From the NCBI GenBank assembly GCA_015056155.1, contig SVGU01000008.1, forward strand, positions 1-53,439: DNA of 53,439 bases. The letters are read 5' to 3'. Each line of letters starts with the position of its first letter. Within the stretch, counting starts at the first letter, position 1. The translations under genes and the position numbers were made by a program. The DNA is from Clostridiales bacterium (GTDB lineage Bacteria; Bacillota; Clostridia; Christensenellales; Aristaeellaceae). The notes below the pieces were generated by a model that saw nothing but the letters and a program-made list of their open reading frames with translations, ran no database searches and was not told where the DNA came from. Shown in pieces: positions 1 through 53,439 of this stretch.

Positions 1-1
1 C

Positions 2-469
2 GAGATGATCGTGTTCCATGCGCTGACGGAGGAGAATATCCGCGCCATCGCCGGCATGATGCTCGGCCAGGTGGCGGGCCGCCTGAAGGAACGCGCCATC
101 AACATGGCCTGGGACGAGGCGGTAGAGGAGAAGCTGGCCCGCGAGGGATACGACGCCAAGTACGGCGCGCGTCCCCTGCGCCGCCTGATCCAGCGCACGG
201 TGGAGGATACTCTCTCTGAGGAGCTGCTGGCTGGGAGGATCGCGCTGGGCGACATGGTGCAGCTGGTGGTCGAGGAGGACAAGATCGCCGTGGTCAAGCC
301 GCAGACTCCGCCGGAGGAAGCCGGCGCGCTGCCGGAAGCGGAAGTGCCCGCGCCCAAGCCGAAAAAGCCCCGCACCCGCAAGCCCAAGGCGGAACAGCCC
401 CCGGAGGCAGTCTCCGACGCACCGCCGGAAAAGAAGCCCCGCACCCGCAAAAAGAAAACCGAAGAATAA
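2..469 (+). CDS. clpC: ATP-dependent Clp protease ATP-binding subunit ClpC, 3' end
   Basis: Only the last 155 or so codons are in the window; the frame is open to the left edge. Residues 1-100 are the small C-terminal subdomain of a class I Clp/Hsp100 ATPase: FHALTEENI near the start and the family-typical YDAKYGARPLRRLIQ, followed by VEDTLSEELL. ClpC unfolds substrates and feeds them to ClpP in the cytoplasm. After the conserved core (about residue 102) comes a 50-residue low-complexity tail rich in Pro, Lys, Glu and Ala with two copies of KKPRTRK, longer and more basic than usual for ClpC. ClpB or ClpE cannot be excluded from this fragment. A terminator follows directly. Confidence 0.85.
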   Translation, partial: EMIVFHALTEENIRAIAGMMLGQVAGRLKERAINMAWDEAVEEKLAREGYDAKYGARPLRRLIQRTVEDTLSEELLAGRIALGDMVQLVVEEDKIAVVKPQTPPEEAGALPEAEVPAPKPKKPRTRKPKAEQPPEAVSDAPPEKKPRTRKKKTEE

Positions 470-475
470 CTCATG

Positions 476-505
476 CGCCCCGACCGAACAAGGCCGGGGC
501 GTTTT
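476..505 (+). terminator. Intrinsic terminator of clpC
   Basis: A CGCCCCG / CGGGGCG stem (7 bp, 12-nt loop) ends in TTTT, six bases after the clpC stop codon. Confidence 0.8.
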
Positions 506-576
506 GCATGCAGGAAAGCGCGAGCGCGCCCCACGCGGGCGCAGCAGCAAGAGCGCCGCCCAGCCGCATCGCGCAG

Positions 577-640
577 AAGGGTCAAGGGATGAATCTCTTG
601 CGGGGTGCAGGGGCAGAGCTCCTGCCCGTCGGAGACCGCG
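577..640 (+). repeat. REP-like two-hairpin element, copy 1
   Basis: It begins with AAGGGTCAAGGG and contains two short inverted repeats, then the signature GTCGGAGACC. The same order is found at 13791-13858 and, inverted, at 26404-26466. This copy is the most diverged: the first hairpin is CAAGGGATGAATCTCTTG and the second is GCAGGGGCAGAGCTCCTGC. It lies in the gap between the convergent clpC and htrA genes. Confidence 0.7.
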
Positions 641-644
641 CACA

Positions 645-679
645 GAAAAAGACCGGAACGCAGCGTGTGCGTCCCGGTC
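645..679 (-). terminator. Intrinsic terminator of the HtrA-type protease gene
   Basis: Read on the minus strand, a stem of GACCGGGACGCA against TGCGTTCCGGTC (one G-T pair) is followed by TTTTTCT. It lies 15 bases past the stop codon at 694. Confidence 0.8.
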
Positions 680-693
680 AGGGAACCGATAGA

Positions 694-1989
694 TTATGCG
701 GCGGTCTCGTCGACGACGGCCAGGGTGACCTCGAGGTCGACGTATTCGCCGTCGGGGGCGTTTTCGTTGCCGGAGATGTCCAGGATGCCCGGCGCGCGGT
801 AGACCTTGATCTGGAGCGCGTCGCCGGCGGCGTACTTGCTGATCTCGGTCTGCAGCTGGCTGACGGAGGTGATGACGACGCCGTTGACCTCCACGACGAT
901 GTCGCCGACCTGCATGCCGCCCTTCTCAGCGGGAGAGCCCGCCTCGACGGAGGTGATGAACACGCCGTCGGGGATCTGGCCCAGCATGGCCGCGCGGCTG
1001 CTGGAGTTGACGTCGTTGATGCCCACGCCCAGACGGGGACGGCCGGTCATGTCGATGCCGCTGCCCGCCTCGCTCTTCTCGGAGGCCTCCGGGGGAACGG
1101 CCTGGATGCGGCCGGACAGCACGTCGTCGATCAGGGGCTTGACCGCGTTGATCGGGATGCACATGCCGATGCCCTCGACCGTGGAGCCGGAATAGTAGCT
1201 GCCCGAGTACTTCAGCGTGGGGATGCCCATCAGCTCGCCCGTCACGGAGAACATGCCGCCGCCGGAGTTGCCGGAGTTGATGGCAGCGTCCACCTGGATC
1301 ATGGCGTTGGAGATGGTCTCGCGGCGGCCGTACTTGTCATAGGTCTCGGACTCCACGGCGCGGTTCAGCGCGGACACGATGCCCACGGTCGTCGTCTTGG
1401 TGAAGCCCAGCGGGTTGCCGATGCAGATCGCCCAGTCGCCGACCATCATGCTGTCGCTGTCGCCGAGGGTGACGGCAGGCAGGGTGCATTCAGGGGCGTA
1501 AATGATGGCGGCGTCCAGGTTTTCGTCATACGCGACGAGGGAGGCGGCAAACTCGGTCGTTTCGCCCGCGTCGTCGGTCACAGTGACCTTGAGGGAGGTG
1601 GCGTCCTCCACGACGTGATAGTTCGTCAGGACGAAGCCGTCGCCGATCACCACGCCGGAGCCGGTGGAGGCCAGCTCCTCGCGGGTCTCGGGCTCCTCCT
1701 GGCCGCCGCGGCCGCCATAGCCGTAGCCGAAGCCGAAGTAGAAGCTGCCGAAGCCGTTGCCGTAGTTACCGTAGGTCACGGTCTGGTAGTTGCTCACGCC
1801 CACGACGCTGTCTCGCACATCCGCGATGGCGGCGGTGAAGGGGCTGGTGTGGATGACGGTGGTGACGTTTGCCGCATTGCCTTCCGCAGAGGCGGCGGGA
1901 TAAAGGGTCTGGGTCATGGCCGAGCCGATCATCAGGCAGGCAAGCGCCAGCGCGGTGCAGCCCAGCATACGGCGGATACGGTTGCTCAT
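694..1989 (-). CDS. HtrA/DegP-type S1C serine protease with PDZ domain
   Basis: 431 residues. An N-terminal hydrophobic stretch (about residues 9-29) anchors or exports the protein. A Gly/Tyr-rich linker (about 72-95) precedes a trypsin-like domain whose catalytic triad is visible: His125 in TNYHVVEDA, Asp159 in DENLDAAII and Ser242 in NSGNSGGGMF. A C-terminal PDZ domain (about 335-425) contains SVEAGSPAEKGGMQVGDIV. HtrA enzymes degrade or refold damaged exported proteins at the cell envelope. The start was chosen at MSNRIRR because AAGGAGG sits 7-8 bases upstream; the ATG further upstream has no such site. It stands alone, convergent with clpC. htrA or degP would both be reasonable names. 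Confidence 0.93.
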   Translation of the reverse strand: MSNRIRRMLGCTALALACLMIGSAMTQTLYPAASAEGNAANVTTVIHTSPFTAAIADVRDSVVGVSNYQTVTYGNYGNGFGSFYFGFGYGYGGRGGQEEPETREELASTGSGVVIGDGFVLTNYHVVEDATSLKVTVTDDAGETTEFAASLVAYDENLDAAIIYAPECTLPAVTLGDSDSMMVGDWAICIGNPLGFTKTTTVGIVSALNRAVESETYDKYGRRETISNAMIQVDAAINSGNSGGGMFSVTGELMGIPTLKYSGSYYSGSTVEGIGMCIPINAVKPLIDDVLSGRIQAVPPEASEKSEAGSGIDMTGRPRLGVGINDVNSSSRAAMLGQIPDGVFITSVEAGSPAEKGGMQVGDIVVEVNGVVITSVSQLQTEISKYAAGDALQIKVYRAPGILDISGNENAPDGEYVDLEVTLAVVDETAA

Positions 1990-2121
1990 CAATAAGTACC
2001 TCCTTGATTGATCCTGTTCAGACAGCCTTTCGTCCGGCTGTGATATCAGTATATACGAAACATATTGCACGCTGATGAACGACTTATGAACATTGACCTG
2101 AAAGCTGTGAACATCCGCGTC

Positions 2122-3600
2122 TCACGGGCGGAGCAGCAGGCAGACGAGGCCGCCGAGCGTGCCGCAGACGGCGCCGAAGCCCGCCGCCAGGAGTCCCGAA
2201 GGCAGTGCGGAGAGGTTCACAAGCAGGAGCAGCACGAGCGCAACGCTGCCCGCGATCAGGACGGGCAGGAATGCGCCCGGTCGGAGCCGCTCGTTCCGGG
2301 GACACAGCAGCATGCTGCACAGCGCCGTCAGAAGGATGCACATCGCGCCGCCGCCAAAGGCCGCATGCATGGGGATCGCGGCGTTCAACAGCAGCTGTGC
2401 TGCCAGCGTCAGGACAAGCGCCGCTGCACCGTGGCGGACGCGGAGCTTCCGGGCGAAGGCGGGCCGGGCGAAGGTCAGGTATGCCGTGACCAGAATGGCG
2501 GCGGACAGGAGCAGAGCTTGCCAGCTGCCCGTGAAGCAGGCGCACAGCAGGCACAGCGCCATCACCCGCAGCAGGCAGCGCAGCCCGTGCGCCGCAAAGC
2601 CGAACGCCTCCTTCAAATGTACAAGCGGCTGGGAAAGCTGCGGATCGTCCGGCAGATACACCGTCAGGCAGTGCATGTCCGGATACGCCGCATCGCCGCT
2701 GCACAGGTACAGATCCGGACGGGCGTGCAGGTCGGGGACGTCCAGCGAGGCACGCAGCGCCTCCACATCCACCGACGGCTCCCCGTCATCGCGGATGACC
2801 AGCGTGCAGCCCATGCTCCGCAATTCGCGTAGCTCGGAGACGGCGGTGTCGTCGATGCCTTCGCCCAGCGCGGCGAGGCCGAGGAAGATCGGCCGTTCGT
2901 CATCCGTCGCTGTGGCGAAGGCAAGCACGCGGCAGTTGCCGGCGGCCAGATACTTCGCCGCATCCAGGATCCGCTCGCGATCATTCTGCCCCATCAGGCG
3001 GATCCGATCCTCCCAGATGGAACCGCAGCAGGCCGCGACGACCTGCGCGTCTGCCATGAAATAGCTGCGCTCCTGCGTGCCGTCCTGTACGGTGACGCGC
3101 CGCATGCCATCTTCTTCCGCGCGGTCGATCACCGGGCTGCGGCTGCGCAGGGCAGGGGCTCGCAGGTTCAGCTGCGCCGCGCCGCGGAGCAGGGCAGCCG
3201 CATCCGAGGGCGGCAGCTCGTCGGAGAGGAAAACCATCGCCGTTCCGAGCAGCAGCGCGCCGCTGCCCATGCGCATGGACATCTGCGGATGGATCTGAAC
3301 GGGCTGTGTCACGGCCTGCAGCTGCGTGCCACGGTCGATCAGCGAGGCGTCCACCGCAACGATCTCCGCCTGCGCATCCTGCGGGGACGGCGGGCGGCTG
3401 AAGCGGTAGCGGCGGATCTCCCGGGCGGCGCGGAGGTATTCATACAGCAGAGCTGCGATCACGAACGGTACTGCGAGCAGGGTCAGCGCCAGCCACGCCG
3501 GCAGGATCAGGCAAAGCAGCGCCGCGATCAGCAGCGCGGCCGGCAGCAGCAGCCAGCGGCGCTTCTGCGTCAGCCAGTGACAAAAGGAAGCTAACTTCAT
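2122..3600 (-). CDS. Membrane protein resembling a catalytically dead P-type ATPase
   Basis: 492 residues. Two hydrophobic segments at the N-terminus (about 17-58) and several at the C-terminus (about 330-490) flank a soluble middle region. The middle reads like the nucleotide-binding and phosphorylation domains of a P-type cation pump: ERSYFMADAQVVAACCGSI stands where the KGAPE motif normally is, then CRVLAFATA, FLGLAALGEGIDDTAVSEL and ELRSMGCTLVI. The catalytic DKTGT, TGD and GDGxND motifs are all missing. Family membership is inference from this order of motif remnants. It is the last gene of the response regulator / kinase / GerMN lipoprotein operon, 23 bases after the preceding stop. The start was chosen at MKLASF because GGAGG lies 9-10 bases upstream; an in-frame ATG nine bases earlier overlaps that site. 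Confidence 0.6.
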   Translation of the reverse strand: MKLASFCHWLTQKRRWLLLPAALLIAALLCLILPAWLALTLLAVPFVIAALLYEYLRAAREIRRYRFSRPPSPQDAQAEIVAVDASLIDRGTQLQAVTQPVQIHPQMSMRMGSGALLLGTAMVFLSDELPPSDAAALLRGAAQLNLRAPALRSRSPVIDRAEEDGMRRVTVQDGTQERSYFMADAQVVAACCGSIWEDRIRLMGQNDRERILDAAKYLAAGNCRVLAFATATDDERPIFLGLAALGEGIDDTAVSELRELRSMGCTLVIRDDGEPSVDVEALRASLDVPDLHARPDLYLCSGDAAYPDMHCLTVYLPDDPQLSQPLVHLKEAFGFAAHGLRCLLRVMALCLLCACFTGSWQALLLSAAILVTAYLTFARPAFARKLRVRHGAAALVLTLAAQLLLNAAIPMHAAFGGGAMCILLTALCSMLLCPRNERLRPGAFLPVLIAGSVALVLLLLVNLSALPSGLLAAGFGAVCGTLGGLVCLLLRP

Positions 3601-3623
3601 GTCGGGCATTCCTCCAGTTGGGG

Positions 3624-5126
3624 TCATCGGCGGATGACGCCGGGGTTGTAAAGGAACTCGCCGGTCCAGAGTACGTCGCTGTCGAGGCGGTCGATGGTCT
3701 CGCCGCCGAAGTAGAAGCGGACGCGGCGCACGCGCAGGTTGCTGCACATCGTGTTGACGATGGCGTAGACCATGCGGCGCTGGTCGGCGCTGCTCTTGCG
3801 GATCGCATCGGCATAGCGGGCGGAGAGGTTGATCAGCAGGGTGTCGTCCGCGACGGACAGACCGAGGATGTCGGCGTCGGAAAGCCCTTCGGCAAGGACC
3901 GCGCAGTCGCCCTCCGCCCGGGCAAGGGAAAGGAGCAGCTCTCGGGGAGAGCGGCCGCTGCGATAGGGCAGGGACGCGTGATGAACGCTCAGGCGGTCGC
4001 CGTCGGCATGATAGACAGGCGACTGCGCCCGGAGATAGCCGGAGTAATCCTGCCGGGTGTGCAGGCCGCCGGCGAAGAAAAGTCCGCCGTGCAGGTCGCT
4101 TCGCAGGCTGGTCAGGGCGGCGTCGCCCGCCAGGATGCACACCTGCTCCACCGAGGGAATGAAGGTCGTCAGCGTCATGACCAGCGCCGCGAAGCAGCAG
4201 GCGGGATCAGCCCCGGCGGCGGTCATCCAGCTGCGGACGTCCGCGGAAAAACGCAGGGTGATGCGCTTGCCGCCGCTGTTGAGGTCGGTGATCTCCGGCT
4301 GGGCGGTCATCAGCGCGGACAGGTCGGGCATGCCTGCGATGCCGGCGGTTTCCTCCGCACCGGCGGAGAGCGCGCCGATCAGCGCGATGGCAAGCTGCTG
4401 CGGATGCTGTCCGGGGAAGGACAGCCGGCGGATCTCCGGCACGACGCCGCTCCCGTCGGCAAGGGGGAAGTACAGCGCCGCAACGGCGGTGATGGGCGCA
4501 GTGGTCGGGTTCTCGCCCGCGGGCGTCCGCCGGGAGGAAAACTGCTCCCAAAGGACGGGAAGCTCCTGTCCGGGCTGCGCTGTCAGCGCACCCAGCGGCA
4601 GATATCCCGCGATGTCCATCGCCACCGGCCGTCCGGCGACGAGCACGTTCACGTACCGCAGGTCATCCAGCTCGCCCAGCGTTGCAGTCAGCGCCATGCA
4701 GGCGGTGTAGAGGTCCTGACGGCTCAGCTGCAGCGCGGAGGCGGAGAGGTTCACCGTGCATACGCCGCCGGACACCTCGACCGGGTCGGAGCCTGTCAGC
4801 GCCAGTGTCACGCCACCGCCCAGCGGCCGTACCCGGCTGTTGCCCGGGTGAGCCAGGAGCGCGCGCACGACGGCCTCTGCCGGATGCTGGCTGTAGGTCA
4901 GCGGCAGCGTGTCGTAATAGGCTAGCAGCTGCTGACCGTCCGCGGAGGGCAGATACATCGCCGTCAGCGCCTCATGGGCAAGTCCGGCGTCGCCCAGCGG
5001 CGCGGCATAGGGGTCTGCAGGGGCGGGAAGCGCCGCCATCGGGGCAGGCTGCGCAGCTTCGGGCGCAGCACATCCGCCCAGCAGCAGCGCCGCAAGCAGG
5101 ATGCAAAGGAGTTTCCTGAGCCTCAT
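3624..5126 (-). CDS. GerMN-domain lipoprotein (three GerMN-like segments)
   Basis: 500 residues. The N-terminus is a lipoprotein signal peptide with lipobox LLGGC (Cys19). The rest looks like repeated GerMN modules: segments at roughly 70-170 (VVRALLAH ... VNVLVAG), 200-340 (IALIGALSAG ... VEQVCILAG) and 370-490 (LLLSLARAEG ... VRRVRFYFGG) each have the helix-then-strand pattern of that fold. GerMN domains occur in sporulation protein GerM and in actinobacterial LpqB; the ligand is unknown. It overlaps the upstream lipoprotein gene by ATGA, so the two are translationally coupled. Its job is probably at the outer face of the membrane, linked to the adjacent two-component system (inference). 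Confidence 0.75.
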   Translation of the reverse strand: MRLRKLLCILLAALLLGGCAAPEAAQPAPMAALPAPADPYAAPLGDAGLAHEALTAMYLPSADGQQLLAYYDTLPLTYSQHPAEAVVRALLAHPGNSRVRPLGGGVTLALTGSDPVEVSGGVCTVNLSASALQLSRQDLYTACMALTATLGELDDLRYVNVLVAGRPVAMDIAGYLPLGALTAQPGQELPVLWEQFSSRRTPAGENPTTAPITAVAALYFPLADGSGVVPEIRRLSFPGQHPQQLAIALIGALSAGAEETAGIAGMPDLSALMTAQPEITDLNSGGKRITLRFSADVRSWMTAAGADPACCFAALVMTLTTFIPSVEQVCILAGDAALTSLRSDLHGGLFFAGGLHTRQDYSGYLRAQSPVYHADGDRLSVHHASLPYRSGRSPRELLLSLARAEGDCAVLAEGLSDADILGLSVADDTLLINLSARYADAIRKSSADQRRMVYAIVNTMCSNLRVRRVRFYFGGETIDRLDSDVLWTGEFLYNPGVIRR

Positions 5127-6109
5127 GGCTGGATCACCTCCCTGTCAAGGAGCTGGCTGACGCCGATGCGCCAGATCCCTCGGTCGCATTTCAGGTGCAT
5201 CACGGCGTTATGGAGTTCGGCGGTCTGGCCGTCGTCCATCAGCTGCGCATCGAAGGTGAAGACGGCCTGCGTGCCGCCGCGGCTGACGCTGCCGCCGGAA
5301 AAGGCGCTGGAGGTGAGGTGGGGGAGCGCGTCCATCTGCGCGGCGAAATCCTCGTAGGACGGGCGCTCCACGCCGGTGGCCGGGTCGGTGCGGTGGATGT
5401 AGAGGTAGAGCCGCTGCCAGTTCCGCTCAGCCCAGCACTGCAGGATGGTCTCCATGGCCGTGTGCGGGGTGAGCAGCAGATTCTCGTCCCTCGTCAGGGG
5501 CGCGGCGGGGGCGGAATCGTCGCCTTCGCCGTAGTAGCTCTGGCGCAGGCGCATGCTGTCGGAGACGGCAGCGGTCTGCTCAACGAGAACGACCACCTGA
5601 TCCACGTCGCAGTTTTCGGTGATCGTGGCGGCGATGGCCTGCATGGCGAGCCGCCGCCGGAGGATGGCTTCCGCCTGCCACAGGTCGGAGGCGCGCCATG
5701 CGTCCGGCTCGTCCGGGTACTTGTTCAGGATCTGCCGGGACAGGGTGACGAAGAGCAGCCGCCCCTGCCGGTAGGTGGACAGCACGCGCGTCCCCGGGGG
5801 GAAGAGCCCTTCCAGCTCGGTGCTGCTGGCGGCCGGGCCGCTCAGGAGCGCCTGCATCAGCGCCAGCTCATACGGCGTGGTCGGGGTGAGGCGCATTTCG
5901 CGCGCCTCCGGGGCCAGCAGCGGCTCCGTGCCGAAGCGGTACCAGATGGTCGCTGTCCTGTCATGGGCGGCGAGCCCGTCATCCTGCGGCGCGGGAATGT
6001 CGGATGCGCCCTGCACAGCGGCAGAGGTCATGGGCAGCAGGGGATCGTGCGCTGTGCACCCGCAAAGCAGCAGGCAGACAAGCAGCAGCGGAAGCAGTCT
6101 GCGCATCAT
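5123..6109 (-). CDS. GerMN-domain lipoprotein
   Basis: 328 residues with lipobox LLCGC (Cys18). A GerMN-like domain spans about 50-185: ATIWYRFGTEPLLAPEAR, LMQALLSGP, LFPPGTRVLS and a closing DVDQVVVLVEQ. The C-terminal third (about 215-328) resembles the small cystatin-like folds often attached to lipoproteins (TAMETILQCWAERNWQRLY ... GIWRIGVSQLL), which is inference. It overlaps the kinase stop and the next lipoprotein start by four bases on each side (ATGA), so kinase and both lipoproteins are made in a fixed order. A GerMN lipoprotein directly after a kinase recalls LpqB next to MtrAB in Actinobacteria. Confidence 0.75.
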   Translation of the reverse strand: MMRRLLPLLLVCLLLCGCTAHDPLLPMTSAAVQGASDIPAPQDDGLAAHDRTATIWYRFGTEPLLAPEAREMRLTPTTPYELALMQALLSGPAASSTELEGLFPPGTRVLSTYRQGRLLFVTLSRQILNKYPDEPDAWRASDLWQAEAILRRRLAMQAIAATITENCDVDQVVVLVEQTAAVSDSMRLRQSYYGEGDDSAPAAPLTRDENLLLTPHTAMETILQCWAERNWQRLYLYIHRTDPATGVERPSYEDFAAQMDALPHLTSSAFSGGSVSRGGTQAVFTFDAQLMDDGQTAELHNAVMHLKCDRGIWRIGVSQLLDREVIQP

Positions 6110-7455
6110 TCGGCCTCCTTTCGCATCGGGAGCGTGACGGTGAAGGTGGAGCCCGCGTCCGGCGCGGAGGTCAGGGAAATGCTGCCGCCGTGGAGCTGCA
6201 CGAGCTGCCGGACGATGGAAAGTCCCAGACCTGTACCGCCGGTGGCGCGGGAGCGGGCCTTGTCCACCCGATAGAAGCGGTCGAAGATGTGCGCCTGGTC
6301 CGCCTCGGGGATGCCGATGCCGTTGTCGGACACCGTCAGGATGGCGTCGCGCCCCTTCACGGAGAGGGTCACAGCGATCCGGCCGCCCTCGGGGGTGTAC
6401 TTGATCGCGTTGTCGGTCAGGTTGTAGATCACCTGCGTCAGCTTCGTCCGGTCGGCGGCGAGGCGGACGTCGGGAGCGATCTGCGCGGTAAGCTGCTGGC
6501 CGGCCTTGTCGGCGGCGGGCTGCAGGGTGTGCAGGGTCTCCTCCGTCAGCGCGGAAAGGTCCAGCTCCTCCATTTTCAGCGCTGTGTCATGGCTGTCCAT
6601 CTGCGTCAGCGTCAGCAGATCGGTGATGATCCCGGTCAGCCGGTCGATCTCGTGGTTCATGTCCTGCATGAATTCCTCGCGCAGCTCCTGGGGCATATCG
6701 GGCTGGTAGATCAGGTTTTCCAGCAGAATCTTCATGGTGGCCAGGGGCGTTTTCAGCTCATGGGACGCGTTGGAGACGAACTGGCTGCGGCTGCGGTCGA
6801 AGTTTTCGATCTTCTCCGCCATGGCGTTGTAGCTCTCTGCCAGCTCCCGCAGTTCGCCGGAGCCGCGCACCTTCACGCGGGCGGACAGATCGCCCCTGCC
6901 CATGCGGCGGATGGTGGAGGTCAGCGCCTTGACGGGACGAGTCAGGGTCACGGCGAAGACGAGCGCGGCGATCAGCGCGGTCGCGGCGGTGGCGATGAAC
7001 ACGGTGAGCAGCTGCCGCTCCACGGTGACGATGGCATTGCGCAGCTCAGTGACGGGCGTGGAGAGCAGCAGCGCGCCGAGCGTTTCGCCGTTCAGATCCA
7101 TCCGGGCGGCGCACAGGGCGGCGTATTCGCCCTCCGTTCCGTCCACGGCGTAGATCCCGTAGGCGTGGGACACATCGCCCGTCAGCACCTGCGAGATCTC
7201 CTTCAGCCGCAGCTGCGTGCCGTCCAGGAGCGCGAAGGTATCCAGCTGCACCTTGCCGTCCGGGCTGACGACGATCAGCCTGCCGCCCAGCTCGCCCGCG
7301 GCGGCGGAGAGGGTCTCATGCAGCGCATCGGTCCGGGCGGAGGCAAAAAAAGGCGCAACCGACGCGGCCAGCCTCTCCACGGAAAGACTGTCCTGACGGG
7401 TGCGCTGCGCGTATAGCGTGCTGCTGACGAGTCCGGTCAGGAGCGCGGCCATCAT
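6106..7455 (-). CDS. Membrane-bound sensor histidine kinase
   Basis: At least 449 residues. In order: an N-terminal membrane segment, an extracytoplasmic sensor region (about 17-145), a second membrane helix (about 150-171), HAMP (172-218), HisKA with phospho-accepting His232 in SNASHELKTPL, and an ATPase domain with NLTDNAIKYTPEGG, DNGIGIP and GGTGLGLSIV. It phosphorylates the neighbouring regulator. The ATG at 7455 would cut the first helix short and has no ribosome binding site. The frame stays open upstream and encodes KILLTFLIIIGASFA, which completes the helix. A non-standard start is therefore likely, such as ATT at 7533 (overlapping the regulator stop) or CTG near 7520. The coordinates given use the conservative ATG. 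Confidence 0.9.
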   Translation of the reverse strand: MMAALLTGLVSSTLYAQRTRQDSLSVERLAASVAPFFASARTDALHETLSAAAGELGGRLIVVSPDGKVQLDTFALLDGTQLRLKEISQVLTGDVSHAYGIYAVDGTEGEYAALCAARMDLNGETLGALLLSTPVTELRNAIVTVERQLLTVFIATAATALIAALVFAVTLTRPVKALTSTIRRMGRGDLSARVKVRGSGELRELAESYNAMAEKIENFDRSRSQFVSNASHELKTPLATMKILLENLIYQPDMPQELREEFMQDMNHEIDRLTGIITDLLTLTQMDSHDTALKMEELDLSALTEETLHTLQPAADKAGQQLTAQIAPDVRLAADRTKLTQVIYNLTDNAIKYTPEGGRIAVTLSVKGRDAILTVSDNGIGIPEADQAHIFDRFYRVDKARSRATGGTGLGLSIVRQLVQLHGGSISLTSAPDAGSTFTVTLPMRKEAE

Positions 7456-7528
7456 GGCAAAGGACGCGCCGATAATGATCAGGAATGTCAGCAGGATCTT
7501 CCAGCGGATGCTTGACAGCAGCGGCCGC

Positions 7529-8221
7529 TTAATCCTTGTCGGTGAAATAGTAACCCACCTTCCACTTGGTCAGGATGAACTCCGGTTGATTGGTGTTGCG
7601 CTCGACCTTTTCGCGCAGACGGCGGATATGCACGTCCACGGTGCGGGCGTCGCCGGTGTAGTCGTACTTCCAGACGGTCTCCAGCATCTCCTGGCGGGAG
7701 AAGGGGCGGCCGCGGTTGGTGATGAACAGCTGCAGCAGGTCGAACTCCTTGGCGGTCAGCTTTACATCCTTTCCGCCGAGGGTGACGGTGCGCTTGAGCA
7801 GGTTGACCTCCATGTCCCGCACGCGGATGATCTTCTTGTCCTCCAGCGGCTGGGAGGCCGTTGCGCGGCGCAGCACCGTGCGGATCCGGGCTCGCACCTC
7901 CAGGATGTTGAAGGGCTTGGTCATGTAGTCGTCCGCGCCGTATTCCAGGCCGAGGATCTTGTCCATGTCCTCGCCCTTGGCGGTCAGCATGATGATCGGC
8001 ACATTGGAATGCTCACGGATGCGCTGGCAGACGCTCAGCCCGTCCAGCTTGGGGAGCATCACGTCCAGCAGCACCAGGTCGAAGGGATGCGCAAGGAATT
8101 TGTCCAGCGCTTCCTCGCCGTCCATGGCCAGCTCGGTCTCGTAGCCTTCCTGTTCCAGCGTGTATTTCAGGCCCTTGAGCATCAGGGGCTCGTCGTCGAC
8201 AAGGAGGATATGCTTACCCAT
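7529..8221 (-). CDS. OmpR/PhoB-family response regulator
   Basis: 230 residues. The receiver domain (about 3-118) shows the acidic pair VDDE, phospho-acceptor Asp53 in LLDVMLPKLDG, Thr in MLTAKG and Lys in DYMTKPF. The C-terminal winged helix (about 135-228) has LTAKEFDLLQLF and RTVDVHIRRLREK. It resembles the WalR/PhoP/MtrA group; the regulon cannot be read from this window. The start is the ATG with GGAG eight bases upstream; a GTG nine bases earlier overlaps that site. It is the first gene of a five-gene operon with the kinase, two GerMN lipoproteins and the P-type-ATPase-like protein. Confidence 0.92.
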   Translation of the reverse strand: MGKHILLVDDEPLMLKGLKYTLEQEGYETELAMDGEEALDKFLAHPFDLVLLDVMLPKLDGLSVCQRIREHSNVPIIMLTAKGEDMDKILGLEYGADDYMTKPFNILEVRARIRTVLRRATASQPLEDKKIIRVRDMEVNLLKRTVTLGGKDVKLTAKEFDLLQLFITNRGRPFSRQEMLETVWKYDYTGDARTVDVHIRRLREKVERNTNQPEFILTKWKVGYYFTDKD

Positions 8222-8252
8222 TTGTAACACTCCTTTGATCAGGTATGTTTAT

Positions 8253-8281
8253 ATTGTACGATGGAATATGAAAAAAATCAA
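8253..8281 (-). promoter_or_regulatory. Promoter of the regulator / kinase / GerMN operon
   Basis: On the minus strand, TTGATT (8281-8276), a 17-base spacer and TACAAT (8258-8253), about 30 bases before the regulator start. The -35 lies within an A-rich run. Confidence 0.6.
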
Positions 8282-8342
8282 GCAGGAGTGCAATGAAAAT
8301 GTCACATGTTCGTGTAAAAATCAACAAGTCTTCACCTTTGCG

Positions 8343-9017
8343 TCAACTCTTGCTGTCTGCGACCAGCCGGCCGCCGGAGATCTCCAGGCGACGGCCTGCA
8401 CGCATTGCGACCTGCATGTCGTGGGTGATGAGCACGACTGTCCGGCCCTGCGCATGCAGCCTTTCCAGCAGCGCGAGCACATCGGCGGTGGCGGACGGGT
8501 CGAGGCTGCCGGTGGGCTCGTCCGCCAGCAGCACGGCGGGATCGCGGCTCAGAGCCCGGGCGATGGCGACGCGCTGCTGCTGTCCTCCGGAGAGCTGCGC
8601 GGGCCTGTGGTGCAGCCGTTCGCCCAGACCGACCAGCTCCAGGAGGGCGGCTGCCCGTGCCGCACGCTCCCGGGCCGGGACGCCGCACAGCGCCATGGGC
8701 AGGGCCACGTTCTCCAGCGCGGTCATCCTTGGGATGAGCTGGAAGCCCTGAAAGACGAAGCCGATCTTTGCGCCGCGCACCCTCGCCAGCGCATCGGCGG
8801 ACAGGCGCGAGACGTCCTGCCCCTGCAGATGATAGGCGCCGGAGGTGGGGGAGTCAAGGCAGCCCAGCAGGTGCATCAGCGTGGACTTCCCGGAGCCGCT
8901 GGGCCCGACGATGGCGGTGTATTCCCCCGCGCGGATGCGGAAGGACACGCTGTCCAGCGCGGTGAGCGTGCGGCTGCCCATGGGGTAGGAGCGGGTCAGA
9001 CGGTCGGCGATGAGCAT
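8343..9017 (-). CDS. ABC transporter ATP-binding protein, LolD/MacB type, without a partner
   Basis: 224 residues, a complete stand-alone ATPase: Walker A GPSGSGKST (38-46), Q-loop FVFQGFQLIP, signature LSGGQQQR, Walker B VLLADEPTG, and the switch His in LITHD. The sequence style (LGCLDSPTSG, RGAKIGFVFQGFQLIPRMTALENV) is that of the LolD/MacB/FtsE group, which pairs with FtsX-like permeases for lipoproteins, peptides or antibiotics. No such permease is in the window, so its partner must be elsewhere. The start has GGAGG six to seven bases upstream. A terminator at 9034-9063 ends just before this ribosome binding site, so expression may depend on read-through or a promoter I cannot identify. 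Confidence 0.9.
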   Translation of the reverse strand: MLIADRLTRSYPMGSRTLTALDSVSFRIRAGEYTAIVGPSGSGKSTLMHLLGCLDSPTSGAYHLQGQDVSRLSADALARVRGAKIGFVFQGFQLIPRMTALENVALPMALCGVPARERAARAAALLELVGLGERLHHRPAQLSGGQQQRVAIARALSRDPAVLLADEPTGSLDPSATADVLALLERLHAQGRTVVLITHDMQVAMRAGRRLEISGGRLVADSKS

Positions 9018-9033
9018 GGTGCACCTCCGGAAA

Positions 9034-9063
9034 CAAAAGATCCTGACCATAGGTTGGTCAGGA
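9034..9063 (-). terminator. Intrinsic terminator after the dipeptidase gene
   Basis: On the minus strand, TCCTGACC / GGTCAGGA (8 bp, 7-nt loop) is followed by TCTTTTGTTT. The T run ends about five bases before the ribosome binding site of the downstream ABC ATPase gene, so it may also act as an attenuator for that gene. Confidence 0.75.
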
Positions 9064-9079
9064 CCGGGAGAAACTATGC

Positions 9080-9985
9080 TCAGCCGATGCGCTCGTAATA
9101 TTTCAGCAGATTCTCGCCCGCAATGGCGCGGATGGCCTCCTCGGAGTAGCCGTATTCCCGCAGGGCACTGATGAGATTGCCCATTTCGCCGGGATGGCGC
9201 ACGTCCTCGGGGAAGAGCTCGATGCCGTCGAAGTCGCTGCCGAAGCCGACGATCTCCGCGCCGCCCAGCTGGCAGATGTGGTCGATGTGCTGGGCGATGG
9301 TGACGCTGTCCGCCTGTTTGTCGGCGGAGAGGAAGGCCGGATAGAAGTTCACGCCGATGAAGCCGCCGTACTGGATCATCATGCGGATCTGGTCGTCGGT
9401 CAGGTTGCGGAAGTGGTCGCACAGTGCGCGGCAGCAGGAGTGGCTGGCCATGGGGGGCTTGTGGCCCTTGCGGAACAGGTCGTAGAAGCCGGCCTCGTTC
9501 AGGTGGCTCACGTCCACGGCGATCCCCAGGCGCTGCATCTCGTGTACCGTCTTCACGCCCAGCTCCGTCAGGCCTTCGTCTGCATTCCGCTTGGCCGGGG
9601 TGGCGAAGAGGTTCTGGTTGTTCCAGACCAGCGCGCCCATGCGGATGCCGCGCTCGCGCCATTCGCCCACGGCGCTCAGACCCTTCTGGAACACCTCGCA
9701 GCCCTCGAAGGAGAGCATGAAGCAGCTGTCGCCGTCCTTTGCGTCCGCCGGGTCGTCCACCTGCTTCAGACCGGCTGCCTTCAGCGTTTCCACGGCCGCG
9801 TATTCCGCCGCCGCGATCTCCTCAAAGTTGCCGTCCGGGCCCTTGCGGCCGCTCCACAGGGCGAAGGTCTGGAGGGTCACGCCGCCGCGGCGCAGGCGGT
9901 CGGCCGTGATGCAGGTCTCGTTGAAGGAGCAGCCGTCGACGCCGATGGAATAAAGCGTATCAGAATGGGTGTCAGCGATGAACAT
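9080..9985 (-). CDS. Membrane dipeptidase-type metallopeptidase (peptidase family M19)
   Basis: 301 residues. Family M19 (renal dipeptidase) enzymes are zinc TIM-barrel hydrolases of dipeptides. Visible metal and active-site motifs are HSD near the N-terminus (DTHSDTLY), DVSHLNEAGF, MASHSCCRAL with its histidine, and the C-terminal GFGSDFDGIE. Length is normal. There is no signal peptide, so it is cytoplasmic and may process imported or peptidoglycan-derived dipeptides. The start is the ATG at FIADTH with AAGGAAGG eight bases upstream; a GTG nine bases earlier is less likely. It follows the glycosyltransferase-like gene by 33 bases, in one operon, and ends in a terminator. Confidence 0.9.
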   Translation of the reverse strand: MFIADTHSDTLYSIGVDGCSFNETCITADRLRRGGVTLQTFALWSGRKGPDGNFEEIAAAEYAAVETLKAAGLKQVDDPADAKDGDSCFMLSFEGCEVFQKGLSAVGEWRERGIRMGALVWNNQNLFATPAKRNADEGLTELGVKTVHEMQRLGIAVDVSHLNEAGFYDLFRKGHKPPMASHSCCRALCDHFRNLTDDQIRMMIQYGGFIGVNFYPAFLSADKQADSVTIAQHIDHICQLGGAEIVGFGSDFDGIELFPEDVRHPGEMGNLISALREYGYSEEAIRAIAGENLLKYYERIG

Positions 9986-10018
9986 GGGATCCACCTTCCT
10001 TAACCATAATATGCGTGA

Positions 10019-11470
10019 TCAGTTTTCGCACACGAGGGTGAAGAGCTGCCCCTTGACCGGCAGCACCACGAGGTTGAACCAGTCGGGGTTTTCGCGGATG
10101 ACCAGGTCCCACAGCTCGTGCTCCTCCGGCAGGCTTCCGCGCTGCTCGATGATCGTCAGCGTCCGGGCCTGCAGGTCCCGCGCCAGCGGCAGCACCAGCT
10201 TCTCCGGCACGCAGAACATCGTCGTGTCCGGCACGCCGTTCACCATTGCCATCACGATGCGGTCGGTGCAGATGGCTTGCCAGTCGAAGAACGCGCGGTC
10301 ATAGACCGGGTAGCGGATGGCGTCTGCGTCCATCCAGATGTAGTGGCTGGGGGTGAGGTACTTGTCCCGGGCGGTGGAGAGGAGCGCGGCCTTGGAGAGC
10401 TTCTCCAGCCCGTCCAGCCCCTCGACCGGCAGCTCCATGGCATGCCGGGAGCGGAATTCGTGCACGCTGGGCAGGAACTCCGCGATCTGACGTACCTGCA
10501 GCGGCTCCACGTAGGCCACCAGCGGCAGGTTCTTCAGCGCCGCCAGCTGCTTGAGCCAGCGCAGCGTCTCCTCCTCCATCTGGGAGGTGTAGAGCGTCAC
10601 GCACTTGGGCTCCAGCTGCACGGCGTGGCGCTTGAGCTTCCGCTGGATGGCGTAGCGCTTCTGCCGGTAGGTCTCGCGCACCTTCACGGAAACCGGCACG
10701 CGCATGCGGAGCTTGACGTCCTCGCTGAGCATGCCGCGCCGCGCGGGGGCGGACAGCAGCCGGGAGGCGAAGGAGACGCCGAACACGCTGGCGAAATCCT
10801 CCTGCAGGTCATGGGTCGGGGCGATGCGGCACGGCTCCACCGGCACGTCCCACAGGAGCCGGATGATCGGCCGGTGCAGGGTGTACAGGTCCCAGCCGTG
10901 GCGGAATGCGCGCATGAACAGCGGCTCGTCGCCCTCGGCAAGCGCGCGGAAGAAGCCTGCCGGCGCAAAGCAGAAATCCGGGTGCAGGAAGGGGCCGCGG
11001 GTGGGGCCGGCGGCGAAGCGCAGCGGCATGCCGTGGTGGAAGGTCAGCTCGTCCTCCTGTGTGAAGGCGTCGGCCGCCACGGGACACACGGACGTCAGCG
11101 GATCCTCCCGGACGGGCAGGTAGCCCGTCAGCGCGCAGGTCAGCACCTGCCCGGAGGGACAGGCGCGCAGCTCCCGGAGCAGCTCCCGGTCCCAGCCCTT
11201 GGTGAAGCGCATGGCCGGGTGCGCCATCAGCACGTAGCTCTCGCCGTGCCACAGGGCGGGCATGCACTGCCACAGATCGGCGGCGGGGCAGAGGAAGTGC
11301 ACCATGCCCAGGGCCTGCATGGCGGCCATGCTGTCCTCGTCGGGCTCGGCGGTCAGGGTCAGCCCCCAACTGAGCGCGTCCGGCGCGGCGGCGGCATTCA
11401 TGGCGGAAGTCAGGGCCGGCTGCGCATCGGCGTATTCCTCGGCAGCCATCAGGATCAGGATGCGGTCCAT
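10019..11470 (-). CDS. Two-part glycosyltransferase-like protein
   Basis: 483 residues, soluble, no signal peptide. The N-terminal half (about 1-225) has features of the GlcNAc-transferase-like family PF11397: FTKGWDRELLRELRAC, then VLTCALTGYLP, FAPAGFFRAL and FMRAFRHGWDLYT. The C-terminal half (about 290-483) has HYIWMDADAIRYP, a DxD-like metal site, followed by FDWQAICTDRIVMAMVNG and a conserved-looking HELWDLVIREN; it recalls the HtrL/YibB family. Both assignments are by motif memory, so the protein is best called a probable glycosyltransferase of unknown acceptor. AGGAGG lies ten bases before the start. It sits between the zinc-type ABC genes and the dipeptidase. Confidence 0.6.
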   Translation of the reverse strand: MDRILILMAAEEYADAQPALTSAMNAAAAPDALSWGLTLTAEPDEDSMAAMQALGMVHFLCPAADLWQCMPALWHGESYVLMAHPAMRFTKGWDRELLRELRACPSGQVLTCALTGYLPVREDPLTSVCPVAADAFTQEDELTFHHGMPLRFAAGPTRGPFLHPDFCFAPAGFFRALAEGDEPLFMRAFRHGWDLYTLHRPIIRLLWDVPVEPCRIAPTHDLQEDFASVFGVSFASRLLSAPARRGMLSEDVKLRMRVPVSVKVRETYRQKRYAIQRKLKRHAVQLEPKCVTLYTSQMEEETLRWLKQLAALKNLPLVAYVEPLQVRQIAEFLPSVHEFRSRHAMELPVEGLDGLEKLSKAALLSTARDKYLTPSHYIWMDADAIRYPVYDRAFFDWQAICTDRIVMAMVNGVPDTTMFCVPEKLVLPLARDLQARTLTIIEQRGSLPEEHELWDLVIRENPDWFNLVVLPVKGQLFTLVCEN

Positions 11471-11516
11471 AAAGCGCGATCCTCCTTGTGATGGGGGCAG
11501 AGCCCCTGTCGAAATG

Positions 11517-12359
11517 TCAACGGATGAAGCGCCGCAGCGCCAGCGATACGAAGTAGCACACGGCGGCGTACAGCACGATCGCCGCGCCGACGGTGGTGTC
11601 CCATGCGTAGGAGCTGACCAGACCGGCAACGCCGCACAGGAGGGAAATACCCACGCTCCACAGCGCATGCTGCCGGCTGGAGCGGGCGATGTTGCGTCCG
11701 GCGGCGGCGGGGAGGATCAGCAGGGCGTTGATCAGCATCACGCCGACCCACTTGATCGCCAGCATCACCGCCACGGCGACCAGCACCACAAAGGCGCATT
11801 CGACCAGCTCAACCTTCACGCCGCGGGTCTTGGCCAACGAGGGGTTGATGCTGCCCAGCAGCAGCTGGTTGTACATCAGCGCCCACAGCGCCACGCCGAG
11901 GACGAGGGCGATCAGCAGGTGCATAAGATCCTGCGGGGTCACGGCGAGCACATCGCCCACCAGCAGCCGGGAATACTTTGCAAACCCGCCGCCCCGGGAG
12001 AGGATCAGAAGACCCGCCGCCACGGAGGTGGAGGAAAACACGCTGATGACCGTATCGGTCGAAGCGGCGCCGGTCTGCTTGATGCGGCAGATCAGCAGCG
12101 CCCAGACGACGCCGAAGATCAGCATCGCCGCAAGGTCGCTGGACACGCCCAGCACCACGCCCAGGCCGATGCCCGTCAGCGCGCTGTGGCCCAGCGCATC
12201 GGAGAAGAAGGCCATCTGCTGGTTGACAGCCATCGTGCCCAGCAGCGCCAGCAGGGGAGAGAGCAAAAGGATCGCCAGGAGCGCGTTCTTCATGAACGTC
12301 CACTCAAAGGCCTCGAAGGGGAGCAGGAAATCCATCGCGGCATAGATCGCGTTCATCAT
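11517..12359 (-). CDS. Metal ABC transporter permease, ZnuB/MntB family
   Basis: 280 residues, mostly hydrophobic with about eight membrane helices. Family-typical segments are FMKNALLAILLLSPLLALLG, MAFFSDALGHSALTGIGLG and a C-terminal VSSYAWDTTVGAAIVLYAAV. It forms the channel for uptake of zinc, manganese or iron, energised by the ATPase whose stop codon overlaps its start (ATGA). The metal cannot be decided from sequence. No metal-binding lipoprotein (ZnuA type) is next to it. Two adjacent ATGs (12359, 12356) are both possible starts; the first overlaps the ATPase stop codon. Confidence 0.92.
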   Translation of the reverse strand: MMNAIYAAMDFLLPFEAFEWTFMKNALLAILLLSPLLALLGTMAVNQQMAFFSDALGHSALTGIGLGVVLGVSSDLAAMLIFGVVWALLICRIKQTGAASTDTVISVFSSTSVAAGLLILSRGGGFAKYSRLLVGDVLAVTPQDLMHLLIALVLGVALWALMYNQLLLGSINPSLAKTRGVKVELVECAFVVLVAVAVMLAIKWVGVMLINALLILPAAAGRNIARSSRQHALWSVGISLLCGVAGLVSSYAWDTTVGAAIVLYAAVCYFVSLALRRFIR

Positions 12360-13174
12360 GCGTTTTCCTCCCCTTCGATGGATTCGCTGGTGACGCGGGG
12401 CGTCCAGCGGTCTGCGCCGTGGATGCGGGCAGAGGTCAGGTTGCGCGCCCCGACGCCGAAGACCTTCTGGAATTCGGGCGAGGCGAAGACGGCGTCCGGC
12501 GTGCCCTGCACAAGGACGGTCTTGTCCAGCAGCGCCACGTGATCCGCGTACTGGCGGACGAGGTTCAGGTCGTGGCTGACGAGCAGGATCGCCATGTGGT
12601 GCTGCTCCTTCAGGCGGATGACCGTGTCCAGGAAGAGCCGCAGACCGTTCTGGTCCACGCCGGAGACGGGCTCGTCCAGCACCAGCAGGTCGGGCGTGGG
12701 ATGAATGGCCAGCGCCAGCAGCACGCGCTGCAGCTCGCCGCCGGAGCAGCGGCCCAGCGGACGCTTCGCCAGCGCTTCGCCCTCGACCTCGCGCAGCGCC
12801 TCCTGAACGGCAGCGCGAGTTTTCCGGCTCACGCCCGTCCAGACCGGACGGCGGGAGAAGGCGGAGGCCAGGAAGTCCTCCACCGTGACGGGCATTTCCT
12901 TGTCGAACTGGAGATGCTGGGGAACATAACCGGTGCGCAGGCGCGGCACCTGGCGGTTTTCGCCGTCCACGTGGCGGATCGCGCCGCCGTGGGGGATCTC
13001 TCCCAGCAGCGCGCGGATCAGCGTCGTTTTACCGGCGCCGTTCTGACCGATCAGCACGGTCAGTTGGCCGCAGTGGATGTGCATGGACACATCCTGCAGC
13101 AGGGACTGGCCGCCGCGGGAGACAGAAACATTCTCCAGTGCGATGCGGCACAGGGAGCAGCTTTGCGTTGCCAT
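12356..13174 (-). CDS. Metal ABC transporter ATP-binding protein, ZnuC/MntA family
   Basis: 272 residues. Walker A is GQNGAGKTT, the signature CSGGELQRVLLA, Walker B LLVLDEPVSGVD, and the switch His is in LLVSHDLNLV. The segment GYVPQHLQFDKEMPVTVEDF is characteristic of metal-type ATPases. It powers the adjacent permease at the inner face of the membrane. The start at MATQSC was chosen because GGAGG lies about 11 bases upstream; the earlier ATG (13192) overlaps this site. An extended -10 promoter lies just upstream. No Zur- or MntR-type operator could be recognised. Confidence 0.9.
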   Translation of the reverse strand: MATQSCSLCRIALENVSVSRGGQSLLQDVSMHIHCGQLTVLIGQNGAGKTTLIRALLGEIPHGGAIRHVDGENRQVPRLRTGYVPQHLQFDKEMPVTVEDFLASAFSRRPVWTGVSRKTRAAVQEALREVEGEALAKRPLGRCSGGELQRVLLALAIHPTPDLLVLDEPVSGVDQNGLRLFLDTVIRLKEQHHMAILLVSHDLNLVRQYADHVALLDKTVLVQGTPDAVFASPEFQKVFGVGARNLTSARIHGADRWTPRVTSESIEGEENA

Positions 13175-13214
13175 GAAATGGGTTTCCTCCATTTGGGTAT
13201 AATTCTACACATAC

Positions 13215-13223
13215 ATTATAGCA
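13215..13223 (-). promoter_or_regulatory. Extended -10 promoter of the metal ABC operon
   Basis: On the minus strand TGCTATAAT: a perfect -10 with the TGn extension, about 40 bases before the ATPase start. No good -35 is present at 16-18 bases, as is common for extended -10 promoters. Confidence 0.55.
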
Positions 13224-13336
13224 CGCCCGTCAAGGGTTTTGTCCGGAAATTCCTCGGGGCAGGCAGGATATGCGGGAGTTTTCGCGTATTACTTATAGGT
13301 ATGGCTATCCGCAGGATATCAAAGGAGGAGCGAACG

Positions 13337-13783
13337 ATGATCGCACTGGCATGTGACCACACCGGTATTGAGATGAAGAAGGAAATCATGAAGCTGCTGG
13401 ACGGCATGGGGCTGGAGTGGAAGGACTTCGGCGTGAACGAGGCCGTGAGCTGCGACTATCCGATCTATGGCTACAAGGCTGCAAAGGCGGTCGCGGACGG
13501 CGAGTGCGACCGGGGCATCCTGATCTGCGGCACCGGCATCGGCATCGGCATTGCGGCGAGTAAGGTGAAGGGCATCCGCGTGTGCACCTGTTCGGATGTG
13601 TACAGCGCGGAGCTGAGCAAGCGCCACAACAACAGCAACATTCTGACGATGGGTGCGCGCGTGGTCGGCGTGGATCTGGCGAAGATGATCGCGACGCACT
13701 GGCTGACCGCAGAGTTCGAGGGCGGCCGTCACCAGCGCCGCGTGGACATGATCACCGCGATCGAAAACGGCGAATCCCTGTAA
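13337..13783 (+). CDS. rpiB: RpiB/LacAB-family sugar-phosphate isomerase
   Basis: 148 residues, full length. Typical motifs are ALACDHTG at the N-terminus, DYP, the glycine-rich active-site loop ICGTGIGIGIAASKVKGIR with the catalytic Cys, and LSKRHNNSNIL with the active-site His. Members interconvert ribulose 5-phosphate and ribose 5-phosphate, or act on allose or galactose 6-phosphates. The lone copy and lack of a LacB partner favour RpiB, which is inference. AAAGGAGG lies about eight bases before the start. Divergent from the metal transporter operon; followed by a REP-like element and a bidirectional terminator. Confidence 0.9.
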   Translation: MIALACDHTGIEMKKEIMKLLDGMGLEWKDFGVNEAVSCDYPIYGYKAAKAVADGECDRGILICGTGIGIGIAASKVKGIRVCTCSDVYSAELSKRHNNSNILTMGARVVGVDLAKMIATHWLTAEFEGGRHQRRVDMITAIENGESL

Positions 13784-13790
13784 GGACAAA

Positions 13791-13858
13791 AAGGGTCAAG
13801 GGACAATGTCCCTTGCGGGGTGGAGGGGCAGCGCCCCTCCCCGTCGGAGACCCCGCGC
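13791..13858 (+). repeat. REP-like two-hairpin element, copy 2
   Basis: The cleanest copy. The first hairpin is CAAGGGACAATGTCCCTTG, the second GGAGGGGCAGCGCCCCTCC; both are perfect inverted repeats. GTCGGAGACCCC follows. It begins eight bases after the rpiB stop codon. Confidence 0.8.
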
Positions 13859-13882
13859 CCGCAGGCGCCAACACCGCGCGCC

Positions 13883-13911
13883 TTTCCGGTAAATCAAGGA
13901 TTTACCGGAAA
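13883..13911. repeat. Perfect 12-bp inverted repeat with CAAGG loop
   Basis: TTTCCGGTAAAT and ATTTACCGGAAA enclose a five-base CAAGG loop. It is not followed by a T run on either strand, so it is unlikely to be a plain terminator. The same loop sequence tops a hairpin at 26568-26588. Confidence 0.75.
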
Positions 13912-13990
13912 CAGCCAACCGCTCCCAAAAAGGAAAAACGTTTCAGTTCACCAATCAAACCCCTTCCCTCAACATACACCAACATCAAAA

Positions 13991-14019
13991 GGAGCGACTG
14001 CCCCCAAAGCAGCCGCTCC
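13991..14019. terminator. Bidirectional terminator between rpiB and the GH31 gene
   Basis: A stem GGAGCG-CTGC / GCAG-CGCTCC with single-base mismatches is flanked by TTATATATT on the plus side and CTTTTGATG on the minus side, so it can end both convergent transcripts. Confidence 0.7.
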
Positions 14020-14046
14020 TTATATATTATACAAAATACGGGATGA

Positions 14047-16122
14047 TCAGTCCAAAACCACCCGGGAAGCATCGACGGTCCGCCCCTCAGCCCGTGCAGC
14101 AACAACGCCGTCCTTCACCTGCACGTCGATGACCGTCAGACCGGCCTGGAAGTCGATCACGTCCGACTCACCGTCGTCGTCGTACAGGGTGATGACCGTC
14201 CCGTGGTCCAGCCAGCCCAGCAGCGTCAGCGCGGAAGCGTCGATGGCCTCGACATACTCCGCCGCCCCGGCCATGGGGATCACATGCCCCTTGCGGATGA
14301 ACAGCGGGAACTCGTTCAGCTGCAGGCGGAGCCAGTGGTGCCCCTTCTGCATGGGAACCAGGTCGTAATCCGTGGAGGAGCGGAAGCGCACCAGCAGCAT
14401 GTCCTCCGGCAGGTACACATGGCGGCCGCGGGCGTTCTGCTCATACACCGGCGCGATCATGCAGCCGTCGCCCAGCATCAGCTGATCCTCCGTGCGGCAG
14501 GCGTCCTCATCGCGGGGATAGTCGAAGGCCAGCGGGCGGAACATCATGTCGTTTTTCTCGGCGGCCTTGACCAGCTCGGAATACAGGTAGGGGATCAGCG
14601 CGTAACGCACGGTCAGCACGTCGCGCATGTCCTCCCAGTTGCGGAAGCGGTAGATCTCCTGATCGCGGGTGCCGTCGGCGGCATGGTTGCGCATCAGGGG
14701 CGTGAAGACGCCCAGCTGCAACCAGCGCAGGAGCAGATCCTCCGTGGTGTTGCAGCCAAAGCCGCCCAGGTCGGCGCCCGTGTACAGGAAGCCGCACATG
14801 TTCAGCCCCGCCAGCTCCTTCAGGTTCAAAAGGAGATGGCCCCACCAGGCGTTGTTGTCGCCCTGCCAGACGCCGCCGTCGCGGTGCGCGCCGATGAAGG
14901 ACGCGCGGGAGAAGATCAGCGGCCGCTTGCCCGGACGGACAGCCTTCATGCCCTGTGCGCCCGCCTTGGTCATCATGGCGCCGAAAAGGTTGTGCACCTT
15001 GTCGTGACGGACGGGCTTCCCGTCGATCACGTGGAAGAAGCGGCGGTAATCGTCCATGGAGTTGGACATGTTGGCGAAGGCGTCCTTGAGCGCGAAATAG
15101 TCATGGATGGCGATGTTCTTTTCCCGCAGCTCGTCGGCCTTCTGATACGCGGCGGCCAGTCCCTCCTCGGAGTAGAAGATGGCCGGCTCGTTCATGTCGT
15201 TCCAGATGGCCTCCACGCCCGTTTCCAGCAGCGGACGGTACTTGTCGCCGAACCAGCGGCGCACGTCCTCGCGCAGGAAGTCGGGGAACACCGCCCGGCC
15301 CGGCCATACCGCGCCGATGAAGACGTCGCCGTTTTCCTTGCGGCAGAAGTAGTCGTTCGCCATGCCCTCCTCGTAGGTCGGATCGCCCGGGGCGACCTTC
15401 ACGCCCGCGTCGATGATGGGCATCACGCGGATGTGGTCCGCTTTCAGGTCGGCGATCATCCCGGCCATGTCGGGGAAGGTCTCGCGGTTCCAGGTGAAGT
15501 CCTTGTACTCCTCCATGTAGTCGATGTCCATGGATATGGTGTCCAGCGGGATATGGCGCTCGCGATGCTCCTTCACGACGGTGCGCAGGTCGCTTTCGGA
15601 GGCATAGCCCCAGCGGCTTTGGATGTAGCCCAGACCCCACTTGGGCGGCAGATAGCTGCGGCCGATCAGATGGCGGAATTCCCTGACGAGGCCGATGAGC
15701 GTGTCGCCCTCAATGATATAGACGGACAGGTCGCCGTTTTCGGAGGTGATGACGGCTTCGTCGCCCCGGGTATAGCCGAGATCGAAGGTGACTGCGCCGG
15801 GGTCGTCAAAGTACGCGCCGAAAACGCCGGTCTTGCCGCTGAAGAGCAGCAGGTTGTGGCTGGCGTAGAGGCTGGCTTTGTTTTCCGTGTGGGAGAAATC
15901 GTCGGAGTTCCAGGCGCGGTACAGGTGGCCGCGCTTGTTGATGCCGCGGACGCTCTCGCCCAGACCGAAGATCATGTCGTTTTCGCCAAGGGGGGCGGAG
16001 AAGGACACGCGGCAGCCGTCCTGCGCGACGGCGAAATGGGGGACTCTGTCTTCACAGACGGGGAGCTGGCGCACGACGGCGCCGGTGTCGTAGGGATGAC
16101 CGAAATCATATCTGCGGATCAT
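14047..16122 (-). CDS. Glycoside hydrolase family 31 alpha-glucosidase
   Basis: 691 residues, no signal peptide, so cytoplasmic. GH31 landmarks in order: GLGESVRGINKRGHLYRAWNSD (N-terminal beta-sandwich), YLPPKWGLGYIQSRWGY, the catalytic nucleophile in IWNDMNEPAIF, the region of the acid/base Asp in VWQGDNNAWWGHL, and GFGCNTTEDLLLRWLQLGVF. The enzyme releases terminal alpha-linked glucose (or xylose) from oligosaccharides. The start was set at MIRRYDFG. The ribosome binding site is weak (GGCAGG); an upstream in-frame ATG lengthens the protein by 19 unconserved residues. A perfect LacI-type palindrome lies upstream, suggesting sugar-responsive control, but no regulator or sugar transporter is adjacent. 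Confidence 0.93.
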   Translation of the reverse strand: MIRRYDFGHPYDTGAVVRQLPVCEDRVPHFAVAQDGCRVSFSAPLGENDMIFGLGESVRGINKRGHLYRAWNSDDFSHTENKASLYASHNLLLFSGKTGVFGAYFDDPGAVTFDLGYTRGDEAVITSENGDLSVYIIEGDTLIGLVREFRHLIGRSYLPPKWGLGYIQSRWGYASESDLRTVVKEHRERHIPLDTISMDIDYMEEYKDFTWNRETFPDMAGMIADLKADHIRVMPIIDAGVKVAPGDPTYEEGMANDYFCRKENGDVFIGAVWPGRAVFPDFLREDVRRWFGDKYRPLLETGVEAIWNDMNEPAIFYSEEGLAAAYQKADELREKNIAIHDYFALKDAFANMSNSMDDYRRFFHVIDGKPVRHDKVHNLFGAMMTKAGAQGMKAVRPGKRPLIFSRASFIGAHRDGGVWQGDNNAWWGHLLLNLKELAGLNMCGFLYTGADLGGFGCNTTEDLLLRWLQLGVFTPLMRNHAADGTRDQEIYRFRNWEDMRDVLTVRYALIPYLYSELVKAAEKNDMMFRPLAFDYPRDEDACRTEDQLMLGDGCMIAPVYEQNARGRHVYLPEDMLLVRFRSSTDYDLVPMQKGHHWLRLQLNEFPLFIRKGHVIPMAGAAEYVEAIDASALTLLGWLDHGTVITLYDDDGESDVIDFQAGLTVIDVQVKDGVVAARAEGRTVDASRVVLD

Positions 16123-16169
16123 GGCGTTGACCTGCCTTTTCTGCTGATGGTGAGCGCGGGATGCGCTGA

Positions 16170-16219
16170 ATGATACCATTCGCCGAAAAGTTGGGGAATC
16201 CTCCCGGAAACGTTTCCGG
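16170..16219 (-). promoter_or_regulatory. GH31 promoter region with LacI-family-type operator
   Basis: CCGGAAACGTTTCCGG (16204-16219) is a perfect 16-bp palindrome with a central CG, the usual form of LacI/GalR/CcpA-family operators. Downstream on the minus strand is TATCAT (16175-16170) as a probable -10. The -35 is poor, so an activator or repressor role for the palindrome is open. Confidence 0.65.
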
Positions 16220-16223
16220 AATA

Positions 16224-16252
16224 CAAAAAATGCAGACAGCGATGCTGCCTGC
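16224..16252 (-). terminator. Intrinsic terminator of the CotF-like gene
   Basis: On the minus strand, GCAGGCAGC / GCTGTCTGC (9 bp, one G-T pair, 3-nt loop) is followed by ATTTTTTTG, nine bases after the stop codon at 16261. Confidence 0.85.
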
Positions 16253-16260
16253 GGGGGAGC

Positions 16261-16749
16261 TTACTGCGCCTGATACATGCCGTTGCGGGCCATGTACCGG
16301 TAAAGCTGCTCGCCGTGCTGCTGCTCGGCGGACTGGAGCTGGTTGAGCACCTGGCGCACCTGCGGATCGCGGAATTCAAAGATGCTCACGTTGTAGGCGC
16401 CGGAGACCTCCTTCTCGGTGCACAGCGCATCCTGGCAGAGGTACTTGTCCTGCTCCATCGCCTGCTGCATGGTCAGGTCCTGCGTCGGGCAGAAGCTGGC
16501 GTCCTGCTGGTTCGCCGCCTGCGCGGTCTGCTGGCTCTGCCGGCCGGTCTGCTGGGGCATCTGGCCGTTCAGCAGGCCCGTCACCGTCTGCAGATGCTGC
16601 TGCTCGGTCTGCTGGATGCTGCGGAACAGCTGCTTGAGCTCCGGGTCGTGGGCCTGACAGGCGTACTTGCCGTACTTGTCCACGCAGAGCTGCTCCTGTC
16701 CCTTCAGGTCCTTCAGGAGAGACGCTTCCTTTTGCGTCCAGTTCATCAT
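16261..16749 (-). CDS. CotF-like spore coat protein
   Basis: 162 residues. Two helical halves of the coat F family are joined by a Gln-rich linker (about 65-88). The first half has LLKDLKGQEQLCVDKYGKYA and the second MEQDKYLCQDALCTEKEVSG followed by VLNQLQSAEQQHGEQLYRYM. Proteins of this ferritin-like helical family are found in spore coats and in other small stress-related proteins; the exact role is unknown. The start is the ATG with GAGGTG six bases upstream; another ATG six bases before is possible. Its presence supports a spore-forming host. It is divergent from metF, 128 bases away. Confidence 0.75.
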   Translation of the reverse strand: MMNWTQKEASLLKDLKGQEQLCVDKYGKYACQAHDPELKQLFRSIQQTEQQHLQTVTGLLNGQMPQQTGRQSQQTAQAANQQDASFCPTQDLTMQQAMEQDKYLCQDALCTEKEVSGAYNVSIFEFRDPQVRQVLNQLQSAEQQHGEQLYRYMARNGMYQAQ

Positions 16750-16813
16750 GTTCATCACCTCGCCGGTAGCTTGCCCCGCGCTGCACTTTTCATGCATTCG
16801 ATTTCCAGGGCCG

Positions 16814-16843
16814 TTGACTTTCCCGCGCTGCGGATGGTATGAT
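16814..16843 (+). promoter_or_regulatory. Promoter of metF
   Basis: TTGACT (16814-16819), an 18-base spacer and TATGAT (16838-16843), 34 bases before the metF start. No SAM riboswitch or T-box fits in the short leader. Confidence 0.7.
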
Positions 16844-16877
16844 GACTTCATAAACCCGGGATACAGGAGGTTTCCAG

Positions 16878-17744
16878 ATGCGCATCAGCACCATTCTCTC
16901 CGGCGACAAGGTTCGCCTGTCCTGCGAGGTGTTTCCGCCGAAGAAGTTCGACGGCATCGCGCAGGCTACCGCTGTCACGCAGGAGATTGCTGCGCTGAAG
17001 CCGGCGTATATGTCCGTCACCTACGGCGCGGCCGGCTCCACGCCCGGCCATACCCTTGCGCTGGCGAAGGCGGTGGCGGACGCCGGGGTCACGCCCCTGT
17101 GCCACCTGACCTGCGTGCAATCCACGAAGGAGCATGTGCGCGGTGTGCTGGCTGACATGAAGGCAGCGGGGATGGAGAATGTCCTTGCCCTGCGCGGCGA
17201 CCTGCCGAAGGACGGCGAACCCTGCCGGGACTTCTCCTATGCGGCGGAGCTGATCGAATTCATCCACACGCAGGGCGATTTCTGCGTGGGTGCGGCGTGC
17301 TACCCGGAGGGGCATCCGGAGAGCGGCGGCCGGCTGCAGGACATCGAGTATCTCAAACGCAAGGTGGATGCGGGCGTGGATTTCCTGACCACGCAGATGT
17401 TCTTCGACAACGCGCTGCTGTACAACTTCCTGTACCGGGCGCTGAAGAAGGGTATCGACGTGCCGGTATGCGCGGGCATCATGCCCATCTGCGACCCCAA
17501 ACAGGTCGCGCGGGCGGTGCAGCTCTCCGGCAGCATCATGCCGCCCCGGTTCGCGGCGATTGCGGACCGTTTCGCCCATGACCCGGCGGCCATGGCGCAG
17601 GCGGGCATCGCCTTTGCGACCGAGCAGATCATCGACCTGGTCGCCAACGGGATCACCAACATCCATCTTTACACGATGAACAAGCCGTGGATCACCCGGG
17701 CCATCGTCAGCAATCTGTCCAATATCATCCATCTGGGCGAATAA
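16878..17744 (+). CDS. metF: 5,10-methylenetetrahydrofolate reductase
   Basis: 288 residues, the usual length of the catalytic barrel. Motifs: SCEVFPPKKFDG at the N-terminus (with the catalytic Glu), PAYMSVTYGAAGS, LRGDLPKDGE, GAACYPEGHPES and DFLTTQMFFDN, which binds FAD and folate. It reduces methylenetetrahydrofolate to 5-methyltetrahydrofolate, the methyl donor for methionine synthesis or the Wood-Ljungdahl pathway. AGGAGG lies upstream of the ATG. It is monocistronic, with its own promoter and terminator. No zinc-finger (MetV-like) partner is nearby. Confidence 0.95.
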   Translation: MRISTILSGDKVRLSCEVFPPKKFDGIAQATAVTQEIAALKPAYMSVTYGAAGSTPGHTLALAKAVADAGVTPLCHLTCVQSTKEHVRGVLADMKAAGMENVLALRGDLPKDGEPCRDFSYAAELIEFIHTQGDFCVGAACYPEGHPESGGRLQDIEYLKRKVDAGVDFLTTQMFFDNALLYNFLYRALKKGIDVPVCAGIMPICDPKQVARAVQLSGSIMPPRFAAIADRFAHDPAAMAQAGIAFATEQIIDLVANGITNIHLYTMNKPWITRAIVSNLSNIIHLGE

Positions 17745-17747
17745 CGA

Positions 17748-17787
17748 AGCGCTGTCCAGTCCAAGCGGGCTGAACAGCGCTCTTTTT
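17748..17787 (+). terminator. Intrinsic terminator of metF
   Basis: AGCGCTGT-CAGTCC pairs with GGGCTG-ACAGCGCT around an AAGC loop (about 14 bp with one mismatch and a G-T pair), followed by CTTTTTCTG. Confidence 0.85.
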
Positions 17788-17790
17788 CTG

Positions 17791-18147
17791 TTACAGGTCG
17801 ATGCGGACGCGCTCGCCGTCGGGCGTTTCGATGGAGACCAGCGGCAGACCGCGCAGGAGATACTTGCTGTCGCGCAGAGCGGTGAGCAGCTCCTTTGCCT
17901 GCGCCTCCGTGATCGGCGGGGTGAGGCGCTCGGCCTGCTGCACATCGTCCAGCGTCAGCAGCTCGTCCGGGTCGGAATCCCAGCCGCCTCGGCCCAGCTG
18001 CACCAGCTTCTGCTCATAATCCCGGCGAGCCTGCGCGGAGGTGAGCTTGGCGACGAAATACATGCCGATCCGGCCGAACAGGAACCCCGTGGGGATCCAG
18101 ATCGTCTTCTCGGCGTCGCGTTCCGGGCTGTACATACGGATCTTCAC
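17791..18147 (-). CDS. Conserved-looking small protein of unknown function
   Basis: 118 residues with a GTG start and a GGGGGG ribosome binding site eight to nine bases upstream. I do not recognise the family. It has a short hydrophobic patch (about 19-33), a central acidic region and a C-terminal helix-strand-strand motif ending LVSIETPDGERVRIDL. That ending resembles the last strands of the SHOCT-like domain in the neighbouring XRE regulator (LVDLDDDGERLVIWTE). The regulator lies 15 bases upstream in the same operon, so the two may work together, possibly by contact through these similar tails (inference). Confidence 0.6.
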   Translation of the reverse strand: MKIRMYSPERDAEKTIWIPTGFLFGRIGMYFVAKLTSAQARRDYEQKLVQLGRGGWDSDPDELLTLDDVQQAERLTPPITEAQAKELLTALRDSKYLLRGLPLVSIETPDGERVRIDL

Positions 18148-18162
18148 AAAACATACCCCCCT

Positions 18163-18693
18163 TCACTCCGTCCAGATGACGAGGCGCTCGCCGTCGTCAT
18201 CCAGATCGACCAGCTTGCCGCGCACGCCGGATTCGATCATGCGCACCATCGTGCCGAAGTCCAGGCTGGCCAGGATGGACGCCTTTTCCTCGGCGCTGGT
18301 TTCGCCGCCGCTGCCGTTCCAGGTGATGGAGAGCATCCCAAAACGTGCCCCCAGCTTGAAGACGACGAAGGGCAGGTTCACGTTGAAGCGGTTGCCGTCC
18401 TGCTCGTTGATCATGATGCGGACGATCAGCTCCTCCAGGGGCCGGACTGGCTGTCCGGAGGGGGCTGCTGCGGGCTCTTCGCCGGTCAGCAGCGTGTCGA
18501 TGGTCACGTTCAGCAGCTTTGCCAGGTGGGGCAGCGTCATGATGTCCGGGCAGGACTGGCTGTTCTCCCACTTGCTGACGGCCTGCGGCGTAACGCCGAT
18601 CATTTCGGACAGCGCTTCCTGCGTGAGGCCCTGTGCCCTGCGGAGGCGGGCGATGCGCTGGCCGAGGCTGAGTTCCTTCATGCTCTCGTTCAT
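18163..18693 (-). CDS. XRE-family transcriptional regulator with SHOCT-like C-terminal domain
   Basis: 176 residues. The helix-turn-helix (about 8-62) reads LGQRIARLRRAQGLTQEALSE, then VTPQAVSKWENSQSCPDI. A linker leads to a C-terminal module (about 90-176) with FNVNLPFVVFKLG, DFGTMVRMIESGVRGKLVDL and DGERLVIWTE, like the SHOCT-like domain found on bacterial anti-sigma and envelope-stress proteins. The ligand is unknown. The start at MNESMKEL has AAAGGA upstream. It probably controls its own two-gene operon. Confidence 0.85.
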   Translation of the reverse strand: MNESMKELSLGQRIARLRRAQGLTQEALSEMIGVTPQAVSKWENSQSCPDIMTLPHLAKLLNVTIDTLLTGEEPAAAPSGQPVRPLEELIVRIMINEQDGNRFNVNLPFVVFKLGARFGMLSITWNGSGGETSAEEKASILASLDFGTMVRMIESGVRGKLVDLDDDGERLVIWTE

Positions 18694-18735
18694 CGTTCGA
18701 TTCCTTTCTTCGGGGAGTGCGTCCCCGACAGCCTG

Positions 18736-18764
18736 AGCATAGCACAACGGGCGGTTGAGTTGAA
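18736..18764 (-). promoter_or_regulatory. Probable promoter of the XRE operon
   Basis: On the minus strand TTCAAC, 17 bases, then TATGCT preceded by TGC (extended -10). The leader carries a GGGGA / TCCCC hairpin. Confidence 0.45.
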
Positions 18765-18819
18765 GGGAATGATGGTTGAGGCGGCTGAAATTATGTCACG
18801 GGGTGTGTATTGGGAGAAA

Positions 18820-20562
18820 TTACCCCTCCACCAGCGTGATCTTGCGGACGTCGGCCTCCGTGACGGTCATGTAGACGGTGCGCTGGTTGGTGTAGGTCAC
18901 CATGCCGGTGGCGCCGCCGGGGATCTTCTTCACGTGGCGCTTGAGGGTGTAGTCGATGGGTACCATGGTGGAGTGCTGCCCCTTGGAGTACCATGCGGCA
19001 AGGGTGGCGGCTTCGGCAAGGGTGCTGTCGGGGATGGCGCCCTCGGCCTTGATGATGACATGGCTGCCGGGCATGTCCTTGGCATGGAGCCAGGTCTCGT
19101 TGGGTTTGGCGTCGCCGGTGAGGCGCTCGTTCTGCGCGGCGTTCTTGCCGACGAAGAGGTCGATTCCGTCGCTGGAGCGGTAATGGTAGGGCTTGGACTT
19201 GGGCAGCGCGCGCTGCTGGCGGCGGCCGAGGCCCTTCTTGATGTAGCCGGTGTGCTGCAGCTCCTGGCGGATCTCCTCCAGCTCGGCTTCGCCCACGCAC
19301 TTGCCTACGTCCAGCAGCATGCCCTCCAGATAGTCCAGCTCCGCCAGCGTCGAGGTGCGCTGTTCGGCGGCCATTTCGCGGGTCGTGCGGGCCTTCTGAT
19401 ACTTCTTGAAGTACCGCTGGGCGTTCTGCACAGGCGTGAGCTGGATGTCCAGGGGGATGGTCACGGTGCCGCCGTTTTCGTCGTAAAAATTCGGAACTAC
19501 CGCCTCGGTCTGTCCCTTTTTGAGCTGCCAGAGGTTGGCGTTGAGGAGCTCGCCGAAGAGGCGGTATTCCTCCAGCCGGGCGGCGTTGGACAGGTCCTCC
19601 TCCTGCTGGGCGAGCTTCTTTTCGCAGCGCTCGATGTGCGTCTTGAGGAGCTTGACCATCGTGGCGCTCTTCTGGGTCAGGCGGTCGGCCTGATCGCGGG
19701 CGCCGAAGTAGCGCTCCAGCGCCTGCGACACGGTTGGGCAGGGCTTCTGCGCATCCAGCGGGTGCATCAGGTAGGGGAAGGCGAAGACGTCGGCCGGGTC
19801 GCCCGCGTCATCGTAGAGCACGCGCGGGTCTGCCATGCCGGGCAGGCGGCGCAGGAGGTCGGCAAGGCGGGCGGCGGCGTCGGCCAGGTCGTCCGTCCGG
19901 TCGCAACCGGCGGGCAGGACGCGGAAGGCGAGCTCCTTCGCGGCGGGGTTGGACATGCCGGACACGCAGGCGGCCAGCGCCTTGTGAAGCGGCACATCGC
20001 CGGCGGCGGACAGGCGCGCCAGCAGGGCGTCCGCCGTCACATCCGCAGGATCCAGCTTATCCTGCGCGGGCGGCGGCAGGTAGGGGAGTCCCGGCTGGAC
20101 CTGACGCACGCGGCTCATATCGAGGCTGACGTGGCGCGCCGCGTCCAGGATGCGGTCGTTTTCGTCCGTGACGATCAGGTTGGAATGCCGTCCCATGATC
20201 TCCAGGATGATCCGCCGGAGCACATGGTCGCCCATTTCGTCCACGGTGTCCACGTCGATGTGGATGACGCGGTCGCCGCCGATCTGCCGGACGCTCAGGA
20301 CGCGGCCGGAGAGCAGCTGCTTGCGCAGGAGCATGCAGAACATCGGCGGCTCCAGCGGGTTGGAGAACTTCATCTGCGTCAGGTGGCAGCGGGCGTTGTT
20401 GGGCGAGGCGCACAGGAGCAGCTGGTGATTGGTCGAGCCTGCGCGGATGAGCAGGATAATGGTGTCCTTTTCGGGCTGGGTGATCTTGTCGATGCGGCCG
20501 CCGGCGAGGGTGGCATGCAGCTCCCTGGCGGCAAAGCCGAGGGTGAGACCGTCCATGGGCAT
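18820..20562 (-). CDS. rqcH: Rqc2/NEMF homolog RqcH (NFACT protein)
   Basis: 580 residues. The order is NFACT-N (about 1-200), helix-hairpin-helix and long coiled coils (about 280-430, including ERCEKKLAQQEEDLSNAARLE), and NFACT-R at the C-terminus (KPYHYRSSDGIDLFVGKN, TWLHAKDMPGSHVIIK). RqcH binds obstructed 50S subunits and recruits tRNA-Ala to add Ala tails that mark stalled chains for degradation. With this start an Asp-Arg pair falls at residues 97-98 (GGDRVI), matching the essential DR motif of Bacillus RqcH and supporting the start. It was formerly annotated as a fibronectin-binding protein. Divergent from a GerMN gene. Confidence 0.95.
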   Translation of the reverse strand: MPMDGLTLGFAARELHATLAGGRIDKITQPEKDTIILLIRAGSTNHQLLLCASPNNARCHLTQMKFSNPLEPPMFCMLLRKQLLSGRVLSVRQIGGDRVIHIDVDTVDEMGDHVLRRIILEIMGRHSNLIVTDENDRILDAARHVSLDMSRVRQVQPGLPYLPPPAQDKLDPADVTADALLARLSAAGDVPLHKALAACVSGMSNPAAKELAFRVLPAGCDRTDDLADAAARLADLLRRLPGMADPRVLYDDAGDPADVFAFPYLMHPLDAQKPCPTVSQALERYFGARDQADRLTQKSATMVKLLKTHIERCEKKLAQQEEDLSNAARLEEYRLFGELLNANLWQLKKGQTEAVVPNFYDENGGTVTIPLDIQLTPVQNAQRYFKKYQKARTTREMAAEQRTSTLAELDYLEGMLLDVGKCVGEAELEEIRQELQHTGYIKKGLGRRQQRALPKSKPYHYRSSDGIDLFVGKNAAQNERLTGDAKPNETWLHAKDMPGSHVIIKAEGAIPDSTLAEAATLAAWYSKGQHSTMVPIDYTLKRHVKKIPGGATGMVTYTNQRTVYMTVTEADVRKITLVEG

Positions 20563-20599
20563 GGGCGCAGCGCCCCTTTCTATAAGGAAATTCCTCCTC

Positions 20600-20628
20600 A
20601 TTATAGCGGATACGGCGCAGAAAAACAA
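20600..20628 (-). promoter_or_regulatory. Promoter of rqcH
   Basis: On the minus strand TTGTTT (20628-20623), a 17-base spacer, and a perfect TATAAT (20605-20600), 38 bases before the start. Confidence 0.65.
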
Positions 20629-20715
20629 GCATAACCGCATCCGTCCGGACATACCATCAAGCAGCCAATGAACCGGGGCAGGGCATCCCCTGTCGCCCGC
20701 AAAGGAGGTATTTCT

Positions 20716-21780
20716 TTGAAGCTCCCCAACTGGAAGGATATCAGGCTCCCCATGCCCCGGCGCGTGGATCTGGAGCGGCTGCTGATTGTGGGCGCGGCAG
20801 GCCTGGTGGTGGTGCTGGCGCTGCGGGGCGGAGGCGATACGACGCAGACCATGGTTTACGATGCGCCGCCCCTGACCTCGGAAACCTCCTCTGCCTCGCT
20901 GGAGGAGACGGAAATGACCTCCACCGTCTGCTGGTACGAGGACGGCGACGGCTACCTCGTGCCGGTGACGCGGCAGATCCCCCTGCAGGACGGCATTGCC
21001 AAGGCGACCCTGTCGCTGATGGTGCAGTCGTCGGAGAACGATCTGGCAGCGGCGCGCATGGGGCTGACGAACGTGATCCCCGAGGGCGTCTCCTTCGACA
21101 TCGACATTTCCAACGGCAAGGCGCGGGTGGACATGAGCCGGGAGGCCCTCAGCTGCGCCAGTGCGGAGGATGAGCTGCTGATGGTGCAGGGCGTCGCGGC
21201 GACGCTCTGCGGCTTTGACACCGTGGAGGAGGTCTCCTTCCTCTTCGACGGGCAGAAGCGCAGCCGCCTCACCCACGGTACGGACGTCTCCGGCGCATTC
21301 ACGGAGGACATGGTGAATGTGGAGAGCGTGGCAACGCTGTCCGGCAGCAGCTATGCGGATCAGGTGCAGCTGTATTTCCCCTCCGCCAGCGGCCGGATGC
21401 TGGTGCCGGTGACGCGCACGGTGTTTTCGCCGGCCGATCTGCCCACGGCGATCCTGGAGCTGGCAAAGGGCCCCAAATCGGACAGCGGCCTGGAATGCCC
21501 GCTGCCGGAAAGCTGCGGCGTCCGGTCGGTCAGCGTCAAAAACGGCGTGGCGACGATCGACTTCACCCGGGAATTCGCGCGCATCGCCGAGCAGTCCGAC
21601 GGCGGCCATCAGGCGATGCAGGCGATCATCTTCACCGCCAGCCAGTTCCCCGGGGTGAAGCAGGTCAGCGTCCTGGTGGAGGGCAAGGCATACCAGACGG
21701 AGCCGCAGGCAGCCAGCACCTGGGTGAACGCGGCGGAGGACGTGATGGCTTGGTATCCGGGCGTGGTGGAGATCGACTGA
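20716..21780 (+). CDS. GerMN-domain membrane-anchored protein
   Basis: 354 residues. A basic N-terminus (MPRRVDLER) precedes one membrane helix (about 23-34) and two GerMN domains: about 60-190 (STVCWYEDGDGYLVPVTRQI ... TVEEVSFLFDGQ) and about 210-340 (VQLYFPSASGRMLVPVTRTV ... GVKQVSVLVEGK). Each has the typical pattern of strand, VPVTR, helix and closing strand. Tandem GerMN domains occur in sporulation protein GerM, which helps engulfment-channel assembly, so a sporulation role is plausible. The start was set at TTG with a perfect AAAGGAGG seven to eight bases upstream; an ATG at 20668 is in frame but has no ribosome binding site. Confidence 0.8.
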   Translation: MKLPNWKDIRLPMPRRVDLERLLIVGAAGLVVVLALRGGGDTTQTMVYDAPPLTSETSSASLEETEMTSTVCWYEDGDGYLVPVTRQIPLQDGIAKATLSLMVQSSENDLAAARMGLTNVIPEGVSFDIDISNGKARVDMSREALSCASAEDELLMVQGVAATLCGFDTVEEVSFLFDGQKRSRLTHGTDVSGAFTEDMVNVESVATLSGSSYADQVQLYFPSASGRMLVPVTRTVFSPADLPTAILELAKGPKSDSGLECPLPESCGVRSVSVKNGVATIDFTREFARIAEQSDGGHQAMQAIIFTASQFPGVKQVSVLVEGKAYQTEPQAASTWVNAAEDVMAWYPGVVEID

Positions 21781-21785
21781 GAGTG

Positions 21786-21814
21786 CGCCGGGGCAGGGAA
21801 TGCTCCGGCGTTTT
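21786..21814 (+). terminator. Intrinsic terminator after the GerMN gene
   Basis: CGCCGGGGCA / TGCTCCGGCG (10 bp with one G-T pair, loop GGGAA) is followed by TTTT. Confidence 0.8.
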
Positions 21815-21846
21815 GCGTGCGGCGGGACCTGTGCGGCAGCACGCAC

Positions 21847-21875
21847 TTGCATTATTCGGAAAATCGGGGTATACT
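21847..21875 (+). promoter_or_regulatory. Promoter of the MoxR operon
   Basis: TTGCAT (21847-21852), a 17-base spacer, then TATACT (21870-21875), 34 bases before the start codon. Confidence 0.65.
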
Positions 21876-21908
21876 AATGGCATTCTGTTTATCTGTGAGG
21901 AGGCCATT

Positions 21909-22856
21909 ATGATCCAGCAGCCCCGGCGCATTATCGGCGCACTGCTTGACAATATCGGAAAGGTCATCGTCGGCAAGGAGGACGCGGTCGAGTATGCTCT
22001 GATCGCCCTGCTGTGCAAGGGCCACGTGCTGATCGAGGACGTGCCCGGCGTGGGCAAGACGACCCTCGCGTCCGCGTTGGCGAAATCCCTCGCCTGCTCC
22101 TTCCGGCGCATCCAGTTCACCCCGGACCTGATGCCCTCGGATGTGACGGGCTTCACGCTGGTCAACTTCAAGACCGGCGAAATGGAATTCAAGGAAGGCT
22201 CCGTGATGGCGCAGGTCGTGCTGGCGGACGAGATCAACCGTACCAGCCCCAAGACGCAGTCTGCGCTGCTGGAGGTGATGGAGGAGCATCAGGTCACGGT
22301 GGACGGCGTGTCCCATCCCGTGCCGCAGCCCTTCATCGTCCTGGCGACGCAGAATCCCGGCGAATTCGTGGGCACCTACCCCCTGCCGGAGGCGCAGATG
22401 GACCGCTTCTTCCTGCGCGTTTCCATTGGCTATCCCACGGTCGAGCAGGAGATGGACGTGCTGGAGCGCTATTCCGGCGCAGTCAAGCCTATGGCGACCA
22501 TTGAGCCCGTCTGCACGGCGCAGGATATCATCGCCCTGCAGGAAATGGTGCATCAGGTCTATTGCTCCCCCGAGGTGCGCATGTATGTCGCCAGCATCGC
22601 CGCGGCGACCCGCAAGGAGCCCGCGCTGCAGCTGGGCGCATCCACCCGCGCAGCCATCGCCCTGATCCACGGCGCGCAGGCCTGTGCGCTGCTGGCCGGG
22701 CGCGACTACATCATCCCCGAGGACGTGCAGCATATGGCGCAGCCGGTGCTGGCGCATCGCCTGGTGCTCAGCCCTGAGGCGCGCATGAAGGGCGTCTCGG
22801 CCCAGAGCATCGTCCAGCGGGTGCTGCAGAACGTCCCCGTTCCGGTGAAGCTATGA
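21909..22856 (+). CDS. MoxR-family AAA ATPase
   Basis: 315 residues. Walker A is in EDVPGVGKTTLA, Walker B in VVLADEINRTSPKTQ, and sensor 1 in IVLATQNPGEFVGTYPLPEAQ with the following MDRFFLRV. MoxR ATPases act as chaperones that mature or activate partner proteins, often VWA- or DUF58-containing ones. Here the DUF58 gene overlaps it by ATGA and a transglutaminase gene follows, the common Firmicutes trio. GAGGAGG lies upstream of the ATG. Confidence 0.93.
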   Translation: MIQQPRRIIGALLDNIGKVIVGKEDAVEYALIALLCKGHVLIEDVPGVGKTTLASALAKSLACSFRRIQFTPDLMPSDVTGFTLVNFKTGEMEFKEGSVMAQVVLADEINRTSPKTQSALLEVMEEHQVTVDGVSHPVPQPFIVLATQNPGEFVGTYPLPEAQMDRFFLRVSIGYPTVEQEMDVLERYSGAVKPMATIEPVCTAQDIIALQEMVHQVYCSPEVRMYVASIAAATRKEPALQLGASTRAAIALIHGAQACALLAGRDYIIPEDVQHMAQPVLAHRLVLSPEARMKGVSAQSIVQRVLQNVPVPVKL

Positions 22857-24007
22857 GATTCCGGATGACGCTGCCGCTGACCGTGACGGCGGCGCTGCTG
22901 CTGGCGGCTTTTTCCACCGGGAGTCCGGTGTTTCTCACGGGTGCGTCGCTGATCATCCTGCTGTGCCTGTCCAGCGTGATCGCCGTGATGCAGGCTGCCG
23001 GCTCCATGAAGCTTTCCGGCGGGCTGAGCGAGCGGGTGGTGCAGCGCGGCGAGGATGTGAAGCTGGAGATCATCCTGCACTGCCGCAGCCTGATCCCCAT
23101 CGCGCCGCTGGAGCTGGAAATGAGCGCAGGTCCGGATCATCAGGCGCAGACGATGGTCATTGATTTCGTGCCGAAGGAGGGCGTGCGTCTGGAGCTGCCC
23201 TGCCATGCGGCGCATGTGGGCGTGAGCCGTCCGGGCGTGAATGCCGTGACCGTCACCGACCTGTTCGGCATCTGCTCAAAGCGTGTCGAGCCCCGGCGGG
23301 AGGGCGGCGAGCTGGTGGTGCTGCCCCTGCCCTTTGAGGTCGGGCAGCAGATCTATGCCGGCGGCGATTCGGGCAGCGAGAGCATGGCCCGCGCCTCCGA
23401 GGATATCACCAGCCCCGCGGACGTCCGCGCCTATCAGCAGGGCGACGCGATGAAGAAGATCCACTGGAAGCTGTCCATGCGCAAGCAGGAGCTGATGGTT
23501 CGCCGGTTTGAAGCGCCGGTGATGCCCGATGCGCTGGTGCTTCTGGACTGCAGCGCCCCCCCGCGTCAGGCGGGCGAGGAGGCGCTGGCGGATGTGAAGG
23601 ACACGCTGCTGGAAACGGCAGCGTCCATCATGGCGGAGAATACCCGCACGGACCATCCGGCGCGGCTGCCGCTGCTGGGCGAGCATCCGGTCGAGCTGGA
23701 CAAGGGCATGGGCATGCCTGCGATCCTGGAGACGCTGGCGCATGTGGACTTTTCGGCCACGGAGCCCTTCGAGCGTGTGCTGCAGCTGGAGATGCGCCGG
23801 ATGCGCAAGGTCGGCTGCACCATCGTCATTTCCGCCCGGCTCAACAGCCGGATGGTGGATGCGATGTCTTCCATGCGCCGCATGGGGCCCTATGTCCGGC
23901 TGTATCTGGTGACCTTCACGCCCGAGGAGGAGCAGCTTGCTCCGATGATCTCCCGGCTGCAGAACGCTGGGGTGGAGGTCTGCTATGTGACCCCGCTGGC
24001 GCTGTGA
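22853..24007 (+). CDS. DUF58 domain membrane protein
   Basis: 384 residues. Two membrane helices (about 7-42) are followed by a large cytoplasmic or surface part with the DUF58 core: DVRAYQQGDAMKKIHWKLSMRKQELMVRRFE, then a VWA-like beginning DALVLLDCSAPP. The region after it has IVISARL and VRLYLVTF strands. DUF58 proteins are partners of MoxR ATPases; function is unknown but linked to the envelope. Translation is coupled to the MoxR gene (ATGA). Confidence 0.9.
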   Translation: MRFRMTLPLTVTAALLLAAFSTGSPVFLTGASLIILLCLSSVIAVMQAAGSMKLSGGLSERVVQRGEDVKLEIILHCRSLIPIAPLELEMSAGPDHQAQTMVIDFVPKEGVRLELPCHAAHVGVSRPGVNAVTVTDLFGICSKRVEPRREGGELVVLPLPFEVGQQIYAGGDSGSESMARASEDITSPADVRAYQQGDAMKKIHWKLSMRKQELMVRRFEAPVMPDALVLLDCSAPPRQAGEEALADVKDTLLETAASIMAENTRTDHPARLPLLGEHPVELDKGMGMPAILETLAHVDFSATEPFERVLQLEMRRMRKVGCTIVISARLNSRMVDAMSSMRRMGPYVRLYLVTFTPEEEQLAPMISRLQNAGVEVCYVTPLAL

Positions 24008-24031
24008 TGCGGCGGGGCATTTCTGTTGCGA

Positions 24032-26356
24032 ATGGCAGGTTCTGATGAATACAGGGAGGTGATTCCTCTGCAGGGGAGGATCCGTGAGGCAGCAGCCGGC
24101 GGTCTGGTGACGCTGCTGTATGCGCTGGGCATGACGCTGACGCTGCTGCAGGTGACGGGACTGATGCCCTATGCGGGGATGGCCTGCGCGGTGCTGGCCG
24201 TGATGACGGTCCTGCTGTCGGCGGCTTCGCTGGACAGCCGGGCGGCATGGGTGCTGGGCAGCATCTCGGCGGCCGCCGGCGTGATCTGGCTGATCATGGG
24301 CGGATACGCGTCCGTCCTGGATGTGATGCAGGCGCTGGTGCTGCATATGTCCGGGCTGCATGCGGCGCTGCCGCTGGTGGCGCAGGAGACGGCGCTGCTG
24401 GGGTGCGTGCTGTGCGGCGCGGCGTCGTTCTTTGTCACGCAGCGCAGCGCGGGGCCGTATCCGGCGCTGGTGCTGGTGCTGCTGACGGTGGTGCTGCTCT
24501 GGCTGGCGGATATGCCGCAGACGCTGTGGTTCCTGCTGCCCTCGGTGGTGGCCAGCGTGACGCTGCTGATGCAGGGAAGCCATGAGATCAGCGCGCTGCG
24601 GGTGCTGCCGGTGGCGGTGACGGCGGTGCTGCTGAGCTTTGCCGGCGTGGCGGTCGGCGGCGCGGCGGTCCCTCCGCTCAAGGACGCGGCGGACAGTCTG
24701 CGTCAGCGCATTTATGACATGTTTCTCTTCACCGGCTCCCGCGACGTCTTTTCCCTTGCCGATGTGGGCTATTATCCCCAGGGCGAGGGGCAGCTGGGCG
24801 GTCCGGCTGAACCGACGGAGCAGCAGGTGATGGTGGTCATCACACCCCGCAAGGCTTACCTCCGCGGCACGATCAAGAACGTCTATACCGGCCGCAGCTG
24901 GGAGGACGGCACGGCCGGAAAGCGATACCTGTGGGAAGGCCTTGGCTTCCGCAGCCTCCGCAGCACGATCTTCGACATGACCCTGCCCCAGGCGGCGGAT
25001 GCGGCCTACGGGCAGCTGCTGGAGCCGCGGACGCTGGAGATCCGCATGCTGGGCAGCAGCGCATCGAGCATGTTCATGCCCCAGAGGGTGCGCGAGCTGA
25101 CCCCGCAGGGCGATATCGTTCCGTACTTCAACGCGGGCAGCGAGATCTTCGCGACCCGCGATCTGGCCATCGGCGACATGTGGAGCGTGAAAGCGCCGCT
25201 GATGGTGGCGGGGGACGCCGGGATGGCGAGCCTGCTGGCCCGGTGCGAAACGGCTGCCGACGCCAACTGGGCGGCGGTCAATCAGGACTACCGGGCGCTG
25301 CCGGAGCATCTGGAGCAGGAGGTCTTTGACGTCGCCTACGCCGCCGTCGCCGGGGCCGAAACGCCCTATGAGATGGCCATGGCTTTGCAGCAGCATCTCC
25401 GCACGCAGTATACCTACACCCTGGATGCGCCCGTGCAGCCGGTGGACATGGACTTCGTTTCCACCTTCCTGCTCCTTCACAAGCAGGGCTACTGCACGCA
25501 TTTCGCCTCGGCGATGACCGTCCTGTGCCGGATGGTCGGGCTGCCCGCGCGGTATGTGGAGGGCTTCGTCGCCACGCCCGATACGACGGGCGAGCATGCC
25601 GGCATGGCCGTGGTGACCGGAAAGCAGGGCCACGCATGGACGGAGGTTTACTTCAAGGGCTTCGGCTGGCTGACCTTCGATGCAACGCCGACCGGCGCGG
25701 AGGTCGTGTACATCACTCCGGACCAGCTGGAGCAGAGCAGCGCAGAGGAGGAAGCAGAGCCTTCGCCCACGCCGGAACCGCCCCAGCCCTCCGATACCCC
25801 TGCGCCGGATCAGACGGACGCGCCGACCCCGACGCCCTCTGCCACCCCGCAGCCGGAGGACGCTACCCCTACGCCCGCGCCCTCTGACGCGCCGGATGCA
25901 CCGGCACAGCAGGGACCGCACGATCCGACGGCGCTGATCTGGTGGCTGCTGCCGGCGCTGCTGATCCCGGCCGGGCTGATCGGGCGGATTTTGTGGATGA
26001 CGCCCGCGTGGCAGAGCCGCCGCCAGAAGACGGAATTCGGCCGCTGGATCACATGGACGCAGGCTGCGCACGACGCCCTGCGGCAGCTCGGCCTGACCCG
26101 CCTGCCCAACGAGACGCCGATGGCATTCCTGGCCCGGGTGGACGCGGAAAAATGCGTCCCGGAGGTGCTCTCCCAGCTCTCCGGTACAGAATCCCTCATG
26201 TTCTACGGTCATGCCATCCCCGTCCCGGAAGAAACCCGGCAATCCAGGCATGCCTTCGAGATCATCCGGCAGCAGCTGAACCGTCGCCAGCGCCTCCGCA
26301 TGGCACTCCAGCGTGCATTCCTATCGGGTAAAAAATGGGACATCACAAAGGCATAA
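24032..26356 (+). CDS. Membrane-anchored transglutaminase-like protein
   Basis: About 774 residues. Six or so membrane helices fill residues 15-215. An outer-face region carries a transglutaminase core (about 445-565) with catalytic Cys in HKQGYCTHFASAM, His in KQGHAWTEVYF and Asp in WLTFDATPTG. A Pro/Thr-rich spacer (PTPEPPQPSDTPAPDQ and on, about 575-635) leads to another helix and a C-terminal DUF4129-like tail. It completes the MoxR / DUF58 / transglutaminase trio, probably acting on cell-envelope proteins or peptides. The start is uncertain: TTG 24026, ATG 24032 and GTG 24059 are possible. The best ribosome binding site (AGGGAGGTGA) would instead serve an in-frame CTG at 24068. Confidence 0.88.
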   Translation: MAGSDEYREVIPLQGRIREAAAGGLVTLLYALGMTLTLLQVTGLMPYAGMACAVLAVMTVLLSAASLDSRAAWVLGSISAAAGVIWLIMGGYASVLDVMQALVLHMSGLHAALPLVAQETALLGCVLCGAASFFVTQRSAGPYPALVLVLLTVVLLWLADMPQTLWFLLPSVVASVTLLMQGSHEISALRVLPVAVTAVLLSFAGVAVGGAAVPPLKDAADSLRQRIYDMFLFTGSRDVFSLADVGYYPQGEGQLGGPAEPTEQQVMVVITPRKAYLRGTIKNVYTGRSWEDGTAGKRYLWEGLGFRSLRSTIFDMTLPQAADAAYGQLLEPRTLEIRMLGSSASSMFMPQRVRELTPQGDIVPYFNAGSEIFATRDLAIGDMWSVKAPLMVAGDAGMASLLARCETAADANWAAVNQDYRALPEHLEQEVFDVAYAAVAGAETPYEMAMALQQHLRTQYTYTLDAPVQPVDMDFVSTFLLLHKQGYCTHFASAMTVLCRMVGLPARYVEGFVATPDTTGEHAGMAVVTGKQGHAWTEVYFKGFGWLTFDATPTGAEVVYITPDQLEQSSAEEEAEPSPTPEPPQPSDTPAPDQTDAPTPTPSATPQPEDATPTPAPSDAPDAPAQQGPHDPTALIWWLLPALLIPAGLIGRILWMTPAWQSRRQKTEFGRWITWTQAAHDALRQLGLTRLPNETPMAFLARVDAEKCVPEVLSQLSGTESLMFYGHAIPVPEETRQSRHAFEIIRQQLNRRQRLRMALQRAFLSGKKWDITKA

Positions 26357-26362
26357 CAACCG

Positions 26363-26397
26363 CCGCGCACCGTTCCGGGAGGAGGGTGCGCGGTTTT
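26363..26397 (+). terminator. Intrinsic terminator of the MoxR operon
   Basis: CCGCGCACC / GGTGCGCGG (9 bp) is followed by TTTTCC, six bases after the transglutaminase stop codon. Confidence 0.85.
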
Positions 26398-26403
26398 CCG
26401 TGG

Positions 26404-26466
26404 GGGGGCCTCCGGCGGGGAGGGACGCTGTCCCTCCACCCTGCAAGGGTCTTCGACCCTTGACCC
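26404..26466 (-). repeat. REP-like two-hairpin element, copy 3 (inverted)
   Basis: On the minus strand it reads GGGTCAAGGGTCGAAGACCC, TTGCAGGGTGGAGGGACAGC, then GTCCCTCCCCGCCGGAGGCC: the same order of two hairpins and trailing GxCGGAG as copies 1 and 2. It directly follows the terminator of the MoxR operon. Confidence 0.75.
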
Positions 26467-26507
26467 GTTTTGGGGAGTGTTTATTGTCTTTTCCTTTGCG
26501 GGGGTCA

Positions 26508-26792
26508 CGGGGCGTGACAGACGCCCCGCGACGCACTCGTGCGGCTGCGCCATGCGGGGATGAGCGCCCGCCGTGCAAGGCACGGCGGATCACGGCTGCA
26601 ATTGCTTGCAGCGTGGGGACGAAGGCTTGTGTACCTTGTTGCGTTCGCTTTGGCTCGAATCTGCGAGCGGAGCTCGCAGAGTTCTCGCGTCGCCCATACC
26701 AGTCTTCTTTCTTGATGTAGTGGGAGGCGGCCCCCACCTGCGGTGGGGTACGGGAGTTACTGCGGCTGATGGGGTGGCGTGCTGTCGCACGC
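26508..26792. repeat. Cluster of six near-perfect hairpins in a gene-free stretch
   Basis: Within 285 bases there are six perfect stems with 3-5 base loops: 26508-26528 (CGGGGCGT), 26568-26588 (CCGCCGTG, loop CAAGG), 26595-26612 (GCTGCAA), 26661-26679 (CTGCGAGC), 26732-26748 (CCCCACC) and 26777-26792 (GCGTGC). None is followed by a T run. The stretch 26357-26914 has no credible gene: the open frames there translate into low-complexity Arg/Ser/Gly-rich sequence and lack ribosome binding sites. Confidence 0.7.
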
Positions 26793-26849
26793 ATCCCCCC
26801 TCAGGGAGACGGCGGGGCGCTGACTTTATGATTGATGAATGTTCATCGC

Positions 26850-26885
26850 AAAAAAACGCCCTGCCGGTACTCAGACCGGCGGGCG
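26850..26885 (-). terminator. Intrinsic terminator of the L,D-transpeptidase gene
   Basis: On the minus strand GCCGGT / ACCGGC with an outer CGCCC / GGGCG extension is followed by seven T, 30 bases past the stop codon. Confidence 0.85.
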
Positions 26886-26914
26886 GCGCGCAGGCGGTTG
26901 ACAGCCTGTGGATA

Positions 26915-28633
26915 TCATTCCGGGAAAATCGAGGTGGTCGGTATGGGCGACGCGATCTCCGGGGCAGGTGTTGCAGTCGGCGCGGGTGTGGGCGTGGCCA
27001 GCTCGGCGGCGTAGATCGCCTTGAGCGTCTTAACATCCGCCGTGCCGTTGGCGGTCAGGCCGTGGTCCTTCTGGAACGCCTTCACGGCCTTGACCGTGCC
27101 GTCCAGGTACTTGCCGCCGATGTGGCCCTGATAGTAGCCCAGCGCGGCCAGCTTGGACTGCAGCCAGTAAACCGCCTCGCCGGAGGAGTTCTTCTTCAGC
27201 GTCTTGAACTCGCCGGGCGGCAGCTCGCCGGGCACATAGGAGGGCGCGGGAGTGGGCGTGGCGGTCACGTAGGGCAGCATGTACTGCTTGTTGAGGGAGG
27301 GGAGCTTCAGCGCGGCGCGCAGCTCCGGATCGGCCGGGAGGTCCTCGGTGATGGTGACGACGACGCCCTCGCCGCAGTTGTCATAGATCCACTTCGCATC
27401 GGCAACGGTCAGGCGGATGCAGCCGTGGGAGGCGCGCTTGCCCAGGTTGTTGTAGCTGGAGACCTTCAGGGACATGGTGTCCTTGGAGTCCGCGTAGATG
27501 ACGGAGTGGAAGGCGATGGAGCCGTTGATCTTCGTCCAGAACTGGGCATGGCCGCCCCACTGGGGGAAATAGCACCAGCGGGCCGTACGGCCGGAGAGCA
27601 CCCAGTCGCCCACGTCGGAGGGCGTCGCCTTGGTGCCGGTGGAGCAGAGCATCTGCCGCACGATGACGGTGTACTCGCCCTTGTCGTCCAGCCCGTACAC
27701 GGTGGTGACCTGATTGGTGACGTCCACGGTGATTGCGTAGGGCACGGGCGGGGCGGGCTTGGCCTCGTCGTTCACGCCGCGCACGTCCGGGTCGTTGAAC
27801 ATCGCGTCCCAAGTCATTTGGCCGACGATGCCGTCCGCCTTCAGGGCGTTCTGCTCCTGGAAGGCCTTGACGGCGTTGCGGGTGTGGCCGAGGAAGTTGC
27901 CGGAGATGTTGCCGGAATAGTAGCCCAGCTCGGTCAGGCGCTCCTGCAGCTGCTTGACCAGCTGACCGGAGGACTCCTCATACTTCAGCGTTTTCGTGTA
28001 GGGGATGACCGGCCCGGGCGTGGGGGTCACGGCGGCGATCACGTCGTAGGGGTTGGGGGTGGGGGATACCTCGGGCATCAGGTGCTGGCCCTCCTCCCAG
28101 GACACGGCGTTGGCCGAATACAGGAGCGTCAGCGTATCCACGTCCGCGCTGCCGGTGGGCTTCTCGCCGCTGACGAGCTGGAAGGTGTAGACCGCGTCCT
28201 GCGTGGCGGGGAGATAGGTGCCGGAGATCTTGCCGGTATAGTAGCCCAGCTCGGTCAGGCGGCCCTGCAGCAGGCGCACGTCAACGCCCGTGCTGCCCAG
28301 GCGCAGCGGCCTGTACTCAGCGGCGAAGAGCAGCATCTGCGTCTCCGCGTCCGCCTCGCCCGTTTCCGGCAGGCCGAAATCGTACTGGAACGCCTTCACG
28401 GCAGCCTTCGTCAGGTCGCCGAAGGAGCCGCTGATCTCGCCGTCATAGTAGTACAGCTGACTCAGCTTGAGCTGGAGGCTGGCGACCTCCTCGCAGAAAT
28501 CGCCCTGGACCAGCGTCTTCGCGGCAACGACGATCGCGACCTCGCCGTCCTCCGCATCGTCTCCGGTCGTATCCGCCATCGCCGCAGGGATCAGGCAGGC
28601 AAGCAGCAAAATGCACAGCAGGAATCTTTTCAT
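26915..28633 (-). CDS. L,D-transpeptidase with four peptidoglycan-binding modules
   Basis: 572 residues. A signal peptide (MKRFLLCILLLACLIPAAMA) is cleaved after AMA. PG_binding_1 repeats at about 45-105, 115-175, 225-280 and 475-535 each contain a form of LxxLGYYxGxISGxxxxxTxxAVxxFQ. Pro/Thr linkers (SPTPNPYDV, ATPTPAPSY) separate them. The YkuD catalytic domain (about 290-420) has FHSVIYADSK and the active-site motif KRASHGCIRL with catalytic Cys. It makes 3-3 cross-links in, or anchors proteins to, peptidoglycan outside the membrane. The C-terminus is a Thr/Pro-rich tail. The modules lie on both sides of the catalytic domain. GAGGT is upstream of the start. Confidence 0.94.
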   Translation of the reverse strand: MKRFLLCILLLACLIPAAMADTTGDDAEDGEVAIVVAAKTLVQGDFCEEVASLQLKLSQLYYYDGEISGSFGDLTKAAVKAFQYDFGLPETGEADAETQMLLFAAEYRPLRLGSTGVDVRLLQGRLTELGYYTGKISGTYLPATQDAVYTFQLVSGEKPTGSADVDTLTLLYSANAVSWEEGQHLMPEVSPTPNPYDVIAAVTPTPGPVIPYTKTLKYEESSGQLVKQLQERLTELGYYSGNISGNFLGHTRNAVKAFQEQNALKADGIVGQMTWDAMFNDPDVRGVNDEAKPAPPVPYAITVDVTNQVTTVYGLDDKGEYTVIVRQMLCSTGTKATPSDVGDWVLSGRTARWCYFPQWGGHAQFWTKINGSIAFHSVIYADSKDTMSLKVSSYNNLGKRASHGCIRLTVADAKWIYDNCGEGVVVTITEDLPADPELRAALKLPSLNKQYMLPYVTATPTPAPSYVPGELPPGEFKTLKKNSSGEAVYWLQSKLAALGYYQGHIGGKYLDGTVKAVKAFQKDHGLTANGTADVKTLKAIYAAELATPTPAPTATPAPEIASPIPTTSIFPE

Positions 28634-28666
28634 GCAGGTACCTCGCAAAATTGGTTATACAGGGAT

Positions 28667-28695
28667 ATTGTAGCCCTTCCTGCCGCCATTTGCAA
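28667..28695 (-). promoter_or_regulatory. Promoter of the L,D-transpeptidase gene
   Basis: On the minus strand TTGCAA (28695-28690), a 17-base spacer, then TACAAT (28672-28667), 33 bases before the start. Confidence 0.65.
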
Positions 28696-28786
28696 GGGGG
28701 CGGGAAGATTTTACATCCCTTTCCGGCCGGCGATGGGCATTCTGGACGAAACGAGTGTAAAAAACATCATGAATACAGGGAAAGGG

Positions 28787-28815
28787 TTGACAAACGGGGA
28801 GCGGCGTGATATCCT
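28787..28815 (+). promoter_or_regulatory. Promoter of the methionine transporter operon
   Basis: A perfect TTGACA (28787-28792), a 17-base spacer and TATCCT (28810-28815). Transcription would begin near 28822, about 27 bases before the leader peptide and 360 before metQ. Confidence 0.75.
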
Positions 28816-28848
28816 TTTTGTAATTTCCTGAGGAAGGGAGAAGGCGTG

Positions 28849-28947
28849 ATGAAGCTGAATCGCACCGCGATGTTCATGATGATGCCCATGTGCATGTGCC
28901 GCATGAGCATGCGTTGCTGTGCCGATCTTCGCTGCGCCCTTCGATAA
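28849..28947 (+). CDS. Met/Cys-rich leader peptide of the metQNI operon
   Basis: 32 codons ending in TAA. AAGGGAGAAGG lies just upstream of the ATG. Nine Met codons (28849, 28870, 28876, 28879, 28882, 28888, 28894, 28903, 28909) and five Cys codons (28891, 28897, 28915, 28918, 28933) are packed into it; the core reads MFMMMPMCMCRMSMRCC. The next structure is an intrinsic terminator (28991-29035), then the methionine transporter genes. This is the layout of classical ribosome-mediated attenuation: scarce charged tRNA-Met would stall the ribosome in the Met run. Stalling would leave 28926-28945 free to pair with 29003-29012 inside the terminator. Translation and mechanism are inference; the codon content, signals and pairing are visible. 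Confidence 0.75.
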   Translation: MKLNRTAMFMMMPMCMCRMSMRCCADLRCALR

Positions 28948-28990
28948 CGCTGACCGGAGCCTGAACGGGAATGCCGGTGCTGAGCGGATG

Positions 28991-29035
28991 AAAGAGGAAG
29001 CTGCATCGAAGAGATGGAGACTTCCTCTTTTCTTT
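28991..29035 (+). terminator. Attenuator: terminator upstream of metQ
   Basis: AAAGAGGAAG (28991-29000) pairs perfectly with CTTCCTCTTT (29021-29030). The inner part CTGCATC / GATGGAG extends the stem with one mismatch around a GAAGA loop. The T-rich tract TTTTCTTT follows (29028-29035). The apical strand GCATCGAAGA (29003-29012) is also complementary, 9 of 10 bases, to TCTTCGCTGC (28926-28935) in the leader, and ATCGAAG (29005-29011) to CTTCGAT (28939-28945). Either pairing would break the terminator. Confidence 0.75.
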
Positions 29036-29069
29036 CGTAAAGATTCAGCGGAAACGGAGGTTCCTTCCT

Positions 29070-29186
29070 ATGTGGAATACAGCCAGTCTGATGGCGCACT
29101 GCAACCGGGAGAGCAGGCGAATGCGACGCATCGCCGTCCGCTGTTTCCTGTGCGCCCATTTGAATGAAAAGGAGAGACTGTCATGA
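29070..29186 (+). CDS. Small ORF translationally coupled to metQ
   Basis: 38 codons, beginning MWNTASLMAHCNRESRRM and rich in Arg, Cys and Met. CGGAGG lies nine bases before the ATG, and the stop codon overlaps the metQ start as ATGA. It lies after the attenuator, so it would only be translated when transcription reads through. It may be a second regulatory leader or a means to keep ribosomes on the mRNA up to metQ. I see no known family. The open frame could be chance, but ribosome binding site and stop position argue for translation. Confidence 0.5.
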   Translation: MWNTASLMAHCNRESRRMRRIAVRCFLCAHLNEKERLS

Positions 29187-30034
29187 AGAAGTTCCTGTCC
29201 CTGATCCTTACCGCGCTGCTGCTCCTGTCTGCCACCGCTGCTCTGGCGGATTCCATCGTCATTGCCGTGCCCAACGACCCCACCAACGAGGGCCGCGCCC
29301 TGCTGCTGCTGGAAGCCAACGGCATCATCAAGCTGGATCCCGAAGCCGGCGTCACCGCCACCAAGGACGATGTGATCTGGAATCCCCTGGGCATTGAGTT
29401 CTACGAGGTTGAGGCCGCGATGGTCCCCAATGTGCTGCCCGATGTGGACTACGCCATCATCAACAACAACTTCGCGCTGGACTTCGGCCTGAATCCTGTG
29501 GCGGATTCCCTGCTGATCGAGAGCGCTGAGTCCCCCTATGCCAACGTTCTGTGCGTCAACGCCGGCAACGAGAACACCGACGCCGCCAAGGCGCTGGTCG
29601 CTGCCCTGACCAGCCAGAAGGTCGCTGACTTCATCACCGCCACCTACGAGGGCGCTGCCGTGTCCGTCGTTGCCGAGCCCACCGACGGCTTCGATCCCAC
29701 CGTGGATTACGCCGCGCTGGCCGGCACGAAGATCACCGTCGCCGCTTCTCCCACGCCCCATGCCCAGATCCTGGCCATCGCCAAGGAGATCCTGGCCGAG
29801 AAGGGCGTTGAGCTGCAGGTGATCGAGTTCTCCGATTACATCCAGCCCAACATGGTCGTGGACGCGGGCGAGGTGTTTGCGAACTACTTCGCGCACATCC
29901 CCTACCAGGACAACTTCAACGCCGAGAACGGCACCAAGATCGTGGTCGTCGCCCCCATCCATGTGGAGCCCATGGGCCTCTACGGCGGCAAGCAGGCCGA
30001 TCTGTCTGTCCTGACCGTTCCTGCGGCTGAATAA
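29183..30034 (+). CDS. metQ: Circularly permuted MetQ/NlpA-type methionine-binding protein
   Basis: 283 residues. A signal peptide ends at ALA (22-23); unlike most Firmicutes MetQ there is no lipobox Cys. The mature chain starts with what is normally the second part of MetQ: IAVPNDPTNEGRALLLLE (27-44), DVDYAIINNNFAL (87-99) and ESPYANVLCV (116-125). After a linker (about 158-181) comes what is normally the N-terminal part: SPTPHAQIL (189-197), VIEFSDYIQPN, FANYFAHIPY and IHVEPMGLY near the C-terminus. Every expected segment is present, but the order is swapped. The product should still fold as a two-lobed binding protein, delivering methionine to MetNI encoded next. The ribosome binding site AAAAGGAGAG precedes the ATG. 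Confidence 0.92.
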   Translation: MKKFLSLILTALLLLSATAALADSIVIAVPNDPTNEGRALLLLEANGIIKLDPEAGVTATKDDVIWNPLGIEFYEVEAAMVPNVLPDVDYAIINNNFALDFGLNPVADSLLIESAESPYANVLCVNAGNENTDAAKALVAALTSQKVADFITATYEGAAVSVVAEPTDGFDPTVDYAALAGTKITVAASPTPHAQILAIAKEILAEKGVELQVIEFSDYIQPNMVVDAGEVFANYFAHIPYQDNFNAENGTKIVVVAPIHVEPMGLYGGKQADLSVLTVPAAE

Positions 30035-30057
30035 TCCCGTCAAATTGCGGCACGGAC

Positions 30058-30090
30058 ACACCGGCAGTCTGTCAAAAGGACTGCCGGTGT
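30058..30090 (+). other. Intercistronic hairpin between metQ and metN
   Basis: ACACCGGCAGTC / GACTGCCGGTGT (12 bp perfect, 9-nt loop) without a T run. Such hairpins after binding-protein genes usually protect the upstream mRNA from 3' decay, raising binding protein over ATPase and permease. Confidence 0.7.
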
Positions 30091-30115
30091 CCCTTGCGTT
30101 ATGGAGGCTGAACCA

Positions 30116-31150
30116 ATGATCGAGCTGCGCAACCTGTCCAAGAGCTTCGTCACCGCGGACGGCCCGGTGGACGCGCTGAGAAATGTGTCCCTGACGATCA
30201 ACAACGGCGATATCTACGGTATCATCGGCATGTCCGGCGCCGGCAAATCCACGCTGGTGCGCTGCATCAACATGCTCGAGCGCCCTACGGAGGGCTCCGT
30301 CCTGCTGGACGGACGCGATCTGGGCATGATGGGCAAGCGCGAACTGCGCGATGTGCGCCGCCGCGTGACGATGATCTTCCAGGGCTTCAACCTGCTGATG
30401 CAGCGCACCTGCCTGCAGAACATCATGCTGCCGCTGAAGCTGGCGGGTGTGAAGCGCGAGGAGGCGGTCAAGCGCGCGCTGGAGATGCTGGAGATCGTCG
30501 GGCTGCCGGATAAGGTGAATGCCTATCCCGCGCAGCTGTCCGGTGGTCAGCAGCAGCGCATCGCCATTGCCCGTGCGCTGGCGACCAACCCGGACGTGCT
30601 GCTGTGCGACGAGGCGACCTCCGCCCTGGACCCCAAGACCACCCACGCGATCCTGGAGCTGATCCGCGATATCAACAGGAAGCTGGGCATCACGGTCATC
30701 GTCATCACCCACCAGATGAGCGTCGTGCAGGAGATCTGCAACCGTGTGGCGATCCTGGAGCACGGCAGCGTGGTGGAGGAGGGCGAGGTTGCGCAGGTCT
30801 TTGCCAACCCGCAGGCCGAAGCGACGCGGAACCTTGTCTATCCCGAAATGGCGGATGCGAACGTTGCGCTGGGCGACAAGCACGGTCAGCGCGTGCGCAT
30901 CATCTTCAACGGCGCCATCGCCGCCAACGAGCCGCTCATCGCCAGAATGGCCATGGAGGCCGGCATCGCGGCGAGCATCCTGGGCGCGTCCACCCGTGCG
31001 GTGGGCGACCGTGCCTATGGTTACATCCTGCTGGAGATCCCCGGCGGTCCGGACGAGCTGGCCAAGGCGGTCAACTTCCTGCGCCAGACGCCGGACGTCA
31101 CGGTCTCCGTCGAGGTCGACTATGCGCAGAATGAGGGGGTGAAGGCATGA
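30116..31150 (+). CDS. metN: Methionine ABC transporter ATP-binding protein
   Basis: 344 residues. The ATPase domain (1-240) has Walker A GMSGAGKST, Q-loop MIFQGFNLLMQRT, signature LSGGQQQRIAIARAL, Walker B VLLCDEATSALD and switch VITHQM. The C-terminal NIL domain (about 265-340; RVRIIFNGAIAANEPLIARM, VEVDYAQ) binds methionine in MetN and shuts transport down, a family property that supports the substrate call. The start is MIELRN, with GGAGG eight bases upstream; the earlier ATG at 30101 overlaps this site. It overlaps metI by ATGA. Confidence 0.95.
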   Translation: MIELRNLSKSFVTADGPVDALRNVSLTINNGDIYGIIGMSGAGKSTLVRCINMLERPTEGSVLLDGRDLGMMGKRELRDVRRRVTMIFQGFNLLMQRTCLQNIMLPLKLAGVKREEAVKRALEMLEIVGLPDKVNAYPAQLSGGQQQRIAIARALATNPDVLLCDEATSALDPKTTHAILELIRDINRKLGITVIVITHQMSVVQEICNRVAILEHGSVVEEGEVAQVFANPQAEATRNLVYPEMADANVALGDKHGQRVRIIFNGAIAANEPLIARMAMEAGIAASILGASTRAVGDRAYGYILLEIPGGPDELAKAVNFLRQTPDVTVSVEVDYAQNEGVKA

Positions 31151-31854
31151 ATTTCGCCAGTGCATTTACGCCTGCCCGCCTGGAGGAGGCGCTGGAGGTC
31201 ATCCAGACCAAGTTCCTCTTCGCCGCGTGGGAAACGCTGTATGCGACGATCCTCGCGACCCTGTTTGCCATCATCATCGGCCTGCCGCTGGGCATGGTGC
31301 TCGTCGCCGGCGACGCCAAGGGCATCCGCCCCCTGCCGCCCCTGCTGATGAAGCTGCTCAACGTCATCATCAACCTCCTGCGTTCCGTTCCCTTCATCAT
31401 CCTGATGGTCATGGTCATCCCGCTGACCCGCCTGATCGTGGGCACCTCGGTCGGCACGGTGGCGTCCATCGTCCCGCTGGTCATCGCGGCGTTCCCCTTT
31501 GTGGCGCGTCTGGTGGAGGGCAGCCTGCGCGAGGTGAACCCGAACATCATCGAGACGGCGCAGTCCATGGGCGCGACGCCCCTGCAGATCCTGCTGCGGG
31601 TGATGCTGCCCGAAAGCGTGCCGAGCCTGATCAGCAACTTCACCCTGGCCATCACCACCATCATGGGCTACACGGCCATGTCCGGCGCAGTCGGCGGCGG
31701 CGGCCTGGGCATGATCGCCATCACCTACGGCTACAACCGCTACCGCTATGCGGTGCTGTACGCGGCGGTCATCGTGCTGGTGATCATCGTGCAGGTGATC
31801 CAGTCCTTCGGTACCTGGCTGGCCAAGAAGAGCGATAAGCGCCTCAAAAAGTGA
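31147..31854 (+). CDS. metI: Methionine ABC transporter permease
   Basis: 235 residues, five membrane helices as in MetI. The coupling motif that contacts the ATPase reads EVNPNIIETAQSMGATPLQIL, followed by VMLPESVPSLISNFTLAITTIMGYTAMSGAVGGGGLG, which is characteristic of this permease family. Two subunits form the channel. Coupled to metN by ATGA; a bidirectional terminator follows. Confidence 0.95.
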   Translation: MNFASAFTPARLEEALEVIQTKFLFAAWETLYATILATLFAIIIGLPLGMVLVAGDAKGIRPLPPLLMKLLNVIINLLRSVPFIILMVMVIPLTRLIVGTSVGTVASIVPLVIAAFPFVARLVEGSLREVNPNIIETAQSMGATPLQILLRVMLPESVPSLISNFTLAITTIMGYTAMSGAVGGGGLGMIAITYGYNRYRYAVLYAAVIVLVIIVQVIQSFGTWLAKKSDKRLKK

Positions 31855-31862
31855 TACAGGAA

Positions 31863-31895
31863 AAGCCCGTGCGGAGTGTGACTCGGCACGGGCTT
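31863..31895. terminator. Bidirectional terminator after metI
   Basis: AAGCCCGTGC / GCACGGGCTT (10 bp) lies between the convergent metI and XRE genes. The minus-strand reading ends in CTTTTCC; the plus-strand tail (GCCTCATTT) is weaker. Confidence 0.7.
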
Positions 31896-31898
31896 GCC

Positions 31899-32411
31899 TC
31901 ATTTATCCAGCATGTCGTCGTAGAGGTGGTGCTCGACATAATCATCGCGGCGGTTGCGCAGCAGGACGGCCAGCCCGACCGCCACCAGCGCAGCGATGGC
32001 TACCAGGTCGATCCGCTCAAACCGGGCGGCGAGCAGCTGGCACGCGACCGTCAGGAGGATCAGCAGCCCCCACGTCCAGCGATGCTCCTTCTGCCACTTG
32101 TCCGTCCAGAAATGTCTGCGCTCGCTGAGCTGGAAGACCTCCTGCTCCTTCAGGGCGGCGGCGAGGTTCTCCTCGGCTGCCTGGGGTAAGGTTTCGGGAG
32201 AGAGGCGTTCGCCGGCGACCAGCTCGTTCATGCTCAGGCCGTACAGCTCCGACAGCGCCAGCAGCATATCCACCGGCGGCATGTACGTGCCGGTCTCCCA
32301 CCGGGAAACGGTCTTGCCGCTCACGTGCAGCTTTTCGCCCAGCTGCTCCTGGGTCAGCCCCTGCTCGCGGCGCAGCTCCTGCAGGAAGGCGCCCATCCTC
32401 GTCATGTCCAT
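31899..32411 (-). CDS. XRE-family regulator with C-terminal membrane segments
   Basis: 170 residues. The helix-turn-helix (about 6-65) reads MGAFLQELRREQGLTQEQLGE and VSGKTVSRWETGTYMPPVDML. A linker is followed by two membrane helices (about 112-150: WGLLILLTVACQLLAA and IDLVAIAALVAVGLAVLL) and a short charged tail. Such membrane-bound XRE proteins are common in Clostridia and their signal is unknown. AAGGAG lies eight bases before the start. A perfect 12-bp palindrome overlapping its -35 suggests autoregulation. Confidence 0.85.
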   Translation of the reverse strand: MDMTRMGAFLQELRREQGLTQEQLGEKLHVSGKTVSRWETGTYMPPVDMLLALSELYGLSMNELVAGERLSPETLPQAAEENLAAALKEQEVFQLSERRHFWTDKWQKEHRWTWGLLILLTVACQLLAARFERIDLVAIAALVAVGLAVLLRNRRDDYVEHHLYDDMLDK

Positions 32412-32445
32412 CGTGTCAGCTCCTTTTTTCTTTTGAGGCACGCTT

Positions 32446-32475
32446 ATTATAGCATTTTCCCGCTGGACATGTCCA
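32446..32475 (-). promoter_or_regulatory. Promoter and palindromic operator of the XRE gene
   Basis: On the minus strand TGGACA (32475-32470), an 18-base spacer and TATAAT (32451-32446) preceded by TGC. TGGACATGTCCA (32464-32475) is a perfect 12-bp palindrome covering the -35, a likely binding site for the encoded regulator. Confidence 0.65.
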
Positions 32476-32523
32476 CCCCATAAACAGCGAATGCGGGAAA
32501 TGTTACAAATCGGCCTGTTCCCC

Positions 32524-32552
32524 TTCACAGGGGCGGCGGGATGTGCTATCAT
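32524..32552 (+). promoter_or_regulatory. Promoter of uvrB
   Basis: TTCACA (32524-32529), 17 bases, then TATCAT (32547-32552) preceded by TGC. No convincing LexA box was found around it. Confidence 0.55.
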
Positions 32553-32594
32553 AACAGGAACGGACATTCTAATGTATGTAAGGAGGTGCACGCC

Positions 32595-34622
32595 GTGAGC
32601 GAGCTGACAGGAAAATTCGTGCTCAAGGCGCCCTACAAGCCCTCGGGCGACCAGCCGCAGGCGATCGAAGCCCTCGCGCAGGGTGTGAAGGAGGGGCTGG
32701 ATGCGCAGGTGCTGCTGGGCGTGACGGGCTCGGGCAAGACATTCACCATGGCGTCGGTGATCGAGAAGGTGCAGATGCCCACGCTGGTCATTGCCCACAA
32801 CAAGACCCTCGCGGCGCAGCTCTGCTCGGAACTGAAGGCCTTCTTCCCGGACAGCCGGGTGGAGTATTTCGTTTCCTATTATGATTATTACCAGCCGGAG
32901 GCGTACATCGCCTCCTCGGACACCTACATTGAGAAGGATGCGTCGATCAACGAGGAGATCGACCGCCTGCGCCACAGCGCGACGGCAGCCCTGCGGGAGC
33001 GTAATGACGTGATCATCGTCGCGTCGGTGTCCTGCATCTACTCCATGGGCGACCCCAGCGAATACGAGGGGCAGATGATCAGCCTGCGCCCCGGCATGGC
33101 GATGGACCGGGACGAGCTGCTGCGGCAGCTGATCGACATCCAGTACCTGCGCAACGACATCGAGTTTGCGCGCGGCTCATTCCGCGTGCGCGGCGATGTG
33201 GTGGAGATCATTCCCGCGGCGATGAACGAGCACGGACTGCGCATCGAGTTCTTCGGGGACGAGATCGACCGGATCAGCGAGATCGACGTCACCAGCGGGC
33301 ATGTCCTCAATCAGCTTGAGCACGCGGCGGTGTTCCCCGCGACCCATTACGCGACGGACAAGAGCCACCTGGACGAGGACATCGCGGTCATCGAAAAGGA
33401 CCTGCAGGACCAAATCGACCGCTTCACCCAGGAGGGAAAGCTGCTGGAGGCGGAGCGCATCGCCCAGCGGACGAATTACGATATCGAGATGATGCGCGAG
33501 ATCGGCTATTGCTCGGGCATCGAGAACTATTCCCGGTATTTCGACGGCCGCAAGCCCGGCGACGCGCCTTACTCCCTGCTGGACTATTTCCCCAGGGGGT
33601 TCCTGTGCATCATCGACGAGAGCCACGTCACCGTGCCGCAGATCCGCGCGATGTACAACGGCGACCGCGCGCGCAAGGAGCAGCTGGTGGAGTACGGCTT
33701 CCGCCTGCCCAGCGCGTTTGACAACCGGCCGCTGCTCTTCTCCGAGTTTGAGGAGCGCATCGGGCAGACGATCTACGTCAGCGCGACCCCCGGTCCCTAC
33801 GAGCTGGGGCGGACGCAGCAGACGGTGGAGCAGATCATCCGTCCCACGGGTCTGCTGGATCCGAAGATCACCGTTCGTCCGGCGACCGGGCAGGTGGACG
33901 ACCTTGTCAGCGAGATCGGGCAGGTCGTACAGAAGAAGCAGCGCGTGCTGGTCACGACGCTGACCAAGCGCATGGCGGAGTCCCTGACGGAGTACCTGCG
34001 GGGGATGGAGATGCGCGTGCGGTACCTGCATTCGGACGTGACGACGATGGAGCGCATGGAGCTGATCCGTGGGCTCCGGCTGGGCGAATACGATATTCTC
34101 GTGGGCATCAACCTCCTGCGCGAGGGCCTCGACCTGCCGGAGGTGAGCCTGGTGGCGATCCTCGATGCGGACAAGGAGGGCTTCCTGCGCTCGGAAACGT
34201 CGCTGGTGCAGACCATCGGCCGCGCGGCGCGAAATGTGGATGGCCGCGTGATCATGTATGCGGATGTGATGACCGACAGCATGATGCGCGCGATCTCCGA
34301 AACGGAGCGCCGCCGCGCCATCCAGCAGGCCTACAACGAGGCAAACGGCATCACCCCGGAGAGCGTGCGCAACGCGGTGCACCAGGTGCTGGAGATCACC
34401 CGCAAGGTTGAGGAAGCCGCGCCTGCCGCGATGACGGAGGACGAGGTGGCGGCGCTGGTCAAGCAGCTGGAGGAGCAGATGATCGCTGCGGCGCGGGAGC
34501 TGGACTTCGAGCGCGCGGCGAAGCTGCGTGACCAGATGCTGGCGCTGCGGGGTGAGAAGCCTCCGGAGGACGGCGTGCAGAAGAAGCGCCGCCGCACCCG
34601 CGAAAGCACCCGGCATCACTGA
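32595..34622 (+). CDS. uvrB: Excinuclease ABC subunit B
   Basis: 675 residues, normal length. Walker A is in [13 protein letters not shown]; the beta-hairpin that inserts into DNA is around [20 protein letters not shown]; the Walker B region is [14 protein letters not shown]; helicase motifs V-VI are [19 protein letters not shown] and [21 protein letters not shown]-terminal UVR motif ([13 protein letters not shown]) binds UvrC. UvrB verifies damage in nucleotide excision repair. The start was set at GTG because AGGAGGTG lies six bases upstream. uvrA and uvrC are not in the window. Confidence 0.98.
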
Positions 34623-34675
34623 TCGCACATGACGGGCGGTCCATATCAATCAACTTGAACGGGAGGTTCCTGTCC

Positions 34676-34816
34676 ATGCATGACCAGAATCCCGGATGGA
34701 GCTGGCTGGCGCTGCTGCTGCCGGCGGCCGCGCTGCTGCTTGCGGGCTGCATCCTGGCGGTGGAAGAGATCCATGACGCAGTGTTTGCGCTGCTGAAGCT
34801 GGTGGTGATCCGATGA
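34676..34816 (+). CDS. 46-residue membrane peptide, possibly a small lipoprotein
   Basis: Begins MHDQNPGWSWLALLLPAAALL and continues into LLAGCILAV, so it has one hydrophobic segment and a lipobox-like LAGC, then a short amphipathic tail ending KLVVIR. GGGAGG lies nine bases before the ATG and the stop overlaps the next start by ATGA, which argues that it is translated. There are no basic residues before the hydrophobic stretch, so lipid modification is uncertain. Function unknown. Confidence 0.6.
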   Translation: MHDQNPGWSWLALLLPAAALLLAGCILAVEEIHDAVFALLKLVVIR

Positions 34817-35649
34817 AGGCAGTGTGCAGGTATCTGGCGGCGCTGATGGCGGCGCTGCTGCTGGTGACGGCTGCGGCTGCGGGGCTCGCGGCGTTCATGA
34901 CCACGGGCGTTTTCCTGCGGGAGGTTTCGGGCACAACGGCGCTCACGGCGCAGCAGCAGGCGCGCATCGACGCTGCGGCGGACGCCCTGACGGAAACGTG
35001 GGGATTATCGGCGGATACGCTGCGGTCCTGGACGGACGGCGCGGCGGAGAAGCAGGCGGCTGCAATGGCCGCATGGTGGCAGGAACTCTGGCATTCACCG
35101 GAAGCGGACGGGTACATGCCCGCCTTCCTGGACGCAGCGGCGGAGCGGGAGCTGATCGCGGCGATCATGCAGGACGAGGGCTTCCGCGCATTGACGGCAG
35201 AAAGCCAGCGCCGCGCCATCGCCCGGGATGAGATCGCCTACGCGCTGGATGAGGCGGTCTGCGAGGCAGTCACGCCGCTGCGGCGCAGCATCGTGGATGC
35301 GGCGGTATCGGTGGCTGCGGAGCGGCTCGACCTGCCGCTGATCCGGCGGATGGTGCTGCTCGGCGCGGCGGTGCTGGCGGTGATCGGGCTGGCGCTGCTC
35401 GTTCCGGCGCACCGGCTGGCGGGGAGTGCGCTGCTGACCGCCGGGAGCCTGATGGCGCTGTGTGCGGCACCGGTCTGGCTGCTGGACATTCCCGGCATGC
35501 TGGCGCAGCTCAGCGAGATCGCCGCGATGCAGGGGCGCAATGCCCTGGCGGTGCTGGGGATCCTCTGGCTGGGCGCGGCGGCGGTGCTGATGGCGCTGGG
35601 CACGGTCATCATCTGCGTCAAGCGCGCGATAAGGGGGAGCAAATGTTGA
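34813..35649 (+). CDS. Membrane protein of unknown function
   Basis: 278 residues. One N-terminal helix or signal anchor (about 8-30) is followed by an outer region (about 31-180) rich in Ala and Glu with a helical character (VSGTTALTAQQQARIDAAAD ... RRSIVDAAVSVAAERLDL). Three membrane helices follow (about 183-275). I do not recognise the family. It lies between the 46-residue peptide and a metallophosphoesterase in a tightly overlapping operon (ATGA upstream, seven-base overlap downstream), so the three may act together at the membrane. Confidence 0.75.
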   Translation: MKAVCRYLAALMAALLLVTAAAAGLAAFMTTGVFLREVSGTTALTAQQQARIDAAADALTETWGLSADTLRSWTDGAAEKQAAAMAAWWQELWHSPEADGYMPAFLDAAAERELIAAIMQDEGFRALTAESQRRAIARDEIAYALDEAVCEAVTPLRRSIVDAAVSVAAERLDLPLIRRMVLLGAAVLAVIGLALLVPAHRLAGSALLTAGSLMALCAAPVWLLDIPGMLAQLSEIAAMQGRNALAVLGILWLGAAAVLMALGTVIICVKRAIRGSKC

Positions 35650-36395
35650 TCCTGAGAATGATCAAGCAGTGGAATCTGACGCACCTGAAGCGGGAGATCA
35701 ATGAGATCACCGTCCGGTCGAGCCGGATTCATGCGCCGCTGAAGCTGGCGGTGGTGGCGGATCTGCACGACGGTCCTTTCGAGGATGTGCTGCTGGCGCT
35801 GGCGCAGTGTGACGCGATCCTGATCGTGGGCGACCTGATCGACCGTCACAGCGGCAGGTATGAGCGGGGCGTGCGATTCCTGCAGCAGGCGCCGGAGATT
35901 GCGCCGACCTTTTACAGCATCGGCAACCACGAATGGAAGCACCCGAAGTACAGCGAATACTGGCCTCTGGTGGAAAAAAGCGCCGTGACAGTGCTGGACG
36001 ACCGGTATGTGCGCTTCGGCGGCATCGTGCTGGGCGGTCTGTCCTCCCGGCCGGACTGGCAGAAGGAGCGCCTGTTCCTGGCGGACATGGCGAAGCAGGA
36101 GGAATTCCGCCTGCTCATGTGCCATCACCCGGAGCATTTCCGGCAGGTGGTGAAGCCGCACGAGATCGACCTGACGCTGTCCGGGCATGCCCACGGCGGA
36201 CAGGTGCGGCTGGGAAAACAGGGGCTGTATTCGCCCGGACAGGGGCTGCTGCCCGCGCTGACCAGCGGGTTTTACGAGGAGGGGCGGCTGCTGGTGTCCC
36301 GCGGCATGACCAATGCGACGTGGGCGCCGAGGATCAACTGCTCCTGTGAACTGATGATTCTGCATCTGGAGGGCGAAGATGGACAATGCGCTTGA
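35643..36395 (+). CDS. Calcineurin-like metallophosphoesterase, YkuE type
   Basis: 250 residues. Metal-binding motifs in order: ADLHDG (D-x-H), VGDLIDRHSG, IGNHEWK, CHHPEHF and the closing GHAHGGQVRLG. This is the YkuE/LpxH-like group; YkuE is a wall- or membrane-linked phosphoesterase and LpxH cleaves UDP-diacylglucosamine. Substrate unknown. No signal peptide. The start overlaps the previous stop by seven bases; an ATG 15 bases later is also possible. It overlaps the next gene by 17 bases. Confidence 0.9.
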   Translation: MLILRMIKQWNLTHLKREINEITVRSSRIHAPLKLAVVADLHDGPFEDVLLALAQCDAILIVGDLIDRHSGRYERGVRFLQQAPEIAPTFYSIGNHEWKHPKYSEYWPLVEKSAVTVLDDRYVRFGGIVLGGLSSRPDWQKERLFLADMAKQEEFRLLMCHHPEHFRQVVKPHEIDLTLSGHAHGGQVRLGKQGLYSPGQGLLPALTSGFYEEGRLLVSRGMTNATWAPRINCSCELMILHLEGEDGQCA

Positions 36396-37155
36396 CAATA
36401 TCCTGCGGCGCGCTGCGAAGCTGATGCTGGATTTTGAGAACCCGCAGGTCTATGCCAAGGGCGGCCATGCGGACTTTGTGACCGAGGCGGACGTGGCGGT
36501 GCAGACCTTCCTGCTGGAGGAGCTGGCCAGGGCATATCCCGGCGCGGCGTTCTTCGCCGAGGAAAAGGAGGGTAATGTCCTCACCGACAGGCTGACGTTC
36601 ATCATCGACCCGATCGACGGAACGACCAATTATTTCCGCCGCCGCCGCTGTTCCGCGATCTCCATCGGCGCGGTGGAGAACCGGAAGCCGGTTTTCGGCG
36701 CGATCTACGATCCGTACCGGGACGAAATGTACCATGCGGAGCGCGGCAACGGCGCATGGTGCGGGACGGAGCGGCTGCATGTGGCAGACGCGCCCTTTGA
36801 GCGGGCGGTCGTGGGTTTCGGCACGGCGCCGTATTACCGCGAGCTGTTCGAGCTGACCGGGCGGACGATGGCGCGGATTCTGCCGCAGATCGCGGATTTC
36901 CGCCGGACCGGCAGCGCGTGCATCGACCTGTGCGACGTGGCTGCGGGTCGCAGCGACGGTCACTTCGAGTGGCGGCTGCAGCCGTGGGACTACTGTGCGG
37001 CGACGCTGTTGGTGGAGGAGGCGGGCGGCAAATGCGGCGGCATCCTCGGCGGCGAGGTCGTCTATGACCGCGCGATGCCCCACCTGGCAGCCAGCGCACG
37101 GATTTACGATCAGCTGCAGCAGGCCCTGCAGGCCGTCTGGCAGGAAATGAACTGA
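36379..37155 (+). CDS. Inositol monophosphatase family protein
   Basis: 258 residues. The metal and phosphate motifs are all present: DFVTEADVAVQ, FAEEKEG (Glu ligands), IIDPIDGTTNYFRR and, near the C-terminus, EWRLQPWDYCAATLLVEEAGG. Members remove phosphate from inositol phosphates, fructose 1,6-bisphosphate or 3'-phosphoadenosine phosphate (CysQ type). The exact substrate is not decidable here. Last gene of the run starting at uvrB or the 46-residue peptide; a terminator follows. Confidence 0.92.
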   Translation: MDNALDNILRRAAKLMLDFENPQVYAKGGHADFVTEADVAVQTFLLEELARAYPGAAFFAEEKEGNVLTDRLTFIIDPIDGTTNYFRRRRCSAISIGAVENRKPVFGAIYDPYRDEMYHAERGNGAWCGTERLHVADAPFERAVVGFGTAPYYRELFELTGRTMARILPQIADFRRTGSACIDLCDVAAGRSDGHFEWRLQPWDYCAATLLVEEAGGKCGGILGGEVVYDRAMPHLAASARIYDQLQQALQAVWQEMN

Positions 37156-37172
37156 AGCACAGGAATCGGGCG

Positions 37173-37213
37173 AAACCCTCCCGCTGCAGCGCATGCAGCA
37201 GGAGGGTTTTGTG
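37173..37213 (+). terminator. Intrinsic terminator after the inositol phosphatase gene
   Basis: AAACCCTCC / GGAGGGTTTT with an inner GCTGC / GCAGC stem, then TTGTGCTTTG. Confidence 0.85.
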
Positions 37214-37218
37214 CTTTG

Positions 37219-37247
37219 TTGCCAGAATGCGCAAATCATGGTATAAT
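37219..37247 (+). promoter_or_regulatory. Promoter of the giant repeat-protein gene
   Basis: TTGCCA (37219-37224), a 17-base spacer and a perfect TATAAT (37242-37247), about 85 bases before the start. Confidence 0.7.
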
Positions 37248-37332
37248 GACTGATAACGGAGAATGATGACCGCGTTGATACAATGGATACGGCGATACTG
37301 AAGCGATGTGCGTGCCGAACGGGGAGAAGTGT

Positions 37333-40300
37333 ATGAAACCGACGATGAAACGTGTGCTGAGTCTGACGCTGGCGATGCTGATGTGTCTGGGTGTGGTGCC
37401 GGAAATGGCGAAGATGCCGTGGCCGCTGCTTCTCCCGCAGGCGCAGGCCGAGGAAACGGCGGAGCGCAGAGTGCCCTCATGGGCTTATGAGCTGCCTCAG
37501 GAGCCTCTGGGAGACGAGCGCAGCAGCGGAGAATGGCGCTATGCCCTTCGCGCAGGGGATGGCTATGCGGTCATCACCGGCTATGACGGCAATTCAGCCA
37601 ACCTGGCGGCGCCTGCGAAGCTGGACGGTTACGATGTCGTCGGCATTGCGGACGGCGCGTTTTCCCATGCCGTCGCGGAGATCACGCTGCATGGCAACAT
37701 CCTGTACATGGGGGATTCGGCCTTCGGTGATGCGCAGCCGGTCATCCGTGCGCTCAACGGCAGCTACGCGCTCCTGTGGGCGGACAGCCACGGACTGCCC
37801 TGGCAGAACGTTTCGACGGGTGTGTTCATGCCCGATGTGGTGGACTTTTCCGATGCGCCCTCCGGCCGTGTGCGCCGCAGGGGCGACGCCTATGTGCAGC
37901 TGGGTCAGCTGGAGGCACAGCGTGTCCGGACGGGCAGCTTCATCTGGCTGACGGACGCCCGCGGCATCGTGTTTTACTACCGCATCACCGCGCTGACCCC
38001 GCAGGGAGAGACGGTGCTGGCCGCGGTGGAAGTGCCCGAGGTGGGCGATGTGGTGCGTGAGCTGTCGCTGACGCAGACGATTGATTTCACCGACGGTGAG
38101 TTTATCCCCGCTGAGGGTGCGGTGATGATCGACAGTCCGGCGGGGACGAAGGACCGGTCGACCAGTTCGGAGCCGATGGATGGCTGGACGGTGGACCTCA
38201 GCGGCGGCTTTGAGAAGGCGCTGGGCAAAAAAGGCTCGGATGAGCTGGAATGCCGTCTGGTTGCAAGCGCATCCGGTACCGCGCGCTACACCGTAGAAGT
38301 GCATAACGGCGTCCTGACGTACTATGAAACGACGGAAAACGAAGTCGTGAACGTTGACGCATCGATTGCGACCCGTTACGGTGTGCAGGGCGATGTGTGG
38401 AACAAGGCGTTTCTGTCGAAGGAGCTCCCTCTTGGCGATGTGATCATTATGACCGGATTCGCCAGCGTGACAATCGAGATCAATGTCGTTCTTGAGTTTG
38501 AGGCGCTGTTTTCCGTGAAGTATACAACGGTCAGCAGCACGACCAAGAACTATGATTTCAACAAAGAGGACTGGGTGATCACGGACAGATATGCAACTGT
38601 CAAGCCCGGCGACAACTGTACCTTTGACGCAGCGGCCACGGTGCGCGTGTATGTTGAAATCGAAGCGACGGTTGCTGTGTTCGCCATCGTGAAGATTCTG
38701 GAGATCAGCTTCTCGCTTGGCGGAGAAGCGGCATATTCAGCGAGCACGGCAAGAGCATTTCCATGTGAGCTGCTGGAGCTGCGCGTCTTTGCCCGCGTCA
38801 GCATCTCGGCAGGCGTATGGGTAGGCGAGAACAGCGTCGGCGCCAAGGCAAACCTGCTGAATGCGGATTTGCTGCCGAAGGATTGGCTGGTGCTTCGCTT
38901 CCACCTGCACACGGTTGAACCTGTTTTTCACAGGGCGGAGGATTGTCCCTTCAACAGCGTCTGCACGGTGAAATTCGAGCCGCGCAACGGTCAGAAGATC
39001 CCCAGCATTGAGGTGTACAGCGGTCTGCCCATCGGCAATAACCAGGTGCCGGAGATCAAGGAGAACGAATACACCGGCAAGTTCCTCGGCTGGTGCACTG
39101 AGTCTACCGGCGAGGGCGTCAACTGGGAGATCGGCAGCATCGACGGCGACATCGTCATGAACGACATGACCCTCTACGGCATCTGGGAGAAAACTGTGCC
39201 GGTAGAGTTTATTTCCTATGCAGACAAAACGCCGGATGTGCAGCACATCCCCGTGGGAGGCAAAGCTGTGGAACCGGCCGCGCCCCAGCGGGAGGGATAC
39301 ACCTTCCTGTACTGGTATGTGCAGGAGGACGGCGAGGACCGGCGCTGGTACTTCCGGGACTATGTGGTGCCGGAGGAGGGGCTGACGCTGCTGGCCAAGT
39401 GGCGCAACGACGAAACCGGCGAGGAGGTCGACGGCGACGGCACCACCTCCGTCATGACCATCGGCAGCGGCGCATCGGTTTCTACCTGGCAGGATACAGC
39501 GGAGTATTTCAAGTACAGCATCTTTACCGTTGACGGTAAACCGGAAGGCATCAATCTAACCGGTCTGACGGGTCTGGCGACCCATGTGCGGGTGCCTTCG
39601 CGCATGACGGTGGACGTTGATCCCAGCGCAGAGGTGGACCTGGAATCCCTGAAGGTTTACAGCATCTCCGGCGGCATATTCCAGGGAAACACGAACCTTG
39701 AAGCGGTTGATTTCGCGTATCAGGGCCAGATCTCCAGCCAAAGCTACATGTTCAGCGGCTGCACGAACCTGCGGTTTGTGGATCTGCGGGGCATTTCGAT
39801 GACCTCTGTGGCGAACAGCATGTTCCGTGGCTGTACATCGCTGGAGAAGGTCATCCTGCCCCCGGGGATCAAGACGATCGGGTCGAGCGCGTTCTATGGC
39901 TGTGCCTCTCTGGACAGCGTGAAGCTGCCGATGGGGATCTCGGAGGTCGGGAATTATGCATTCAGCGGATGCACTAACATAACGAAGGTGACGCTTTCAG
40001 ATAGTCTGAAAAGCATCGGTGTTTATGCTTTTCAAAGTTGTAAAAACCTGAGAGTACTTGATTTGGGCGATGGTGTGACGAGTATTGGTAACCATGCGTT
40101 CGTGGACTGTGTCAGCCTGGAAGAAATCTATCTGCCAGACAGTTACGCATCACACAACGGAACGACATCATATGGTCCGTTCACGGGTTGTATATCCGTG
40201 CGGAAACTGAGTATCGGCAGTAGTAACGGAATCATTTATCCCTATGATGTGAATATGGACAGCGAATGCCTGGAGGAAGTGATCGTTCGAGGGTCAGTAC

Positions 40301-43300
40301 ACACGATCGCATATGGATGCTTCAGTAGTTCAGGTGAAATCAAGACAGGCAATGTGCGCGTTGTGCTTGAGGAAGGCATTGAAGTGATTGCTGCGAAAGC
40401 ATTCAATGACTGCGCAGGAATTACGGAGGTAGTACTGCCTTCGACGCTGGTGGAGATTGGTGCGGAGGCTTTCCAATTTTGTTGCGGAATTCAAAAGATC
40501 ACTTCTGATGCCGCGTTGCATTTGGAGCGAATCGGGAATTATGCATTCAATGGATGTACTGGCATAACGAAGGTGACGCTTGCAGACAGCCTGAAAAGCA
40601 TCGGCGTTTATGCATTCCAGAATTGCAGAAGCCTGAAAACACTTGATTTGGGCGATGGTGTGACGAGTATTGGTAACCATGCGTTCAAGGACTGTGTCAG
40701 CCTGGAAGAAATCTATCTGCCGGACAGTTACGTATCATATGATGGAACGACGACATACGGTCCATTCACGGGCTGTACATCCGTGCGAAAATTGAGTATC
40801 GGCAGCAGCAACGGAATCCTTTATCCCTATGATGTGAATATGGACAGCGAATGCCTGGAGGAGGTTACCATTCGCGGGTCAGTTCACACAATCGCATATG
40901 GATGCTTCAGTAGTTCAGGGGAAATCAGGACGGGCAATGTGCGCGTTGTCATTGAAGAAGGCGTGGAAGTGATTGGTGTAAAAGCATTCAATGGCTGCGC
41001 AGGAATTACGGAGGTAGTGCTGCCTTCCACACTGAGAGAAATCGGTTCAGAGGCGTTTTCTTCCTGCGGTATGATTAAGAGGATTAATCTCAGCGACACG
41101 ACGAGCCTGCAAATAATCGGCAATTATGCTTTCTATAAATGTGCTGGCATTACGGATGTGACGTTGGCAGATACGGTGATGAGCATCGGCGTTTATGCCT
41201 TCCAAGGTTGCAAAAACCTGAAAACGCTTGATCTGGGCGATGGTGTGACGAGTATTGGTAATCACGCATTCAAGGATTGTGTCAGCCTGGAAGAAATTTA
41301 TCTGCCGGACAGTTATGTGTCGAAAAATGGTACGACGACATATGGTCCATTTACAGGCTGTCTGGCAGTGAGAAAACTGAGTATCGGCTGCAGCAATGGG
41401 GTTATTTATCCCTATGATGTGAATATGGACAGCGAATGTCTGGAGGAAGTGATCGTTCGCGGGTCGGTGCAAACAATCAGTAATGGCTGCTTTGCGAATG
41501 CAGGTGAAATCAGGACAGGTAATGCGCGTGTTGTTCTTGAGGAGGGTGTGAAGACGATCAGCACAGACGCGTTCAATGGTTGTGCAGGGATTACGGAGGT
41601 AGTGTTGCCTTCCACGCTGAGAGAAATTGGTACAGAGGCGTTTTATGCCTGCACTAAGATCAAGAGAATTAATCTCGGCGACGCGACGAGCCTGCAAAAA
41701 ATCGGCAATTATGCTTTCTATAAATGTGCTGGCATTACGGATGTGACGCTGGCAGATACGGTGATGAGCATCGGCGTTTATGCATTCAATAACTGCACGG
41801 GATTGAAAACGCTTGATCTGGGTGATGGTGTAATGACTGTTGGTAACCATGCATTCAGGGATTGTATCAGCCTGGAAGAAATCTACCTGCCGGACAGTTA
41901 CGCATCATATAACGGAACAACGACATACGGTCCGTTCACAGGCTGCAAATCGGTTCGGAAACTGAGTATCGGCAGTAGTAACGGGATCATCTATCCCTAT
42001 GATGTGAATATAGACAGCATCCGTCTGGAGGAAATCGTCATTCGTGGGTCGGTGCGGACGATCGGCTACGGCAGCTTCGATAATGCTGGTGAAGCACGGA
42101 CCGGCAGCGTTCGGCTCATCCTTGAGGAAGGCGTGCAGGTGATTGAAGGCAATGCGTTCAGAGGCTGCACCGGCATTGCCGAAGTCGTCCTCCCATCCAC
42201 GCTGAAGACAATCGGAAACAACGCCTTCTATGGCTGCTCTGGTCTCCGGACCCTCCGCATCAGCGCGTCCACCACGGTGGCCGGCAATGCGTTCCCCAAA
42301 AAGGAAGGCATGCAGGTCCACATCGTCGGGCTGTCTGATGTTCCCGAGGAGACCGGGCGGGCGATGACGGACTACTTTGCGTCCCTTGGCGGCAATGTGG
42401 TCGATGCGGTGCAGCCCTATACGCTGGCAGTGTCCGCCAATGGCGGCGCGTTTGAGGACGATGTGGTTGAGATCCGCATCCAGTACGGCTGGCTGACGGT
42501 GATCGACGCGATGCCGCAGCCCACCAACGGCGAACATATCTTCAGCGGCTGGTTCACGGACGAAGCCTGTACGCAGCGCTTCACGGCGCAGACCATGCCC
42601 GCGCGGGATGTGACCCTCTATGCAGGCTGGGATGTGGATGTACATACCGTGACGCTGAACCTGATGGGCGGAAGTCTGGATCATGCGCTGGTTTTCCCGG
42701 CGGCGGCAGGCACGAACCCTGTGGCGCAGCTGACGCCGGAAATGGCGGAGCGCAGCTTCACCGGCTGGTATCTGGACCGGTATGCGGAGCTTCCCTTCGA
42801 CGGCGTGATGCCCTCGAAGGATGTGACGCTGTACGCCGGATATGTCAAGACCGGTCTGAACGGTGAGTACGTCATCGAAAACGGCGCGGCGACGCTGGTG
42901 GCCTATCATCTGGTGGAGCATGAGTCCACCACGGTCTATCTGCCGGAAACGGTGGAGGGTGTGCCGCTGACGCGCATCGCGGACGGTGCCTTTGACGGTA
43001 CGGCGGTGCGGGTGCTGCATCTGCCTGCGAACCTGGAGAGTGTGTCGCCCGCGGCCTTTGCGGGTATGGCGAAGCTGTCGGCGATCCATGTACGGGAGGC
43101 GAACACAGCCTTCAAGGCGGTCAACGGCGTGCTGTACAGCGCGGACGGTACGGTGCTGGTGTGCTATCCTGCGATGCACGGGATGAACGGCGTCGTTCCG
43201 GCTGGGGTGAAGGAGGTCGCGCCGTATGCCTTTGCGGATGCGCGGCTGATCAGCGTCACGCTGCCGGAGGGGCTGGAAAAGATCGGCACGTGTGCCTTCG

Positions 43301-46275
43301 CGGGTACGCAGCTGAAGGAAGTGAGCCTGCCTGAAAGCCTGCGGGTGCTGGGTGACCGGGCCTTCAGCGGCTGCAGAGAGCTGCTGCTGGTGTTGCTGGG
43401 GAACGGGCTGGAAACGCTGGGCACGGGCGTGTTTGCGAACACCAGCGGCATGCTGGCGGTCTTTGGCCCCGTGCTGAATGCAGAGGGAACTGCGCCGTCC
43501 GCAGCAGCGGTGTGGGCTGAAGAGAATCATCTGCTGTACAATTACTACGCGCTGAAGCTGGTGGCGAAAGCGACTTTCACGCAGCGCGTGCAGGCGGGCA
43601 AGCCGATGGAGCTGCCTGTTGCGGCAGAGGTGGGCGAGAACCTGTACTTCACGGGCTGGTATGCGGACGCGCAATGCAGCGGCGATGCTGTGGCGGCGGA
43701 TGCAGTCATGCCCAAGGCGGATACAACGCTGTACGCAGGTTCCCGCGCGGTGTTTACCTGTGAAACGATGACGGACGAGGATGGCGCAGCGACCCTGACC
43801 CTGACTGGCTGGGACGCTCGCAGCGGCCAGACGGAGGTCACGATCCCCGCAAGCATCGGCGGTGTGCCGGTGACGGCGGTGGCCGGCGGATGCTTCACGC
43901 AGGAGGCGGAAAGCATCACGGTGCCGCCGACGGTGACGGTGTTGGCGGATGGCTGGGTGCCTGAAGGCTGGCAGGGACAGATCATCGCTCCGGCCGGCAG
44001 TGCAGCGGCCCTGTATGCGGAAGCGGCAGGCCTGAGCTGCGCGGAGCAGCGCTGGCAGCTGACGCTGGAGGTGAACGGCGGCGCGGCCCTTCCGGCCATC
44101 TCGGCGCAGGCGGGCGAACTGCTCCTCCTGCCCGTGCCGCTGCGTACCGGCTGCGAGTTTGCGGGCTGGTATGCGGACAAGGCCCTGACGGAGGCGGCTG
44201 CGCTGACGGAGGAGGGCTTCTTCGCGATGCCCGGAGAACCGGCGACGCTGTATGCGGCCTGGACGGTGACGGATGCGGCGGCGGCGCAGCTGACCTTCAC
44301 CTACGAGGAGACGGAGGAGGGCATCGTCGTGACCGGCCTTGCGGCAGGTGCGAAGACGCTGGAGATCCCGGAAACGCTGCATGGCCTGCCTGTGGTGGGA
44401 ATGTCGGAGCGTGCCTTTGCGATGCAGACGGCGCTGACGACGGTGAAGCTGCCCGGGAGCATCGGCAAGGTGCCGGACGGCGCGTTCATGGGCTGCACGG
44501 CCCTGACGCAGGCGGAACTGGGCGAGGGGATCACGGAGCTGGGCGCAGAGTGCTTCATGCACTGCGTCAGCCTGACGAGCCTGACCCTGCCTGAATCGCT
44601 GGAACGGCTCGGCTCCTGTGCGCTGGAGGGAACGGCATTGACCACCCTGCATCTGCCTGGGGGCGTGAGCTGGATCGCTTCCGATGCGCTGAGCGGCTGC
44701 AATCAGCTGGCAAGCGTGACGGCGGCGGAGGATAATTCTTTCTACATGTCCGTGGACGGCGTGCTGTACGACCTGCTGGATGACAAGCTGGTGAAGTACC
44801 CTGCGGCGCGTCCCGGAACGGAATACACGGTCATGGACGGCACGTGCGTCATTGGCAGCCATGCATTCAGCGGTGCTCCGCTGGAGCGCATCACGCTCCC
44901 CGAGAGCGTATGGGCGCTGGAAAGCGGCGCTTTCGCGGGCTGCCGGAGCCTCCGGGCACTGCCGGAAATGACCTCTGCGTACCTGAACAGCATCCCGGCG
45001 GACGCCTTCACAGGCTGCTATGCGCTCCGGGAGATCACCATTCCCGAAACCATCACCGCGATCGGCGACGGCGCGTTTGCCATGTGCCCTGCACTGGTGA
45101 AGGCTGCGGTGCCGGAGAGCGTGACGAAGATCGGCTTGCAGGCCTTTGGCGCCGGCGTGACGATCGAAGGACGGACGGGCTCCTTCGCCGAAACCTATGC
45201 GGCGGACAACCGGCTGCTGTTTATCGACCCGGAATGCACGATTCTGCCGGAGAGCCTCGTCATCAGCGCGGATGCACTGACGCTGGCCCGCGGCGAAACG
45301 GCACGGCTGACGGCGGCGATTCTCCCGGAAAATGCGACGCTGAGCGGCATCCGCTGGTTCAGCAGCGACTCGTCTGTCGTGGCGGTCAGCGCCGATGGCG
45401 AGGTCCGCGCGCTGGCAGCAGGCACTGCGCAGGTGCAGGCGGTGACAGCCAATGGCCTGACGGACGTCTGTACGGTGACGGTTTCCGGCGATATCCTGGT
45501 GGATACCCTGATACTGGATGCGGACGCCGTCACCCTGACGGAAACGATGCAGCATCAGATGGTGTGGAGCATCCTGCCGGAAAATGCCAGCCTGACGACC
45601 CTCAGCTGGACGAGCGCGGATGAAAGCGTCTGCACGGTGGATGAAAACGGCCTTGTGACGGCGCTGAATGCCGGCAGCACGACCCTCACGGCAACGGCTC
45701 CCGGCGGCGTCAGCGCCAGCTGTACAGTGACGGTCCTCCGGCGCGTGCAGGAGATCCGTCTGATGGCGGAAGCCACGACGGTGACGACCGGCGAAGCGCT
45801 GTCCCTGACATGGGAGGTGCTGCCTGCGGACGCGGCTGACCAGACGATCACATGGCGGGTCGAACCCGCTGAATACGCGCAGTGCGTGGACGGCGTGGTG
45901 ACATTCAGCCGGAGCGGCTACTACACCGTGACGGCGACGGCGGCGGACATGAACCTTGTCAGCGCCAGCATTCTTGTGGAATGTCTGGCGGACACGGTGT
46001 GGCAGCTGCCTGAGGCGCTGTGCGGGATCGAAGAGGAGGCGTTCCTCGGTGCAACGGCGGAGCATATCGTCCTCGGCGGCAGCGTTGTGACGATCGGCCC
46101 CCGCGCCTTTGCGGACTGCCCGAGCCTCTACCGGATCGACGTCCCGGACAGCGTCACGACCATCGACGACTCGGTCTTCGAAGGAACGAGCGTGACCATC
46201 GTCTGCCCGCCGGGCAGCTATGCGCAGCAGTGGGCGGAGGAACACGGCTTCCCCTGGATCATCGCGGCTGAGTGA
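37333..46275 (+). CDS. Giant secreted BspA-like leucine-rich-repeat protein
   Basis: 2980 residues. A signal peptide (about 1-38, ending AQA) is followed by a unique region (40-540). An InlB-type B-repeat lies at about 545-620 (FLGWCTESTGEG). LRR_5/BspA repeats begin near 770. Four near-identical 195-residue blocks (about 874-1651) each contain LDLGDGV followed by GNHAF and YGPFTGC. Further B-repeats (FSGWFTDEACTQRF, FTGWYLDRY) alternate with LRR blocks, then come three Big_2 Ig-like domains (about 2636-2885) and a last LRR pair. There is no LPXTG, SLH or choline-binding end, so it is secreted or held by other means. BspA-like proteins are adhesins or glycan/host-binding surface proteins. The start has GGGGAG upstream. 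Confidence 0.92.
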   Translation: MKPTMKRVLSLTLAMLMCLGVVPEMAKMPWPLLLPQAQAEETAERRVPSWAYELPQEPLGDERSSGEWRYALRAGDGYAVITGYDGNSANLAAPAKLDGYDVVGIADGAFSHAVAEITLHGNILYMGDSAFGDAQPVIRALNGSYALLWADSHGLPWQNVSTGVFMPDVVDFSDAPSGRVRRRGDAYVQLGQLEAQRVRTGSFIWLTDARGIVFYYRITALTPQGETVLAAVEVPEVGDVVRELSLTQTIDFTDGEFIPAEGAVMIDSPAGTKDRSTSSEPMDGWTVDLSGGFEKALGKKGSDELECRLVASASGTARYTVEVHNGVLTYYETTENEVVNVDASIATRYGVQGDVWNKAFLSKELPLGDVIIMTGFASVTIEINVVLEFEALFSVKYTTVSSTTKNYDFNKEDWVITDRYATVKPGDNCTFDAAATVRVYVEIEATVAVFAIVKILEISFSLGGEAAYSASTARAFPCELLELRVFARVSISAGVWVGENSVGAKANLLNADLLPKDWLVLRFHLHTVEPVFHRAEDCPFNSVCTVKFEPRNGQKIPSIEVYSGLPIGNNQVPEIKENEYTGKFLGWCTESTGEGVNWEIGSIDGDIVMNDMTLYGIWEKTVPVEFISYADKTPDVQHIPVGGKAVEPAAPQREGYTFLYWYVQEDGEDRRWYFRDYVVPEEGLTLLAKWRNDETGEEVDGDGTTSVMTIGSGASVSTWQDTAEYFKYSIFTVDGKPEGINLTGLTGLATHVRVPSRMTVDVDPSAEVDLESLKVYSISGGIFQGNTNLEAVDFAYQGQISSQSYMFSGCTNLRFVDLRGISMTSVANSMFRGCTSLEKVILPPGIKTIGSSAFYGCASLDSVKLPMGISEVGNYAFSGCTNITKVTLSDSLKSIGVYAFQSCKNLRVLDLGDGVTSIGNHAFVDCVSLEEIYLPDSYASHNGTTSYGPFTGCISVRKLSIGSSNGIIYPYDVNMDSECLEEVIVRGSVHTIAYGCFSSSGEIKTGNVRVVLEEGIEVIAAKAFNDCAGITEVVLPSTLVEIGAEAFQFCCGIQKITSDAALHLERIGNYAFNGCTGITKVTLADSLKSIGVYAFQNCRSLKTLDLGDGVTSIGNHAFKDCVSLEEIYLPDSYVSYDGTTTYGPFTGCTSVRKLSIGSSNGILYPYDVNMDSECLEEVTIRGSVHTIAYGCFSSSGEIRTGNVRVVIEEGVEVIGVKAFNGCAGITEVVLPSTLREIGSEAFSSCGMIKRINLSDTTSLQIIGNYAFYKCAGITDVTLADTVMSIGVYAFQGCKNLKTLDLGDGVTSIGNHAFKDCVSLEEIYLPDSYVSKNGTTTYGPFTGCLAVRKLSIGCSNGVIYPYDVNMDSECLEEVIVRGSVQTISNGCFANAGEIRTGNARVVLEEGVKTISTDAFNGCAGITEVVLPSTLREIGTEAFYACTKIKRINLGDATSLQKIGNYAFYKCAGITDVTLADTVMSIGVYAFNNCTGLKTLDLGDGVMTVGNHAFRDCISLEEIYLPDSYASYNGTTTYGPFTGCKSVRKLSIGSSNGIIYPYDVNIDSIRLEEIVIRGSVRTIGYGSFDNAGEARTGSVRLILEEGVQVIEGNAFRGCTGIAEVVLPSTLKTIGNNAFYGCSGLRTLRISASTTVAGNAFPKKEGMQVHIVGLSDVPEETGRAMTDYFASLGGNVVDAVQPYTLAVSANGGAFEDDVVEIRIQYGWLTVIDAMPQPTNGEHIFSGWFTDEACTQRFTAQTMPARDVTLYAGWDVDVHTVTLNLMGGSLDHALVFPAAAGTNPVAQLTPEMAERSFTGWYLDRYAELPFDGVMPSKDVTLYAGYVKTGLNGEYVIENGAATLVAYHLVEHESTTVYLPETVEGVPLTRIADGAFDGTAVRVLHLPANLESVSPAAFAGMAKLSAIHVREANTAFKAVNGVLYSADGTVLVCYPAMHGMNGVVPAGVKEVAPYAFADARLISVTLPEGLEKIGTCAFAGTQLKEVSLPESLRVLGDRAFSGCRELLLVLLGNGLETLGTGVFANTSGMLAVFGPVLNAEGTAPSAAAVWAEENHLLYNYYALKLVAKATFTQRVQAGKPMELPVAAEVGENLYFTGWYADAQCSGDAVAADAVMPKADTTLYAGSRAVFTCETMTDEDGAATLTLTGWDARSGQTEVTIPASIGGVPVTAVAGGCFTQEAESITVPPTVTVLADGWVPEGWQGQIIAPAGSAAALYAEAAGLSCAEQRWQLTLEVNGGAALPAISAQAGELLLLPVPLRTGCEFAGWYADKALTEAAALTEEGFFAMPGEPATLYAAWTVTDAAAAQLTFTYEETEEGIVVTGLAAGAKTLEIPETLHGLPVVGMSERAFAMQTALTTVKLPGSIGKVPDGAFMGCTALTQAELGEGITELGAECFMHCVSLTSLTLPESLERLGSCALEGTALTTLHLPGGVSWIASDALSGCNQLASVTAAEDNSFYMSVDGVLYDLLDDKLVKYPAARPGTEYTVMDGTCVIGSHAFSGAPLERITLPESVWALESGAFAGCRSLRALPEMTSAYLNSIPADAFTGCYALREITIPETITAIGDGAFAMCPALVKAAVPESVTKIGLQAFGAGVTIEGRTGSFAETYAADNRLLFIDPECTILPESLVISADALTLARGETARLTAAILPENATLSGIRWFSSDSSVVAVSADGEVRALAAGTAQVQAVTANGLTDVCTVTVSGDILVDTLILDADAVTLTETMQHQMVWSILPENASLTTLSWTSADESVCTVDENGLVTALNAGSTTLTATAPGGVSASCTVTVLRRVQEIRLMAEATTVTTGEALSLTWEVLPADAADQTITWRVEPAEYAQCVDGVVTFSRSGYYTVTATAADMNLVSASILVECLADTVWQLPEALCGIEEEAFLGATAEHIVLGGSVVTIGPRAFADCPSLYRIDVPDSVTTIDDSVFEGTSVTIVCPPGSYAQQWAEEHGFPWIIAAE
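39952..42285 (+). repeat. Four tandem 585-bp repeats inside the giant gene
   Basis: The codons for NYAF recur at 39952, 40537, 41122 and 41707, exactly 585 bases (195 codons) apart; the fourth unit is 579 long. Long runs are nearly identical at the DNA level, for example GGCGATGGTGTGACGAGTAT in three units. The stretch is visibly AT-richer than the rest of the gene, with codons such as ATT, AAT and TAT that are rare elsewhere here. Confidence 0.9.
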
Positions 46276-46292
46276 ACGGAAAACGAAACGCG

Positions 46293-46323
46293 GCGGCGCG
46301 TCTGTAACGGGTGCGCCGCTTTT
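46293..46323 (+). terminator. Intrinsic terminator of the giant gene
   Basis: GCGGCGC / GCGCCGC (7 bp, 13-nt loop) followed by TTTT. Confidence 0.8.
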
Positions 46324-46329
46324 GCCTGC

Positions 46330-46358
46330 TTGTCAGATCATCGCGGGCGTGCTACAAT
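46330..46358 (+). promoter_or_regulatory. Promoter of the clostripain-like gene
   Basis: TTGTCA (46330-46335), a 17-base spacer, then TACAAT (46353-46358), 36 bases before the start. Confidence 0.65.
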
Positions 46359-46394
46359 GGAGCCAATCAGGACGGGAAGGCGGGGAGAAAGGGC

Positions 46395-47360
46395 ATGAAA
46401 AAGTGGCTGTTGCTGTTTATTCTGCTCCTGCTGCCCTGCGGTGCGCTGGCGCGGGAGGAGACGACGCTGATGCTGTACATGCTCGGCGGCGATCTGGAGA
46501 TGGATTCGGGCGCTGCCTCCGCCGACCTGAGGGAGCTGCTGACGGCGTCTTTGCCGGAGGGCTTGCGTGCGGTCGTGCTGACAGGCGGAAGCCCGGCGTG
46601 GGAGCTGCCCGGCGTTGCAGACGGCGCAGTGCAGGTCTCGGAAGTATCGCAGGGGCAGATGTCGCCTCTGGCGTGCTGGGAGGACGCCGCCTGTGCCGAC
46701 GCGGGGACGCTGGAGCTCTTTTTGCGGGAGTACGCCCCGGCGCAGGGAAATGCGGTACTGGTCTTCTGGGGGCATGGCTGCAAGGGCCTTGAAGGCGTTG
46801 GATACGATCTGCTCGCGGACGGGGATACCCTGACGGTTCCGGAGATTGCGGGCGTGCTGGTGGAATATCCCGGGCGCATATCCGCCGTGGGCTTCGATGC
46901 ATGCAGCATGGCGACGATCGAAACGGCGGCACTGCTCTCCCCATGGACGGACTGGTTGATTGCCTCCCCGGAGCCGGAGATGCTGTCCGGCTGGCCGTAC
47001 CGGTCGTGGGTGCAGGCCTATGACGGGGATATGGCAGCGTGGCTGGCGGCGCTCAGAGAGCAGACGGTGCTGCGCTGGCAGCGGGAACGGGCAGGCTCCG
47101 GCCTGACGGTGCTGTCGCTGCGGGAGCTGGACGCGCATGGTGACCTGCTGAAGACGCTGTTCGGAAAAGCAGCTGGCATACCGGGATGCACGCTTGCAGA
47201 GCTGGCAGGCGGGGACGAAAGCCTCCGTGCGGAGCTGGATGCGTGGCTGAACGGGCAGACGCTGCGCACGGGCATATTCGGTGAATCGCTGCCCGGGCAG
47301 CTGCAGCGCCTTCCTGCGCTGGAGGACGCCTGTCTTCGCTGGCAGCAGCGCGTGAGATAA
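46395..47360 (+). CDS. Clostripain-family (C11) cysteine peptidase, secreted
   Basis: 321 residues. Signal peptide MKKWLLLFILLLLPCGALA. The catalytic dyad fits family C11: His in LVFWGHGCKG and Cys in GFDACSMATIETA, followed by WLIASPEPEMLSGWPY. Clostripain-type enzymes cleave after Arg or Lys and often mature by self-cleavage. This one is shorter than classical clostripain and lacks an obvious C-terminal domain. It follows the giant surface protein but has its own promoter. The start has GGGGAGAAAGG upstream. Confidence 0.88.
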   Translation: MKKWLLLFILLLLPCGALAREETTLMLYMLGGDLEMDSGAASADLRELLTASLPEGLRAVVLTGGSPAWELPGVADGAVQVSEVSQGQMSPLACWEDAACADAGTLELFLREYAPAQGNAVLVFWGHGCKGLEGVGYDLLADGDTLTVPEIAGVLVEYPGRISAVGFDACSMATIETAALLSPWTDWLIASPEPEMLSGWPYRSWVQAYDGDMAAWLAALREQTVLRWQRERAGSGLTVLSLRELDAHGDLLKTLFGKAAGIPGCTLAELAGGDESLRAELDAWLNGQTLRTGIFGESLPGQLQRLPALEDACLRWQQRVR

Positions 47361-47383
47361 GTATGATGATAACTGCACATAAA

Positions 47384-47416
47384 AGGCCTGCGTTCCGTTT
47401 TCAGGAGCGCAGGCCT
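47384..47416. terminator. Bidirectional terminator between convergent genes
   Basis: AGGCCTGCG / CGCAGGCCT with an inner TTCC / GGAG stem. The minus-strand reading ends CTTTTATG; it serves at least the GNAT gene. Confidence 0.7.
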
Positions 47417-47432
47417 CTGGCGTTCAGGGGAA

Positions 47433-47975
47433 TCAGGAGAGCGTCTCGTACATGGAGTATTCCACCTCGCCGTGGATCCCCTCCAGACCGCCGGGAACGA
47501 GCTCGGCGAGCATGAGGCAGTCTGGGTGGGGGAGATGGACGCTCGGCGCGGCGACGACGCCGTAATTGGCGGAGGTACGGAAGCCGCGGGAACGGTAGTT
47601 GGCGGGGTTCCCCTCGACCAGCACGGCGGTGTAGCCCATGCCGCGGGCGAGATCGAAGGCGCGCTCGATCAGGTCGCGGGAGATGTGCTGGCGCTGACGG
47701 TCGGTCCGCACGGCGGCGGGGGTCAGGATCAGCAGCCGGTCCTGATAGCGGCCCTCGATATGGAAGCGGGACAGCATCACGTAGCCGATGGGCGCGCCGT
47801 CCTCCAGCATCAGCAGCTCCAGTTCCGGCAGGTAGTTTTCCTTCCTGCGGATCTCCTCCACCAGGCTGCGGACCGTGCGGCCCTCCTCGGCGGATTCATG
47901 GTCGGTGAACACCTGCTCCACCAGCTCCAGCGAGGACTGCAGGTATTCGGGCTTCATGGAAATGATCTCTCTCAT
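47433..47975 (-). CDS. GNAT-family N-acetyltransferase
   Basis: 180 residues. The acetyl-CoA binding region is recognisable as ILTPAAVRTDRQRQHISRDL followed by RAFDLARGMGYTAVLVEGNP and YRSRGFRTS. This arrangement (YR-x-GF late in the chain) is typical of the YhbS-like group. Substrate unknown. The start at MREIIS has GGAGG nine bases upstream and overlaps the uracil-DNA glycosylase stop by ATGA, so the two are co-translated. Confidence 0.88.
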   Translation of the reverse strand: MREIISMKPEYLQSSLELVEQVFTDHESAEEGRTVRSLVEEIRRKENYLPELELLMLEDGAPIGYVMLSRFHIEGRYQDRLLILTPAAVRTDRQRQHISRDLIERAFDLARGMGYTAVLVEGNPANYRSRGFRTSANYGVVAAPSVHLPHPDCLMLAELVPGGLEGIHGEVEYSMYETLS

Positions 47976-48565
47976 TCGGGGCTTCCTCCGTATATGTCGT
48001 TGTACAGGCCCAGCTCCATCAGCTTGTCCCGCAGGCGCTGCATGTCTTCCCATGCTTCGCGCTTCTTTGCGGGGTCGCGCAGGAGGGCGCTGGGGTGGTA
48101 GGTCGGCATCATCCACACGCCCTTGCGCTCGAACCAGCGGCCACGGTCGCGGGTGATGCGGATCTCCGGTCCGAGGGTGTTCTTCGCGGCGGTGGAGCCC
48201 AGCAGCACAATCACCTTCGGGCGGATCAGCGCCGTCTGCATCCGCAGGTGCAGCTTGCAGGCAGCGGCCTCCTCCTCAGTGGGGACGCGGTTGTTGGGCG
48301 GGCGGCATTTGACGATGTTGCAGATATACACCCGGTCGCGGGGGAGGCTGATGGCGGCGAGCATGCGCGTCAGCAGCTGTCCGGCGGGGCCGACGAAGGC
48401 GAGCCCTTCCTCGTCCTCGACCTGTCCGGGGCCTTCGCCGATGAACATCAGCGGGCTGTTCAGGTCGCCCTGACCGGGAACCTTGTTGCGGATGCCCTCA
48501 TGAAGGGGGCACATCGCGCAGGCGGCGACCTGCTGGCGGAACAGCGCCCATGTGATCTCCGGCAT
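47972..48565 (-). CDS. Type-4 uracil-DNA glycosylase with iron-sulfur cluster
   Basis: 197 residues. Four cluster cysteines are visible: CAMC near the N-terminus, then the last Cys of YICNIVKCRPPNNR and the Cys of AAACKLHL. The catalytic motifs are IGEGPGQVEDEEGLAFVGPAG and the C-terminal YHPSALLR. It removes uracil from DNA after cytosine deamination. The start at MPEITW was chosen because GGAGG lies eight bases upstream; an ATG 21 bases earlier is weaker. Confidence 0.95.
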   Translation of the reverse strand: MPEITWALFRQQVAACAMCPLHEGIRNKVPGQGDLNSPLMFIGEGPGQVEDEEGLAFVGPAGQLLTRMLAAISLPRDRVYICNIVKCRPPNNRVPTEEEAAACKLHLRMQTALIRPKVIVLLGSTAAKNTLGPEIRITRDRGRWFERKGVWMMPTYHPSALLRDPAKKREAWEDMQRLRDKLMELGLYNDIYGGSPE

Positions 48566-48601
48566 CGCGGAGCCCTCCTTTGTCATGTGTATCGGTCGGG
48601 A

Positions 48602-49090
48602 TCAGATGCGCATCTGCCAGAGGGTGAAGGTCTGGCTGATGTCGGATGCGAGCCAGTTGATCAGGCTGACGAGCAGGGCGATCAGCACGAGGATGGCGGC
48701 GGTGCCGAGGATGACCCCGGCGAAATCGCCCAGACCTGCGATCAGCTGCCATGTGCTGCGGCGCAGCTCCTGACGCTCCTCCTCGGTCAGCAGCTCCTCG
48801 GACAGGGGATCCTCATCCCACAGTGCCTCCTCATCTTCCAGCAAACTGCCGTCGGCGGTGTCGTAGGAGCCGGCGTAGCTGAAGGGCTGGACCGGCGCGT
48901 CGGCAGGCGGATAGCCGTCCTCCGCCTCGTCTTCGAGGAATGCGTCGCCGTCCGGAGCGAGGGCATAATCCTCCTCGGTATAGATGCGGTCATCATCCTC
49001 GTCCACGGGATAGGCGACGTCCGGGCGCTCAGGGGGACGGAAGGCCGGCTGATGCGGCTCATGCTGTCTGGTGTGGTCGAAATAGGTCAT
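48602..49090 (-). CDS. Acidic single-pass membrane protein of unknown function
   Basis: 162 residues. The first 105 are strongly acidic and low in complexity (VDEDDDRIYTEEDY, LEDEEALWDEDPLSEELL). A helical segment (EEERQELRRSTWQLIAGLGD) follows, then one long membrane helix (about 126-148) and a short tail. I do not know the family. GGAGG lies seven bases before the start. It lies 36 bases before the glycosylase gene. Confidence 0.7.
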   Translation of the reverse strand: MTYFDHTRQHEPHQPAFRPPERPDVAYPVDEDDDRIYTEEDYALAPDGDAFLEDEAEDGYPPADAPVQPFSYAGSYDTADGSLLEDEEALWDEDPLSEELLTEEERQELRRSTWQLIAGLGDFAGVILGTAAILVLIALLVSLINWLASDISQTFTLWQMRI

Positions 49091-49161
49091 GGGGTCGCCT
49101 CCGGAATCGTGTTGTCTTCAATCAAGATAACGGATCAGCCCGGGGAATCCATGCCGATTCG

Positions 49162-49683
49162 TTACACATAATCCAGCCAGGGGGCGTCGGGCTCGTCGCG
49201 GCCGGTCAGCGCTCCCTCGGCGCTCAGGCCGCCAAAGCCCGTCTGGCGCAGCGCCTCATACAGGACGATGGCCACGGAGTTGGACAGGTTGAGGCTGCGT
49301 GCCTCTGCCCGCATGGGGATGCGGACGCACCGGTCGTACACGCGGGACAGCAGGTTTTCCGGCAGGCCGCGGGTCTCGCAGCCGAAGACAAGGAAGTCCC
49401 CGTCGCGGTATTCCGTCTCGTGATATCCGCGGGGCGCCTTGGTGCTGGCAAAATGCATCCGCGCGTCCGGGTGCGCCTGCAGGAAGCTGGTCAGATCCGG
49501 CCATACGCGGTAGGTCATCAGGTTCCAGTAATCCAGCCCGGCACGCTTGAGATACTTGTCGGCCAGGGAAAAGCCCAGCGGCTCGATCAGGTGCAGCGTT
49601 GCGCCGGTCGCGGCGCAGGTCCGGGCGATGTTGCCGGTGTTCTGCGGGATCTCCGGGTTCACCAGCACGATATTCATAGGCAT
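49162..49683 (-). CDS. trmL: tRNA (cytidine/uridine-34-2'-O)-methyltransferase TrmL
   Basis: 173 residues, the full length of this SPOUT enzyme. Knot motifs are VNPEIPQNTGNIARTCAATG, LVFGCETRGLPENLL and RSLNLSNSVAIVLYEALRQ. It methylates the wobble ribose of tRNA-Leu in bacteria where it has been studied. The start at MPMNIVL is nine bases after GGAGGTGG; an in-frame ATG 24 bases upstream and one six bases downstream are alternatives. Confidence 0.95.
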   Translation of the reverse strand: MPMNIVLVNPEIPQNTGNIARTCAATGATLHLIEPLGFSLADKYLKRAGLDYWNLMTYRVWPDLTSFLQAHPDARMHFASTKAPRGYHETEYRDGDFLVFGCETRGLPENLLSRVYDRCVRIPMRAEARSLNLSNSVAIVLYEALRQTGFGGLSAEGALTGRDEPDAPWLDYV

Positions 49684-49707
49684 CTGGGGTATCCACCTCC
49701 GCTTCAT

Positions 49708-49736
49708 ATTTTACCATCGCCCAGGGAATTTGGCAA
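49708..49736 (-). promoter_or_regulatory. Promoter of trmL
   Basis: On the minus strand TTGCCA (49736-49731), 17 bases, TAAAAT (49713-49708). Confidence 0.6.
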
Positions 49737-49805
49737 GGGGCGGAGCGAGGCCAATGAAATCCTCCCGGGGATGCCGGAAATGGGGCGTCTCGTTCGTTAT
49801 AATGA

Positions 49806-49835
49806 TTGACAGGGAGGAAATCCCTGATATATACT
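49806..49835 (+). promoter_or_regulatory. Promoter of the YARHG gene
   Basis: A perfect TTGACA (49806-49811), 18 bases, TATACT (49830-49835), 31 bases before the start. Confidence 0.65.
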
Positions 49836-49866
49836 ATATGATGGATCATGAACAAGGAGGGAAAGC

Positions 49867-50769
49867 ATGAGGAAGGCGTTTGTGTGTCTCGCTGCGGCGC
49901 TGCTGGTTCTTCTCACAGCAGCTGGGGCGCTGGCCGACCGCATGTATGTGCTGCCGGAGAGCGACAGCAGGAAGCTGACGTGGGAGGAGATCGACTACTG
50001 GGATTACGAATCCCTCGGCTATGCCTTCAACGAGATCTTCGCCCGGCACGGCTACAACTTCAACCCCGGACAGGATTATGACAACTACTTCCGCGCGATG
50101 CCCTGGTATACGCCCAACGACGATCCCCGCAACCAGGTGGCCTGCTATCCCAAGCTGAACAGCGTGGAGTGGTACAATGTCGATCTGATCAAGGAGGTCC
50201 GCGCGGCCAAGAAGAAGAACGACTACGGCCATTCCATCTGGGACAGCTTCTCGACCGGCTTTGATACCCTGCAGGGCTTCGGCTTCATCCAGCTGCGCAG
50301 CGGGCAGAAGCTGGCTGTGTATTCCGCGCCCAGCGAAAAGGCGTGGCGCGGGAACAGCGGCAAGGCGTCCGTGAGCACCAACGGCGCGATCTACGCCGCC
50401 GGCTGGGACGGCGACTGGCTGCTGATCATGTACGAAACGAACAAGGGCTCCGTGCGCGTGGGCTATGTCAACGGCAACAAGGTCCGCGGCGGCATTCCGG
50501 TGGATGTGAGCCTCCGCTTCAGCCATGACCCTGCGACCGTGCTGGCGGACTGTACCCTCACGGACGACCCGGCCCGCAGCGGCACGTCGATCACGACCCT
50601 CAAGGCGGGGACGCAGGTGACATACCTCACCCGCTACTACAACAACAGCGCATGGGACTACGTGGAGACGACCGTCGGCGGCAAGGTGACGCGCGGATTT
50701 GTCCGGGCGGGCAGCCTGAACGTCAGCTACAGCGCCGACCCGCTGGAGAGCATTTCCTATGGAAAATGA
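49867..50769 (+). CDS. YARHG-domain secreted protein with SH3-like repeats
   Basis: 300 residues. A signal peptide ends at GALA (about residue 23). The YARHG domain (about 35-110) contains SLGYAFNEIFARHGYNF and WYTPNDDPRN, ending LNSVEWYNVDLIKEV. Two SH3b-like segments follow (about 135-205: KLAVYSAPSEKAWRGNSGKA; about 215-295: LTDDPARSGTSITTLKAGTQ). The YARHG domain is extracellular and of unknown function; the SH3-like parts suggest binding to cell wall. AGGAGG precedes the start. Confidence 0.88.
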   Translation: MRKAFVCLAAALLVLLTAAGALADRMYVLPESDSRKLTWEEIDYWDYESLGYAFNEIFARHGYNFNPGQDYDNYFRAMPWYTPNDDPRNQVACYPKLNSVEWYNVDLIKEVRAAKKKNDYGHSIWDSFSTGFDTLQGFGFIQLRSGQKLAVYSAPSEKAWRGNSGKASVSTNGAIYAAGWDGDWLLIMYETNKGSVRVGYVNGNKVRGGIPVDVSLRFSHDPATVLADCTLTDDPARSGTSITTLKAGTQVTYLTRYYNNSAWDYVETTVGGKVTRGFVRAGSLNVSYSADPLESISYGK

Positions 50770-50868
50770 CCGCTGCGGCGTATGAATCCTGCCATGGCGG
50801 CGTATGCTGTCAGGGAGTCGGAATAGCCGCTCTCAGGAAAATTTAATGAGAAAACCCCCGTCACCCTC

Positions 50869-50897
50869 TTGACAAAGCGGCGCGACGGGGGTATATT
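50869..50897 (+). promoter_or_regulatory. SigA-type promoter of the hrcA-grpE-dnaK operon
   Basis: TTGACA (50869-50874), a 17-base spacer, TATATT (50892-50897). A perfect 9-bp inverted repeat, ACCCCCGTC (50854-50862) / GACGGGGGT (50884-50892), encloses the -35. Confidence 0.85.
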
Positions 50898-50908
50898 ATC
50901 AACTGTGA

Positions 50909-50935
50909 TTAGCACTCGCTTCGGGTGAGTGCTAA
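50909..50935 (+). promoter_or_regulatory. CIRCE operator (HrcA binding site)
   Basis: TTAGCACTC, nine bases, GAGTGCTAA: a perfect match to the CIRCE consensus. It begins 12 bases after the -10 and 89 bases before hrcA. HrcA, made by the first gene, represses here and is kept active by GroEL in well-studied species. Confidence 0.97.
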
Positions 50936-51023
50936 CAACCCCGGCGGCGGACGCGCTACTCTTGCCAGCGCGGAAGCGGCAGGGGAGGAACGAAACAAAC
51001 CCGAGCAAGAGGTGAATGAAGGC

Positions 51024-52067
51024 ATGGCGATGGATGAGCGGAAATTCCGCATCCTGCAGGCCATCATCGATGACTACATCCTCACCGCCGTGCCGGTGGG
51101 CTCGCGGACGATCTCGAAGAAGTATGACATGGGTCTGTCTTCTGCGACGATCCGGAACGAGATGAGCGATCTGGAGGAGCTGGGATACCTTGACCAGCCG
51201 CATGTGTCGGCCGGCCGCGTCCCCTCCGCCAAAGCATACCGGCTGTATGTGGATCAGCTGCTGCAGGCTGGAAAGCTCCGCACGGGCAGTGAGCAGACCA
51301 TCCGGGAGCACTTCGCCGGACGCACGCGCCAGATGGAGGATGTGATCGACCACGCGGCGCAGGTGCTGTCCACCCTGACGAACTACACCGCAGTGGTGCT
51401 GCCCCCCACGGGTACGCAGCCCCGCATCCGGAACATCCAGCTGGTATCTGTGGCGGACAACGCCGCACTGGTGGTGATCGTGACGGACGCAGGCGTGGTC
51501 AGGGACTCGGTGATCCACGTGTCCGAGGAGCTGGACTCCGACGCGCTCTATTCCATCAGCCGGACGCTGACGCAGGAGCTGACGGGCAGAACGCTCTCGG
51601 AGGCGGTCGAAAGGATCCCGCAGCTGATGTCGCGCATGAATGCGCAGGCGGAGCTGCTGGAGGGCCTGGGCTCGGTCATGCACGAGCACGGGGGAGAGAA
51701 CCATCCCCACGTCGCCATCGGCGGTACATCCAACATGCTGTCCTATCCGGAATATTCGGACATGGAGAAGGCACGCTCCTTCCTGAGCCTGATGGAAACG
51801 CGGGACCGCCTCGCGGATATCATCAGCCAGAACGGCGAAATGACCTTCACCGTCCGCATCGGCCCGGAAACGGGCGTGCCGGAGATGGCGGACTGCTCGA
51901 TCGTGACCATGACCTACACCACAGGCAGCGGCCAGCAGGGCACCATCGGCGTCATCGGCCCCACGCGCATGCAGTACAGCCGCGTGCTGTCCGTGATGGA
52001 CACGATCGGCCGGCAGCTTTCGCAGCTGTTCGGCACATCCGCGGATGAGCCGCTGAAGCTGGAATAA
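51024..52067 (+). CDS. hrcA: Heat-inducible transcription repressor HrcA
   Basis: 347 residues, normal length. The winged helix (about 1-75) contains RKFRILQAIIDDYILTAVPV, then SKKYDMGLSSATIRNEMSDL and GYLDQPHVSAGRVPS. A GAF-like and dimerisation part follows, with the conserved HPHVAIGGTSNML and the C-terminal IGVIGPTRMQYSRVLSVM. It represses the operon through the CIRCE site upstream. The start was set where AGAGGTG lies nine bases upstream; the second ATG six bases later is possible. Confidence 0.97.
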   Translation: MAMDERKFRILQAIIDDYILTAVPVGSRTISKKYDMGLSSATIRNEMSDLEELGYLDQPHVSAGRVPSAKAYRLYVDQLLQAGKLRTGSEQTIREHFAGRTRQMEDVIDHAAQVLSTLTNYTAVVLPPTGTQPRIRNIQLVSVADNAALVVIVTDAGVVRDSVIHVSEELDSDALYSISRTLTQELTGRTLSEAVERIPQLMSRMNAQAELLEGLGSVMHEHGGENHPHVAIGGTSNMLSYPEYSDMEKARSFLSLMETRDRLADIISQNGEMTFTVRIGPETGVPEMADCSIVTMTYTTGSGQQGTIGVIGPTRMQYSRVLSVMDTIGRQLSQLFGTSADEPLKLE

Positions 52068-52085
52068 TGAGAATGGAATGCGATA

Positions 52086-52664
52086 ATGTTTAAGAAGAAA
52101 GGCAGAAAGAGCCGGATGAACGAACAGGAACTGAACCAGCAGGAGCTCGAAGCGGCGCAGACCGCCGAGGCTGCTGAGAATACGGAAGCCCCCGCCGACG
52201 AGGCGGAAGTGATCGACGTGGCGGCCCTGCAGGCGGCTGCGGCCAAGGCAGACGAGTACCTTGCCATCGCCCAGCGCACGCAGGCGGACTTCGACAACTT
52301 CCGCCGCCGCAACGAATCCGTGCGCAAGGACGCATACGCCGAGGGCCAGCGCATGGTCGTGACGGCGATGCTGGCGGTGCTGGATAACCTCGAACGCGCG
52401 CTGGCCGTGCCCGCCGCGGAGGGCGATGCGCTGCGCACGGGCCTGGAAATGACCCACAAGCAGATGATGACTGCGCTGGAAAAGCTGGGCGTGACGGTGA
52501 TCGACCGCGCGGGCGAGAAATTCGACCCCAACCTGGAGGACGCCGTGATGCAGGGCGGACCCGACGAGGGTGAGCCCGGCACGGTCTGCGCGGTGTTCCA
52601 GAAGGGCTACAAGATGGGCGACCACCTGCTGCGTGCCGCGATGGTGAAGGTCGTGGCCGATTAA
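52086..52664 (+). CDS. grpE: Nucleotide exchange factor GrpE
   Basis: 192 residues. An acidic N-terminal tail (EAPADEAEVIDV) leads to the long paired helix (YLAIAQRTQADFDNFRRRNE), four-helix part (MVVTAMLAVLDNLERALAVP) and beta wing (IDRAGEKFDPNLEDAVMQ ... VFQKGYKMGDHLLRAAMVKV). It speeds ADP release from DnaK. The ribosome binding site at this ATG is weak; MNEQELN at 52116 is the alternative start. It lies 18 bases after hrcA. Confidence 0.96.
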   Translation: MFKKKGRKSRMNEQELNQQELEAAQTAEAAENTEAPADEAEVIDVAALQAAAAKADEYLAIAQRTQADFDNFRRRNESVRKDAYAEGQRMVVTAMLAVLDNLERALAVPAAEGDALRTGLEMTHKQMMTALEKLGVTVIDRAGEKFDPNLEDAVMQGGPDEGEPGTVCAVFQKGYKMGDHLLRAAMVKVVAD

Positions 52665-52682
52665 GCCCCCCGGCTTCATCGT

Positions 52683-52824
52683 ATTCTTCACTATTCATTA
52701 TTCATTCTTCATTATTCATTCTTCATTATTCATTCCAGGTGCTTTCTCAGCCAGCTGTGCAGGAGCCGACCATGAATGAATAATGAATAATGAAGCCGCT
52801 TCGCTGATGAATAATGAATAATGG
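52683..52824. repeat. AT-rich inverted and direct ATTCATT repeats between grpE and dnaK
   Basis: The left arm (52683-52735) is a run of ATTCATTATTC / TTCATT units. The right arms (52772-52794 and 52806-52824) are ATGAATAATGAATAATG in the opposite sense, so the RNA can fold into a long AU stem. Its base composition is entirely unlike the rest of the window. No ORF of note inside. It separates grpE from dnaK by 212 bases. Confidence 0.85.
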
Positions 52825-52873
52825 ATCGTAGAGACGACATATTCCAAAATGGACAGAGATAAAGGAGAAATGA

Positions 52874-53439
<566 letters not shown>

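Follow-up and report, generated by a model that had tools for sequence, protein, structure and literature searches.

A methionine- and cysteine-codon leader peptide as a probable ribosome-mediated attenuator of a metQNI operon in Clostridia, followed by a second conserved upstream ORF

In a stretch of 53,439 nucleotides from a Clostridiales bacterium (contig SVGU01000008.1 of assembly GCA_015056155.1; called here the window), the region 28787-29035 very probably acts as a ribosome-mediated transcription attenuator that controls the metQNI operon in response to sulfur amino acids. The region holds a small ORF (uORF1) of biased codon content, a terminator and a covarying antiterminator, and the same device is found at other sulfur genes. 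For this region we infer that the leader is translated and that ribosomes stall on it, as well as which signal they report and with what kinetics. A preliminary description had recognized here the architecture of a leader-peptide attenuator, and it is now supported by conserved codons, by a terminator and an antiterminator that covaries, and by the leaders of other sulfur genes.

Table 1. Features of the leader region and of the metQNI operon, in window coordinates.
Feature	Position	Strand	Basis
Sigma-70-type promoter, TTGACA-17-TATCCT, extended TG (-35 begins at 28787, -10 ends at 28815)	28787..28815	+	Promoter signals in sequence
Shine-Dalgarno GGGAG of uORF1	28836..28840	+	Sequence; purine-rich stretch kept in genus alignment
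uORF1, Met/Cys-rich leader peptide, 32 codons (ATG at 28849, TAA at 28945-28947)	28849..28947	+	ORF list, codon count, homologues
Proposed stall region, codons 8-24 (8 Met and 4 Cys codons)	28870..28920	+	Codon count; consensus MxMCMCxMCMxxCA
Antiterminator strand, leader end	28927..28939	+	Duplex energies, covariation, folding
Antiterminator partner, within terminator 5' arm and loop	28998..29011	+	Duplex energies, covariation, folding
Intrinsic terminator (hairpin 28991-29030, T tract 29028-29035)	28991..29035	+	Folding, comparison of relatives
uORF2, second leader ORF, 38 codons, stop overlapping metQ start (ATGA)	29070..29186	+	ORF list; conserved counterparts
In-frame CGA-ATG pair of uORF2	29118..29123	+	Sequence, motif counts
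metQ/NlpA-type substrate-binding protein, circularly permuted	29183..30034	+	Family and PDB matches
metN-type ATPase with NIL domain	30116..31150	+	Family matches
metI-type permease	31147..31854	+	Family matches

As far as sequence signals go, the leader has the short ORF, the ribosome binding site and the promoter of its own that characterize an attenuator. The TG-extended promoter lies directly 5' of the leader, and its -35 and -10 positions are kept in most rows of the genus alignment. Nine codons of uORF1 specify Met (codons 1, 8, 10, 11, 12, 14, 16, 19 and 21, eight of them within codons 8-21) and five specify Cys (15, 17, 23, 24 and 29); this recount agrees with the 32-codon ORF, ribosome binding site and codon numbers described previously. 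Against a background of 3.3% Met and 0.95% Cys codons in seven window genes, the binomial probability of at least 13 Met and Cys codons among 31 is 1.4e-10, a value that applies to a single ORF and not genome-wide.

SAM riboswitches and T-boxes are the usual, textbook regulators of methionine genes in Bacillota. Neither had been visible at the leader on first inspection, and the Rfam scan concurs: no match reached the gathering score across the full window, and the covariance models of the SAM-I riboswitch (RF00162) and the T-box (RF00230) gave no match in the leader. Two weak E-value matches there, psm_mec and sR19, are far under threshold and were rejected as known RNAs. Elsewhere, the source genome contains two SAM riboswitch matches, away from this leader, and nine T-box matches at E <= 0.001, at least three of them over the gathering score. 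The leader is thus an extra device rather than a replacement. In the family, SAM riboswitches occur in 262 of 308 genomes and T-boxes in all 18 of the relatives tested.

The terminator starts after a gap of 43 nt from the uORF1 stop codon and, as in attenuators, stands between the leader and the first gene. The perfect 10-bp outer stem (28991-29000 with 29021-29030) and the T tract are both present as previously noted, and the fold of 28948-29040 has an energy of -40.1 kcal/mol (z = -4.6). A simple terminator scan, the loop limit of which is 8 bases, missed it. Two pairings between the leader end and the terminator had also been noted, and both exist in the sequence: 28926-28935 with 29003-29012 (9 of 10 positions) and 28939-28945 with 29005-29011 (7 of 7). 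When close relatives are compared, the former is conserved but the latter is not, and the 7-base pairing was discarded as an antiterminator.

A mechanism may be envisaged in which RNA polymerase makes the uORF1 RNA and a ribosome translates it. If the supply of charged Met- and Cys-tRNA suffices, translation would run to the stop codon, where the ribosome would cover 28927-28939; the terminator would form and transcription would end at the T tract. Should Met-tRNA or Cys-tRNA run short, the ribosome would stall between codons 8 and 24, and the leader end could engage 28998-29011 while the terminator still lacks its 3' arm, resulting in readthrough into metQNI.

Folding of an RNA that ends before this 3' arm is consistent with such a scheme. 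The core strand 28926-28935 has a probability of 0.88 of pairing with the 5' side of the terminator when a ribosome sits on the Met run, compared with 0.46 for a ribosome at Cys codon 23 and 0.00 for a ribosome at the stop codon. When the ribosome is absent, the probability is 0.12 for the core and 0.38 for the longer strand 28926-28945; in the free fold, the leader end is mostly paired with upstream leader sequence, which raises the question of a protector, or anti-antiterminator, hairpin. In these shorter RNAs, covering or freeing the leader end shifts the pairing in the direction proposed earlier; in the full-length minimum-energy fold, the terminator is preferred whatever the state of the ribosome. 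The trp leader of E. coli, used as a yardstick in the same fold test, likewise keeps its terminator in every state. Thus the model needs co-transcriptional kinetics, that is, the order of synthesis, as is the case for trp. If this order is assumed, the antiterminator is, in silico, exclusive with the terminator and is freed by a stalled ribosome.

The conservation of uORF1 was studied upstream of metQ homologues. At E <= 1e-20, 228 of 308 family genomes match the window metQ; the best 80 metQ loci were taken from named contigs, and the distinct upstream regions number 170 overall. uORF1 was defined as an ORF of 15-45 codons in the last 450 nt, with at least six Met and Cys codons after the start and a share of at least 24%. 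The count used 143 of the 170 regions: 24 were dropped by name (L094-L111 and L195-L200), mostly for a misplaced aligned gene start or a distant match, and three had less than 400 nt. Three dropped regions (L111, L199 and L200) nonetheless contain Met/Cys-rich ORFs, and the 143 still include some MetQ paralogues of ordinary domain order (L201-L210). A Met/Cys-rich small ORF was found at 56 of the 143 loci in sense, at none in antisense and in 8 of 2,860 dinucleotide shuffles. By the same fixed criterion uORF1 is absent from the other 87, and many loci of genus g4 carry uORF2 alone.

Thirty-five leader peptides align to the consensus MxMCMCxMCMxxCA, with only two invariant columns, both Met. 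A cluster of codons for the amino acids of the operon is therefore conserved, as in attenuators, and the Met and Cys codons that an alignment of orthologous leaders was expected to show are indeed kept. For uORF1, an arrest peptide of the TnaC type was rejected, since two invariant columns give no support to a conserved residue sequence. Of the 308 family genomes, 53 contain a match to a profile of the leader at E <= 1, a number that falls to 39 at E <= 0.01; many of these genomes had contributed to the profile. About a dozen further matches above E = 0.01 were left out of the reading. No match was obtained in 90 other genomes from the order, four of which belong to the same family. Twelve of the 56 leader loci (L060, L062, L063, L065, L066, L069, L071, L077, L078, L080, L087 and L093) lie on no sampled family contig. 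Nine of them are assigned to Lachnospiraceae (five), Lachnoclostridium, Oscillospiraceae, Eubacteriaceae or 'Bacterium 1XD21-13', and three only to Clostridia. With about half of the known species covered, this suggests, short of proof, that the leader device is wider than the source family.

The two competing structures are conserved as well. A terminator-like hairpin with a T tract occurs within 200 nt after the leader at 56 of 56 loci, versus 25 of 168 mononucleotide-shuffled regions. At these 56 loci, the last 36 nt of the leader plus 3 were paired with the 5' arm and loop of the terminator. Own duplexes have a mean energy of -14.9 kcal/mol versus -12.7 (sd 0.36) for swapped partners, and none of 5000 permutations is as low, in a test that is conservative because swaps also pair near relatives. 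At 11 loci the own partner brings no advantage over swapped ones (z above 0), a count left as it is although for two of them, L062 and L063, the program picked a doubtful hairpin or stem.

Covariation was then scored on 16 of 17 genus-type segments (L015, identical to L008 in this segment, was omitted), which are close relatives and hence not independent. In the 13-bp antiterminator 93.3% of the cells are paired, versus 43-58% when the strands are slid. Its covariation score is reached by none of 500 shuffles; four of the 13 pairs are changed on both sides, which 16 of 500 shuffles equal, and its further pair types are ordinary (reached by 340 of 500). For the terminator stem, 92.9% of the cells are paired and the covariation score is again reached by none of 500 shuffles; double-changed pairs and further pair types are ordinary there (reached by 263 and 262 of 500, respectively). 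The clearest compensatory case is L022, in which TCTTCTG opposite CAGAAGA replaces TCTTCG and its partner. Both stems that an alignment of relatives could have revealed as covarying, terminator and antiterminator, are thus kept, with compensatory changes in the latter.

Leaders of the same build also precede other genes, for which the names metY, 'cystine-type' and 'methionine transporter' are family matches, several of them below curated cut-off. They were found before metN (L266, L267, L270 and L276, hairpin and T tract read by eye), before metY, encoding an O-acetylhomoserine aminocarboxypropyltransferase (L277, TIGR01326 above cut-off, hairpin by eye), and before an SBP_bac_3 system (L278 and L279, hairpin and T tract by eye), whose permease has a cystine permease model as its best match, far below cut-off. 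They also precede SDF symporters at all seven loci read (hairpin by eye; seven of eight loci, the partial L364 being left out). These symporters match Pfam SDF, their best NCBIfam models being DctA and GltP, below cut-off; they may be cystine carriers. At L277, L278, L279 and L357 (metY, cystine-type SBP, symporter) inspection by eye suggests two successive terminators, of which the second lies around GCGTCCGC...GCGGACGC or a similar sequence, then T. The weak profile matches L269, L271, L272, L274 and L275 and the pattern matches L233 and L234 were taken as chance.

The mean Cys share of Met plus Cys codons is 0.35 at metQ (n = 56) and 0.27 at metN (n = 4), and 0.56 at SDF (n = 7) and 0.53 at SBP genes (n = 9, leader peptides hand-picked from 30 loci). 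It is higher at cystine-type genes (Mann-Whitney P = 1.5e-5, with relatives that are not independent), and the Met:Cys codon mix seems tuned to the downstream gene. Cys codons therefore matter alongside those for Met: the Met signal proposed at the outset stands as far as it goes, but 'sulfur amino acids' fits better as a name for it.

These data bear on the idea that the leader senses any general slowing of translation, for instance by ribosome-targeting drugs, with incidental Met and Cys codons. In the fold test any stalled ribosome frees the antiterminator, as this idea would have it. However, the Met/Cys bias is kept across many genera, the Met:Cys balance follows the gene, and every accepted leader precedes a sulfur amino-acid-type gene by family match once L219 is set aside, so that general slowing appears very unlikely. 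L219, a 16-codon Met/Cys-rich ORF with a hairpin but no visible Shine-Dalgarno, lies upstream of an unknown gene and is a possible exception to the rule. Still less likely, uORF1 and its terminator would form a constitutive partial terminator and regulation would fall to uORF2 alone or to an unseen factor; some relatives do keep a uORF2-like sequence only, with CGAATG in the last 200 nt at 35 of 90 loci that lack uORF1, but both the antiterminator covariation and the codon bias of uORF1 would then be left unexplained. Least likely of all, the peptide itself could be functional, for example in copper or zinc binding through Met and Cys, with the terminator as a mere 3' end: its conserved alternating M-x-M-C-M-C spacing resembles metal-binding motifs, but covariation links the leader end to the terminator loop, a link that a free peptide would not need, and the identified downstream genes are of the sulfur amino-acid kind, none being a metal gene.

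Beyond the attenuator, the conserved uORF2, absent from the preliminary description, sits between the terminator and metQ. Its motifs were counted over 146 loci. In an unbiased 8-mer count of the terminator-to-metQ stretch, CGAATGTG comes top (53 of 146 loci in sense, 1 in antisense), and CGAATGCG occurs at 20 of 146 in sense and 1 in antisense. Among Arg codons directly before ATG in any frame, 92 of 131 are CGA (antisense, 3 of 41); CGA is otherwise rare: in seven window genes it accounts for 4 of the 178 codons for Arg. The motif is read in frame: at 97 CGAATG sites, the CGA-ATG frame is open to a start that has a loosely defined Shine-Dalgarno-like stretch in 88 cases and the other frames in 27 and 10, and of 42 intervals between successive CGAATG or CGATGT sites less than 90 nt apart, 30 are divisible by three. 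The first Arg of 22 R-R-M triplets (AGA 12, CGC 6, CGG 2, AGG 1, CGT 1) is never CGA, which provides a control inside the same peptide. CGA accounts for 19 of the 221 remaining Arg codons of the uORF2s.

The pair also differs with the gene. In-frame pairs before metQ are CGA-ATG in 84 cases and CGA-Cys in 15, versus 8 CGA-ATG and 12 CGA-TGT before 30 cystine-type SBP genes (Fisher P = 7e-5, on related sequences). Before metQ, the codon after CGA-AUG begins with UG or CG in 80 of 84 pairs. The uORFs listed at the seven symporter loci contain no CGA pair. At some loci (L068 and L051 among them) a uORF2-type ORF is followed by a terminator-like hairpin of its own; at others none was seen. The g4 metQ leaders L145, L152, L155 and L177 have a short CGA-AUG uORF and no visible terminator, and some such leaders begin directly behind a promoter-like TATAAT; control at these leaders may be translational. 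Two other readings of the region were dropped: uORF2 as part of metQ, since CGAATG shows no phase preference relative to metQ (36/32/32), and, by eye, an RNA element, for which a three-way junction can be drawn, the motif being in frame. A search of the source genome with the uORF2 pattern gave three matches, two of them out of frame by eye and none being the window's own uORF2, whose Shine-Dalgarno misfits the pattern.

uORF2 probably adds further translation-dependent control. The Arg tRNAs found in the source genome (74% complete) are TCT, CCT and two ACG, with no TCG, as typed by ARAGORN on 19 loci covering 30 of 33 tRNA matches. Since no TCG tRNA was found, CGA would be read by an A34/I34 tRNA, and among the Arg tRNAs found it is presumably readable only by tRNA-Arg(ACG), as ICG, via I:A wobble. 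In a his-leader reporter study, CGA is reported to be read slowly (PMC4046918). Slow decoding of CGA ahead of Met or Cys is thus plausible, and the combination of CGA with a sulfur codon would build into uORF2 a slow step that responds sharply to Met- or Cys-tRNA. According to a review, the 2-thiocytidine at position 32 (s2C32) of the E. coli tRNA-Arg(ICG) blocks CGA reading or binding (PMC5372741). Both tRNA-Arg(ACG) genes have C at loop position 32, and TtcA homologues occur in 31 of 31 genomes, none above curated cut-off and two only at E about 1e-7. A link between uORF2 and thiolation is only hypothetical; in this boldest form, sulfur shortage would cause loss of thiolation and so change CGA decoding in uORF2. 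That uORF2 is a second, different sensor in the same mRNA, based on a slow CGA-Met or CGA-Cys step or, at its boldest, on tRNA thiolation, is a tentative idea, more doubtful than probable.

The MetQ-type protein encoded by the first gene of the operon is circularly permuted. In the two best matches among MetQ-family proteins of solved structure, headed by 4k3f, residues 24-161 align with the second half and residues 183-277 with the first. The two stretches are found in 22 of 22 matched PDB sequences, Pfam agrees with the permuted order, and many relatives match over full length in the same order. Among the literature matches listed, none reports a circularly permuted MetQ. Usual MetQ proteins are lipoproteins with a lipobox cysteine; none was seen by eye in the predicted signal peptide (29183-29260). 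The Campylobacter matches L094-L097 cover a longer stretch, about 1.07-1.25 kb, and could be double-domain MetQ proteins, a clue to the origin of the permutation.

With the trp and his attenuators of Proteobacteria, the attenuator proposed here shares a short translated leader, a run of regulatory codons, an intrinsic terminator, an alternative antiterminator and a stall position upstream of the antiterminator strand. It differs from them in that it would read two amino acids, Met and Cys, in that it is found in Clostridia, and in the CGAATG site of uORF2 that lies 3' of the terminator at 31 of the 56 uORF1 loci. The SAM-I riboswitch and the T-box occur elsewhere in the genome, whereas this device would read codons through the ribosome. 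Taken together, the sequence evidence for a trp-type attenuator that reads Met and Cys is well beyond chance.

Cysteine leader peptides have been described for the cys operons of mycobacteria and P. acnes and for bifidobacterial cbs (PMC1262725), and uORFC-8-2 before cysS in Rhodobacterales ends, like the present leader, in a terminator (PMC8632094). These share with it the Cys codons and a uORF before a sulfur amino-acid gene. They belong to other phyla; the passages cited mention no Met codons, and the mycobacterial leaders, unlike the present one, are described as having no conserved terminator (PMC1262725). Cysteine codons in uORFs of M. tuberculosis are also mentioned (PMC13236596), and sensing of tRNA-fMet at an fthC uORF has been suggested (PMC11109978). 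As to Bacillota, leader-peptide attenuation had not been demonstrated before 2010 according to PMC2965389, which describes His leaders upstream of hisS paralogues in bacilli; in S. aureus, a leucine-rich peptide serves as attenuator for branched-chain amino acids (PMC5794164). Both belong to the same mechanism class, with histidine or leucine codons and other genes. Among the open-access literature matches listed, none reports a methionine leader-peptide attenuator and none a CGA-AUG uORF. The uORF2 motif may be the more original part.

On the attenuator reading, a group of Clostridia largely from the animal gut would use leader-peptide attenuation for a small sulfur regulon comprising Met uptake, metY and cystine-type uptake. 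The genomes of this group mostly hold SAM riboswitches too, and T-boxes where these were tested. This raises the testable question of why charged tRNA would be sensed via a translating ribosome and not by a T-box or through SAM. The CGA-Met or CGA-Cys uORF2, if functional, would represent a new type of codon-context sensor, through which nutrient uptake could be tied to tRNA modification or to decoding by inosine; were the thiolation form true, genes would be controlled via the thiolation of a tRNA that reads a single selected codon. In rumen and gut genomes, such leaders can help to assign substrates to unannotated transporters.
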